Of a DNA stretch of 35,786 bases, positions 1 to 35,786 are shown piece by piece. Each line of letters starts with the position of its first letter. Within the stretch, counting starts at the first letter, position 1. A program made the translations under genes and the position numbers. The notes under the pieces were generated by a model, which saw nothing but the letters and a program-made list of their open reading frames with translations, did not search any database and was not told the DNA's origin. This DNA comes from an uncultured Bacteroidales bacterium. GTDB lineage: Bacteria > Bacteroidota > Bacteroidia > Bacteroidales > Bacteroidaceae. The stretch is from positions 1 to 35,786 of the forward strand of contig CADBXS010000034.1 of assembly GCA_902798705.1 (NCBI GenBank), in the 5' to 3' direction.

Positions 1-774
1 ATTGGCTACTATGGACTGAGCAACAACATCGCTTCTGCCATTGCTCCAACGGTTGCCATGTACCTCTATGTGCTGTTCCACAACTTCGAACTGCTCTTTG
101 CCGTTTCGTTGGTCAGTTCCTGCCTGGGGTGGCTGATGGTGTCGAGTGTGAAAGTGGCAGAACGACCTCCCGTTGCCAACAAGAAGCAGATTTCGCTCGA
201 TAGGTTTTTCCTGCTGATTGGATGGAGCGAAGCCATCGTCATTGCGCTCCTGTCCTTTTCTTATGGTGTCATCTCCACCTATCTTGCCATCTACGGCAAG
301 GAGGAATTGGGCATCACGACTGGCACAGGTACTTTCTTCCTGCTGCTTTCGTTGGGACTGATGTCGTCGCGCCTCATGGGTGGACGCTCGCTGCGCAAAG
401 GTCGCATCGTGGAGAACGCCAGCAAGGGCATGTTCTTTTCCATGTTTGGCTACATCCTTTTTGCTGCGTTCCATCATCCCATCGCCTACTACGGCTCTGC
501 CATCATTATCGGTTTGGGCAACGGACACATGTATCCTGCCATGCAGAACATGTTTATCAACTTGGCTCCGAACAGTCAGCGTGGTACTGCCAACGCCACG
601 ATTCTCACATCGTGGGACTTGGGAGTGGGCTTAGGTGTGATATTAGGTGGTGCCATTGCCGAAAGTCTCGGCTATCACGCAGCTTTCTGGGTGGCAGCCG
701 TTGGCAATGCTATGGGCGTAGCCTTCTTCTTCGCCTACGCTCGCCAAAGCTTTATCAGGAACAGGTTGAGGTAA
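1..774 (+). CDS. MFS transporter, 5'-truncated by window edge
   Basis: The frame is open from base 1 to a TAA stop at 772-774, so the start lies outside the window; about 257 C-terminal residues are visible. They are very hydrophobic, with roughly seven to eight membrane segments, consistent with the second half of a 12-helix major facilitator. The first visible residues (IGYYGLSNNIASAIAP) resemble the helix 4-5 region of drug-exporter or sugar-efflux MFS proteins, where a G-x-x-x-a-i-a-P pattern is common. A short basic loop (RLMGGRSLRKGR) fits a cytoplasmic loop between helices. Substrate cannot be told. The gene converges on the TonB-C gene and the two share a hairpin. The internal ATG at 58 is not the real start because the same protein family continues upstream of it. 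Confidence 0.85.
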   Translation: MGYYGLSNNIASAIAPTVAMYLYVLFHNFELLFAVSLVSSCLGWLMVSSVKVAERPPVANKKQISLDRFFLLIGWSEAIVIALLSFSYGVISTYLAIYGKEELGITTGTGTFFLLLSLGLMSSRLMGGRSLRKGRIVENASKGMFFSMFGYILFAAFHHPIAYYGSAIIIGLGNGHMYPAMQNMFINLAPNSQRGTANATILTSWDLGVGLGVILGGAIAESLGYHAAFWVAAVGNAMGVAFFFAYARQSFIRNRLR

Positions 775-834
775 AAAAGGGAATGGGGAAATGAATGGTT
801 TCGCCATCAATTTTGCGGACAATATAATAAAGAA

Positions 835-869
835 GGAGGGGCTAAGTACGAATTGCACTTAGCCCCTCC
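835..869. terminator. bidirectional hairpin terminator between convergent genes
   Basis: A perfect 13-bp inverted repeat (835-847 with 857-869, arm GGAGGGGCTAAGT) encloses a 9-nt loop. It lies between the MFS stop at 774 and the end of the minus-strand TonB-C gene at 879. The T-rich tail is weak on both sides (ATTTG on plus, TTCTTT on minus), so termination in both directions is inferred from position and stem strength. Confidence 0.75.
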
Positions 870-878
870 ATTTGAATC

Positions 879-1322
879 TTACAAATCCACCGTTTGAAGT
901 GTGGAGAAGGAAAGACGGCTGCGACGGATGGGGAAAACGATGTCGAAGCGGCTCTTCACCTTTGTCTTTCCTCGCTTGGCTGGCTTGAACTTCATCTTCT
1001 TGCACACGCGCTGCGCCTCTGAATTCAGTTCGTCGCCCATGCCCTGAACGATGTGGGTTTCCAACACTTTGCCCTTCTCGCTGAGGATACAAGCCACGAC
1101 AACCTTGCCGTCGAGTTTCTTATCCATCGGAGGATTGCGGAAATTCTTCTTGAGGAATTTATTGATGGCGTCTGTACCACCCTTGTATTCGGGTTTTGTG
1201 ATTTGTTCCTGCTCACGCTGTTGGCGCTGAGTGAACATATCGTCACCAAAACCAAAATTGAAGAACTGCGCACTGGCAGAGAGTGGAAGCAGACAAAAAA
1301 GGAGTATAAGAACTTGTTTCAT
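879..1322 (-). CDS. secreted protein with TonB C-terminal-like domain
   Basis: 147 residues, beginning with a signal peptide (MKQVLILLFCLLPLSASA-QF). Residues about 45-140 match the TonB C-terminal/energy-transducer pattern common in Bacteroidetes: a GG..A...FL..N...P region, then a beta strand (DGKVVVACILSEKGKV), a second strand, an E..R..KKMKFKPA segment and a final strand (VKSRFDIVFPI). There is no N-terminal membrane anchor followed by a proline-rich spacer as in classical TonB, so it is probably a periplasmic or surface protein using the fold, not an energy transducer. That is inference. A TAACTTTG -7 box lies 26 bases upstream of the ATG. It diverges from prfB. Confidence 0.75.
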   Translation of the reverse strand: MKQVLILLFCLLPLSASAQFFNFGFGDDMFTQRQQREQEQITKPEYKGGTDAINKFLKKNFRNPPMDKKLDGKVVVACILSEKGKVLETHIVQGMGDELNSEAQRVCKKMKFKPAKRGKTKVKSRFDIVFPIRRSRLSFSTLQTVDL

Positions 1323-1347
1323 TGTGCCGTATGTTAGAATTCAGCGG

Positions 1348-1355
1348 CAAAGTTA
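1348..1355 (-). promoter_or_regulatory. -7 box of the TonB-C gene
   Basis: Minus-strand TAACTTTG fits the Bacteroidetes TAnnTTTG consensus and sits about 26 bases before the ATG at 1322. No convincing -33 TTTG is seen at the usual distance. Confidence 0.55.
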
Positions 1356-1388
1356 ATCAAAAATTCTTGAAATCTCACTGAATTTCAC

Positions 1389-1396
1389 TATCTTTG
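1389..1396 (+). promoter_or_regulatory. -7 box of prfB
   Basis: TATCTTTG fits TAnnTTTG, with a TTG-containing -33-like element at 1367-1369, about 19 bases upstream. The ATG at 1416 follows 20 bases later, so the leader would be very short. Confidence 0.65.
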
Positions 1397-1415
1397 CACA
1401 ATATTATTGAATCTT

Positions 1416-2531
1416 ATGATAACAGCAGAACAACTGAAAGACATTAAAGAGCGCACGGAAGCCCTTTACCGCTACTTGGGAATCGAGCAAAAGCGTGTGG
1501 AAGTGGAAGAAGAGGAGTTGCGCACGCAAGCACCTGATTTCTGGGAAGATGCCAAGGCTGCGGAGGCTCAGATGAAGAAGGTGAAGGACATCCGAAAATG
1601 GTTGGATGGTTACGACGAGGTGAAAACAGCGTGCGACGAACTGGAACTTGCCTTCGACTACTTCAAGGAAGAATTGGTGACAGAAGAGGAAGTGGACCAA
1701 GACTATGCCCAGGCACTCAGTCTGATTGAGACATTGGAGTTGAAGAACATGCTTCGCGAGGAGGCCGACGGCATGGATGCCGTGCTGAAAATCAATTCGG
1801 GTGCAGGCGGAACGGAAAGTCAGGACTGGGCTTCGATGCTCATGCGCATGTATCAGCGTTGGGCTGAAGCACACAAGTATAAGGTGACCATCAGCAACTA
1901 TCAGGATGGTGACGAGGCGGGAATCAAGACCGTGACAATGGAGATTGAAGGCGACCAAGCCTACGGTTTTCTGAAGGGCGAAAGTGGTGTGCACCGACTG
2001 GTGCGCGTTTCGCCATATAACGCTCAGGGCAAGCGCATGACGAGTTTTGCCTCGGTGTTTGTCACTCCACTCGTTGACGATTCCATCGACGTGGTGATTG
2101 ACAAGAGCAAAATCAGTTGGGACTTGTTCCGAAGTGGCGGTGCTGGCGGTCAGAACGTGAACAAGGTGGAAACCGGCGTGCGTCTGCGATATCAGTATGT
2201 AGATCCTGACACGGGCGAAGAAGAGGAAATTCTCATCGAAAATACGGAAACACGTAAGCAGTTGGAAAACAGACAGAATGCCTTGCGCTTGCTCCGTTCC
2301 CAACTCTACGACCGTGCTCTCAAGAAGAAGATGGCAGAGCAGGAGAAGGTGGAAGCAGGAAAAAAGAAAATTGAATGGGGCTCACAGATTCGCTCGTATG
2401 TGTTCGACGACCGCCGCGTGAAGGACCATCGCACCAACTACCAGACTTCGGACGTGAGCGGTGTGATGGATGGCAAAATCGACGATTTCATCAAGGCTTA
2501 TCTGATGGAATTCTCTTCGAAAGCAGAATAG
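1416..2531 (+). CDS. prfB: peptide chain release factor 2
   Basis: RF2 recognises UGA and UAA stop codons and triggers peptide release on the ribosome. Starting at the ATG at 1416 gives 371 residues, the usual RF2 length; a TTG at 1407 would add three residues and is less likely. The N-terminal helical domain is followed by the stop-codon recognition region. Its tripeptide reads SPY (residues about 199-201) rather than the E. coli SPF. The catalytic GGQ loop (GGAGGQNVNK) is at about 244-246. Many bacteria have a programmed +1 frameshift near codon 26 (CTT TGA C). Here the equivalent position (RYLGIEQK) reads through in one frame with TTG GGA, so that autoregulation is absent. The CYTH gene follows after 22 bases and may be cotranscribed. 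Confidence 0.97.
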   Translation: MITAEQLKDIKERTEALYRYLGIEQKRVEVEEEELRTQAPDFWEDAKAAEAQMKKVKDIRKWLDGYDEVKTACDELELAFDYFKEELVTEEEVDQDYAQALSLIETLELKNMLREEADGMDAVLKINSGAGGTESQDWASMLMRMYQRWAEAHKYKVTISNYQDGDEAGIKTVTMEIEGDQAYGFLKGESGVHRLVRVSPYNAQGKRMTSFASVFVTPLVDDSIDVVIDKSKISWDLFRSGGAGGQNVNKVETGVRLRYQYVDPDTGEEEEILIENTETRKQLENRQNALRLLRSQLYDRALKKKMAEQEKVEAGKKKIEWGSQIRSYVFDDRRVKDHRTNYQTSDVSGVMDGKIDDFIKAYLMEFSSKAE

Positions 2532-2553
2532 GAAACCATATAATATTAGCAAT

Positions 2554-3054
2554 ATGAACATTGAAATAGAGCGCAAATTCATTGTTGTGGGTGAATACAA
2601 GAGCAAGGCATACGCTCGCAGCCACATTGAGCAGGGCTATTTCGAAACGGCTCCAGGCAAAACGGTGCGCATCAGAATCCGCGACGACAAGGCTTATCTC
2701 ACCATCAAGGGGCCATCGGGTAAGGAAGGACTGGCTCGCTACGAATTTGAGACGGAAGTGTCGATGGAGGACGGTCGCCAATTGCTGAATCTGTGCCGAC
2801 CAGGCCGAATCGACAAATGGCGCTGGCTCATTCACGATGGCAAGCACACCATCGAAGTGGATGAGTTTCTTGGCGACAACGAAGGGCTGGTGATGGCAGA
2901 AATAGAGCTGAACAGTGAGGATGAAGAATATATCAAGCCCGACTTTTTAGGCAAGGAAGTGACAGGCGACAAGCGTTTCTACAACTCCCACCTCATGCGC
3001 TACCCTTATATCCTTTGGGGCAAGCACTTCGAAAAGGAAGAATTGAATAAGTAA
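2554..3054 (+). CDS. CYTH domain protein (triphosphate tunnel metalloenzyme)
   Basis: 166 residues. The N-terminus has the signature ExExK motif as EIERK (residues 4-8), and further charged strands follow (KTVRIRIRDDKAYLTIKG, RYEFETEV, HTIEVDEFLGDNEGLVMAEIEL). This is the alternating acidic/basic pattern that lines the tunnel in CYTH/TTM enzymes. Known members act as inorganic triphosphatases, thiamine triphosphatases or class IV adenylate cyclases. Sequence alone does not choose between them, although small bacterial stand-alone forms are often triphosphatases. It lies 22 bases after prfB on the same strand and ends in a strong hairpin shared with the convergent VanZ-like gene. Confidence 0.9.
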   Translation: MNIEIERKFIVVGEYKSKAYARSHIEQGYFETAPGKTVRIRIRDDKAYLTIKGPSGKEGLARYEFETEVSMEDGRQLLNLCRPGRIDKWRWLIHDGKHTIEVDEFLGDNEGLVMAEIELNSEDEEYIKPDFLGKEVTGDKRFYNSHLMRYPYILWGKHFEKEELNK

Positions 3055-3068
3055 AACATACTTTGTAT

Positions 3069-3133
3069 AAAAGCAGAACAGGAATCATTCCTTGGCTCCA
3101 CAGCCATTCGGATGATTCCCGTTCTGCTTTTTT
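3069..3133. terminator. long hairpin terminator shared by convergent genes
   Basis: A left arm at 3069-3091 (AAAAGCAGAAC-GGAATCAT core) pairs with a right arm at 3110-3133, about 22 bp with one A/C-type mismatch and one bulge. On the plus strand it ends in a T6 run, a classic intrinsic terminator for prfB-CYTH. The TAA of the minus-strand VanZ-like gene (3132-3134) lies at the base of the stem, so it probably serves both strands. Confidence 0.88.
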
Positions 3134-3533
3134 ATGCCTTAGGGAAATTGACCTTTTTGGCAAAGTATCGGATAATGAAGGCACCGATGGGAAAAGCCAA
3201 AAAAGTTCCGATGGAATCGGCAATAAAGTCGAGCCATTCACCCGAACGGCAGGTGGTGAGATACCTCTGCCACAGTTCAAGGATGCCACCCAAGAGGATG
3301 GGGTAAACAACGGTGCAGAGAATGGTTCTTAGAGTAATCTTTCGGTCTGCTCTATTCCGATAGTAATCATACCACACACAACATGCCACGGCTCCATACA
3401 TGAGGAAATGCACCCACTTGTCGAAAAGGGGAATATCCTCCAAGGGAGGTACTTCAGGAATTGGTATGATGGAAAGAGTGATGACAACAAAAGAAAGGAG
3501 AATTGTCCAAAAATAGTTCTTGAAAGCCTTCAT
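3132..3533 (-). CDS. VanZ-like family membrane protein
   Basis: 133 residues with about four membrane helices: an N-terminal helix (FWTILLSFVVITLSIIPIP), a DKWVHFLMYGAVACCVWY helix, a third around ILCTVVYPILLGGILELWQ and a final helix. The pattern DKxxHF...G, then GGxxELxQ, then a Thr/Arg-rich turn and EWLDFIADSIGT is the VanZ/teicoplanin-resistance-associated signature. Function is unknown for most chromosomal members; a role in envelope or glycolipid chemistry is often proposed but not shown here. It has its own minus-strand TAAATTTG box. Confidence 0.85.
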   Translation of the reverse strand: MKAFKNYFWTILLSFVVITLSIIPIPEVPPLEDIPLFDKWVHFLMYGAVACCVWYDYYRNRADRKITLRTILCTVVYPILLGGILELWQRYLTTCRSGEWLDFIADSIGTFLAFPIGAFIIRYFAKKVNFPKA

Positions 3534-3560
3534 CGCCGTAATTTACTTACAATTTTTCTG

Positions 3561-3568
3561 CAAATTTA
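3561..3568 (-). promoter_or_regulatory. -7 box of the VanZ-like gene
   Basis: Minus-strand TAAATTTG lies 28 bases before the ATG at 3533. It is 12 bases from the oppositely oriented -7 box of the NSS pair, so the divergent promoters overlap. Confidence 0.55.
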
Positions 3569-3580
3569 AGGAAAATGTTT

Positions 3581-3588
3581 TAATTTTG
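3581..3588 (+). promoter_or_regulatory. -7 box of the NSS transporter pair
   Basis: TAATTTTG fits TAnnTTTG and is followed 19 bases later by the ATG at 3608. A T-rich stretch at 3553-3558 sits where a weak -33 element would be. Confidence 0.6.
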
Positions 3589-3607
3589 CATCGCAAACAG
3601 AGACATA

Positions 3608-4984
3608 ATGAGCAAACGAGAGAATTTTGGTAGTAAAATAGGTGCAGTTTTTGCCACGGCGGGCTCGGCTGTTGGTCTCGGCAACATCTGGCGTTTTCCC
3701 ATCGAGACGGGACGCAACGGCGGTGCTGCCTTCATCCTCATCTACATTGCTTGCATTCTCCTGATTGGCATTCCCGTGATGATGAGCGAATTTGTAATTG
3801 GTAAACACACGCGCTCCAACACAGCGGGTGCTTATCAGAAGTTGGCACCAGGCACTCAATGGAAATGGGTGGGACGATTGGGCGTGTTTGCAGGTGTGCT
3901 GGTGTTCAGCTACTATTCCGTTGTGGCAGGATGGACAATTGAGTACGCGTGGCTCGCGCTCAGCAATAGCTTTATAGGCAAAACTCCCGATGAATTCGGC
4001 AAAATCTTTGCAGAGTTTTCTGCCGACCCCGTGCGCCCTACCCTCTGGCTCATCGTTTTTATATTGCTCACCCACTTCATCATCGTGAAGGGTGTGACCA
4101 AGGGCATTGAGCGATGGAGCAATGTGCTGATGCCCGTGCTGTTGGGCATCATCGTCGTGTTGGTGGCTTGCTCGGTGTTTCTCCCCAATGCAAGTGAGGG
4201 ACTGCATTTCCTGCTGAAGCCAGACTTCTCGAAGGTGGATGGTAAGGTGGTCCTCAACGCGATGGGCCAAGCCTTCTTCTCGTTGTCGCTCGGATTAGGC
4301 TGCCTTTGCACCTACGCCTCGTACTTTGAACCTCAGACCAGCATCAGCAGAACGGCATTTGAGGTATGCACCATCGACACACTGATAGCACTGATGGCGG
4401 GATTCATCATCTTCCCAGCTGCTGCAGCCAGTGGCTACCACCTCCAGCCTGACGATGTGGGACCTTCGCTCATCTTCATCACCCTCCCCAATGTGTTCCA
4501 GATGGCATTTCACGGACTGCCGTGGGTGGCTTACATCTTCTCCGTGATGTTCTACATTCTGCTTATCTTGGCTGCGCTCACCAGTACCATCTCCATGCAC
4601 GAAATCGTGACTTCGTACATGACGGAGGAATTCAACCTGCCTCGCAAGAAAGGCGCTATGTTTGAAACGGGAGTCGCCATTGTATTAGGTACACTGTGTT
4701 CCCTTTCCTTTGGAAAATTGGGAGATATACACATCTTCGGCATGACCATCTTCGACCTCTTCGACTGGACGGTTTCGAACTTCTGCATGCCACTTGGCGG
4801 AATGCTCATCTCCATCTTCACGGGCTGGTATCTTGACAAGAAGGTGTTTCGCGACGAACTCACGAACTACGGTGAGAATGGAGCCCCTTACGTGCGCGGA
4901 CTGATTTTCACACTCCGATACATCACACCTCTTGCCATCCTCCTCATTTTCCTGAACCAATTCGGAGTGTTCAACTTCGTTTGA
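3608..4984 (+). CDS. sodium:neurotransmitter symporter family transporter, copy 1
   Basis: 458 residues with 11-12 membrane helices. The first helix carries the unwound substrate/sodium site in the family form GSAVGLGNIWRFP, followed by an ETGRNGGAAFI segment. Helix 3 and the loop with HTRSNTAGAYQKLAPG also match LeuT/MhsT-type bacterial NSS proteins. These couple sodium entry to uptake of amino acids or related amines across the inner membrane; the substrate here cannot be read from sequence. It is followed after 33 bases by a close paralogue of identical length, so the pair is probably a tandem duplication transcribed together. Confidence 0.93.
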   Translation: MSKRENFGSKIGAVFATAGSAVGLGNIWRFPIETGRNGGAAFILIYIACILLIGIPVMMSEFVIGKHTRSNTAGAYQKLAPGTQWKWVGRLGVFAGVLVFSYYSVVAGWTIEYAWLALSNSFIGKTPDEFGKIFAEFSADPVRPTLWLIVFILLTHFIIVKGVTKGIERWSNVLMPVLLGIIVVLVACSVFLPNASEGLHFLLKPDFSKVDGKVVLNAMGQAFFSLSLGLGCLCTYASYFEPQTSISRTAFEVCTIDTLIALMAGFIIFPAAAASGYHLQPDDVGPSLIFITLPNVFQMAFHGLPWVAYIFSVMFYILLILAALTSTISMHEIVTSYMTEEFNLPRKKGAMFETGVAIVLGTLCSLSFGKLGDIHIFGMTIFDLFDWTVSNFCMPLGGMLISIFTGWYLDKKVFRDELTNYGENGAPYVRGLIFTLRYITPLAILLIFLNQFGVFNFV

Positions 4985-5017
4985 AAAGAAACAATACATC
5001 CACTCTAAAATAGAACT

Positions 5018-6394
5018 ATGACGAATAGAGAAAACTTCGGAAGCAAAATAGGCGCAGTGTTAGCAGCAGCTGGTTCTGCCGTTGGATTGGGCAATATTTG
5101 GCGCTTTCCTATCGAAACGGGACGCAACGGTGGTGCTGCCTTCATCATTGTATATATCATCTGCATCCTGCTCATCGGACTGCCCGTGATGCTGAGCGAA
5201 TTCATGATTGGACGACACACGCAAGCCAACACAGCTCGTGCCTATCAGAAACTGGCTCCAGGCACACAGTGGAAATGGGTGGGACGACTGGGTGTGTTCT
5301 CGGGTTTCTTCATCATGTGCTACTATTGTGTCGTGGCTGGATGGACCATCGAATATGCCATGCTTGCCATCACCAACCAGTTTGCTGGCAAGACCTCCAA
5401 CGACTTCCCCAAGATTTTCAATGAGTTTGCTGCCAATCCGTGGATGCCTATCATCTGGCTCATCGCCTTTGTGCTGATGACGCACTTTGTGATTGTGAAA
5501 GGTGTGACAAAAGGAATTGAACGATGGTCGAAAATCCTCATGCCCGTCCTGTTTGGCTTGGTGGTGCTGCTCGTGGTGTGTGCAGTCACTTCGCCTGGTG
5601 CGAATGAAGGCATTGAGTTTCTACTGAAGCCCGATTTCTCGAAAATAACGGGTAAGACAGTCCTTTCCGCCATGGGACAAGCCTTCTATTCCCTTTCGCT
5701 CGGCATGGGATGCCTCTGCACGTATGCCTCTTACTTCGACAAGAAAACCCGTCTTGGTAAAACTGCCCTTCAGGTGGCATCCATCGACACGATGATTGCG
5801 CTGATGGCGGGATTCATCATCTTCCCAGCAGCATCGACAGCAGGTTATCATCTGTCTCCCGATGACGTGGGTGCTTCCCTCCTCTTCATCACACTGCCCA
5901 ATGTGTTCCAGCAGGCTTTCACCAGTCTTCCTATTTTGGGTTATGTCTTCTCAGTGATGTTCTACCTGTTGGTCATCTTGGCCGCGCTCACCAGTATGAT
6001 TTCGCTGCATGAAGTGGTGACTTCCTACATGTCGGAAGAATTCAAATGGAGCCGAAAGCGTGCCGCCATGACCGAGTCGGTGGTCTGCATCCTGTTGGGT
6101 TGCGTCTGCTCGCTTTCCTTCGGTGTACTCAACGATGTGCGCCTCTTCAACATGACCATCTTCGACCTCTTCGACTGGACTTCCTCCAACATCTTCCTTC
6201 CAATCGGTGGTATGTTCATCAGTCTCTTTGCAGGTTGGTATCTTGACAAACAGATTTTCCGCGATGAAATCACGAATTACGGTCTCAGCAGTGCGCCTTA
6301 CTTCAAGGCTCTCATCTTCCTGCTCCGCTACATCGTGCCTATCGCCATCCTTGGCATCATCGTCAATCAATTAGGAATCTTGAGCTTCATATAG
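5018..6394 (+). CDS. sodium:neurotransmitter symporter family transporter, copy 2
   Basis: 458 residues, aligning end to end with copy 1 without gaps visible by eye. Shared landmarks include GSAVGLGNIWRFP in helix 1, the ARAYQKLAPGTQWKW loop, the VKGVTKGIERWSK motif, GCLCTYASYF and the IFDLFDWT segment near helix 10. The copies differ in positions such as FSYYSVVAG versus MCYYCVVAG in helix 3 and TVSNFCMPLGG versus TSSNIFLPIGG near helix 11, which could shift substrate preference; that is inference. There is no separate -7 box in the 33-base gap. A strong terminator follows. Confidence 0.93.
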   Translation: MTNRENFGSKIGAVLAAAGSAVGLGNIWRFPIETGRNGGAAFIIVYIICILLIGLPVMLSEFMIGRHTQANTARAYQKLAPGTQWKWVGRLGVFSGFFIMCYYCVVAGWTIEYAMLAITNQFAGKTSNDFPKIFNEFAANPWMPIIWLIAFVLMTHFVIVKGVTKGIERWSKILMPVLFGLVVLLVVCAVTSPGANEGIEFLLKPDFSKITGKTVLSAMGQAFYSLSLGMGCLCTYASYFDKKTRLGKTALQVASIDTMIALMAGFIIFPAASTAGYHLSPDDVGASLLFITLPNVFQQAFTSLPILGYVFSVMFYLLVILAALTSMISLHEVVTSYMSEEFKWSRKRAAMTESVVCILLGCVCSLSFGVLNDVRLFNMTIFDLFDWTSSNIFLPIGGMFISLFAGWYLDKQIFRDEITNYGLSSAPYFKALIFLLRYIVPIAILGIIVNQLGILSFI

Positions 6395-6411
6395 AATCAT
6401 CAAAAACACAT

Positions 6412-6455
6412 CATCAAAAAAGGCTTCAGCACACTGCCGAAGCCTTTTTTTGATG
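6412..6455. terminator. hairpin terminator between NSS pair and rodA
   Basis: Left arm 6412-6427 (CATCAAAAAAGGCTTC) pairs with 6439-6455 around a loop of about 11 nt, with one extra T in the right arm. The T7 run at 6445-6451 is part of the right arm. rodA converges and stops at 6460, so A/T runs on both sides suit termination in both directions. Confidence 0.88.
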
Positions 6456-6459
6456 TTTC

Positions 6460-7929
6460 TTATTGTCGTTTCACGTTTCGTTCTGCATCCATTCGCAGGA
6501 AGATGAAAAGGAGAATGGTGAAGCCCCAGAGGGAGGAGCCACCGTAGGAGAAAAATGGCAATGGAATGCCGATTACGGGGGTGAGTCCGAGTACCATTCC
6601 CACATTGATAAAGAGATGGAAAATGAAGATGCAACAGACGCTATAGCCATAGACACGCCCTAAGGTGTCGGGTTGTCGTTCCGCCAAGGTAATCAATCGC
6701 CAAATAAAAATGAGATACATGATAAGCACTCCGGCTGCACCGATGAAACCTTCTTCCTCACCCACAGTGCAGAAGATGAAGTCGGTGTCCTGCTCAGGAA
6801 CGTACTTGAGTTTGGTTTGTGTTCCTTTCAAAAAACCTTTTCCTGCGAATCCGCCCGAACCAATAGCAATCTTCGCCTGATTCACATTGTAGCCCGCACC
6901 GCGCAAGTCTTCTTTCTTGCCCAAGAGCACTTCAATGCGCGTGCGCTGGTGGTCAGCCAAATGGTCGAGAACAGTGTCGCACACATAATACATACCTGTG
7001 GAAAGGATGGCGAAGAGGGATATGAGCATATAGTTCCTCGACTGGTAGTAGATAGCAAGTCCGATGATATAGCATGTTTGGAGAATGCACACACCCAACA
7101 TAATCCAGCAGACGTTGAACGGAATGACAAATGCGGAGAAGAGGAAAGCCAGCAGGGAAACACCCAGTCCTCCCAAGAACATGATTTGTGGAGCCAAGCG
7201 GTCTTTTCCATACATATACGTCATTCCTGTGATGAAGATTTGCGCTATGAGCAAAACCGAAAATTCTCCGATGGATACGGGCATTTTTGGAAAGAAATCA
7301 CCTGCAAAACGTACACCCACCACGAAATAGACGACACAGGCAAAGGCCGTAAACAGCAAGGAACCCGTCATACCCTCACGATAGAGCACTAGGAAGAAAG
7401 CAAGATAGACCAAAGCCGAGCCCGTTTCCTTCTGCATCACAATCAGGAGCATGGGCAGAATGATGATGCCAACCACGCGGATGAACTGTTTGCTGTTGAG
7501 CATACTGAAGCCGTATTGGTCCATATATTTTGCTAAGGCAAGAGCCACCGAGAATTTGGCAAATTCGGCTGGCTGGAGCTTTACGGGTCCGATAGGAATC
7601 CAGGAACGGGAACCCTTGGTGTCGGGAGCAATGAAAATGGTGACTACCAAGAGGAGCATCATCACCGTGTAGAGCACAAAGGCTGATTGGTCGAATACAC
7701 GCTTCTCGATGAAAATTAGCATACTGCCCAACAGTACAGAACTGCAAATCCATACAAACTGCTTACCCGAATTGGTGGAAAAGCTCAGAATGTCGGGATT
7801 GTTGAAGTCGTAACTGGCACCACAAATGGAGAACCAGCCCCACGTGACGAGAATCAGATAGAATCCGATGGTCATCCAGTCGAGCGAAAGGAAAATGCCC
7901 TTGGGTGTCTGTTCGTTTTGTACTGGCAT
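6460..7929 (-). CDS. rodA: rod-shape peptidoglycan glycosyltransferase RodA
   Basis: 489 residues with about ten or more membrane helices; SEDS family. RodA polymerises lipid II into glycan strands in the elongasome with PBP2 as its transpeptidase partner. Recognisable segments include the early helix loop with DTKGSRSWIPIGPVKLQPAEFAKF, the region with GQAKIAIGSGGF-like text (here NVNQAKIAIGSGGFAGKG) before a conserved KGTQTKLKYVPEQDTDFIF loop, and the late PVIGIPLPFFSYGGSS signature. It lies 29 bases after mrdA on the same strand, last in the mre/mrd cluster. It is longer than the roughly 370-residue E. coli RodA; extra central helices (about residues 230-300) are common in Bacteroidetes versions. 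Confidence 0.96.
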   Translation of the reverse strand: MPVQNEQTPKGIFLSLDWMTIGFYLILVTWGWFSICGASYDFNNPDILSFSTNSGKQFVWICSSVLLGSMLIFIEKRVFDQSAFVLYTVMMLLLVVTIFIAPDTKGSRSWIPIGPVKLQPAEFAKFSVALALAKYMDQYGFSMLNSKQFIRVVGIIILPMLLIVMQKETGSALVYLAFFLVLYREGMTGSLLFTAFACVVYFVVGVRFAGDFFPKMPVSIGEFSVLLIAQIFITGMTYMYGKDRLAPQIMFLGGLGVSLLAFLFSAFVIPFNVCWIMLGVCILQTCYIIGLAIYYQSRNYMLISLFAILSTGMYYVCDTVLDHLADHQRTRIEVLLGKKEDLRGAGYNVNQAKIAIGSGGFAGKGFLKGTQTKLKYVPEQDTDFIFCTVGEEEGFIGAAGVLIMYLIFIWRLITLAERQPDTLGRVYGYSVCCIFIFHLFINVGMVLGLTPVIGIPLPFFSYGGSSLWGFTILLFIFLRMDAERNVKRQ

Positions 7930-7958
7930 ATCTTATTGTCTCTATTAATGATGATACA

Positions 7959-10145
7959 TTATGGTAAAACGTTGGTGGATGGAGTTTCAGAAGCATCGGA
8001 AGAATCAGTGGAAACGCTGTCCTTGCTGGTCACTACTGGTGTGGTGACAGCGGTTTTCTGCTTCTTTTCCTCAGCTGCTTTCTTGGCGGCTTCTGACTTC
8101 TTCTTGGCTTCTTCTTCCGCTTTCTTCTTCGCCTCCTCGGCAGCCTTTTTCTTCGCTTCCTCAGCTGCCTTCTTAGCTGATTCGGCTTTCTTCTTCGCTT
8201 CCTCTTCGAGTTTCTTCAACTCCTTCGGGTCCTTGGTCTTGGTAGAATCCTTCTTTTCCACCTGTGGCAGTTCTTTGCCCATCTTTTTCAGCTCTTTCTT
8301 AATGAGACTGGCGTAGGAAATGTGCTTATGCTGGAAAGCGGTGGCCTTGTGTTCACTGGCTGGAGAGAGTTTTCCGTTGATGTACTGTTCCATCATCAAC
8401 GCGCCGATTGGCACGCCAAAGGTAGCTCCCCACTTACCGTTCTCGACATAGACACAAATGGCAATCTGCGGCTTATCCTTCGGTGCAAAACCCATGAAGG
8501 CTGAGTGGTCCTGTCCGTGAGGGTTCTGAGCCGTACCCGTCTTGCCGCAAGTCTCAAACCAAGGATTTCGCGCACCCTTACAAGTACCGCCCAACACGGC
8601 TTTGCGCATGCCTTCGACCACATAGTCGTAATAATGCCTATCGACTTTTGTCTTATGCTTCTGCAAAAGGCTGTCGGCCAGCGCTCCACCTTTCACTTCC
8701 TTCACAACATGAGGTGTGACGTAATAGCCGCGATTGGCAATGGTTGCTCCCAAGTTAGCAATCTGAAGCGGTGTGAGCAGCACTTCGCCCTGGCCGATGG
8801 AAATGGAAATCACGGAGAGCGGTGACCATGTCTTGAATGCCTTGTCATAGAATTGTGCGTTTGGTATCAATCCACGCGATTCGCTTGGGAGATCGACACC
8901 CAACTTATAGCCAAATCCCATCGACACCATGTAGTCTTTCCACGTAGTGATGGCATCCTGAATGGTGTGGTACTTCTCACGGTCGTTCAGCATGTGATAG
9001 AGTCCCCAGCAGAAATAGCCATTGCAAGAGGTGGCGATGGCAGGAATCAGCGGAAGCGGAGAACCGTGTCCGTGACAACCGACCTTCATTCTACCAAAGC
9101 GGAAACCTCGCGAACAAGGATATGCCGTCTTGTAGGTGATGACACCCTCCTGCATGAAGGTAAGTGCCTGCGATGTCTTGAATGTGGAGCCAGGAGGATA
9201 GGTTCCCAAGACAGCACGATTGAGGAGAGGCTTCAGTGGGTCTTGCCCCATCTCCACCATTTTCTTTCCACGTTCCTTGCCCTCCAAGAGTCGAGGGTCG
9301 TAGGTTGGCGATGACACCATGCAGAGGATTTCGCCCGTATTGGGTTCGATAGCAACGATGGCACCGAGTTTTCCTTCCATCAGTCGCTCGCCCAATGCCT
9401 GCAACTTGATGTCGATACTCAGCGTGAGGTCCTTACCAGGTTTTGGCTTGCGGTCGAAAGCACCATTCTGATAATGCCCCTGAATACGTCCACGGGCATC
9501 GCGCAACAAGACTTCCACACCTTTCTCTCCACGCAAGTCCTTTTCGTAGCTACGTTCCACACCCTGCTTACCCATATAGTCGCCAGCCATGTAGTAGTCG
9601 TCCTTTTCGATGTCGTAAGGCGACACTTCAGCCACATCGCCCAACACATGAGCCAAATTCGGATAAGCATATTGTCGGATATTACGCTTTCGCACATTGA
9701 AGCCACGGTATCGGAACAGTTTTTCCCGTAAGACGGAATACTCCACCGCAGAAATCTGATTCATGAAAAGCTGTTGGGTATAAGACGAATAGCCTGGATT
9801 CTTGCTCCTGTCCTTAATGGCTGCCATTTTGTCGTCGAACTGCTTGCGTGTCATTTTCAGAGTTTTGCAAAAATCCAATGTGTCGAGGTCATTCAACTCA
9901 CGCATCGTCACCATGAGGTCGTAGGCAGGCTGGTTGAACACCAACAGTTCTCCGTTTCGGTCGTAGATGTTACCACGCGACGGATAGATGATGTTGTTGT
10001 GGAAAGCGTTGTTGTCGGCACTGGCCTTGAAATTCGAACTGAGCAACTGCAAATAGGCAAGACGAAGGATGTAGGCAACGACGATGACGAAAGCGATGCT
10101 GCCAATCACATATTTCCTATTTTCAAGAATGCTTTTGTTGCCCAC
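7959..10145 (-). CDS. mrdA: penicillin-binding protein 2 (elongasome transpeptidase) with charged C-terminal tail
   Basis: 728 residues. A membrane anchor at about 10-33 is followed by the dimerisation/pedestal domain and then the transpeptidase domain. Active-site motifs are SxxK as STFK (S320, K323), SxN as SCN (373-375) and KTG (535-537). PBP2 crosslinks the strands made by RodA. The start is GTG at 10143-10145; an in-frame TAA lies just upstream and the next ATG is deep in the protein. The unusual part is the last 98 residues or so (631-728): a Lys/Ala/Glu-rich helix built from repeats like EEAKKKA, then a Ser/Thr-rich end. The catalytic domain is complete before it. A periplasmic coiled coil or wall-binding function is inference. 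Confidence 0.95.
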   Translation of the reverse strand: MGNKSILENRKYVIGSIAFVIVVAYILRLAYLQLLSSNFKASADNNAFHNNIIYPSRGNIYDRNGELLVFNQPAYDLMVTMRELNDLDTLDFCKTLKMTRKQFDDKMAAIKDRSKNPGYSSYTQQLFMNQISAVEYSVLREKLFRYRGFNVRKRNIRQYAYPNLAHVLGDVAEVSPYDIEKDDYYMAGDYMGKQGVERSYEKDLRGEKGVEVLLRDARGRIQGHYQNGAFDRKPKPGKDLTLSIDIKLQALGERLMEGKLGAIVAIEPNTGEILCMVSSPTYDPRLLEGKERGKKMVEMGQDPLKPLLNRAVLGTYPPGSTFKTSQALTFMQEGVITYKTAYPCSRGFRFGRMKVGCHGHGSPLPLIPAIATSCNGYFCWGLYHMLNDREKYHTIQDAITTWKDYMVSMGFGYKLGVDLPSESRGLIPNAQFYDKAFKTWSPLSVISISIGQGEVLLTPLQIANLGATIANRGYYVTPHVVKEVKGGALADSLLQKHKTKVDRHYYDYVVEGMRKAVLGGTCKGARNPWFETCGKTGTAQNPHGQDHSAFMGFAPKDKPQIAICVYVENGKWGATFGVPIGALMMEQYINGKLSPASEHKATAFQHKHISYASLIKKELKKMGKELPQVEKKDSTKTKDPKELKKLEEEAKKKAESAKKAAEEAKKKAAEEAKKKAEEEAKKKSEAAKKAAEEKKQKTAVTTPVVTSKDSVSTDSSDASETPSTNVLP

Positions 10146-10182
10146 AGCGAATCTCAGTTAATCTTAATGTAGTCGGTTTTGA

Positions 10183-10689
10183 TTAGTTTTTGCGGGGTAA
10201 AAGAGTTTGTGCAAAAACCACAATGACAAACGCTATCAATCCACCAATTCCCATCGCCATGAGCGTGAGCGGCCAATTGGACAGCGTGAACGCATCGAGC
10301 GCATAGAATACGATATGGAAGATGAGCATGGAGAAAAAAGCGTAGAGGATGTATCGGTGTGCACCCATCGTATGAAAGGATGGCACCATGTCGTCAGCAG
10401 CATCACGAGGCGTGAAGAGACTCAGCAACAAAGGTTGCATCATGGCCAGCAACGTGGCTGAGCACATGCCAAGCCCCATTGTGTTGGAAAACACGTCGTA
10501 GAGCAGTCCTGTCACAAATCCCCATAGCAACAAGCCCACGCGAGAGGCACCACGCTGGAAATTCATGGTCACGTAGGCAATGATGACAGGTGTGGCATAC
10601 GTCAGCACGTGAACATGATTGAGGATGATGAGTTGCAATAGCAGCACTATCACCATTTTCCATAACCTATGTATAATCTCTCTACTCAT
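10183..10689 (-). CDS. mreD: rod shape-determining protein MreD
   Basis: 168 residues with about five or six membrane helices and a short basic C-terminus. Sequence conservation in MreD is low, so the call rests on topology, size and position between mreC and mrdA. The segments HVLTYATPVIIAYV, RGASRVGLLLWGFVTGLLYDVFSNTMGLGM and MLIFHIVFYALDAFT fit the family (the G-x-x-x-G-L-x-x-D-x-F pattern is typical). It links the MreB/MreC scaffold to the synthases at the inner membrane. The gap to mrdA is 37 bases; the gap to mreC is 105 bases and contains repeats. Confidence 0.9.
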   Translation of the reverse strand: MSREIIHRLWKMVIVLLLQLIILNHVHVLTYATPVIIAYVTMNFQRGASRVGLLLWGFVTGLLYDVFSNTMGLGMCSATLLAMMQPLLLSLFTPRDAADDMVPSFHTMGAHRYILYAFFSMLIFHIVFYALDAFTLSNWPLTLMAMGIGGLIAFVIVVFAQTLLPRKN

Positions 10690-10705
10690 GAGTCTTGTTT
10701 TGAAT

Positions 10706-10794
10706 TAACAAGTGAAAATTATCAAGTGAAAATGCTTCGCCTTCGTAGGGAGTAGCCCATTTTTATTTTTTCACTTTTAACTTTTCACTTCCAC
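10706..10794. repeat. inverted heptamer-type repeats between mreC and mreD
   Basis: Read on the minus strand, the bases after the mreC stop run in 7-nt steps (AGTGAAA, AGTTAAA, AGTGAAA, AAATAAA). Inverted copies (TTTTCACTTG) follow at 10706-10732. The motif resembles those at 13640-13682, 14905-14925 and 17120-17275. Confidence 0.6.
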
Positions 10795-11655
10795 CTATTC
10801 CTCCGTTGATTGCATCAGGGAATCCGCCTTTGCCTCAAGTGCTTGTCGTTCAGGCTTGGTGTAGTTGGTGATGACAGACACGTTGCGCAGCGTCTTGAAG
10901 TCGGTGAAGAGTTCGACCTCCAAACTGTAAGACATACCGTCGGACGAGTCTTTCACCTTTTTCACCTTACCGATAGGAATGCCCTCTGGGAAAATATCCG
11001 AATAGCCGTTGGTTTCCACCATCTCGCCTGGTTCCACCTTGGCATGACGCGGAATGTCGTTCACGTAGGAGATGTCGGGGTCACCACGCAGCCATTGCAT
11101 CGTTCCGAAGAATTCGGAGTTCTTCATGCGACAACTGATTTGCGAACTCACATTCAGCAGAGGAATGACGATGGAATAGTTGCGAGAGGTGAGATAGACA
11201 ATACCCACCACGCCTTGAGAACAAACCACCCCCATCTCTGGACGAATGCCATCCTTCGAACCCTTGTCGATAGTCAGCAAATTGTTCGTGCGGTGCAGTG
11301 TGGAGCTGATGACTTGCGCTCCCACAAACCGATAGCCCGACAACAGCGTGTCGTGAATCGTCACCGAAGTAGAGTTGGGCTGTCTCTTCCTCAGTTTCTT
11401 CTTCAGTTCTATCAGTTCGCTGCGAAGCTGTTCGTTCTGCTGCTCCAAGTAAGCATTTTCCTTACCCAGATTCAAATAGGACGTGACATCGCTGGTCAAG
11501 CGATAAGCACCACCCACCACCTTGTTGGCTGTTGTGAAATAGACACTACCCTGATAGCTGTTATACTTAAAAAGCGAAATTAGGCTGACGGCCTCTAAAA
11601 GGAGGAACACCAGCCAATACAGGTTCTTTTGTATGAAATCTATCAGATTACGCAT
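10795..11655 (-). CDS. mreC: rod shape-determining protein MreC
   Basis: 286 residues: an N-terminal membrane helix (about 10-28), then a coiled coil (about 60-95, ENAYLEQQNEQLRSELIELKKKL), then the beta-rich periplasmic domain. This domain contains ARVISSTLHRTNNLLTIDKGSKDGI-like text (here AQVISSTLHRTNN), MGVVCSQGVVGIVYL and NGYSDIFPEGIPIGKV, matching the MreC core. MreC connects cytoplasmic MreB with PBP2 and activates synthesis. It lies between mreB and mreD on the same strand. The last residues (DSLMQSTEE) are a short polar tail. The stop TAG is followed directly by heptamer repeats. Confidence 0.95.
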   Translation of the reverse strand: MRNLIDFIQKNLYWLVFLLLEAVSLISLFKYNSYQGSVYFTTANKVVGGAYRLTSDVTSYLNLGKENAYLEQQNEQLRSELIELKKKLRKRQPNSTSVTIHDTLLSGYRFVGAQVISSTLHRTNNLLTIDKGSKDGIRPEMGVVCSQGVVGIVYLTSRNYSIVIPLLNVSSQISCRMKNSEFFGTMQWLRGDPDISYVNDIPRHAKVEPGEMVETNGYSDIFPEGIPIGKVKKVKDSSDGMSYSLEVELFTDFKTLRNVSVITNYTKPERQALEAKADSLMQSTEE

Positions 11656-11743
11656 CTATCATCCATTTACGCCAAGAATTTCAGAGAGGAGCTATTGAAT
11701 CATCTCTCTGAAACTCTCGACGAATCCACTTCCTGATGGAGAT

Positions 11744-12769
11744 TTATCGCATCAAGAACGAGAAATTGTGAACATTCTTCAGGGCAATGCCTGTACCCCT
11801 TGCCACGCTGTGGAGTGGATCCTCAGCAATGTGGAAAGGAATCTTGATCTTGTCGGTGAGACGCTTGTCGAGTCCACGGAGGAGAGCGCCACCACCCGTC
11901 AACCAGATACCGTTCTTCACGATGTCGGCATACAACTCAGGTGGAGTGTGCTCGAGGGCACTCAGCACAGCGGTTTCAATCTTTGCCACCGACTTGTCGA
12001 TGCAGTGAGCCACTTCCTGATAGCTGACAGCGATTTCCAAAGGAAGGGCGGTGATGCGGTTTGGACCATGCACCACATAGTCTTCAGGAGCTTTGTCCTT
12101 TGGCAACTCTACGAGTGCAGAACCCACATTGATTTTGATACGCTCAGCCATTCGCTCACTGACCTTCACATTGTGCTGACGGCTCATGTATTCCTGAATG
12201 TCGGCTGTGAGGTCGTCACCAGCCACACGAATCGAGTTGTTCGAAACGATACCGCCGAGGGAGATGACAGCGATTTCGGTGGAACCACCACCTATGTCAA
12301 CGACCATGTTTCCTTCTGGTGCTTCCACGTCGATACCAATACCGATGGCAGCAGCCATTGGCTCAAAAATGAGATAGACATCGCGTCCACCTGCGTGCTC
12401 TGCGCTGTCGCGAACAGCACGCAGTTCCACTTCTGTACTGCCCGAAGGAACACCGATGACCATGCGAAGCGACTGAGAGAAGAGGTGACGACCTGTCTTC
12501 ACCATCTTTATCAGTCCACGCATCATCTGCTCACAAGCGTTGAAGTCAGCAATCACACCATCACGGAGTGGACGACAAGTGAGGATGTTCTCGTGCGTCT
12601 TTTCGTACATCATCTTTGCCTGATGTCCCACAGCCATCATCTTCTTTGTGGTGCGATCCATGGCCACGACCGATGGTTCGTCAACCACAATCTTATCATT
12701 CATGGTGATGATGGTGTTGGCGGTTCCCAAGTCGATAGCGATATCTTGAGTTAAACTAAAAAATCCCAT
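11744..12769 (-). CDS. mreB: rod shape-determining actin homologue MreB
   Basis: 341 residues, the usual MreB length. The actin-fold phosphate 1 loop is DIAIDLGTANT (residues about 9-19), phosphate 2 is VVDIGGGSTEIAVIS and the adenosine motif is GIWLTGGGALLRGL. The segment FEPMAAAIG is the conserved connecting helix. It polymerises under the membrane and orients the elongasome. It is the first mre gene; 146 bases separate it from the upstream IMP cyclohydrolase gene and I see no TAnnTTTG box there, so it may be transcribed from the purH promoter. That is inference. Confidence 0.97.
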   Translation of the reverse strand: MGFFSLTQDIAIDLGTANTIITMNDKIVVDEPSVVAMDRTTKKMMAVGHQAKMMYEKTHENILTCRPLRDGVIADFNACEQMMRGLIKMVKTGRHLFSQSLRMVIGVPSGSTEVELRAVRDSAEHAGGRDVYLIFEPMAAAIGIGIDVEAPEGNMVVDIGGGSTEIAVISLGGIVSNNSIRVAGDDLTADIQEYMSRQHNVKVSERMAERIKINVGSALVELPKDKAPEDYVVHGPNRITALPLEIAVSYQEVAHCIDKSVAKIETAVLSALEHTPPELYADIVKNGIWLTGGGALLRGLDKRLTDKIKIPFHIAEDPLHSVARGTGIALKNVHNFSFLMR

Positions 12770-12915
12770 GTTGTTTTGTCTTTAAGTCTGATTCTGAGTC
12801 GCCATGTCATCCGTTCCACCGAACAGAGGTCAACTCGTTCGATGGCACAGAAACCACTCCATAGCGACGCAATCCTAAAAATGAATCCGTTTCTCTTTTT
12901 CCTTAGTAACGATAA

Positions 12916-13506
12916 TTATTTCTCAAAGTAAGCATGAATGGCAGTGTCATAGTGCGAGCTTACGCCGAATGCCTGCTTGGCAAACCATTTGCGCTGCTCC
13001 TTCGTGGTCACAGCTCCCTGCTTCTTCACGATGTCGAGCAGCGGACCATATTCAGCCTTGCTTGGAACAATCACTACATCGTTGAAATTCTTGGCTCCTG
13101 CACGGATAAGAGAAATGCCACCGATGTCAATCTTTTCAATAATAGTTGGTTCGTCGTTTGTGTTTGCAACAGTCTCTTCGAAAGGATAAAGGTCAACTAT
13201 CACAAGGTCGATTTCAGGAATTTCATACTTGGCCATCTCCTGCTGGTCGCTTTCCAGTTCACGACGTCCCAGGATGCCGCCAAACACCTTTGGGTGCAAG
13301 GTCTTCACGCGTCCGCCCAAAATGGATGGGTAAGTCGTCAGGTCTTCTACCTTCTGGCAAGGATATCCGAGGCTCTCAATGAAAGCCTGTGTACCACCTG
13401 TACTCAGAAACTGAACACCATTCTTGTGAAGCTCTGCAAGCAAGTCATCGAGTCCATCCTTGTGGTAAACCGAAACCAAAGCTGTCTTAATCTTCTTGTC
13501 ACTCAT
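12916..13506 (-). CDS. purH: IMP cyclohydrolase domain protein (stand-alone PurH N-terminal half)
   Basis: 196 residues from the ATG at 13504-13506 (MSDKKIKTALVSVYHK). An upstream TTG at 13558-13560 overlaps the -7 box and is rejected as a start. It matches the N-terminal methylglyoxal-synthase-like cyclohydrolase half of PurH: STGGTQAFIESLGYP, KVEDLTTYPSILGGRVKTLHPKVFGGILGRR, DLVIVDLYPFEETV and EKIDIGGISLIRAGAKNF. This half closes FAICAR to IMP. The protein ends right after the domain (SSHYDTAIHAYFEK) where bifunctional PurH continues for about 300 residues as AICAR transformylase. The 146 bases before mreB cannot hold that domain. Split PurH systems are known, so a separate transformylase gene is expected elsewhere. 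Confidence 0.93.
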   Translation of the reverse strand: MSDKKIKTALVSVYHKDGLDDLLAELHKNGVQFLSTGGTQAFIESLGYPCQKVEDLTTYPSILGGRVKTLHPKVFGGILGRRELESDQQEMAKYEIPEIDLVIVDLYPFEETVANTNDEPTIIEKIDIGGISLIRAGAKNFNDVVIVPSKAEYGPLLDIVKKQGAVTTKEQRKWFAKQAFGVSSHYDTAIHAYFEK

Positions 13507-13557
13507 ATTCTTACTATTTCTGTCAAAAATAAAACTATCTTTTTTGTTTTGGGGTTG

Positions 13558-13565
13558 CAAAGTTA
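13558..13565 (-). promoter_or_regulatory. -7 box of purH (and perhaps mreBCD-mrdA-rodA)
   Basis: Minus-strand TAACTTTG lies 52 bases before the ATG at 13506. It also shows that the in-frame TTG at 13558-13560 is not the start, since that codon is inside the promoter. Confidence 0.6.
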
Positions 13566-13820
13566 GTCAAATTTAACGACACTGAATGACTAATGTGTCA
13601 ACTTTTTTGCTACCAGCACCTAAAAAACCAAAACTTACACTCATTTTTCACTTTCCACTTTTCAAATTTCACTTTTCATTTTACAATCTTACGACGATTT
13701 ATCCGAAAAAACCGAAGGATTTTCACCTTTTATTTTCAGAAAATTAACTACAAAGGGCTTCTCTGCTTCAATCCTGTCATTTTTTCCGCATCGTTTACCT
13801 TTTTTCTATCAAAAAAGCAT
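13566..13820. other. divergent intergenic region, purH / M20 gene
   Basis: A T-rich spacer of about 340 bases separates the purH start (13506) and the M20 start (13849). It holds the two opposed -7 boxes and, at about 13640-13682, a TTCACTTTTCA-type stretch in roughly 7-nt steps (on the minus strand GAAAAGT, GAAATTT, GAAAAGT, GGAAAGT). I see no convincing gene or riboswitch fold in it. Confidence 0.6.
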
Positions 13821-13828
13821 TACCTTTG
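13821..13828 (+). promoter_or_regulatory. -7 box of the M20 deacylase gene
   Basis: TACCTTTG fits TAnnTTTG and lies 20 bases before the ATG at 13849. A TTTACC at 13795-13800 is in the right place for a weak -33 element. Confidence 0.6.
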
Positions 13829-13848
13829 CTGCCAAAACCAGAACCATC

Positions 13849-14910
13849 ATGTTAGAAGAAGCCATCAAACTCCTCCAGCAACTCATAGCCACTCCCTCCA
13901 TCAGCAGAGACGAGCAGAAGGCTGCTGACATCATGCAGAACTATCTGCAAATCAATGGATTCCAACCCAAGAGAAGTGGTAACAATGTCTGGGCACTTTC
14001 TTCTGGTTTCAGCGAGCAAAAGCCCACCATTCTCCTCAATGCACACATCGACACGGTGAAGCCTGTAAACGGATGGCAACACCTCCCATTCCAACCCAGT
14101 TTGGAAGGTGACCGACTCTATGGTTTAGGTTCGAACGACTGTGGCGGCGGACTTGTCTCGCTCTTGCAGGTCTTCATGGCTCTTTGCAACGACGAGAAAA
14201 CCTCTTCACGCCCTTTCAACCTTATTTATTTGGCCTCGTGCGAGGAGGAAGTGTCGGGCAAGAACGGCATCGAAAGTGTACTTCCCCTCTTGCCACCCAT
14301 CAGCTTCGCCATCGTAGGAGAACCAACGGGCATGCAACCAGCCATCGCTGAAAAGGGACTGATGGTGATTGATGCCACAGCACATGGCAAGGCCGGACAC
14401 GCTGCTCGCAATGAGGGTGACAACGCCATCTATCGTGCGCTTACCGACATTGCATGGCTTCAACAGTACCAGTTCCCCAAGCAGACCGCTCTGCTGGGAC
14501 CCGTGAAAACTACGGTCACCATTATCAATGCCGGTACGCAACACAACGTGATTCCTGATACCTGTACTTTCACCATTGATGTGCGGAGCAACGAGTGCTA
14601 CACGAATGAGGAAATCTTCGCTGTCCTACAAGCGAGCATGCAGAGCGAACTCCATGCCCGCAGTTTCCGTCTGTGCAGTTCAAGCATCAGCGAAGAGCAT
14701 CCTTTCGTAAAGCGTTGCAAAGCGTTGGGTATGAAACCATTCGGAAGCCCTACCCTCTCCGACCAGGCGCTGATGCGTTTCCCATCGCTCAAGTTGGGAC
14801 CAGGCGAATCCAGTCGTTCCCACACAGCCGACGAATTCATCCACGTTTCCGAAATCGAACATGCCATCGACTGCTATCTCAAACTGCTCGAAGATTTCAC
14901 TTTTGAGTGA
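13849..14910 (+). CDS. M20 family metallo-deacylase, ArgE-like
   Basis: 353 residues. M20 zinc-site residues are visible: H66 and D68 in NAHIDTV, bridging D97 in GSNDCGGG, the catalytic pair E132-E133 in SCEEEVSG, an acid in VGEPTG (about 156), and the C-terminal His in SRSHTADEF (about 330). The lid/dimerisation domain (KAGHAARNEGDNAIY) lies between. Length and motifs fit the acetylornithine/succinylornithine or acetylcitrulline deacylases. Bacteroides uses N-succinyl intermediates in arginine synthesis, so removal of a succinyl or acetyl group from ornithine or citrulline is the best guess; another M20 amidohydrolase activity is possible. There are no arginine genes beside it. The TGA stop lies inside a GAGTGAA heptamer array. 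Confidence 0.87.
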   Translation: MLEEAIKLLQQLIATPSISRDEQKAADIMQNYLQINGFQPKRSGNNVWALSSGFSEQKPTILLNAHIDTVKPVNGWQHLPFQPSLEGDRLYGLGSNDCGGGLVSLLQVFMALCNDEKTSSRPFNLIYLASCEEEVSGKNGIESVLPLLPPISFAIVGEPTGMQPAIAEKGLMVIDATAHGKAGHAARNEGDNAIYRALTDIAWLQQYQFPKQTALLGPVKTTVTIINAGTQHNVIPDTCTFTIDVRSNECYTNEEIFAVLQASMQSELHARSFRLCSSSISEEHPFVKRCKALGMKPFGSPTLSDQALMRFPSLKLGPGESSRSHTADEFIHVSEIEHAIDCYLKLLEDFTFE

Positions 14911-14925
14911 AGAGTGGAGAGTGAA
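14905..14925 (+). repeat. heptamer array across the M20 stop codon
   Basis: Three 7-nt units, GAGTGAA, GAGTGGA and GAGTGAA. The gene's TGA stop (14908-14910) lies in the first unit. The motif is like the array at 17120-17161, also across a stop. Confidence 0.7.
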
Positions 14926-14998
14926 GATTGAACAGATGAAAACAGATTTTTCGGCTTATTCACAAACTAATCGTGCTTCCAAACTGAAAACAGCAACG

Positions 14999-15187
14999 AT
15001 GGGAAAAAAACTCAATGGAAAGCTTTTCCGTGTAAATGGAAAACCTTTCCGTGTAAACGGAGAACTTTTCCGCGTACACGGAAAACTTTTCCATTTAGAT
15101 TCTTCCTCATGCGAAGGAAGTTTTTTAGCCATCATTGGCATGTTTGGGTGGGTGTTGTGTCGATTTAAAGAGCCTAACCTACAATAA
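14999..15187 (+). CDS. possible small ORF over the 21-bp repeat (62 aa, doubtful)
   Basis: An ATG at 14999 opens 62 codons. The first half translates the 21-bp repeat as four 7-residue units (NGKLFRV, NGKPFRV, NGELFRV, HGKLFHL). The end is hydrophobic (GSFLAIIGMFGWVLCRF). Differences between units are not concentrated at third positions, so selection on protein is not evident. There is no good start signal. The repeat unit being 21 bases keeps any reading frame open by arithmetic alone. I regard it as more likely non-coding. Confidence 0.2.
   Translation: MGKKLNGKLFRVNGKPFRVNGELFRVHGKLFHLDSSSCEGSFLAIIGMFGWVLCRFKEPNLQ
15014..15097. repeat. 21-bp tandem repeat, four units, each palindromic
   Basis: Four consecutive 21-base units (15014, 15035, 15056 and 15077), consensus AAYGGAAAACTTTTCCGTGTA split as AAYGGAAAAC plus TTTTCCGTGTA. 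Each unit contains a palindromic GGAAA..TTTCC core. The units differ from one another at 2-5 positions. It lies in the 326-base gap between the M20 and OPT genes, which otherwise holds only the heptamer array and an A/T-rich leader. Confidence 0.9.
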
Positions 15188-15236
15188 TCTTTAAAAATTA
15201 CTAAACTTTAAACGATAAATTCTAAAAAATACACTG

Positions 15237-17123
15237 ATGAAAAAAGAAGAACAGAAGGAAGTGCAACTTCCAGAGAACGCCTTTCGAGAACTGAAGGAAG
15301 GCGAAGTTTACGAACCGATTATGCAACCCAACCAGACCTATCCTGAAGTCAACGGATGGTCTGTCACTTGGGGTATCATCATGGCCATGATTTTCTCGGC
15401 TGCTGCAGCCTATCTCGGATTGAAGGTAGGACAGGTGTTCGAAGCAGCCATTCCTATTGCCATCATCGCTGTGGGTGTGTCCTCGGCTGCTAAGCGCAAC
15501 AAGGCCCTCGGCGAGAACGTCATCATCCAGAGCATTGGTGCCTGTTCGGGTGCCGTGGTGGCAGGAGCCATCTTCACGCTTCCAGCCATCTACATCCTGC
15601 AAGCCAAATATCCAGAGATGTCGGCTTCGTTTATAAAGGTATTCATCAGTTCGTTGCTCGGTGGCATCATCGGCATCCTCTTCCTCATTCCTTTCCGCAA
15701 GTACTTCGTGAAGGAGATGCACGGCAAGTATCCTTTCCCTGAAGCCACTGCCACCACACAGGTGCTCGTCAGTGGCGAGAAAGGCGGAAGCCAGGCAAAG
15801 CCCCTGCTCATAGCTGGCTTAGTAGGTGGACTCTACGACTTCATCGTTGCTACTTTCGGCTGGTGGAACGAGAACTTCACAACTCGCGTTGTTGCTTGGG
15901 GTGAGACACTTGCCGACAAGGCCAAGCTGGTGTTCAAAATCAATACGGGTGCTGCCGTGCTTGGTTTGGGCTACATCATCGGTCTGAAGTACGCCATCAT
16001 CATCTGCCTCGGTTCCCTTTTCGTGTGGTGGATACTCGTTCCTGGCATGGCACTCATCTTCCCCGAAACCATTCTAAACCAGTGGAATCCAGCCATCGAC
16101 ACTCCAGTTGGTGCCATGAGTCCTGAAATGATTTTCACGTCTTACGGCAAGAGCATCGGCATCGGAGGCATTGCCATGGCCGGTATCATCGGCATCATCC
16201 GCTCCTGGGGCATCATCAAGAGTGCCGTAGGACTGGCAGCCAGCGAAATGAAGAACAAAGGCGGTGAGAAGATTGTTGAGAACCGCACGAATCGCGACCT
16301 CTCGATGAAGGTCATTGCCATCGGCACTATCATCACCATCATCGCTACTTTCGTCTTCTTCCACTTCGGCGTGTTCGACGGCAACATCATTCAGGCGCTC
16401 GTCGGCATCCTTCTTGTGGCAGTCATTTCTTTCCTCTTCACCACCGTGGCAGCCAATGCCATCGCTATCGTGGGCTCCAACCCTGTTTCGGGCATGACGC
16501 TCATGACGCTCATCCTGGCCAGTGTTGTGATGGTGGCAGTGGGGCTGAAAGGTCCAAGCGGTATGGTGGCAGCACTCATCATGGGTGGCGTGGTCTGCAC
16601 GGCTCTTTCCATGGCGGGTAGTTTCATCACCGACCTCAAGATTGGTTACTGGCTCGGCACCACACCAGCCAAGCAGGAAACATGGAAGTTCCTCGGTACT
16701 CTCGTTTCAGCAGCAACAGTAGGCGGTGTGATGATTATTCTCAACAAGACCTACGGATTCACCAGTGGACAACTCGCTGCACCACAAGCCAATGCCATGG
16801 CAGCCGTCATCGAACCGCTCATGAACGGTGTGGGAGCTCCTTGGATTCTCTATGCCATTGGTGCTGTTCTTGCCATCGTACTCACGCTCTGTGGTGTTCC
16901 TGCCCTTGCTTTTGCACTCGGCATGTTCATCCCAATGGAACTGAACATTCCGCTTGTTGTGGGTGGTGCTATCAATTGGTACGTTGTCAGTGCCTTGATG
17001 CGCTTCGGTGGTCTCAACTTCATCAACGACGAATGGCTCCAAAACAGCCTCTCTGAAGTGGTTAGCCTCATCGCATATATTCTCCTCATTATCTATTTCG
17101 TCAAGGCCACCAAAGGGAAATGA
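15237..17123 (+). CDS. OPT family oligopeptide transporter
   Basis: 628 residues with about 14-16 membrane helices. The N-terminus (ENAFRELKEGEVYEPIMQP) leads into the first helices and the conserved AYLGLKVGQVFEAAIPIAII segment, then RNKALGENVIIQSIGACSGAVVAGAIFTLPAIYIL, and later KYPFPEATATTQVLVSGEKG. These match the bacterial prokaryotic OPT branch (oligopeptide or metal-siderophore uptake, proton driven). No ATPase or binding protein is needed in this family. Substrate is unknown. The ATG at 15237 follows an A-rich leader with no clear TAnnTTTG box. The TGA stop begins a heptamer array and then a hairpin shared with the convergent envC-like gene. Confidence 0.93.
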   Translation: MKKEEQKEVQLPENAFRELKEGEVYEPIMQPNQTYPEVNGWSVTWGIIMAMIFSAAAAYLGLKVGQVFEAAIPIAIIAVGVSSAAKRNKALGENVIIQSIGACSGAVVAGAIFTLPAIYILQAKYPEMSASFIKVFISSLLGGIIGILFLIPFRKYFVKEMHGKYPFPEATATTQVLVSGEKGGSQAKPLLIAGLVGGLYDFIVATFGWWNENFTTRVVAWGETLADKAKLVFKINTGAAVLGLGYIIGLKYAIIICLGSLFVWWILVPGMALIFPETILNQWNPAIDTPVGAMSPEMIFTSYGKSIGIGGIAMAGIIGIIRSWGIIKSAVGLAASEMKNKGGEKIVENRTNRDLSMKVIAIGTIITIIATFVFFHFGVFDGNIIQALVGILLVAVISFLFTTVAANAIAIVGSNPVSGMTLMTLILASVVMVAVGLKGPSGMVAALIMGGVVCTALSMAGSFITDLKIGYWLGTTPAKQETWKFLGTLVSAATVGGVMIILNKTYGFTSGQLAAPQANAMAAVIEPLMNGVGAPWILYAIGAVLAIVLTLCGVPALAFALGMFIPMELNIPLVVGGAINWYVVSALMRFGGLNFINDEWLQNSLSEVVSLIAYILLIIYFVKATKGK

Positions 17124-17161
17124 AAAATGAAAAATGAAAAGTGAAGAGTGAAGAGTGAAAA
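17120..17161 (+). repeat. heptamer array across the OPT stop codon
   Basis: Six exact 7-nt steps: ATGAAAA three times, GTGAAGA twice, GTGAAAA once. The OPT TGA stop (17121-17123) overlaps the first unit. Confidence 0.85.
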
Positions 17162-17226
17162 ATGTACAAAGAACAAGGTATTCGCTTTACTTACTAAATT
17201 CGTTAAACGTTAAACTTTAAACGAAA

Positions 17227-17275
17227 AAAATGAAGAGTGAAGAATCACTGTAGCGGATTCTTCACTCTTCATTTT
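17227..17275. terminator. 20-bp perfect hairpin between OPT and envC-like genes
   Basis: The left arm (17227-17246) and right arm (17256-17275) are perfectly complementary over 20 bp around a 9-nt loop. Each arm is made of the same ATGAAGA/GTGAAGA heptamers. The right arm ends in ATTTT on the plus strand, and the left arm begins with A7, giving U7 on the minus transcript. It lies 17 bases from the envC-like stop, so it can serve both convergent genes. Confidence 0.85.
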
Positions 17276-17291
17276 CATTCTTCATGATCTT

Positions 17292-18857
17292 TTACCTCAC
17301 CCAACTTTCAGGGTTCAGTCGTTGTGAATTCTGACGGAGCTGGAAATGGAGGACATAGTTGCCGTCTTCGTTCGTACCGACGTTGCCAAGTGCTTGGCGA
17401 GTGGATACTTTTGAGCCTTTGCTGACAGCCACTGACGACAGGCCTGAATAGACGGAGATGTAGGCTCCGTGGCGAATCATCACGATGTACTGACTACCAT
17501 AGAGGAACACTTGCGAAACAACGCCATCGAACACGGCACGAGCCTGTGCACCAGCCTGTCCACGAATGTCGATACCCTTGTTGTCGAGTTGCACGTTTCT
17601 CAGTCCTGCCACATTGTAGGTGCCATAATGGCCTACCACACTATATGAACCTGTGATTGGCATTGGCAGGCGTCCCTTGTTGGAAGCGAAGTTCGACGAC
17701 AACTTGCGGTCGGCATCTGCCTCAGCTATCCAGCTGGCATTGTCCTCAGCAGTTTTCTTTTCATATTCCTTGGCTGCCGCCTTTTCTTCCTTGGTGGCTG
17801 CTTTCAGCGTTGATTCAGTTCGCTTCACTTCTGCCTTGGCGGCTTTCTTCTCTGCCTCGGTCTTGGCCAATCGAGCACGCTCTGCAGCTGCCTTGCGCTC
17901 TGCCTCAGCACGTTCACGCGCAGCCTTTGCCTCTGCCAGTCGTTTTGCTTCAGCAGCAGCCTTCTTCCTCGCAGCCTCTTCACGTCGCTTACGTTCCAGT
18001 TCTGCCTTGCGCTTTGCTTCAGCTATCTCTGCCTGGATGATGCGCTCAATCTGTGCATTCAGTTCCGACTCCTTGCGTTGGTATTCCTTGATTTGCTCCT
18101 GAACAGTGGCAAGGTTCTGATTGAGGAACTGCACCTGCTTCTGACAACTGCCTTTCACCACCTCCAACTGCTTCCGTTTCTCCTCCATTGCCACGCGGTG
18201 GGTTTCGAGCTTGGTCTTGGCCTCCAGCAGTTCGTTTTGCTTTCTGCGCACTTCGGCTTGTTTTTCCTTGATGATTTGTCCTTGTGCACGCTGAAAGGCT
18301 GAATACTCTCTCACATAGCGCATTCGGCGAATCATCTGCTCCAGGTTCTTGGCCGAGAAGATGAACATCAGCTTCTCCTGAACGGTCTTATGTTTTTGCA
18401 AATACACCATGGCCTTGGCATACTTGCTTTTCTTGTCTGCCAATTCCTTTTGCAACTTCACCAATTCATCTTCCAGCACTGCGATTTTATTCTTTAAGTC
18501 CTGAATGTCGGTGCTCAACGAGTCGATGGACTTCTGCTGCTTGCCAATCTGGTTGTCGAGAATCATCACAGAGTCCAAACTGGTCTTAATCGACTTGTTC
18601 AGACGTGCTGCTTGAGCCTGCTTCTCTTTCTTCTGCCGAGCAGCCTCTTGCATCTCCTTCTGCAACTGAGACTTCGACTTCTGTGGCACGGCTGCTTTCT
18701 TCGTTGTAGCAGCCTTGTTGTTCTTTGTGGTCGCAGCTGGAGTTTTCTTCGTCGTTGTGGTGGTTTGCTTTGTCGTGCGACGTTGGTTGCGTGGCTTCTG
18801 AGCAGACAATTCCACCGCCATGAGCAACGACAGCAATATGATGAGATAGCGTTTCAT
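17292..18857 (-). CDS. EnvC-like murein hydrolase activator (degenerate LytM domain)
   Basis: 521 residues: a signal peptide (about 1-19), a Thr/Lys/Ala-rich linker, a long coiled coil (about 65-290) continuing into an Ala/Lys/Arg/Glu-rich helix (to about 385), and a C-terminal M23/LytM-like domain (about 410-521). In active M23 enzymes zinc is bound by HxxxD and HxH. Here the first motif reads NKGID (His replaced by Asn, about 426), the last reads VLHF (first His lost) and YSHL reads YSGL. It should therefore not be a peptidase but an amidase activator, like E. coli EnvC. It is last in the dut-TPR-DUF4292 group; the gap to DUF4292 is 80 bases. Confidence 0.9.
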   Translation of the reverse strand: MKRYLIILLSLLMAVELSAQKPRNQRRTTKQTTTTTKKTPAATTKNNKAATTKKAAVPQKSKSQLQKEMQEAARQKKEKQAQAARLNKSIKTSLDSVMILDNQIGKQQKSIDSLSTDIQDLKNKIAVLEDELVKLQKELADKKSKYAKAMVYLQKHKTVQEKLMFIFSAKNLEQMIRRMRYVREYSAFQRAQGQIIKEKQAEVRRKQNELLEAKTKLETHRVAMEEKRKQLEVVKGSCQKQVQFLNQNLATVQEQIKEYQRKESELNAQIERIIQAEIAEAKRKAELERKRREEAARKKAAAEAKRLAEAKAARERAEAERKAAAERARLAKTEAEKKAAKAEVKRTESTLKAATKEEKAAAKEYEKKTAEDNASWIAEADADRKLSSNFASNKGRLPMPITGSYSVVGHYGTYNVAGLRNVQLDNKGIDIRGQAGAQARAVFDGVVSQVFLYGSQYIVMIRHGAYISVYSGLSSVAVSKGSKVSTRQALGNVGTNEDGNYVLHFQLRQNSQRLNPESWVR

Positions 18858-18937
18858 CTAATATGTAGTTTAGAGTGTTGTGTTGTGCCAATGGGAGCGA
18901 ACGCGGGATGCGTTCTGAGAATCAAGGGGAAAGTGAC

Positions 18938-19828
18938 TTACTTCACCAGCGACTTAAACACCTTGTCGGCATCTGCCTTGGTGTATTTGGATGGGGCTGT
19001 GGTGCGAGTGTTCCACTTCGAATTATTGTCCATCGAACTGAGGGAAAGCGAAAGGCTGGCGTTCTTGTTGCCCATCACAAAGGTCATCACCATCTCAGTT
19101 GGGAACTGAGTCTTTTCGAATTTCTCGAAGTCGGCATAGTCGAAAGAGAACTGAGCCGACTGGTCGTCGTTGCTCGATATGACGGTCTTGTCCAACTGTC
19201 CTGTAGGTTGCTGAGTCTCAAAGCGATAGTTCAGCATCTGGTCCTTGTAGCCGATGTTCACCTTACCCTGATTGTCCTTAGGTTCACTGCCGTCAGTCTT
19301 CGTATAGCTGAAAGCATCAGCGTTTGGCTCATTCGCGCCTGGCTGGAAAATCTCGTTCCAGAAGAGCGACTGAAGCGTGTTGAAATCCACGTTTGCCCTC
19401 TTCAGAAATGACACTTCCTCGTAAGGCACATCGAAATACTGCTTATTGAAACGGTCGATGACCAACACATGGTCTTTCGTGAATTCCATCTTTCCCACTT
19501 CGGCGATTCCCACGATAGGATCCACCAGGGAAATCTGAATCACGTCGTCCTTCTTCATCTTCAGACTTCCACTCGTGCTAATCGACTTGCCGTTCATCTG
19601 GATGGTCACCTTCAGTTTGGCGGTCAGGTTCTCTTCCTTCGTCTGGTTTTCTTTCACCATCTTGAAATAGTTGGCGGAAGAGAATGCGCTTGTAGCATAC
19701 GTCGTGTTGTTCAGTGTTGTCACGTTTGTGTTCACATTGCCTTTCTCTGCCGATTTCGTTGAACGGCACGAAGAAAACGTCATAGTCATCAACAAAATCA
19801 GTCCTAATAATCCTGCAATCTTTTTCAT
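18938..19828 (-). CDS. DUF4292 lipoprotein
   Basis: 296 residues with a lipoprotein signal: a hydrophobic stretch, then FSSC with the lipidated Cys at about 21. The rest is beta-rich with alternating strands (ENLTAKLKVTIQMNGKSISTSGSLKMKKDDVIQISLVDP), the pattern of LolA/LolB-like folds described for DUF4292. A role in carrying or anchoring lipoproteins at the outer membrane is a family-level suggestion only. Its ATG overlaps the TGA of the TPR gene by ATGA (19825-19828), so the two are probably translationally coupled. Confidence 0.88.
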   Translation of the reverse strand: MKKIAGLLGLILLMTMTFSSCRSTKSAEKGNVNTNVTTLNNTTYATSAFSSANYFKMVKENQTKEENLTAKLKVTIQMNGKSISTSGSLKMKKDDVIQISLVDPIVGIAEVGKMEFTKDHVLVIDRFNKQYFDVPYEEVSFLKRANVDFNTLQSLFWNEIFQPGANEPNADAFSYTKTDGSEPKDNQGKVNIGYKDQMLNYRFETQQPTGQLDKTVISSNDDQSAQFSFDYADFEKFEKTQFPTEMVMTFVMGNKNASLSLSLSSMDNNSKWNTRTTAPSKYTKADADKVFKSLVK

Positions 19829-21618
19829 TTATAGTCTATGTATTTTTTCTTTCTAATTTTGTCGTCAATCGTAGCGGAGTCAGTGCCCAACTGCTTGGCT
19901 TGGTTCCACAGTTCGAGCGCACGTTCCGTTTGCCCACATTTCATGTAGATGTCGCCAGCGTGCTCCACGAGGTTGGCATCCTCAGCCGAAACGGAATCGC
20001 CCAGCAGCACCAGCACTGAATCGATGGTCACGCGAGCTTCGTCGTAGCGTTTCTGCTGGAAGAGAATCCATGCATAGGTGTCGAGATAAGTGGGGTTGTT
20101 CCCCTCTTTCTCCAGCGACCGCTTCGACATTTCCTCGGCTCTTGCCAAATCCTTCTTCTGCAAGGAGAGGTAGTAGGCATAGTTGTTCAGCACCAGCGCA
20201 TCGTCGGGACGATAAAGCAGACAGGAGTCGTAGTTCTCGTAAGCCTTCTTGTCGTTGCCCAACATGTGGTAAAGGTCGCCACTCACTGCATACATATTGG
20301 TAATGAGCGAGAGGTTGCTCTTGTCGGTCACCTTCCTCAGTCCCTTCTGCATGGATTCCACCGCTTCCTTATTCTTCTTCAACTGATAGTAGCCGATGCC
20401 CAAATAATAGTAATAGACGGGGTCGGATGTATTGTAATCAACGGCCGTCTTGCAGAGACGAACGATTTCCATGGTGTCGTTGTCCTCAATGGCATACGAG
20501 AGCAACTGGTTGCGAGCCAATTCCTGTTCGGGGTCGATGTCCAGCATCTGCAACAGCACGGGTTTCACGGATTCCTTCGGTGCGTCGCGAGTAATCATGT
20601 AACGGGCACAGAGTTCTGCCACGCGCGTGTCCTTCTGCGGATAGGTAAGCAGTTTGCGTAGCAATGGCAGCACCTGCGAGGTGTCGGTGTTCTGCTGAAC
20701 GCTCTGGTAGCAGATGCCCTGCAAGAAACGCACACGGGTGTCGTCGTCCAACTGCTCATTCACGATAAGTCGTTCCATAGCCTCCTGATAGAGCGAATCC
20801 TCGTCCCTCATCTGGTAGTAATTGGCAATGGAAAGCTGGAGCGACAGGTTGTCGGGATGTTCCTTCTCGATTTCCTTATACACAGCGTAAGCTTTGTCGT
20901 ACTTACCATTGTCGACATAGAGGTCGCCAATCAGTACTCGGTAACGCACGTCGTTTGGGTATTCCTCTGCCAGTTCGGTCATTTCCTCGAAGGCCTTCTT
21001 CTCGTCCTTCATCTGCACATAGTTGCGGAACTTCTGCATGGAGAGTTCCTCGCTCTTTCCCTCAAGGAGTTCCACGCGGTCGAGTGTTTTCACCACGTTG
21101 GCATAATCCTGCTTCTTGTTATACATCTCGCCCAACATCCACAGCACCTCTGTCTTGCGAGGAAACTGTTTCGACAGGCGTTCGAGTTCGGCAATGGCAT
21201 CCTCGTCGCGGTTCTTGTTGGCATAGAGCGTGACGAGTGCTTGGCGCACCCAGTAGTTATCTGCATCTTGTCGCGATGCCTCTTCCAGCAAATCGACAGA
21301 AGCGGAATCGTTATGGAGGAAATACTCGTAGTTCGACAATTTATAGTAGGCACCCACCAACTGCGAATCGAGGGCTAAGGCATGATGAAACAAGTCGTAT
21401 GCCTCGGCGTGCTTCTCTTGATGAAACATCCTGAGTCCTTCCATGAAGAAAGCATACGCCTTCTCCTTGGCTGTTTCCGCTTGCAAGTTCGTTCCATCCT
21501 GCACATCCGTCACCGACTGCACATCACTTTTTTGCTGCGCACCACCCTTCTTCTGAGCCATCATACCAACAGCCCACAAGAGTAATGCTACCGCAAATAT
21601 ATATCGCTTTAACGTCAT
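19825..21618 (-). CDS. secreted tetratricopeptide repeat protein
   Basis: 597 residues with a signal peptide ending near MAQKKGG. Helical repeats cover most of the rest; clear TPR units include the region with EAYDLFHHALALDSQLVGAY (about residue 60), DAIAELERLSKQFPRKTEVLW, the KAYAVYKEIEKEHPDNLSLQ unit and KAYENYDSCLLYRPDDALVL. Bacteroidetes keep this gene next to dut and the DUF4292/EnvC genes. TPR proteins are scaffolds; an outer-membrane assembly or secretion function is possible but not shown. It follows dut by 61 bases and overlaps DUF4292 by four. Confidence 0.9.
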   Translation of the reverse strand: MTLKRYIFAVALLLWAVGMMAQKKGGAQQKSDVQSVTDVQDGTNLQAETAKEKAYAFFMEGLRMFHQEKHAEAYDLFHHALALDSQLVGAYYKLSNYEYFLHNDSASVDLLEEASRQDADNYWVRQALVTLYANKNRDEDAIAELERLSKQFPRKTEVLWMLGEMYNKKQDYANVVKTLDRVELLEGKSEELSMQKFRNYVQMKDEKKAFEEMTELAEEYPNDVRYRVLIGDLYVDNGKYDKAYAVYKEIEKEHPDNLSLQLSIANYYQMRDEDSLYQEAMERLIVNEQLDDDTRVRFLQGICYQSVQQNTDTSQVLPLLRKLLTYPQKDTRVAELCARYMITRDAPKESVKPVLLQMLDIDPEQELARNQLLSYAIEDNDTMEIVRLCKTAVDYNTSDPVYYYYLGIGYYQLKKNKEAVESMQKGLRKVTDKSNLSLITNMYAVSGDLYHMLGNDKKAYENYDSCLLYRPDDALVLNNYAYYLSLQKKDLARAEEMSKRSLEKEGNNPTYLDTYAWILFQQKRYDEARVTIDSVLVLLGDSVSAEDANLVEHAGDIYMKCGQTERALELWNQAKQLGTDSATIDDKIRKKKYIDYK

Positions 21619-21679
21619 AATCGATTGATTTTTTCAACATCTACTCTCCTCACATTCAGGAAGAGAAAGGAGGTGGAAC

Positions 21680-22111
21680 CTATTTTCCCGTATGCCCAAA
21701 ACCTCCTGCACCACGTTCGGTTTCGTCGAGCACTTCCACTTCGTTCCATTCCACCTGTTCATGCTTCGACACCACCATCTGCGCAATGCGCTCACCATCG
21801 TTCACAATGAATTCTTCCGAACTCAGGTTCACCAGCACCACACACACCTCTCCACGATAGTCTGCATCGATGGTTCCAGGCGTGTTCAGCACAGTAACCC
21901 CCTTCTTGATAGCCAATCCACTGCGAGGACGCACCTGTGCCTCATAGCCCTTTGGCAAAGCCATAAACAGTCCAGTTGGCACCAGGCAACGCTCCAGGGG
22001 TTTCAACGCTATAGGAGCATCGAGATTGGCTCTCAAATCCATTCCCGCAGACTGTTCTGTCTCATATTTTGGTAGTTCGTGTTTCGAACGATTGATAATC
22101 TTAACTTGCAT
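21680..22111 (-). CDS. dut: deoxyuridine 5'-triphosphate nucleotidohydrolase
   Basis: 143 residues from the ATG at 22109-22111 ([18 protein letters not shown]); a reading frame extending to 22153 has no better start. The five trimeric dUTPase motifs are present: AGMDLRAN (1), [10 protein letters not shown] (2), [17 protein letters not shown] (3, catalytic Asp in DADY), RIAQMVV (4) and [11 protein letters not shown] (5, C-terminal arm). It hydrolyses dUTP to dUMP and pyrophosphate, keeping uracil out of DNA and supplying dTMP synthesis. It is first gene of the dut-TPR-DUF4292-envC group and diverges from dgt. Confidence 0.97.
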
Positions 22112-22199
22112 GATAGAAATAAAGATTGTAGAATGATAATCAGCGATAGGCAATTAAGAATGAATACACACTCCATCCTATACATGATGAAATAACTTG

Positions 22200-22207
22200 C
22201 AAAATTA
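22200..22207 (-). promoter_or_regulatory. -7 box of the dut operon
   Basis: Minus-strand TAATTTTG fits TAnnTTTG. The distance to the dut ATG is 89 bases, so a leader of about 80 nt is predicted. Confidence 0.55.
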
Positions 22208-22261
22208 CGCATTTTCAATGATTTTTCCGCCTTTTTCGTCTTCGAATTGCAAAACTTAATG

Positions 22262-22269
22262 TAAATTTG
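22262..22269 (+). promoter_or_regulatory. -7 box of dgt
   Basis: TAAATTTG fits TAnnTTTG, 79 bases before the dgt ATG. The predicted leader of about 70 nt contains a GC-rich hairpin. Confidence 0.6.
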
Positions 22270-22305
22270 CATTTCTTAAAACAATTCACACTCCATTCTT
22301 TGTAT

Positions 22306-22324
22306 GCTTCGGTTTTGCCGAAGC
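22306..22324 (+). promoter_or_regulatory. hairpin in the dgt leader
   Basis: GCTTCGG (22306-22312) pairs with CCGAAGC (22318-22324) around a 5-nt loop, and CTTTCTTC follows. ATGAAGA-type heptamers on the other strand (22328-22345) fill the space to the ATG. It may be an attenuator or mRNA stabiliser. Confidence 0.45.
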
Positions 22325-22347
22325 CTTTCTTCATTCTTCATTTTCTT

Positions 22348-23667
22348 ATGAACTGGCAACAACTCATTTCCAACAAACGCCTCGGACAAGAACATCTGCA
22401 CATTGAGCGCAAGGACGACCGCACAGAATTTAAGCGCGACCACGACCGTCTCATCTTCTCGGCTCCCTTCCGCCGACTCCAGAACAAGACACAGGTGTTT
22501 CCCCTCCCCGGCAGCATCTTTGTGCACAACCGACTGACGCACTCGCTCGAAGTGTCCAGCGTGGGACGGTCGTTGGGTGACGACGTGTCGATTCGCCTCC
22601 TTCAACTGCATCCCGAACTCGCCTCATCCCACATCAGCGAGTGCGGAGCCATCGTCAGTGCAGCTTGTCTGGCGCACGACATGGGCAATCCGCCTTTCGG
22701 ACATAGCGGAGAACGAGCCATTGCCACGTATTTCAGTGAGGGAGAAGGACAAAAGTATCGCTCGATGATGACCGATGAGGAATGGAACGACATCATCCAC
22801 TTCGACGGCAACGCCAACGCCTTTCGCCTGCTCGTTCATCAGTTCAAGGGACGTCGTCCAGGCGGGTTCGTCCTCACCTACTCCACCCTTGCCTCCATCG
22901 TGAAGTATCCTTACCCTGCCACGCTGGCTGGCAAGAAGCAGAAGTTCGGTTTCTTCTGCACGGAAATGGAAACCTACCAAACCATCGCCAAGGAATTGGG
23001 CATCACCCAACATGCCGACGGTTCCTTCGCCCGCTATCCATTGGTCTATCTTGTGGAAGCAGCCGACGACATCTGCTACGAAATCATGGACATCGAGGAT
23101 GCCCACAAACTCAAGATTCTCAGCACAAAAGAAACCACAGACATCCTCCTGCAGTTCTGCGACCCAGCACGAAGAGAGCACATCCTCAGCGTTCTCAACA
23201 GCGTCGATGATGCCAACGAGCGCATCGTCTATCTCCGTTCCTGCGCCATTGGCGAACTGGAGCGCGAATGCGTCAGCACCTTCGTCCAGAACGAACAAGC
23301 CATCCTCAACGGCACATTCCAAGGTTCCTTAGTGAAGAACCTCTGTCCTCGTCTGCGCGAAGCATACGCCAACAGTGCCGAAATTTCCGCACGACGCATC
23401 TATCGCTACAAGGACGTTGTCGATATAGAACTGGCTGGTTATCGCATCATCTACACCCTCATCGACCTCTTCACCGAAGCCGCCATGCATCCCGACCGCG
23501 CCTACTCCCAACTGCTGCTCAACCGCATCAGCCAGCAGTACGAAGTGGATGCCCCCGATGCCTACCATCGCATCATGGCTATCCTCGACTACATCAGCGG
23601 CATGACCGACGTCTTCGCCCTCGACCTCTACCGCAAAATCAATGGCGAAAGCCTGCCAATGATTTAA
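22348..23667 (+). CDS. dgt: deoxyguanosinetriphosphate triphosphohydrolase, HD family
   Basis: 439 residues from the ATG at 22348 (MNWQQLISNKRLG). Upstream in-frame codons to 22267 run through the leader hairpin and -7 box, so they are not used. HD-domain metal ligands are visible: H65 in NRLTHSLEV, H110-D111 in CLAHDMGNPPFGHSGE and a later Asp in VEAADDICYEIMDIED. The FSAPFRRLQNKTQVFP segment is characteristic of dGTPases. It cleaves dGTP to deoxyguanosine and triphosphate, lowering dNTP pools. It lies back to back with dut, another dNTP enzyme. The gap of 485 bases to the next gene holds only repeats. Confidence 0.96.
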   Translation: MNWQQLISNKRLGQEHLHIERKDDRTEFKRDHDRLIFSAPFRRLQNKTQVFPLPGSIFVHNRLTHSLEVSSVGRSLGDDVSIRLLQLHPELASSHISECGAIVSAACLAHDMGNPPFGHSGERAIATYFSEGEGQKYRSMMTDEEWNDIIHFDGNANAFRLLVHQFKGRRPGGFVLTYSTLASIVKYPYPATLAGKKQKFGFFCTEMETYQTIAKELGITQHADGSFARYPLVYLVEAADDICYEIMDIEDAHKLKILSTKETTDILLQFCDPARREHILSVLNSVDDANERIVYLRSCAIGELERECVSTFVQNEQAILNGTFQGSLVKNLCPRLREAYANSAEISARRIYRYKDVVDIELAGYRIIYTLIDLFTEAAMHPDRAYSQLLLNRISQQYEVDAPDAYHRIMAILDYISGMTDVFALDLYRKINGESLPMI

Positions 23668-23696
23668 GAATCCAATTTGTAACCATCATAGTGTCA

Positions 23697-23715
23697 AATA
23701 TCGGAAAACGATATT
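23697..23715 (+). terminator. weak hairpin after dgt
   Basis: AATATCG (23697-23703) pairs with CGATATT (23709-23715) around GAAAA, followed by AAAAC rather than a T-run. The stem is A/T rich, so termination is uncertain. Confidence 0.35.
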
Positions 23716-23769
23716 AAAACTCCCTTTCTCCTTCACTCCTTAGAAATAATCTCTACGGGAGGAAAGGAG

Positions 23770-23862
23770 CGAATCGCTATTGGGGATAGGCTGAAGCGAA
23801 TTTGGGGATTGACTGAACCGAATTAGGGGATTGGCTGAAGCGAATTTGGGGATTGACTGAAG
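23770..23862 (+). repeat. 22-bp tandem repeat, four units
   Basis: The units begin with CGAAT and contain GGGGATTGACTGAAG or close variants. The last three are 22 bases each (23797, 23819, 23841); the first (23770-23796) has five extra bases. The array lies directly upstream of the copy-A core repeat. Confidence 0.88.
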
Positions 23863-23876
23863 CGTTTCTTTGATTT

Positions 23877-23965
23877 AACTAGTTGCCCGAAGGTTCGTTA
23901 TCGACTTGGCGAGCCTTCGGCGTTGCGATGGCGAAGGTTCGCCGTGTCAACGTTGAGCGCTCGAC
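23877..23965 (+). repeat. dispersed repeat, copy A (core)
   Basis: About 88 bases aligned with copy B at 34021-34107 with only scattered substitutions and one indel. It contains a hairpin with an 11-bp stem (23887-23897 with 23910-23920, one G-T pair, 12-nt loop) and a GGCGAA-GG-TTCGCC palindrome at 23930-23943. Similarity resumes at about 23970-23996 (AGTAAAAACAAAGGAATGGC). No transposase or terminal inverted repeat is seen. Confidence 0.88.
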
Positions 23966-23985
23966 ATTTCAGTAAAAACAAAGGA

Positions 23986-24117
23986 ATGGCTCAGTTCAAT
24001 CGAAGGAAAGGTTCTGCACAATCGAAAGAGAACGTCAGCAAAAGGAAACGAATCATCACAAAAAAGGATATTGTTGCTTTTTTTCAAGAAATTATTGATA
24101 TCTTTGCCAAAGATTAA
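23986..24117 (+). CDS. possible small basic ORF (43 aa, doubtful)
   Basis: The ATG at 23986 follows AAAGGA and opens 43 codons, very Lys/Arg-rich, ending in a helical-looking FFQEIIDIFAKD. The beginning lies in the dispersed repeat and the end overlaps a TAnnTTTG box at 24099-24106 for the next gene. No family recognised. Chance is a real possibility. Confidence 0.2.
   Translation: MAQFNRRKGSAQSKENVSKRKRIITKKDIVAFFQEIIDIFAKD
24099..24106 (+). promoter_or_regulatory. -7 box of the 5'-nucleotidase gene
   Basis: TATCTTTG fits TAnnTTTG, 46 bases before the ATG at 24153, with a T-rich stretch at about 24077-24084 in the -33 region. Confidence 0.55.
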
Positions 24118-24152
24118 CCGAGACTCATCAATCGCTTCAGCAATAAAAGAAC

Positions 24153-25724
24153 ATGAAACAAGCATTCATTACATATCTGATGATGGCATTGGCTGGACTG
24201 GTGCTTGCGTCTTGCTCCACGAATACAGACAACGGGCATTCGCAGACGGCGGACGAGAAGAGCATCGTGATAGTCTTTGAAGGCGATACACACTGCGAAA
24301 CTGGCGGATACAGTCGGTTTGCTGGTCTGCGGGATGCCATGTTGCAGGCAGACACGGCGCACGTGGTGACTGTCAGTTTGGGCGACTTCATGGTGGGTGG
24401 CGCTTTGGGCGCCATCTCCAAGGGGAGTTATATCACCGACATCATGCGCAGCGTGGTTTACGATATCATCACCATCGGCAATCATGAGTTTGACTATGGC
24501 GGTGACCACAAGGAAAGGCTTCTTGGACAGTTGGGAGTTCCTGTGACTTGTGCAAACTACTATCACTACGGGGAGGACAAGCCCGTCTTTGCGCCATACA
24601 TCATCAAGCAGTATGGCAGCAAGAGCGTTGCTTTCGTTGGTGCACTGGCTCCAGAGACCATGCAGCTTCAGCAACATGCATTCTACGACGAGCATGGGAA
24701 ACTGCTCTACGACCTTCATGCCAACGACCTCTACGAGTTGGTGCAGCAAGCTGTAGATAAGGCTCGCAACGAAGAACAAGCCGACTGGGTGGTGCTCCTT
24801 TCGCACATCGGCGAAGGGGAAGCCATGGGCGTCAGTTCCCACAAGCTGATTGCCGCCACACGAGGCATCGACGCGGTGATAGACTCTCACAGCCACTCCA
24901 GCATTGAGGGCGACAAAGTGCGAAACGCTGATGGCAAGGACGTCATCATCACGCAGGCTGGAGACCACATGAAATACGTGGGAAAGATGGTCATAACTCC
25001 TGAAAGCAACATCACCACCAGCCTCATCGCCATCAACAACATTACGAACGAAAGCGAACGCGTGGCAGCAACGGTCGATAGCGTGAAGCGCAAGGCACAG
25101 GCGGTGTCGGAAACGGTGGTATGCACGTCGGACTACGAACTGACTGTAGCGGATGCCGACGGAACACTGCTGGTGGAGCGCGAAGAAACCAACGGAGGCG
25201 ACATGGTGACGGATGCCTTACGCATAGAGATGAAGGCTGAGATAGGTTTGCAGACGGGCAACAGCTTTGTGAAAAACATTGCAGCAGGAAAAATCACATA
25301 CGGCGACATTGTTGCCATGCTACCCTACGAAAACAGTATGAGCGTCATCGGGGTGACTGGACAGCAACTGCTCGACGTGCTGAAAGAATGCACAAAACAG
25401 ACACCGAAGAACGACTTACAGTTTCCGCAGGTGTCGGGGATGCACCTAAAGGTGCATACTGCGACGCATAGCGTGACCGATGTGGAGGTACTGGACGAGG
25501 GTTCCAACAGTTACAAGCCAATCGACCCCCAGCGCACATACGCCGTAGCTATTTCTTCCTACTACAAGGGAGGCGGTTTCTACAACATGCTGAAGGATTG
25601 TCCCGTGATACGTGCCACTACGCTGATAGTACGCGATGTGGTCATCAACTATCTGAGCAAGACACTCGGCGGTTCACTGGGCGAAAGCTATCGCGAACCA
25701 CAAGGCAGGATAATCATATTCTAA
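24153..25724 (+). CDS. 5'-nucleotidase / UshA-like metallophosphoesterase lipoprotein
   Basis: 523 residues. A lipoprotein signal ends with LVLASC (Cys 21). Metallophosphoesterase motifs follow: D45 and H47 in EGDTHC, D78 in LGDFM, N110-H111 in GNHEFDYG, then SHIGEG and DSHSHS. From about 330 the 5'-nucleotidase C-terminal domain gives the base-binding part (ETNGGDMVTDALR, TGNSFVKNIAAGKITYGDI, LPYENSMSVIGVTGQQLLDVL). It should dephosphorylate nucleotides, possibly UDP-sugars or cyclic nucleotides, on the outside of the inner membrane or at the outer membrane. The position after dgt suggests a shared nucleotide theme, but repeats separate the two. Confidence 0.93.
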   Translation: MKQAFITYLMMALAGLVLASCSTNTDNGHSQTADEKSIVIVFEGDTHCETGGYSRFAGLRDAMLQADTAHVVTVSLGDFMVGGALGAISKGSYITDIMRSVVYDIITIGNHEFDYGGDHKERLLGQLGVPVTCANYYHYGEDKPVFAPYIIKQYGSKSVAFVGALAPETMQLQQHAFYDEHGKLLYDLHANDLYELVQQAVDKARNEEQADWVVLLSHIGEGEAMGVSSHKLIAATRGIDAVIDSHSHSSIEGDKVRNADGKDVIITQAGDHMKYVGKMVITPESNITTSLIAINNITNESERVAATVDSVKRKAQAVSETVVCTSDYELTVADADGTLLVEREETNGGDMVTDALRIEMKAEIGLQTGNSFVKNIAAGKITYGDIVAMLPYENSMSVIGVTGQQLLDVLKECTKQTPKNDLQFPQVSGMHLKVHTATHSVTDVEVLDEGSNSYKPIDPQRTYAVAISSYYKGGGFYNMLKDCPVIRATTLIVRDVVINYLSKTLGGSLGESYREPQGRIIIF

Positions 25725-25772
25725 GTAATGATTAAAAAATAGAATCAATCCGACAACATTGTTAGAACCTAC

Positions 25773-26756
25773 CTAAAATTTAATAACAGGTCGAACTGTT
25801 CGACCTTGGTAGCGGAAGTCGCTCGTACCCGCACCACCCGAACTGAAGTAGAGGCTGTATGCGAAGAATGGGTAGGAAGAATAAGGAGTTGACGACCAAC
25901 AGTAGCCGCAGGAACCGACATCGACGAAGCCGCTCCACCATCGGTAGCCCGCAGCAGGTAGGAAGATGGAGCCGCCATTGGCTCCTGTGAACTTGCAACC
26001 ATAGACGCCATTGACTTTGGTCCATTCGTTGGTGCAGTTCTCAAGCAGTTCGGAGAGTTGTTCGTAGGATGGCATCCGCCATAATCCACCCATCTGCACG
26101 TGCGCCACATCGTACTTAGTGCCGGCAATATCTCCACCAAGGTCATGGCAGGTGTCCATCGAACCGTCGCAGTGGATATACGTGCTCCAATTATACTTAT
26201 CTTTCTCCTCCGTCTCGCCCCAAGCATAGAAGCCACCGCTGCTTTCAGGACAATCGGCACCCACATTGCAGCAAGACCACATTGTGCCTGAAGGCAAGCC
26301 GAGGTCGATCAGATGTGGGTGGTGTTCGTCTGGGCAGAAGAGATAAATCCTTATTCCTGCCAGAATCATATTCACCAATCCAACCACATCGCTGATATCG
26401 ATAGCCGAATCTCTGTTGATGTCAGCACTCAACATATCAATTGCTCCTGTAGCACTTTCCCCTGAAAGAATATAGTTGACAAGAAACACCACATCGCTGA
26501 TATCCACATCCTTGTCTTTGTTTACGTCACCTAATATCGCACCATCGGGTACTTCCGCCACCTTGTTCTGCTTCTGCCGCACATGTATTCTGTCGTTGCC
26601 GAATGTCAACTTTTCCCCTTCATACGGCGAAATCATCGCGTAGCTCAATGATGATCTCGGATAGCATGAGAGGGAATCTCCGTCATCAGCCATCATCATT
26701 TGGGGAAAGAAAAATATCACGAGAATTGAAAACATGAAAAGCATAAATGGTTTCAT
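25773..26756 (-). CDS. secreted dockerin-repeat plus FISUMP-type domain protein
   Basis: 327 residues from the ATG at 26754-26756; an upstream in-frame TTG is less likely. After a signal peptide (about 1-23) and a linker, two calcium-loop repeats resemble dockerin type I: GDVNKDKDVDISDVVFLVNY (about 76-95) and ADINRDSAIDISDVVGLVNM (about 111-130). Each has the DxNxDxxxDxxD pattern. The rest matches the Fibrobacter succinogenes major paralogous domain: DLGLPSGTMWSCCNVGA, FYAWGET, WRMPSYEQLSELLENC, GSIFLPAAGYR and a C-terminal RTVRPVIKF. It is probably exported; the dockerin partner (a cohesin) is not in this window. The function is unknown. Confidence 0.88.
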   Translation of the reverse strand: MKPFMLFMFSILVIFFFPQMMMADDGDSLSCYPRSSLSYAMISPYEGEKLTFGNDRIHVRQKQNKVAEVPDGAILGDVNKDKDVDISDVVFLVNYILSGESATGAIDMLSADINRDSAIDISDVVGLVNMILAGIRIYLFCPDEHHPHLIDLGLPSGTMWSCCNVGADCPESSGGFYAWGETEEKDKYNWSTYIHCDGSMDTCHDLGGDIAGTKYDVAHVQMGGLWRMPSYEQLSELLENCTNEWTKVNGVYGCKFTGANGGSIFLPAAGYRWWSGFVDVGSCGYCWSSTPYSSYPFFAYSLYFSSGGAGTSDFRYQGRTVRPVIKF

Positions 26757-26833
26757 AATAGTAATAATGATTAATGATGTTATGATAATATCCAATTTAA
26801 TATATCACTTCTTCAACACCTACCTTCATTTTG

Positions 26834-26841
26834 CAAAATTA
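26834..26841 (-). promoter_or_regulatory. -7 box of the dockerin/FISUMP gene
   Basis: Minus-strand TAATTTTG fits TAnnTTTG, 78 bases before the ATG. A TTTTTTTGG stretch about 20 bases upstream on the same strand could serve as the -33 element. Confidence 0.6.
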
Positions 26842-26949
26842 AAGAAATGCGACAAAAAAGCCAAAAAAAGTCCGATTTATTTCTTCTTTAAATAGAAAAA
26901 TGTTTTCTCCCATTCATCATTCTATATTCTTCACATTCCCAATCCCTTC

Positions 26950-28134
26950 CTACAGCTTCACCACAAGGTTTATGCGCTCCAGTCCTCTCACCATCTGGAT
27001 GATGACGAGCGAATAAACCAAGGAGATGAGGATGCCTGAAATGCCGTACCAAACACTCTCAGGCAGGTTCCAGTGGCAGGTATCGCGAAGTGGATACCAC
27101 AAGTAAGGTAGCAGATAGCAGGTGAGCGTAGAAGTACCAGCTGGAGCTATCAACCAAGTCCAAGATGTTTTTCCCTTCATATCGAAAAGCCAATAGAAGC
27201 AGGCCATGAGTGGGAAATAGATGGCGAGACAGAAGAAAACCCACGTGGGTGTTCCTTGAATTTTTGAGATAATCCAGTATGGATGAGATACAATGCCAGC
27301 CAATAGCATCAGGATGCCAATGACGAGAAACACCAACATCAGTCGAGTGTGAGCTTCCTGACTTTTGTAATGCCGCATGATCATGGCTGCTGCGAGTCCT
27401 GACATACACAAGGCATGGCCTGACCATCCTCCTGGCACGAACGAAAGAATGATATTGCGGGCAAACCATTCCTGCGGAATTATCTTACTGCTATTGAGTA
27501 TGCAAAGAAGTATGGCAATGACGCTTGCCACCATCACCCATTTCATTCTTCGGCGGCAGATCAGATAGGCAAGAGCCGTGACCAGATAGCTCCATCCTAT
27601 GAGTCCGAGGATGCCCCACCAACCAAATTCGAAGTGCTTGCCCGCGAGGTCGTATCTCACGATGATGCCTACCAGCAAGAGCGCACCCACCGTCTTCAAT
27701 ATGTTGACGACGATGGTGTTCCCTTTCAATGCTGTATGATGAAAATCGGTCCAAATCAGGAAAAAGGCAAGTACCATCAGCAGCGAAAAAGAGAGATAAG
27801 ACAAGCAATTGGAGCCGGTGTCGCAATTGAGGGTGAAGAGTCCCATCACGATGAGAGCAAAACTGCGCCAAAGGATGTGGCTAAGTACACTGAATTGCGT
27901 CTCTCCTCGCTTCAGACGTTTATCGATGGCGAAAGGCACGGACATACCCACGCAGAACAGGAACGCAGGGAAGATGGTGTCGGAAAAGCCCAGCATATCC
28001 TCATCGGCAGCTGCATGGAACAACCAATGCGGAACGCCCTTCAGACTGGGAATGTCGTTGACGAACAACATCAGCACCATGGTCAAGGCACGCATTGCGT
28101 CGATACTTGCCACTCGTAAAGACTTTTTTTCCAT
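26950..28134 (-). CDS. DUF5009 / HGSNAT-like membrane acyltransferase
   Basis: 394 residues with about ten to eleven membrane helices. The N-terminus RVASIDAMRALTMVLMLFVND, followed by PHWLFHAAADEDMLGFSDTIFPAFLFCVGMSVPFA, is the arrangement of the DUF5009/heparan-alpha-glucosaminide N-acetyltransferase superfamily. The segment after it (LSHILWRSFALIVMGLF) also fits. Family members transfer acetyl groups from acetyl-CoA across a membrane to sugars; specificity here is unknown. No -7 box is seen between its start and the hairpin at 28160-28189. Confidence 0.87.
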   Translation of the reverse strand: MEKKSLRVASIDAMRALTMVLMLFVNDIPSLKGVPHWLFHAAADEDMLGFSDTIFPAFLFCVGMSVPFAIDKRLKRGETQFSVLSHILWRSFALIVMGLFTLNCDTGSNCLSYLSFSLLMVLAFFLIWTDFHHTALKGNTIVVNILKTVGALLLVGIIVRYDLAGKHFEFGWWGILGLIGWSYLVTALAYLICRRRMKWVMVASVIAILLCILNSSKIIPQEWFARNIILSFVPGGWSGHALCMSGLAAAMIMRHYKSQEAHTRLMLVFLVIGILMLLAGIVSHPYWIISKIQGTPTWVFFCLAIYFPLMACFYWLFDMKGKTSWTWLIAPAGTSTLTCYLLPYLWYPLRDTCHWNLPESVWYGISGILISLVYSLVIIQMVRGLERINLVVKL

Positions 28135-28159
28135 ATTGATAGAGCCTTCTTAAAACGTA

Positions 28160-28189
28160 ATTGAGCCCACTTGAAAAGGTGGGCTCAAT
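28160..28189 (-). terminator. hairpin terminator after glsB
   Basis: ATTGAGCCCAC (28160-28170) pairs perfectly with GTGGGCTCAAT (28179-28189) around an 8-nt loop. On the minus strand, TACGTTTTAAG follows, a modest T-run. It lies 16 bases past the glsB stop and separates it from the DUF5009 gene. Confidence 0.78.
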
Positions 28190-28205
28190 CATCATTATTT
28201 TATCC

Positions 28206-29147
28206 TTAAATGTTCTGAGTGAAAGTGTTGATGTGACGGTCTAAGCGGTCGGAGAAGATTTCGGAAATGGTAATGAGGATGCCCGTTTCCTCCACGTCGC
28301 CAAACTCGTCGTTGATGGCAGTGCCGAAGAACTTCATCGTTGGAGAGATGTTCATGTAGCTGTTCACCAAAGGTGGAATGTTAAGCCCTGCCGCACGTAC
28401 TTCGCGGTTCAGGATGCGATAGTCCTCCTTGAATTCCTTCTCACTGAACAATTCATCGAATTCCTTGCTGTCGTGGTCCATCTTGATAGGATGGAAAGGT
28501 AAGACAAGGCGTTCGGTGTCCTCGAAATGCTTGCCAAGGAAATAGAGAATCATGTCGCGGCAACGGCGGTTGTAGGTTGGGTACATGGTCATTTTCCCGA
28601 AGAGATACTTCACATTGGGGTGAATGACGGTAACTGCGCCGATGCCGTCCCAAAGGTTGTCGAGGGCAAAGATGGCCTTCACGCCAGCACGGGTGGACTG
28701 GTACTTCAGGGAGACAAAGGAACGCCCCAACTCAATCATGTTTGGCAGATAGTCGCGGATGAAAGCATCCGAGAAATGGAACATGTGGCTGGTGGCAAGA
28801 ATAGGCTGTCCGTTCTCGTCGAAATCCACATCCTCCCCGCAGATATACCGATAGCCACCGATGATTTCGTTGGCATCGGGATTCCACAGCACAATCTGCT
28901 TGTAGCAGTTCTCGCAGGTGTCGAAATCGTCGAGGTCACAAGCCAGGCCTGTGCCACCGCCATCGCTGCGAAAGGCGATTTCACGCAGACGACCGATTTC
29001 GCGCAACACATTCGGTGCGTTGTGCCAAGTGACTATGTAAATTTCGTTGTTTCCTTTGTTTGTTTTACGAAGAAGCTTGTCCTCGGTAAGCTCTTGTTTG
29101 AGGAGTTCGACGGGGATAGGCGCAATGATTTCTTCTTCTTTTTCCAT
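28206..29147 (-). CDS. glsB: glycine-lipid N-acyltransferase GlsB (OlsB-like GNAT)
   Basis: 313 residues from the ATG at 29145-29147 (MEKEEEIIAPIPVELL). An upstream in-frame ATG at 29181-29183 would overlap the glsA stop region and is less likely. The sequence matches the Bacteroidetes hemolysin/OlsB-type acyltransferases: NEIYIVTWHNAPNVLREIGRLREIAFR, GGGTG, the GGYRYI strand, ATSHMFHFSDAFI, ELGRSFV and NLWDGIGA. In Bacteroides thetaiotaomicron the glsB/glsA pair makes glycine lipids; GlsB adds the 3-hydroxy-fatty acyl group to glycine's nitrogen. It follows glsA by 25 bases. The C-terminus (AINDEFGDVEETGILI) is also family-like. Confidence 0.9.
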   Translation of the reverse strand: MEKEEEIIAPIPVELLKQELTEDKLLRKTNKGNNEIYIVTWHNAPNVLREIGRLREIAFRSDGGGTGLACDLDDFDTCENCYKQIVLWNPDANEIIGGYRYICGEDVDFDENGQPILATSHMFHFSDAFIRDYLPNMIELGRSFVSLKYQSTRAGVKAIFALDNLWDGIGAVTVIHPNVKYLFGKMTMYPTYNRRCRDMILYFLGKHFEDTERLVLPFHPIKMDHDSKEFDELFSEKEFKEDYRILNREVRAAGLNIPPLVNSYMNISPTMKFFGTAINDEFGDVEETGILITISEIFSDRLDRHINTFTQNI

Positions 29148-29172
29148 ATTTGATTGTTGATTGTTTTCTGAA

Positions 29173-30012
29173 TTACAGTTCATAGACTCTGTCCTGCACC
29201 CACTGTGCCCACTCGGCATGGCTCTTCGACTTGTCGGTGAAGGTCTGCCAAGGAATTGGCTCGCCAAAGGTGACAGTGAATTTCTTGCCCACATTCTTAT
29301 ACATCTCATCAACGAGATAGAGCATGGCAAAATTGAACTTCAAGTTGAATTTCTTGCAAAGACGAGCAATGTTGTAGAAGCGGTCGGAATTGTGTCCACT
29401 GAAATGAACAGGAATCACGTCGCGCTGATACTGAATGCTCTTCGTGATGAAGGTCTTCTTCCAAGGAAGGTCGCGAATCGTGCCATCGTCCTGCTTGCGT
29501 GAGCAGAGTCCAGCAGGGAACATCACCACGTTCTTCTCGCTTTGGAAGGCTGCCTCCACCATCTTTGGGAAGTTGCGGCTCTGTGAACCCGTCTTGTTGA
29601 TAGGGATGCAAAGCGGTGCCAGTCCCTTAAGGTTCATCAGCACGTCGTTCACAAGATAGACCATCTTGCTATCCCACTTGTGGCAGACAAGCTTACCAAG
29701 CGCCACGCCATCCTCTCCTCCGAGTGGGTGATTGCTGACGATGGTGAAATAGCGTCCATCTTCGTTCGTTGGAAGCGACTCCAAGCCATTCACAGTGAGG
29801 TCCATCTCCAAATAATCCACACATTCATCGAGGAAATCAATGCCATACTTGCCAGCTGCACGGCCCGTGATGAATCGGTTGACTTCATCCTGATGGAGCA
29901 CCTTCTTCAGCCAGGAAATGATAAAGCCCGGGATATACTTGGCTTTAGCTCCAGCCTTGTCGCGTATGATGGCATCAACATCTATCTTGAACTCTTGACC
30001 TTCAGTTTCCAT
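29173..30012 (-). CDS. glsA: glycine-lipid O-acyltransferase GlsA (OlsA-like)
   Basis: 279 residues from the ATG at 30010-30012 (METEGQEFKIDVD). An upstream extension to 30120 runs through the -7 box and is rejected. PlsC-type acyltransferase motifs are present: motif I as SNHPLGGEDG (H95, D101; one residue longer than the common HX4D), motif III as FPAGLCSR and motif IV-like IPVHFSGHNS. It adds the second acyl chain to monoacylated glycine lipid in the B. theta pathway. The gap after the recO stop is 118 bases and the gap to glsB is 25, so glsA and glsB form an operon. Confidence 0.9.
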   Translation of the reverse strand: METEGQEFKIDVDAIIRDKAGAKAKYIPGFIISWLKKVLHQDEVNRFITGRAAGKYGIDFLDECVDYLEMDLTVNGLESLPTNEDGRYFTIVSNHPLGGEDGVALGKLVCHKWDSKMVYLVNDVLMNLKGLAPLCIPINKTGSQSRNFPKMVEAAFQSEKNVVMFPAGLCSRKQDDGTIRDLPWKKTFITKSIQYQRDVIPVHFSGHNSDRFYNIARLCKKFNLKFNFAMLYLVDEMYKNVGKKFTVTFGEPIPWQTFTDKSKSHAEWAQWVQDRVYEL

Positions 30013-30038
30013 AAATGCACATTTTTGCAATTTGACCG

Positions 30039-30046
30039 CAAAATTA
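30039..30046 (-). promoter_or_regulatory. -7 box of the glsA-glsB operon
   Basis: Minus-strand TAATTTTG fits TAnnTTTG, 27 bases before the glsA ATG. Confidence 0.55.
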
Positions 30047-30130
30047 GCACTTTCTTTTGATTTTACATGAAAACTCGTCGTTTTTTTGTCAATTCGTGGG
30101 AAAAACAGCTCGAAAAGCAATCAATCGACC

Positions 30131-30859
30131 TCAATCGAACACTTCACGAAGGACAGAGATGGAACGCAACTGTGGAAATTGCGGGAAGTGGACACAGTAG
30201 TATTGGTTGATGACTTCGAGGCACCGCCACCGCTGCTGACGTGAAAAGCGGAACAGATGCATATTCGTGAAGTTCATGCGGAAAAGCATGGGGAGGAGTT
30301 GCGCCTCGTCGGGAGGAAGGAAAGACGAGTGCGATGGCTGCTGAGTGCAGTAAGTGCCAGCGACGAGGTCGAAGAAACGTCGCGAAGTATAGTCGGACAA
30401 ATTGGGATAGATGCCCACCAAGCGAGTGAGCTGCATCATGAACACCAAGTGGAAATTGGCAAGGTGATGGTCCGCCGCATCCAACCATCGGAGCGAATAC
30501 TCTATGTAATTATATAAGGTGGCATCGCTTTGCGTGTCGCGTAGCACATTGCTCAAGAACTCCGACAGGAAAAGAGCCAAAGTGGACTTCACGGGATTGT
30601 AGGGAATGTCGGCATAGTTTTCATAGACGCGCACATCCTTCGGACGTGGCAAGCGACGAGCCGACGGTACAGGCAGTTCGGCTTCGAACTCCAACAGATT
30701 GAGCGGACGCCAGAACGATGCTCCCTGTGAGGACTTGCGCGAGGAGTGCGACACATGCGTCACAAACGAAAGTCGTCCGTGAGAAAGCGTGAAAATATCG
30801 ACAATCAATTCAGCGTCGCGATATTTCACCGTGCGAAGTACGATGCCACGAAAAATCAT
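30131..30859 (-). CDS. recO: DNA repair protein RecO
   Basis: 242 residues from the ATG at 30857-30859 (MIFRGIVLRTVKYRDAELIVDIFT). The N-terminal OB fold (about 1-80) is followed by the helical domain with ALFLSEFLSNVLRDTQSDATLYNYIEYSLRWLD. The C-terminal part is weakly conserved, as usual for RecO, and has no clear zinc-binding Cys4. It anneals ssDNA and, with RecR, loads RecA in RecF-pathway repair. No RecR or RecF gene is nearby. Confidence 0.9.
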   Translation of the reverse strand: MIFRGIVLRTVKYRDAELIVDIFTLSHGRLSFVTHVSHSSRKSSQGASFWRPLNLLEFEAELPVPSARRLPRPKDVRVYENYADIPYNPVKSTLALFLSEFLSNVLRDTQSDATLYNYIEYSLRWLDAADHHLANFHLVFMMQLTRLVGIYPNLSDYTSRRFFDLVAGTYCTQQPSHSSFLPPDEAQLLPMLFRMNFTNMHLFRFSRQQRWRCLEVINQYYCVHFPQFPQLRSISVLREVFD

Positions 30860-30887
30860 CAAACAGAAAGGCTACTCTTGTCCATTG

Positions 30888-30895
30888 CAAAGGTA
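30888..30895 (-). promoter_or_regulatory. -7 box of recO
   Basis: Minus-strand TACCTTTG fits TAnnTTTG, 29 bases before the recO ATG. A TTTTTG element on the same strand ends about 24 bases upstream. Confidence 0.6.
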
Positions 30896-31011
30896 GCAAA
30901 AAGCCTTCAGACAATGGTCAAAAAGACGGGCAAAAAAGACTCCGAGGGAAGAAATCGACAAAAAGTGAAGATTTTTTTGACGAAAAATTTTGTAGGTATC
31001 GAAAAAGTCCT

Positions 31012-31019
31012 TACCTTTG
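31012..31019 (+). promoter_or_regulatory. promoter of tRNA-Glu and probably rpsT
   Basis: A -33 TTTG (30989-30992) and a -7 TACCTTTG (31012-31019) are spaced 19 bases apart, an excellent match to the Bacteroidetes consensus. The tRNA starts 54 bases downstream. Confidence 0.75.
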
Positions 31020-31072
31020 CAACCGCGTTTCCGACCAAGTGTTGAGAAATGCTGGCAAATATGCCTCAGGCT

Positions 31073-31147
31073 GGCCTATTCGTCTATCGGTTAGGACGAG
31101 AGATTTTCATTCTCTAAAGAGCAGTTCGACTCTGCTATAGGCTACCA
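31073..31147 (+). tRNA. tRNA-Glu (anticodon UUC), CCA encoded
   Basis: 75 bases fold as a standard cloverleaf. The acceptor stem GGCCTAT pairs with ATAGGCT (one G-U). The D arm contains GGTTAGGAC, the anticodon stem GAGAG/CTCTC encloses ATTTTCATT-type loop bases with anticodon TTC, and the T arm has GTTCGACTC. The discriminator is A and CCA is encoded at 31145-31147. rpsT follows after 99 bases. Confidence 0.95.
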
Positions 31148-31246
31148 AATGAACAGGAAGATGGGTGCGAGGTCCACAAAGCCATACCACATCGTACTTC
31201 CTTTTTTTATGTTAATTTATTTCATCAAAAAAAACAAAACAAAGAA

Positions 31247-31498
31247 ATGGCAAATCACAAATCAACCATCAAGCGCATCCGTCAGAACAAGACTCGCAAG
31301 CTTCACAATCGCTACTACGCTAAGACTATGCGTAATGCGCTCCGCGACCTCCGCAACACTAAGGACAAGGCAGAAGCAGTTGCTATGTTCCCAAAGGTGC
31401 AGAAAATGCTCGACAAGCTTGCTAAGACGAACATCATCCACTGGAAGAAGGCTGCAAACCTCAAGTCGGGTGCTGCTAAGCTCATCAACAAGATGTAA
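31247..31498 (+). CDS. rpsT: 30S ribosomal protein S20
   Basis: 83 residues, very Lys/Arg-rich and helical ([21 protein letters not shown]), with NKDKAEAV-like text and a C-terminal [21 protein letters not shown], which is typical S20. It binds 16S rRNA early in 30S assembly. The start follows an A-rich leader with no Shine-Dalgarno, normal for the phylum. A perfect terminator follows. Longer overlapping reading frames on plus (31149-31634) and minus (31315-31509) are shadows. Confidence 0.97.
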
Positions 31499-31543
31499 TC
31501 ATTCCGCAAGGAATAGAATCATAAGTCATAGCTTAAGGACTTG

Positions 31544-31573
31544 GCCGTGTTTCAATCGAAACACGGCTTTTTT
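31544..31573. terminator. perfect intrinsic terminator between rpsT and MFS gene
   Basis: GCCGTGTTTC (31544-31553) and GAAACACGGC (31558-31567) form a 10-bp perfect stem around AATC, followed by T6. The minus-strand MFS gene stops at 31578, so it is in a convergent gap. Confidence 0.93.
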
Positions 31574-31577
31574 GTTA

Positions 31578-32771
31578 TTAGTCAGCCTCGGTATTTGTCA
31601 TCTTACGACGAAGACAGAGAAGGCATATCACTAAAAGAACCGGAAAGACGGATGCTGCAAGCAGACCGCTTTGGATGTCGTTCTCACTCGACTTGGTGCA
31701 AAGTCCCACAAGGGATGGTCCCAGCGTCCCACCCACATCTCCAGCCAGTGCAAGCAGTGCAAAAAGAGCAGTGCCGCCAGTAGGCATCCGTGCCGAAGTG
31801 AGGCTGATGGAGCCAGGCCACATGATACCCACAGCCAAGCCGCTCATCATGCACCCAGCAAAGGCGATAAGCGGAATGGGCGATAAGGATGCCGTCAAAT
31901 AGGCAACAAAACACAGAACACCAGCAGCTTTCATATAGGCAGACAGGTCGAGCCTCTGACCTTTCTTCCCATACCAAAGTCGTCCAAGTCCCATGCAGAA
32001 AGCAAAGCCACAAGGTCCCGCCAAGTCGCCGATAGCCTTGTCAACGCCCAAAGATGCTTCCGCAAAGGCAGATGTCCACTGTGCCATAGAACTCTCGGAG
32101 GCTCCTGCAGCCACCATCAAAAGTAGGAAAATCCAGAACATCCGCTTCCCAAGCAGCTGACTCATGCTCATACTCTCAGCATCCTGCACTATGGGTTCAA
32201 TGGGGCAAGTGGCAAAATTGATGATGTTATAAAGCGGTATCAATGCCCAAAGGCAAGCCAGAATTCGCCAGTTGTCCACACCGAAGAGCGTAAAGAAGAG
32301 CGTGGAACCCACAATCACCCCTACTGCTCCCCAGCAGTAAAACGAATGGAGCAGGCTCATCATACTTTCCTTGTTAGGGAAAGGAGAAGCCTCGATGATT
32401 GGGCTGCAAAGAACCTCGATAAGACCACTCCCCACGGCATATACGCAGACGCAGATGAGAATCCCCACCAACGGATTGCTGAAGAGCGCTGGCACAAACG
32501 CCAAACCTGCGAGTCCCAATGCCGCAGTTACCTCCGAGACAATGATGCTCTTGCGATAGTCAATGTTCTTGAACTTTGCACAGAGGAAGTCCGTGACCAA
32601 CTGCACGACATAGAAAACAGCAGGAATCAGTGCCAGACTTGCTATGGGGATTCCATACTCACGATGAAAAGCTATGAATAGCAGCGGAGTGAAATTTGCC
32701 ACGATGGCTTGCGTTACAAAACCAAGATAGCAAGCAAGTTTTGTTTTTTTGTGGTCTTTTATTTGATTCAT
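31578..32771 (-). CDS. MFS transporter
   Basis: 397 residues with 12 predicted helices and a short cytoplasmic C-terminus. Residues 10-35 (LACYLGFVTQAIVANFTPLLFIAF) form helix 1; the GSGLIEVLCSPIIEASPFPNKESMMSLLHSFYCWG region resembles helix 4-5 of the sugar or nucleoside-permease-like MFS branch; the second half repeats the pattern (GLGRLWYGKKGQRLDL). The substrate is unknown. No TAnnTTTG box is found in the 155 bases between it and the unknown secreted gene. Confidence 0.9.
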   Translation of the reverse strand: MNQIKDHKKTKLACYLGFVTQAIVANFTPLLFIAFHREYGIPIASLALIPAVFYVVQLVTDFLCAKFKNIDYRKSIIVSEVTAALGLAGLAFVPALFSNPLVGILICVCVYAVGSGLIEVLCSPIIEASPFPNKESMMSLLHSFYCWGAVGVIVGSTLFFTLFGVDNWRILACLWALIPLYNIINFATCPIEPIVQDAESMSMSQLLGKRMFWIFLLLMVAAGASESSMAQWTSAFAEASLGVDKAIGDLAGPCGFAFCMGLGRLWYGKKGQRLDLSAYMKAAGVLCFVAYLTASLSPIPLIAFAGCMMSGLAVGIMWPGSISLTSARMPTGGTALFALLALAGDVGGTLGPSLVGLCTKSSENDIQSGLLAASVFPVLLVICLLCLRRKMTNTEAD

Positions 32772-32926
32772 CTTGTAATCAGTCTTTCTCTGTCATCCAT
32801 TCTCTTGTTTGTTCTTGTACGTTATCAGAGGTTCCATTTCATTCCATCTCAGCCTGTAGTCCTGCCAGTCCTTCGTACTTTTCCCCGCAAAGGATTCTCT
32901 ATTTGTTAACATCGATAAATTGGGAT
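32772..32926. other. short intergenic region, nothing recognised
   Basis: 155 bases between the MFS start and the end of the next minus-strand gene. I see no hairpin with a T-run and no clear promoter. Confidence 0.5.
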
Positions 32927-33757
32927 TTATTGGTCAAGCGGATAGGGGAAAGAATAATGTTCAATACCAAAAGCGCGAAATTCACCATTGATAAAAGATA
33001 CTTTCCAAGGATGGTAAGCCTTCAACAGCCGAGTCATTTCTTCGGCAAGTTGCTGATTGTCGCCGGGCTTGAGGACCTTAACTTCACATTCTACAAGATT
33101 GCCGTGCATATCAACTCGTGCTTGTCGGATATTGAATATGATGCGTTTGACATTGGCGAGTTCGGGATACTTTTCTGTTTTCAAAGGAAATAACTTCCGT
33201 ATGTCTGTATTGCTCTTGACTTTATCGAATGCGAAACCGTCAACAACATAGTTGTGATAATCTTGTTTTCCAATGACCTTTCCCTCACGGATTGTAAAGA
33301 TTTGTTCGTGTTCATAGTTTCGTTCAAACCCCATGTGCTGATAGTAAATCATTTTCCCCGTAGCCACACGAATGTCGTCCGTCAGCCAACTGGCCACAAT
33401 ACGCTCTCCTTCGACAAAATTCTTGAAAACACGAAGCAATGTGTCGTTTGGAATGCGCTCACCTATAATTTTGCGACTATTTGTATCATAGTGTTCACAT
33501 CGTATACTGTCGAGGTAGAATACGTCCTCCTCAATGCTCCAATATGAGGTGAAGCCATCCCAGTTGGCTGTAGTAATATGGCGTTCTGCAGGTAGCACAG
33601 CCTTCAAGTGATGGTACAACAAAGAATCTCTGCATACAGGCCTGTCCAACAACGCCCAACGAGTACCATTAATATAAATAACATCACTGTCTTGACCAGT
33701 CGCATAAGCAACGGTCGTTAATAACAGAAATTGAATACATATTAAGATCTTTTTCAT
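32927..33757 (-). CDS. secreted protein of unknown function, possible TonB-C-like end
   Basis: 276 residues from the ATG at 33755-33757 (MKKILICIQFLLLTTVAYA, signal peptide). A reading frame extending to 33880 passes through the -7 box and is rejected. The body has no family I can name. The last 75 or so residues (NVKRIIFNIRQARVDMHGNLVECEV, then EMTRLLKAYHPWKVSFINGEFRAFGI) look like the beta-alpha-beta layout of TonB-C-like domains with the W-P-x-x-x-x-G pattern weakened (WKVSFINGE). That is inference. Its -33 and -7 boxes are well formed. Upstream lies a repeat-rich spacer. Confidence 0.7.
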   Translation of the reverse strand: MKKILICIQFLLLTTVAYATGQDSDVIYINGTRWALLDRPVCRDSLLYHHLKAVLPAERHITTANWDGFTSYWSIEEDVFYLDSIRCEHYDTNSRKIIGERIPNDTLLRVFKNFVEGERIVASWLTDDIRVATGKMIYYQHMGFERNYEHEQIFTIREGKVIGKQDYHNYVVDGFAFDKVKSNTDIRKLFPLKTEKYPELANVKRIIFNIRQARVDMHGNLVECEVKVLKPGDNQQLAEEMTRLLKAYHPWKVSFINGEFRAFGIEHYSFPYPLDQ

Positions 33758-33796
33758 AACGCTAAATTCCTGATTTATCTGTTTGTTTATTTTTTG

Positions 33797-33804
33797 CAAA
33801 GTTA
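33797..33804 (-). promoter_or_regulatory. promoter of the unknown secreted protein gene
   Basis: Minus-strand -7 TAACTTTG, with -33 TTTG at 33825-33828, 20 bases apart. Good match; the leader is about 33 nt. Confidence 0.7.
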
Positions 33805-33908
33805 TGAAAAAAATATACAGAAAGCAAATCTTTACACCAGTTGGTGCAAAGTTGAAATAGGGAAATAGGGGCATCAGCATGGGCGTTAGCTTCTCAATCC
33901 GGATGGCT

Positions 33909-33938
33909 TCCCCTCCCCTTTGGGGGAGTTGGAGGGGG
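33909..33938. repeat. GC-rich C-run/G-run inverted element
   Basis: CCCCTCCCC followed by TTTGGGGGAG and then GGAGGGGG; the C-rich part can pair with either G-rich part. Similar C/G-run elements are frequent between genes in Bacteroidetes. It borders copy B of the dispersed repeat. Confidence 0.55.
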
Positions 33939-33939
33939 C

Positions 33940-34165
33940 TGTTTTAGGGGATTATCTGAGGTACATGTGGGAATTGACTGAGCCAACTCTTTGAATTGGC
34001 TTACGCCGAGCTGAAGGTTCAACTAGTTGCCGAAGGTTCGTCATCGACTTGGCGAGCCTTCGGCGTGGCGATGGCGAAGGTTCGCTATAAATACGTTGAG
34101 GGCTCGGCGTTTGGCTTACGCCGAACTAAAGATTCGGTAAAAGCGAAGGAATGATTCAGTACATT
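33940..34165 (+). repeat. dispersed repeat, copy B with flanking modules
   Basis: The core at 34021-34107 aligns with copy A (23877-23965). It has a 12-bp stem (34029-34040 with 34053-34064, one G-T pair, 12-nt loop). Unlike copy A, it is flanked by two near-identical modules starting TTGGCTTACGCCGA (33996-34020 and 34111-34135). Two degraded 22-bp units (GGGGATTATCTGAG, GGGAATTGACTGAG) lie upstream, and GTAAAAGCGAAGGAATGATT downstream matches copy A. It occupies most of the 519-base gap between the secreted-protein and HTH genes. Confidence 0.87.
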
Positions 34166-34276
34166 CAGAGGTGTCTTTGGCTTTGATAGTTTCGCCTCGG
34201 CATAGTGAAAACAGTTTTCCCTCTTTTCTCGGCTCGCTCATAAATGGGAATGTAGAGACTGCAATGCTTTATGCCA

Positions 34277-34615
34277 TTACTGCAATGTCTTCAACCATTC
34301 TGCACATTCATCGGCAAGCAAAGCAATAAGTTTCATGTAGTAGGTGTTCAACTCAGCTATCGATTTTCTGTTCAATCCTGCCATATTGTGCTGTAGAGAC
34401 AGCAGAATTCGGAGCATACAGCGAGTGAACTGCTCATCGTCAAAATAACTGATGAGAGCAACGATATGTTTGTAAGGGCAAATACGGTGTCCGCACTCCC
34501 AGGCATTGTACGTTGCTTGGGATATGTTCAAGGAAAAAGCAATCTGTTCTTGCGTTATACCCTTTCGTTGCCGAGCTTGTAAAAGGGCTGAAGAGAAATC
34601 ATAAAGCAAATTCAT
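34277..34615 (-). CDS. XRE-type HTH domain protein
   Basis: 112 residues. A helix-turn-helix of the Cro/CI type covers about residues 8-60 (LLQARQRKGITQEQIAFSLNISQATYNAWECGHR), with the usual Q-x-x-x-A...S..T...WE pattern. The remaining half is helical, with no second domain recognised. Its ATG overlaps the TGA of the upstream membrane-protein gene (ATGA at 34612-34615), so the pair is translationally coupled. It might regulate its partner's gene; no operator was identified. Confidence 0.85.
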   Translation of the reverse strand: MNLLYDFSSALLQARQRKGITQEQIAFSLNISQATYNAWECGHRICPYKHIVALISYFDDEQFTRCMLRILLSLQHNMAGLNRKSIAELNTYYMKLIALLADECAEWLKTLQ

Positions 34616-35190
34616 TTCGTACCTCCTTTCAGATAATAGGGCATAAACTCGTCCGGTTCGTCCACGCTGATGGCTATAGGCATGCCTTTAGTGCGATAAA
34701 TCAAAAACGTTTTGTTGGCATCTGTGACGTACGAGCGGAATGTGCCAATCCCCTTCGTATGAAACCACCCAATATATCCGAATACACCACCTATTCCAAA
34801 AAGACGAATTGTGTTTCCTGCACTGAACATTCCCCATTGATACGAAAAGCCCACTGTTACCTTACCTATTTTCCCTTTGTTCACGAACAATGGGTGCTGG
34901 TCGTCCATTCGTTCAATATGGTCAATGCTTTCAAACGGTATTCGTATTGTCCGAGCGAGCGTACGGATGCCTATTCCTTCATCGTCCGATAATATATATA
35001 ATGGAAATATGAAGAAACAAGAGAAAACGACAGCAAGTAGGATTGCTGACACGATAATGGCACCAGTAACATTCATTCCCTTAGAGACGTAGTAAATCTC
35101 TATCATGACACCGAGAACCACAACCAAGATGAAAATGGCGGTAATCCACTTCACGGTTTTACTTTGCGAACATTCATAAATAGTTTTCAT
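34612..35190 (-). CDS. membrane protein with PH-like C-terminal domain
   Basis: 192 residues with two membrane helices (about 14-34 and 41-66, WITAIFILVVVLGVMIEIYYVS and GAIIVSAILLAVVFSCFFIFPLYIL). The C-terminal half has alternating strands (ILSDDEGIGIRTLARTIRIPFESIDHIER and GIGTFRSYVTDANKTFLIYRTKGMPIAISV) resembling the bacterial PH (bPH) domain. The family assignment is by fold pattern, not by certain homology. It is cotranslated with the HTH gene. Confidence 0.72.
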   Translation of the reverse strand: MKTIYECSQSKTVKWITAIFILVVVLGVMIEIYYVSKGMNVTGAIIVSAILLAVVFSCFFIFPLYILSDDEGIGIRTLARTIRIPFESIDHIERMDDQHPLFVNKGKIGKVTVGFSYQWGMFSAGNTIRLFGIGGVFGYIGWFHTKGIGTFRSYVTDANKTFLIYRTKGMPIAISVDEPDEFMPYYLKGGTK

Positions 35191-35222
35191 ACTGATACTT
35201 TTTGTTATTTTGGATATTGTTG

Positions 35223-35230
35223 CAAAGGTA
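35223..35230 (-). promoter_or_regulatory. -7 box of the PH-like/HTH operon
   Basis: Minus-strand TACCTTTG fits TAnnTTTG, 33 bases before the ATG at 35190. No clear -33 element is seen. Confidence 0.55.
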
Positions 35231-35280
35231 AAGCATCTATAGAATTATGCTTATCAGTTTTGCTGATAAATTCAGATTTA

Positions 35281-35786
35281 CTATTGTGAAAGGGGATTGA
35301 AGAGCTCCTTTGTTTCAAACTCACATGTCAACAGGTGCCAGTTTTGTACGGAACTCCACCCTCTGAAAGTATCGGATTCATAAATTTTCGTTGCTGCGCC
35401 TTTTATGTTATTCTCTGTGGAATAATACAAATTGAATCGGTACTTGCCAGGAGGGACTCTCTTCCCGTCACTCGCCACCCATGCCATTTTAACGGAGTCA
35501 GGATAAAGTGGTGGTTCGTAGTCCCAGTCTGTACAAATCTGACCGACGAGATTTCCCACATATTTTCCTTCAACCCATCTGGAAAGTGAACCCCATAAAA
35601 AGCCTGGAAGCCATTCCCCATAAAGTGTGTCCGCACTTTCATTCTTGACAAGAAACTGTGGGCCAGGAATCTCGCCAATCTTATCCATATTGTTACGCAA
35701 GAACTTCATCTTAACCAACGGAGAAGGATAAGAATATTTGGTAATGGTAAATCTACCAGAGTTGATGGAGTCTTTGCATTTCCAAT
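35281..35786 (-). CDS. protein of unknown function, truncated at window edge
   Basis: The frame is open from the window end to TAG at 35281; about 168 C-terminal residues are visible and the start lies outside. The internal TTG at 35716-35718 is not a likely start. Visible text (WVASDGKRVPPGKYRFNLYYSTENN) suggests a beta-sandwich-like extracytoplasmic domain, with many Tyr/Trp residues. No family recognised. Confidence 0.65.
   Translation of the reverse strand, partial: WKCKDSINSGRFTITKYSYPSPLVKMKFLRNNMDKIGEIPGPQFLVKNESADTLYGEWLPGFLWGSLSRWVEGKYVGNLVGQICTDWDYEPPLYPDSVKMAWVASDGKRVPPGKYRFNLYYSTENNIKGAATKIYESDTFRGWSSVQNWHLLTCEFETKELFNPLSQ

Follow-up and report, generated by a model that had tools for sequence, protein, structure and literature searches.

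The window analysed here, the whole 35,786-nt stretch of contig CADBXS010000034.1 from an uncultured Bacteroidales bacterium, carries two copies of a dispersed, noncoding element built of short palindromes at a pitch of exactly 22 bp, with conserved CGA and TCG arms, variable linkers and mixed orientation relative to the neighbouring genes. At several sites shared between related genomes the palindromes have been switched, and some congeners carry other palindromes at the same pitch. We tentatively read these elements as phased operator arrays for a putative fast-evolving dimeric DNA-binding protein; from these patterns we infer the protein, its cooperative loading, recombination between arrays and any influence on chromosome or transcription.

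Architecture of the two copies and their core

As the original prediction had it, the two copies lie at 23877-23965 and 34021-34107 in the same orientation, with a core identity of 86%. These coordinates are too narrow for the whole element, which spans about 23771-24054 and about 33942-34175 (ends by eye). The core consists of four CGA-RSSY-TCG palindromes (U1 to U4) at an exact 22-bp pitch within degenerate 22-bp units, and the units of the two sides face each other across an axis where ACT meets AGT. The parts are as follows.

23771-23880, + strand: left array, five degenerate 22-bp units of type GAAGCGAATTTGGGGATTGACT (repeat spacing 22, 22, 22; TRF period 22 at 23780-23864)
23877-23884, no strand: axis AACTAGTT, where left units (end ACT) meet right units (start AGT) (direct reading; alignment columns invariant or nearly so)
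23888-23897, + strand: palindrome U1, CGAAGGTTCG (CGA/TCG columns invariant, 81 copies)
23910-23919, + strand: palindrome U2, CGAGCCTTCG, 22 bp after U1 (CGA/TCG columns invariant, 81 copies)
23932-23941, + strand: palindrome U3, CGAAGGTTCG, 22 bp after U2 (one exception in 81 copies, at the last base)
23954-23963, + strand: palindrome U4, TGAGCGCTCG, 22 bp after U3 (family members begin with T or C)
23971-24054, - strand: right array, 22-bp units in opposite orientation, AGTAAAAACAAAGGAATGGCTC type (direct reading, end by eye; TRF period 22 at 23981-24026)
33942-34024, + strand: second copy, left array including an extra palindromic unit at 33996-34020 (ends by eye)
34021-34028, no strand: second copy, AACTAGTT axis (direct reading; alignment)
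34031-34040, + strand: second copy, palindrome U1 (direct reading; alignment)
34053-34062, + strand: second copy, palindrome U2 (direct reading; alignment)
34075-34084, + strand: second copy, palindrome U3 (direct reading; alignment)
34097-34106, + strand: second copy, palindrome U4, TGAGGGCTCG (direct reading; alignment)
34107-34175, - strand: second copy, right array including an extra palindromic unit at 34111-34135 (right end by eye)

The extra units of the second copy belong to another palindromic type (around TTGGCTTACGCCGAGCTAAAGGTTC) that occurs inside some arrays. The core alignment comprised 81 copies, 64 from the window's own genome (G000), 10 from G011 and 7 from G002; seven loci that matched the core only in part were excluded. 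Its invariant columns are mainly the CGA and TCG arms, with U1 at columns 12-21, U2 at 34-43, U3 at 56-65 and U4 at 78-87. Since 33 copies had been picked by a pattern that includes the U3 stretch (at most three mismatches), U1 and U2 provide the fairer test of conservation, and their arms were invariant in 81/81 copies. The U3 arms were likewise invariant but for one cell, and U4 began with T or C, with one exception at its A. The 12-bp linkers between palindromes were variable. The inner four bases follow R-SS-Y, with SS being GG, CC or CG; a GC centre was found in 0 of 303 distinct phased sites, though the screen permitted it. Beyond the core, degenerate 22-bp units extend on both sides in opposite orientations about the AACTAGTT axis. 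An extra base lies between axis and U1 in 36/81 copies, so the palindromes do not keep strict phase with the left array. The mutual information computed across all phased units was discarded as dominated by the fixed unit order, U1-U4 having their own linkers.

Pfam searches of the four neighbour genes, one of which had no match, agreed with the earlier statement that no transposase adjoins either copy. The first copy is flanked by an HD-domain phosphohydrolase (Pfam HD and HD_assoc), which we take to be 'dgt', and a 5'-nucleotidase-like protein, and the second by a protein without Pfam match and a small HTH_3 protein. A short stretch that opens the HD-domain ORF (window 22302-22348), probably upstream of the true start, matches several further places in G002 at 91-95%. 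Immediately left of the second copy, window 33899-33945 holds another dispersed repeat, of the CCGGATGGCTTCCCCTCCCC... type; G002 and G005 have many stretches like it, G010 and G004 a few. A tandem repeat with a period of 21 bp (3.6 units, TRF) is located at window 15017-15092.

The 22-bp pitch in carrier genomes and across the family

When the window's genome (3.31 Mb, 195 contigs, 82% complete) was searched with the cores, as the original prediction had proposed, at least 41 matches were obtained (40 of 89 candidates scored), far beyond chance. Among 41 genomes (the window's own, 12 congeners and 28 others), matches at E ≤ 0.001 were present in three, G000, G011 and G002, which are 81-89% complete; the congener genomes are drafts, 56-89% complete. 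The abundant, lineage-specific and mostly intergenic family that had been suggested is real, with the 64 aligned G000 copies and matches in 3/41 genomes. Whole-genome searches for pairs of sites at 22 bp gave 216 pairs in G000, 315 in G002, 134 in G011 and 2 in G010, and none in the nine other congeners. Pairs at 21 or 23 bp numbered 0 in all 13 genomes, a clean spacing control. At least one 22-bp pair was found in 10/399 genomes family-wide and in 1/80 genomes of a phylum sample, namely the window's own. A control with the reversed pattern, which matched in 6/399 genomes, was not clean because both genomes with multiple matches carry another palindrome at 22 bp.

Among strict sites in 107 fetched loci, which were partly chosen by motif, the spacings were 22 (200), 44 (114), 66 (32) and 88 bp (1), with no other spacing up to 120 bp, 33 bp included. 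Relaxing the inner bases brought out a few further spacings in these 107 loci, each at most six times. In 231 kb of G000, 44/45 sites fell in 22-phased arrays, 13 in all (six three-site, six four-site and one two-site), and in 199 kb of G002 the figures were 40/42 sites and 11 arrays. At 31 pairs per 13 arrays, the 216 pairs of G000 correspond to about 90 arrays with at least two strict sites; the estimate for G002 is about 120. The G000 and G002 contigs used for density counts, the lag scan and the private-palindrome counts had been picked once copies were already known on them, which inflates the densities: extrapolating 56 arrays per Mb gives 185 for G000, versus about 90 from the genome-wide pair count.

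The 22-bp period itself reaches further than the element. A lag scan of five congeners (748 kb) found period 22 in 58/82 arrays with periods not a multiple of 3, in other sequences. In 80 family loci (1,463 kb), taken as the surroundings of one conserved gene in named genomes, the same scan gave 34/57 such arrays, in 23/80 loci, and block shuffles of these loci yielded no array at all. The controls gave 0 in 217 kb of same-order outgroups, 1 in 311 kb of other Bacteroidota and 0 in 200 kb of E. coli; when the threshold is relaxed, one 22-bp array turns up in the same-order outgroups too. By TRF, period 22 accounted for 44 family arrays (30 per Mb) of 164 with a period not a multiple of 3, 60 in the congeners (80 per Mb), 1 in 527 kb of outgroups and 0 in E. 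coli (family vs outgroups, conditional binomial p = 1.7e-5). In these scans 22 bp was the commonest tandem period in the 80 family loci and not in the smaller outgroup sample. Other TRF periods in the family were 14 (36 arrays), 15 (36), 12 (31) and 21 bp (29), versus 44 at 22 bp, and the exact-repeat spectrum peaked at 14 bp (40) and 21 bp (23) beside 22 bp (29); the 14- and 21-bp peaks may be multiples of 7-bp repeats.

The arrays that share this period differ in sequence. TRF consensus units of length 22 fell into 35 sequence clusters for 38 family units and into 28 for 55 congener units. Although ORFs of at least 150 aa cover 91% of the sequence, 25/34 lag-scan arrays lay outside them. In 92 arrays the median was four units, neighbouring units were 73% identical on average, and neither an 11-bp sub-period nor a right-end continuation shifted by 1-4 bp was detected in a scan that favours slip-free arrays. 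Exact 10-mer repeats at 33 and 55 bp numbered 2 and 0 in the family set and 0 and 0 in the congeners. Helical phase alone was rejected as the cause, given the missing 11-bp signal and the rarity of these 10-mer repeats. The units were significantly palindromic (p ≤ 0.01) in 1/34 arrays of the 80 loci and 9/58 of the congeners, and palindromicity was dropped as a universal feature of 22-bp arrays. G004 is an exception among the congeners, with no 22-bp array in 110 kb. Isolate loci with 22-bp arrays came from Paraprevotella clara, P. xylaniphila, Segatella maculosa and Prevotella sp. khp7, and of three genomes of one to three contigs, two (G017 and G020, not G021) carried two copies each. With isolates and few-contig genomes carrying arrays whose units differ among themselves, a metagenome-assembly artefact is unlikely.

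Several congeners have palindromes of their own, read from the same stretches in which they were counted. The clearest is GAAGGCCTTC in G007, with 55 sites in 200 kb, 55/55 of them phased at 22/44/66 bp, and 0 to 1 occurrences in each of six other congeners sampled; 49/55 sites lie inside called ORFs, which are presumably spurious. CAAGYRCTTG in G008 was phased at 6/11 sites, with further occurrences in G010 (7), G005 (4) and G000 (3). In G010, GTCYGCRGAC was phased at 9/11 and GAGCGCTC at 12/14 sites; two of its contigs, C78 and C203, had first drawn attention through CGAGCGCTCG pairs. G005 carries CGTGCACG (8/12 phased; further spacings 63, 41 and 19). G169 (100% complete), which belongs to another genus, came up through the reversed-pattern control: at 21 places it carries two GCTYSSRAGC palindromes spaced by 22 bp, mostly of the form GCTCGCGAGC.

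The linker between the paired GCTYSSRAGC palindromes of G169 is nearly constant (L346, L348), and G084 has nine such pairs 22 bp apart at six places (L347, L349). A second, unrelated 22-bp tandem repeat (GTCCCATAGTTGTATGAGTGCC type) adjoins the element in the left flanks of L019, L022 and L023. In Segatella maculosa (L287, 4527-4843 and 11634-11741), 44-bp arrays have 22-bp sub-units around CAATATNNCC-like motifs.

Shared sites and gene context

At the window's first site, G002 has an array of the same layout with CGAGGGCTCG-type palindromes in place of those of G000. Like palindrome switches between species were found at L009/L036, L034/L039 and L067, and at L067 the flanking 22-bp units also differ in concert. 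The same palindrome type was kept at L013/L047 and L018/L049 (G000 and G011) and at L007/L032. The CGAA share of half-sites was 0.66 in G000, 0.62 in G011 (fetched loci only) and 0.11 in G002. A 22-base gap was present in 2/5 orthologous pairs (L009/L036 and L034/L039), along with shorter gaps, the alignment of the diverged flanks being uncertain. At L063 the element is present in G000 and absent from G002, with no clean target duplication by eye. Of four G000 sites with flanks matched on both sides in G002 (three not selected for a shared element, plus L009), three were occupied in G002 and one was empty.

L007/L032 stands apart, with 94-99% identity between G000 and G002 over about 2.5 kb of flanks, versus 84-93% at other shared sites. 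Its high identity and G000-type palindromes perhaps reflect recent transfer or a binning error.

Gene context was tabulated for 87 copies in three genomes, some of them orthologous, with mechanical ORF calls and loci below 30 bits left out. A called gene was present on both sides in 71/87 copies (tandem 41, divergent 19, convergent 11), and 16/87 had no called neighbour on one side. Among the 41 tandem contexts the element had the orientation of the genes in 24 and the opposite one in 17. Fourteen of the 87 copies overlapped a picked ORF of at least 90 aa, two of these being long (478 aa, L028; 416 aa, L037). The largest cluster of recurring neighbour genes consists of short ORFs around the repeats themselves. 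Searches of phage (50,697) and plasmid (72,556) records gave no element match at E ≤ 1e-5, which leaves carriage by phages or plasmids unsupported.

Candidate mechanisms and known relatives

In the operator-array reading, the dispersed noncoding element would act as double-stranded DNA. Its short palindromes, usually three or four, keep an exact 22-bp pitch within a more extended series of 22-bp units, and each is a candidate binding site of a putative dimeric protein of this lineage. The 22-bp pitch, two helical turns, would put the dimers on one face of the DNA and allow cooperative loading, and a loaded array may serve as an intergenic anchor, boundary or silencer. Arrays would be homogenised within species, perhaps via recombination between them. 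Palindromic half-sites at a constant helical pitch, as expected of such arrays, are present. Short dyads that stay conserved while their linkers are free to vary, that occur on either strand at one fixed pitch and that change in concert are a better match to the sites of a dimeric protein than to an RNA. Several points weigh against operator arrays. Sites three turns apart (33 bp) would be in phase just as well, yet no strict spacing has this length, an absence that favours a 22-bp duplication unit over helical phase by itself; most of the family's 22-bp arrays show no significant palindromicity; the extra base in 36/81 copies loosens the phase with the left array; and, besides the lack of arrays in the G004 sample, the other private palindromes are less clean than that of G007.

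The strict sites at 22 and never at 33 bp suggest that arrays also grow by a 22-bp unit, and it is quite possible that a mutational process lies behind the arrays: it would duplicate 22-bp intergenic stretches whatever their sequence, with no need of a binding protein, and slippage, unequal exchange and gene conversion would later spread and homogenise some units. Such a process would fit the rank of 22 bp as the commonest period family-wide in both scans (34/57 and 44/164), the spread of the family's 38 consensus units over 35 sequence clusters, the 92 arrays without 11-bp sub-period or shifted right-end continuation, and the 22-base gap in two of the five orthologous pairs. It leaves unexplained the invariance of CGA/TCG amid drifting linkers and the missing GC centre, and phase is held though neighbouring units are only 73% identical, slipped arrays being harder to detect by the scan. 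We place the binding-array reading slightly ahead of a pure mutational ruler; both may be true.

A MITE-like mobile element, one of the readings originally offered, is unlikely. MITEs are likewise short and dispersed with inverted halves: the copies are dispersed and mostly intergenic, their left and right arrays are inverted, and L063 is occupied in G000 and empty in G002. Against this reading, no common sharp ends were seen, there is no known parent IS, no clean target duplication was visible by eye at L063, the single presence/absence pair, three of the four G000 sites with matched flanks were occupied in G002, and phage and plasmid records held no match.

The original prediction centred on a strong hairpin. 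A structured RNA or transcription terminator with the hairpin as its functional part is improbable, and this reading was set aside after folding, RNAalifold, shuffles and pair counts. In its favour, the + strand of both copies folded better than all shuffles (z = -3.46 and -7.67; 0/200 shuffles fold as well), and the G-T stem pair noted earlier was confirmed at columns 18-37. The hairpin pairs U1 with U2; what had been taken as a 12-nt loop is the 12-bp linker between these two palindromes, and the RNA fold of both copies has 15 pairs and a 6-nt loop, with a bulge in the stem of the first copy. The claim that the hairpin is the conserved part found no support. Pairs 16-39 and 17-38 were broken in 19 and 18 of 81 copies, and 6/14 stem pairs, all of them in palindrome arms, never vary. 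The helix showed little covariation overall: compared with shuffles, stem pairs with changes on both sides numbered 5 vs 5.9 and further pair types 13 vs a mean of 14.8. Three measures were above the shuffled mean, namely the percentage paired (reached by 21/500 shuffles), cells with double changes (37 vs 30.3; 67/500) and the stem covariation score (0.154 vs 0.139; 25/500). Sliding the stem partner lowers most measures, as expected when a structure comes from the consensus. The covariation check proposed at the outset was divided, with the double-change pairs below the shuffled mean and pairs 15-40 and 23-32 of the stem above chance. Shuffles were also exceeded near U3 by pairs 52-69, 53-68 and 54-67, and by 40-59, which joins U2 to U3. 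Base pairing may therefore have a weak role. RNAalifold gave a covariation term of only -0.73 kcal/mol on 31 copies, the orientation of the element relative to genes is mixed, and Rfam had no match at gathering score in the window except a tRNA elsewhere. We conclude that the hairpin is mainly a by-product of tandem palindromes in alternating orientation.

REP, BIME and REPIN repeats are species-specific intergenic palindromes in mosaics, often with more than 100 copies, a form that the 22-bp arrays share. Mobilisation of such repeats by a RAYT (TnpA-REP) transposase, the REP-like reading of the original prediction, is very improbable here and was rejected as unsupported: PF01797 was not found in two of the three carriers (0 in G000 and G011, 1 in G002; drafts, 81-89% complete), 7/13 congeners have it, most without the window's element, neither REP tag is conserved in the core (GTAG in 1/81 core copies, CGTC at columns 20-23 in 27/81), and the pitch of the arrays is fixed. 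Iteron arrays of plasmid origins are tandem protein-binding units of about two helical turns, a likeness to the 22-bp arrays, which differ in occupying tens to more than 100 loci per genome. A serine-type recombinase for which the central GG/CC would set the direction was a further candidate considered.

The nearest published relatives are PINSR by biology and BrickBuilt by form. PINSR of Prevotella intermedia is described as noncoding, intergenic and lineage-specific; two strains hold 177 and 184 copies that lack terminal inverted repeats and have about three quarters of their sites in common, and no function is assigned to it (PMC4755523). The 22-bp arrays are likewise noncoding, intergenic and lineage-specific in the Prevotella group; compared by description, PINSR differs as one 188-bp repeat, and section 3.4 of its source mentions no 22-bp pitch (PMC4755523). 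BrickBuilt of Porphyromonas gingivalis is an intergenic minisatellite of 23 nt, about two helical turns, described as one sequence family of 19 copies with IS5-like terminal repeats (both ends in 4/19); 22- and 41-nt tandem repeats are also mentioned for strain W83 (PMC4596501). Like the window's arrays it repeats in tandem between genes, spacer-free, with a unit of about 22-23 bp; its period is 23 rather than 22 bp, and its consensus bears no likeness by eye to these units (PMC4596501). In the open-licence literature covered (titles and abstract starts, with subscription journals largely outside), no common 22-bp pitch is described, and the portion of PMC4060949 considered here holds nothing on a 22-bp period.

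For the Bacteroidaceae (GTDB) as a whole we raise a more doubtful proposal: one putative machinery with a fixed 22-bp ruler would build and keep intergenic arrays, its specificity turning over fast while lineages amplify private palindromes (CGARSSYTCG, GAAGGCCTTC, CAAGYRCTTG, GTCYGCRGAC, GCTCGCGAGC) and the geometry stays constant. If true, this pairing of stable geometry with shifting specificity is the pattern predicted for a genome-marking or boundary system caught up in an arms race. Intergenic repeats of Prevotella and Porphyromonas such as PINSR and BrickBuilt have been described group by group, with no linking rule found in the literature covered; a pitch of 22 bp common to them, combined with turnover of sequence, would supply that rule and open function to tests. 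If a mutational ruler lies behind the arrays, there would be a 22-bp duplication process not described before. If a protein does, common gut bacteria would own a chromosome-wide DNA-binding system that is invisible to sequence similarity alone.
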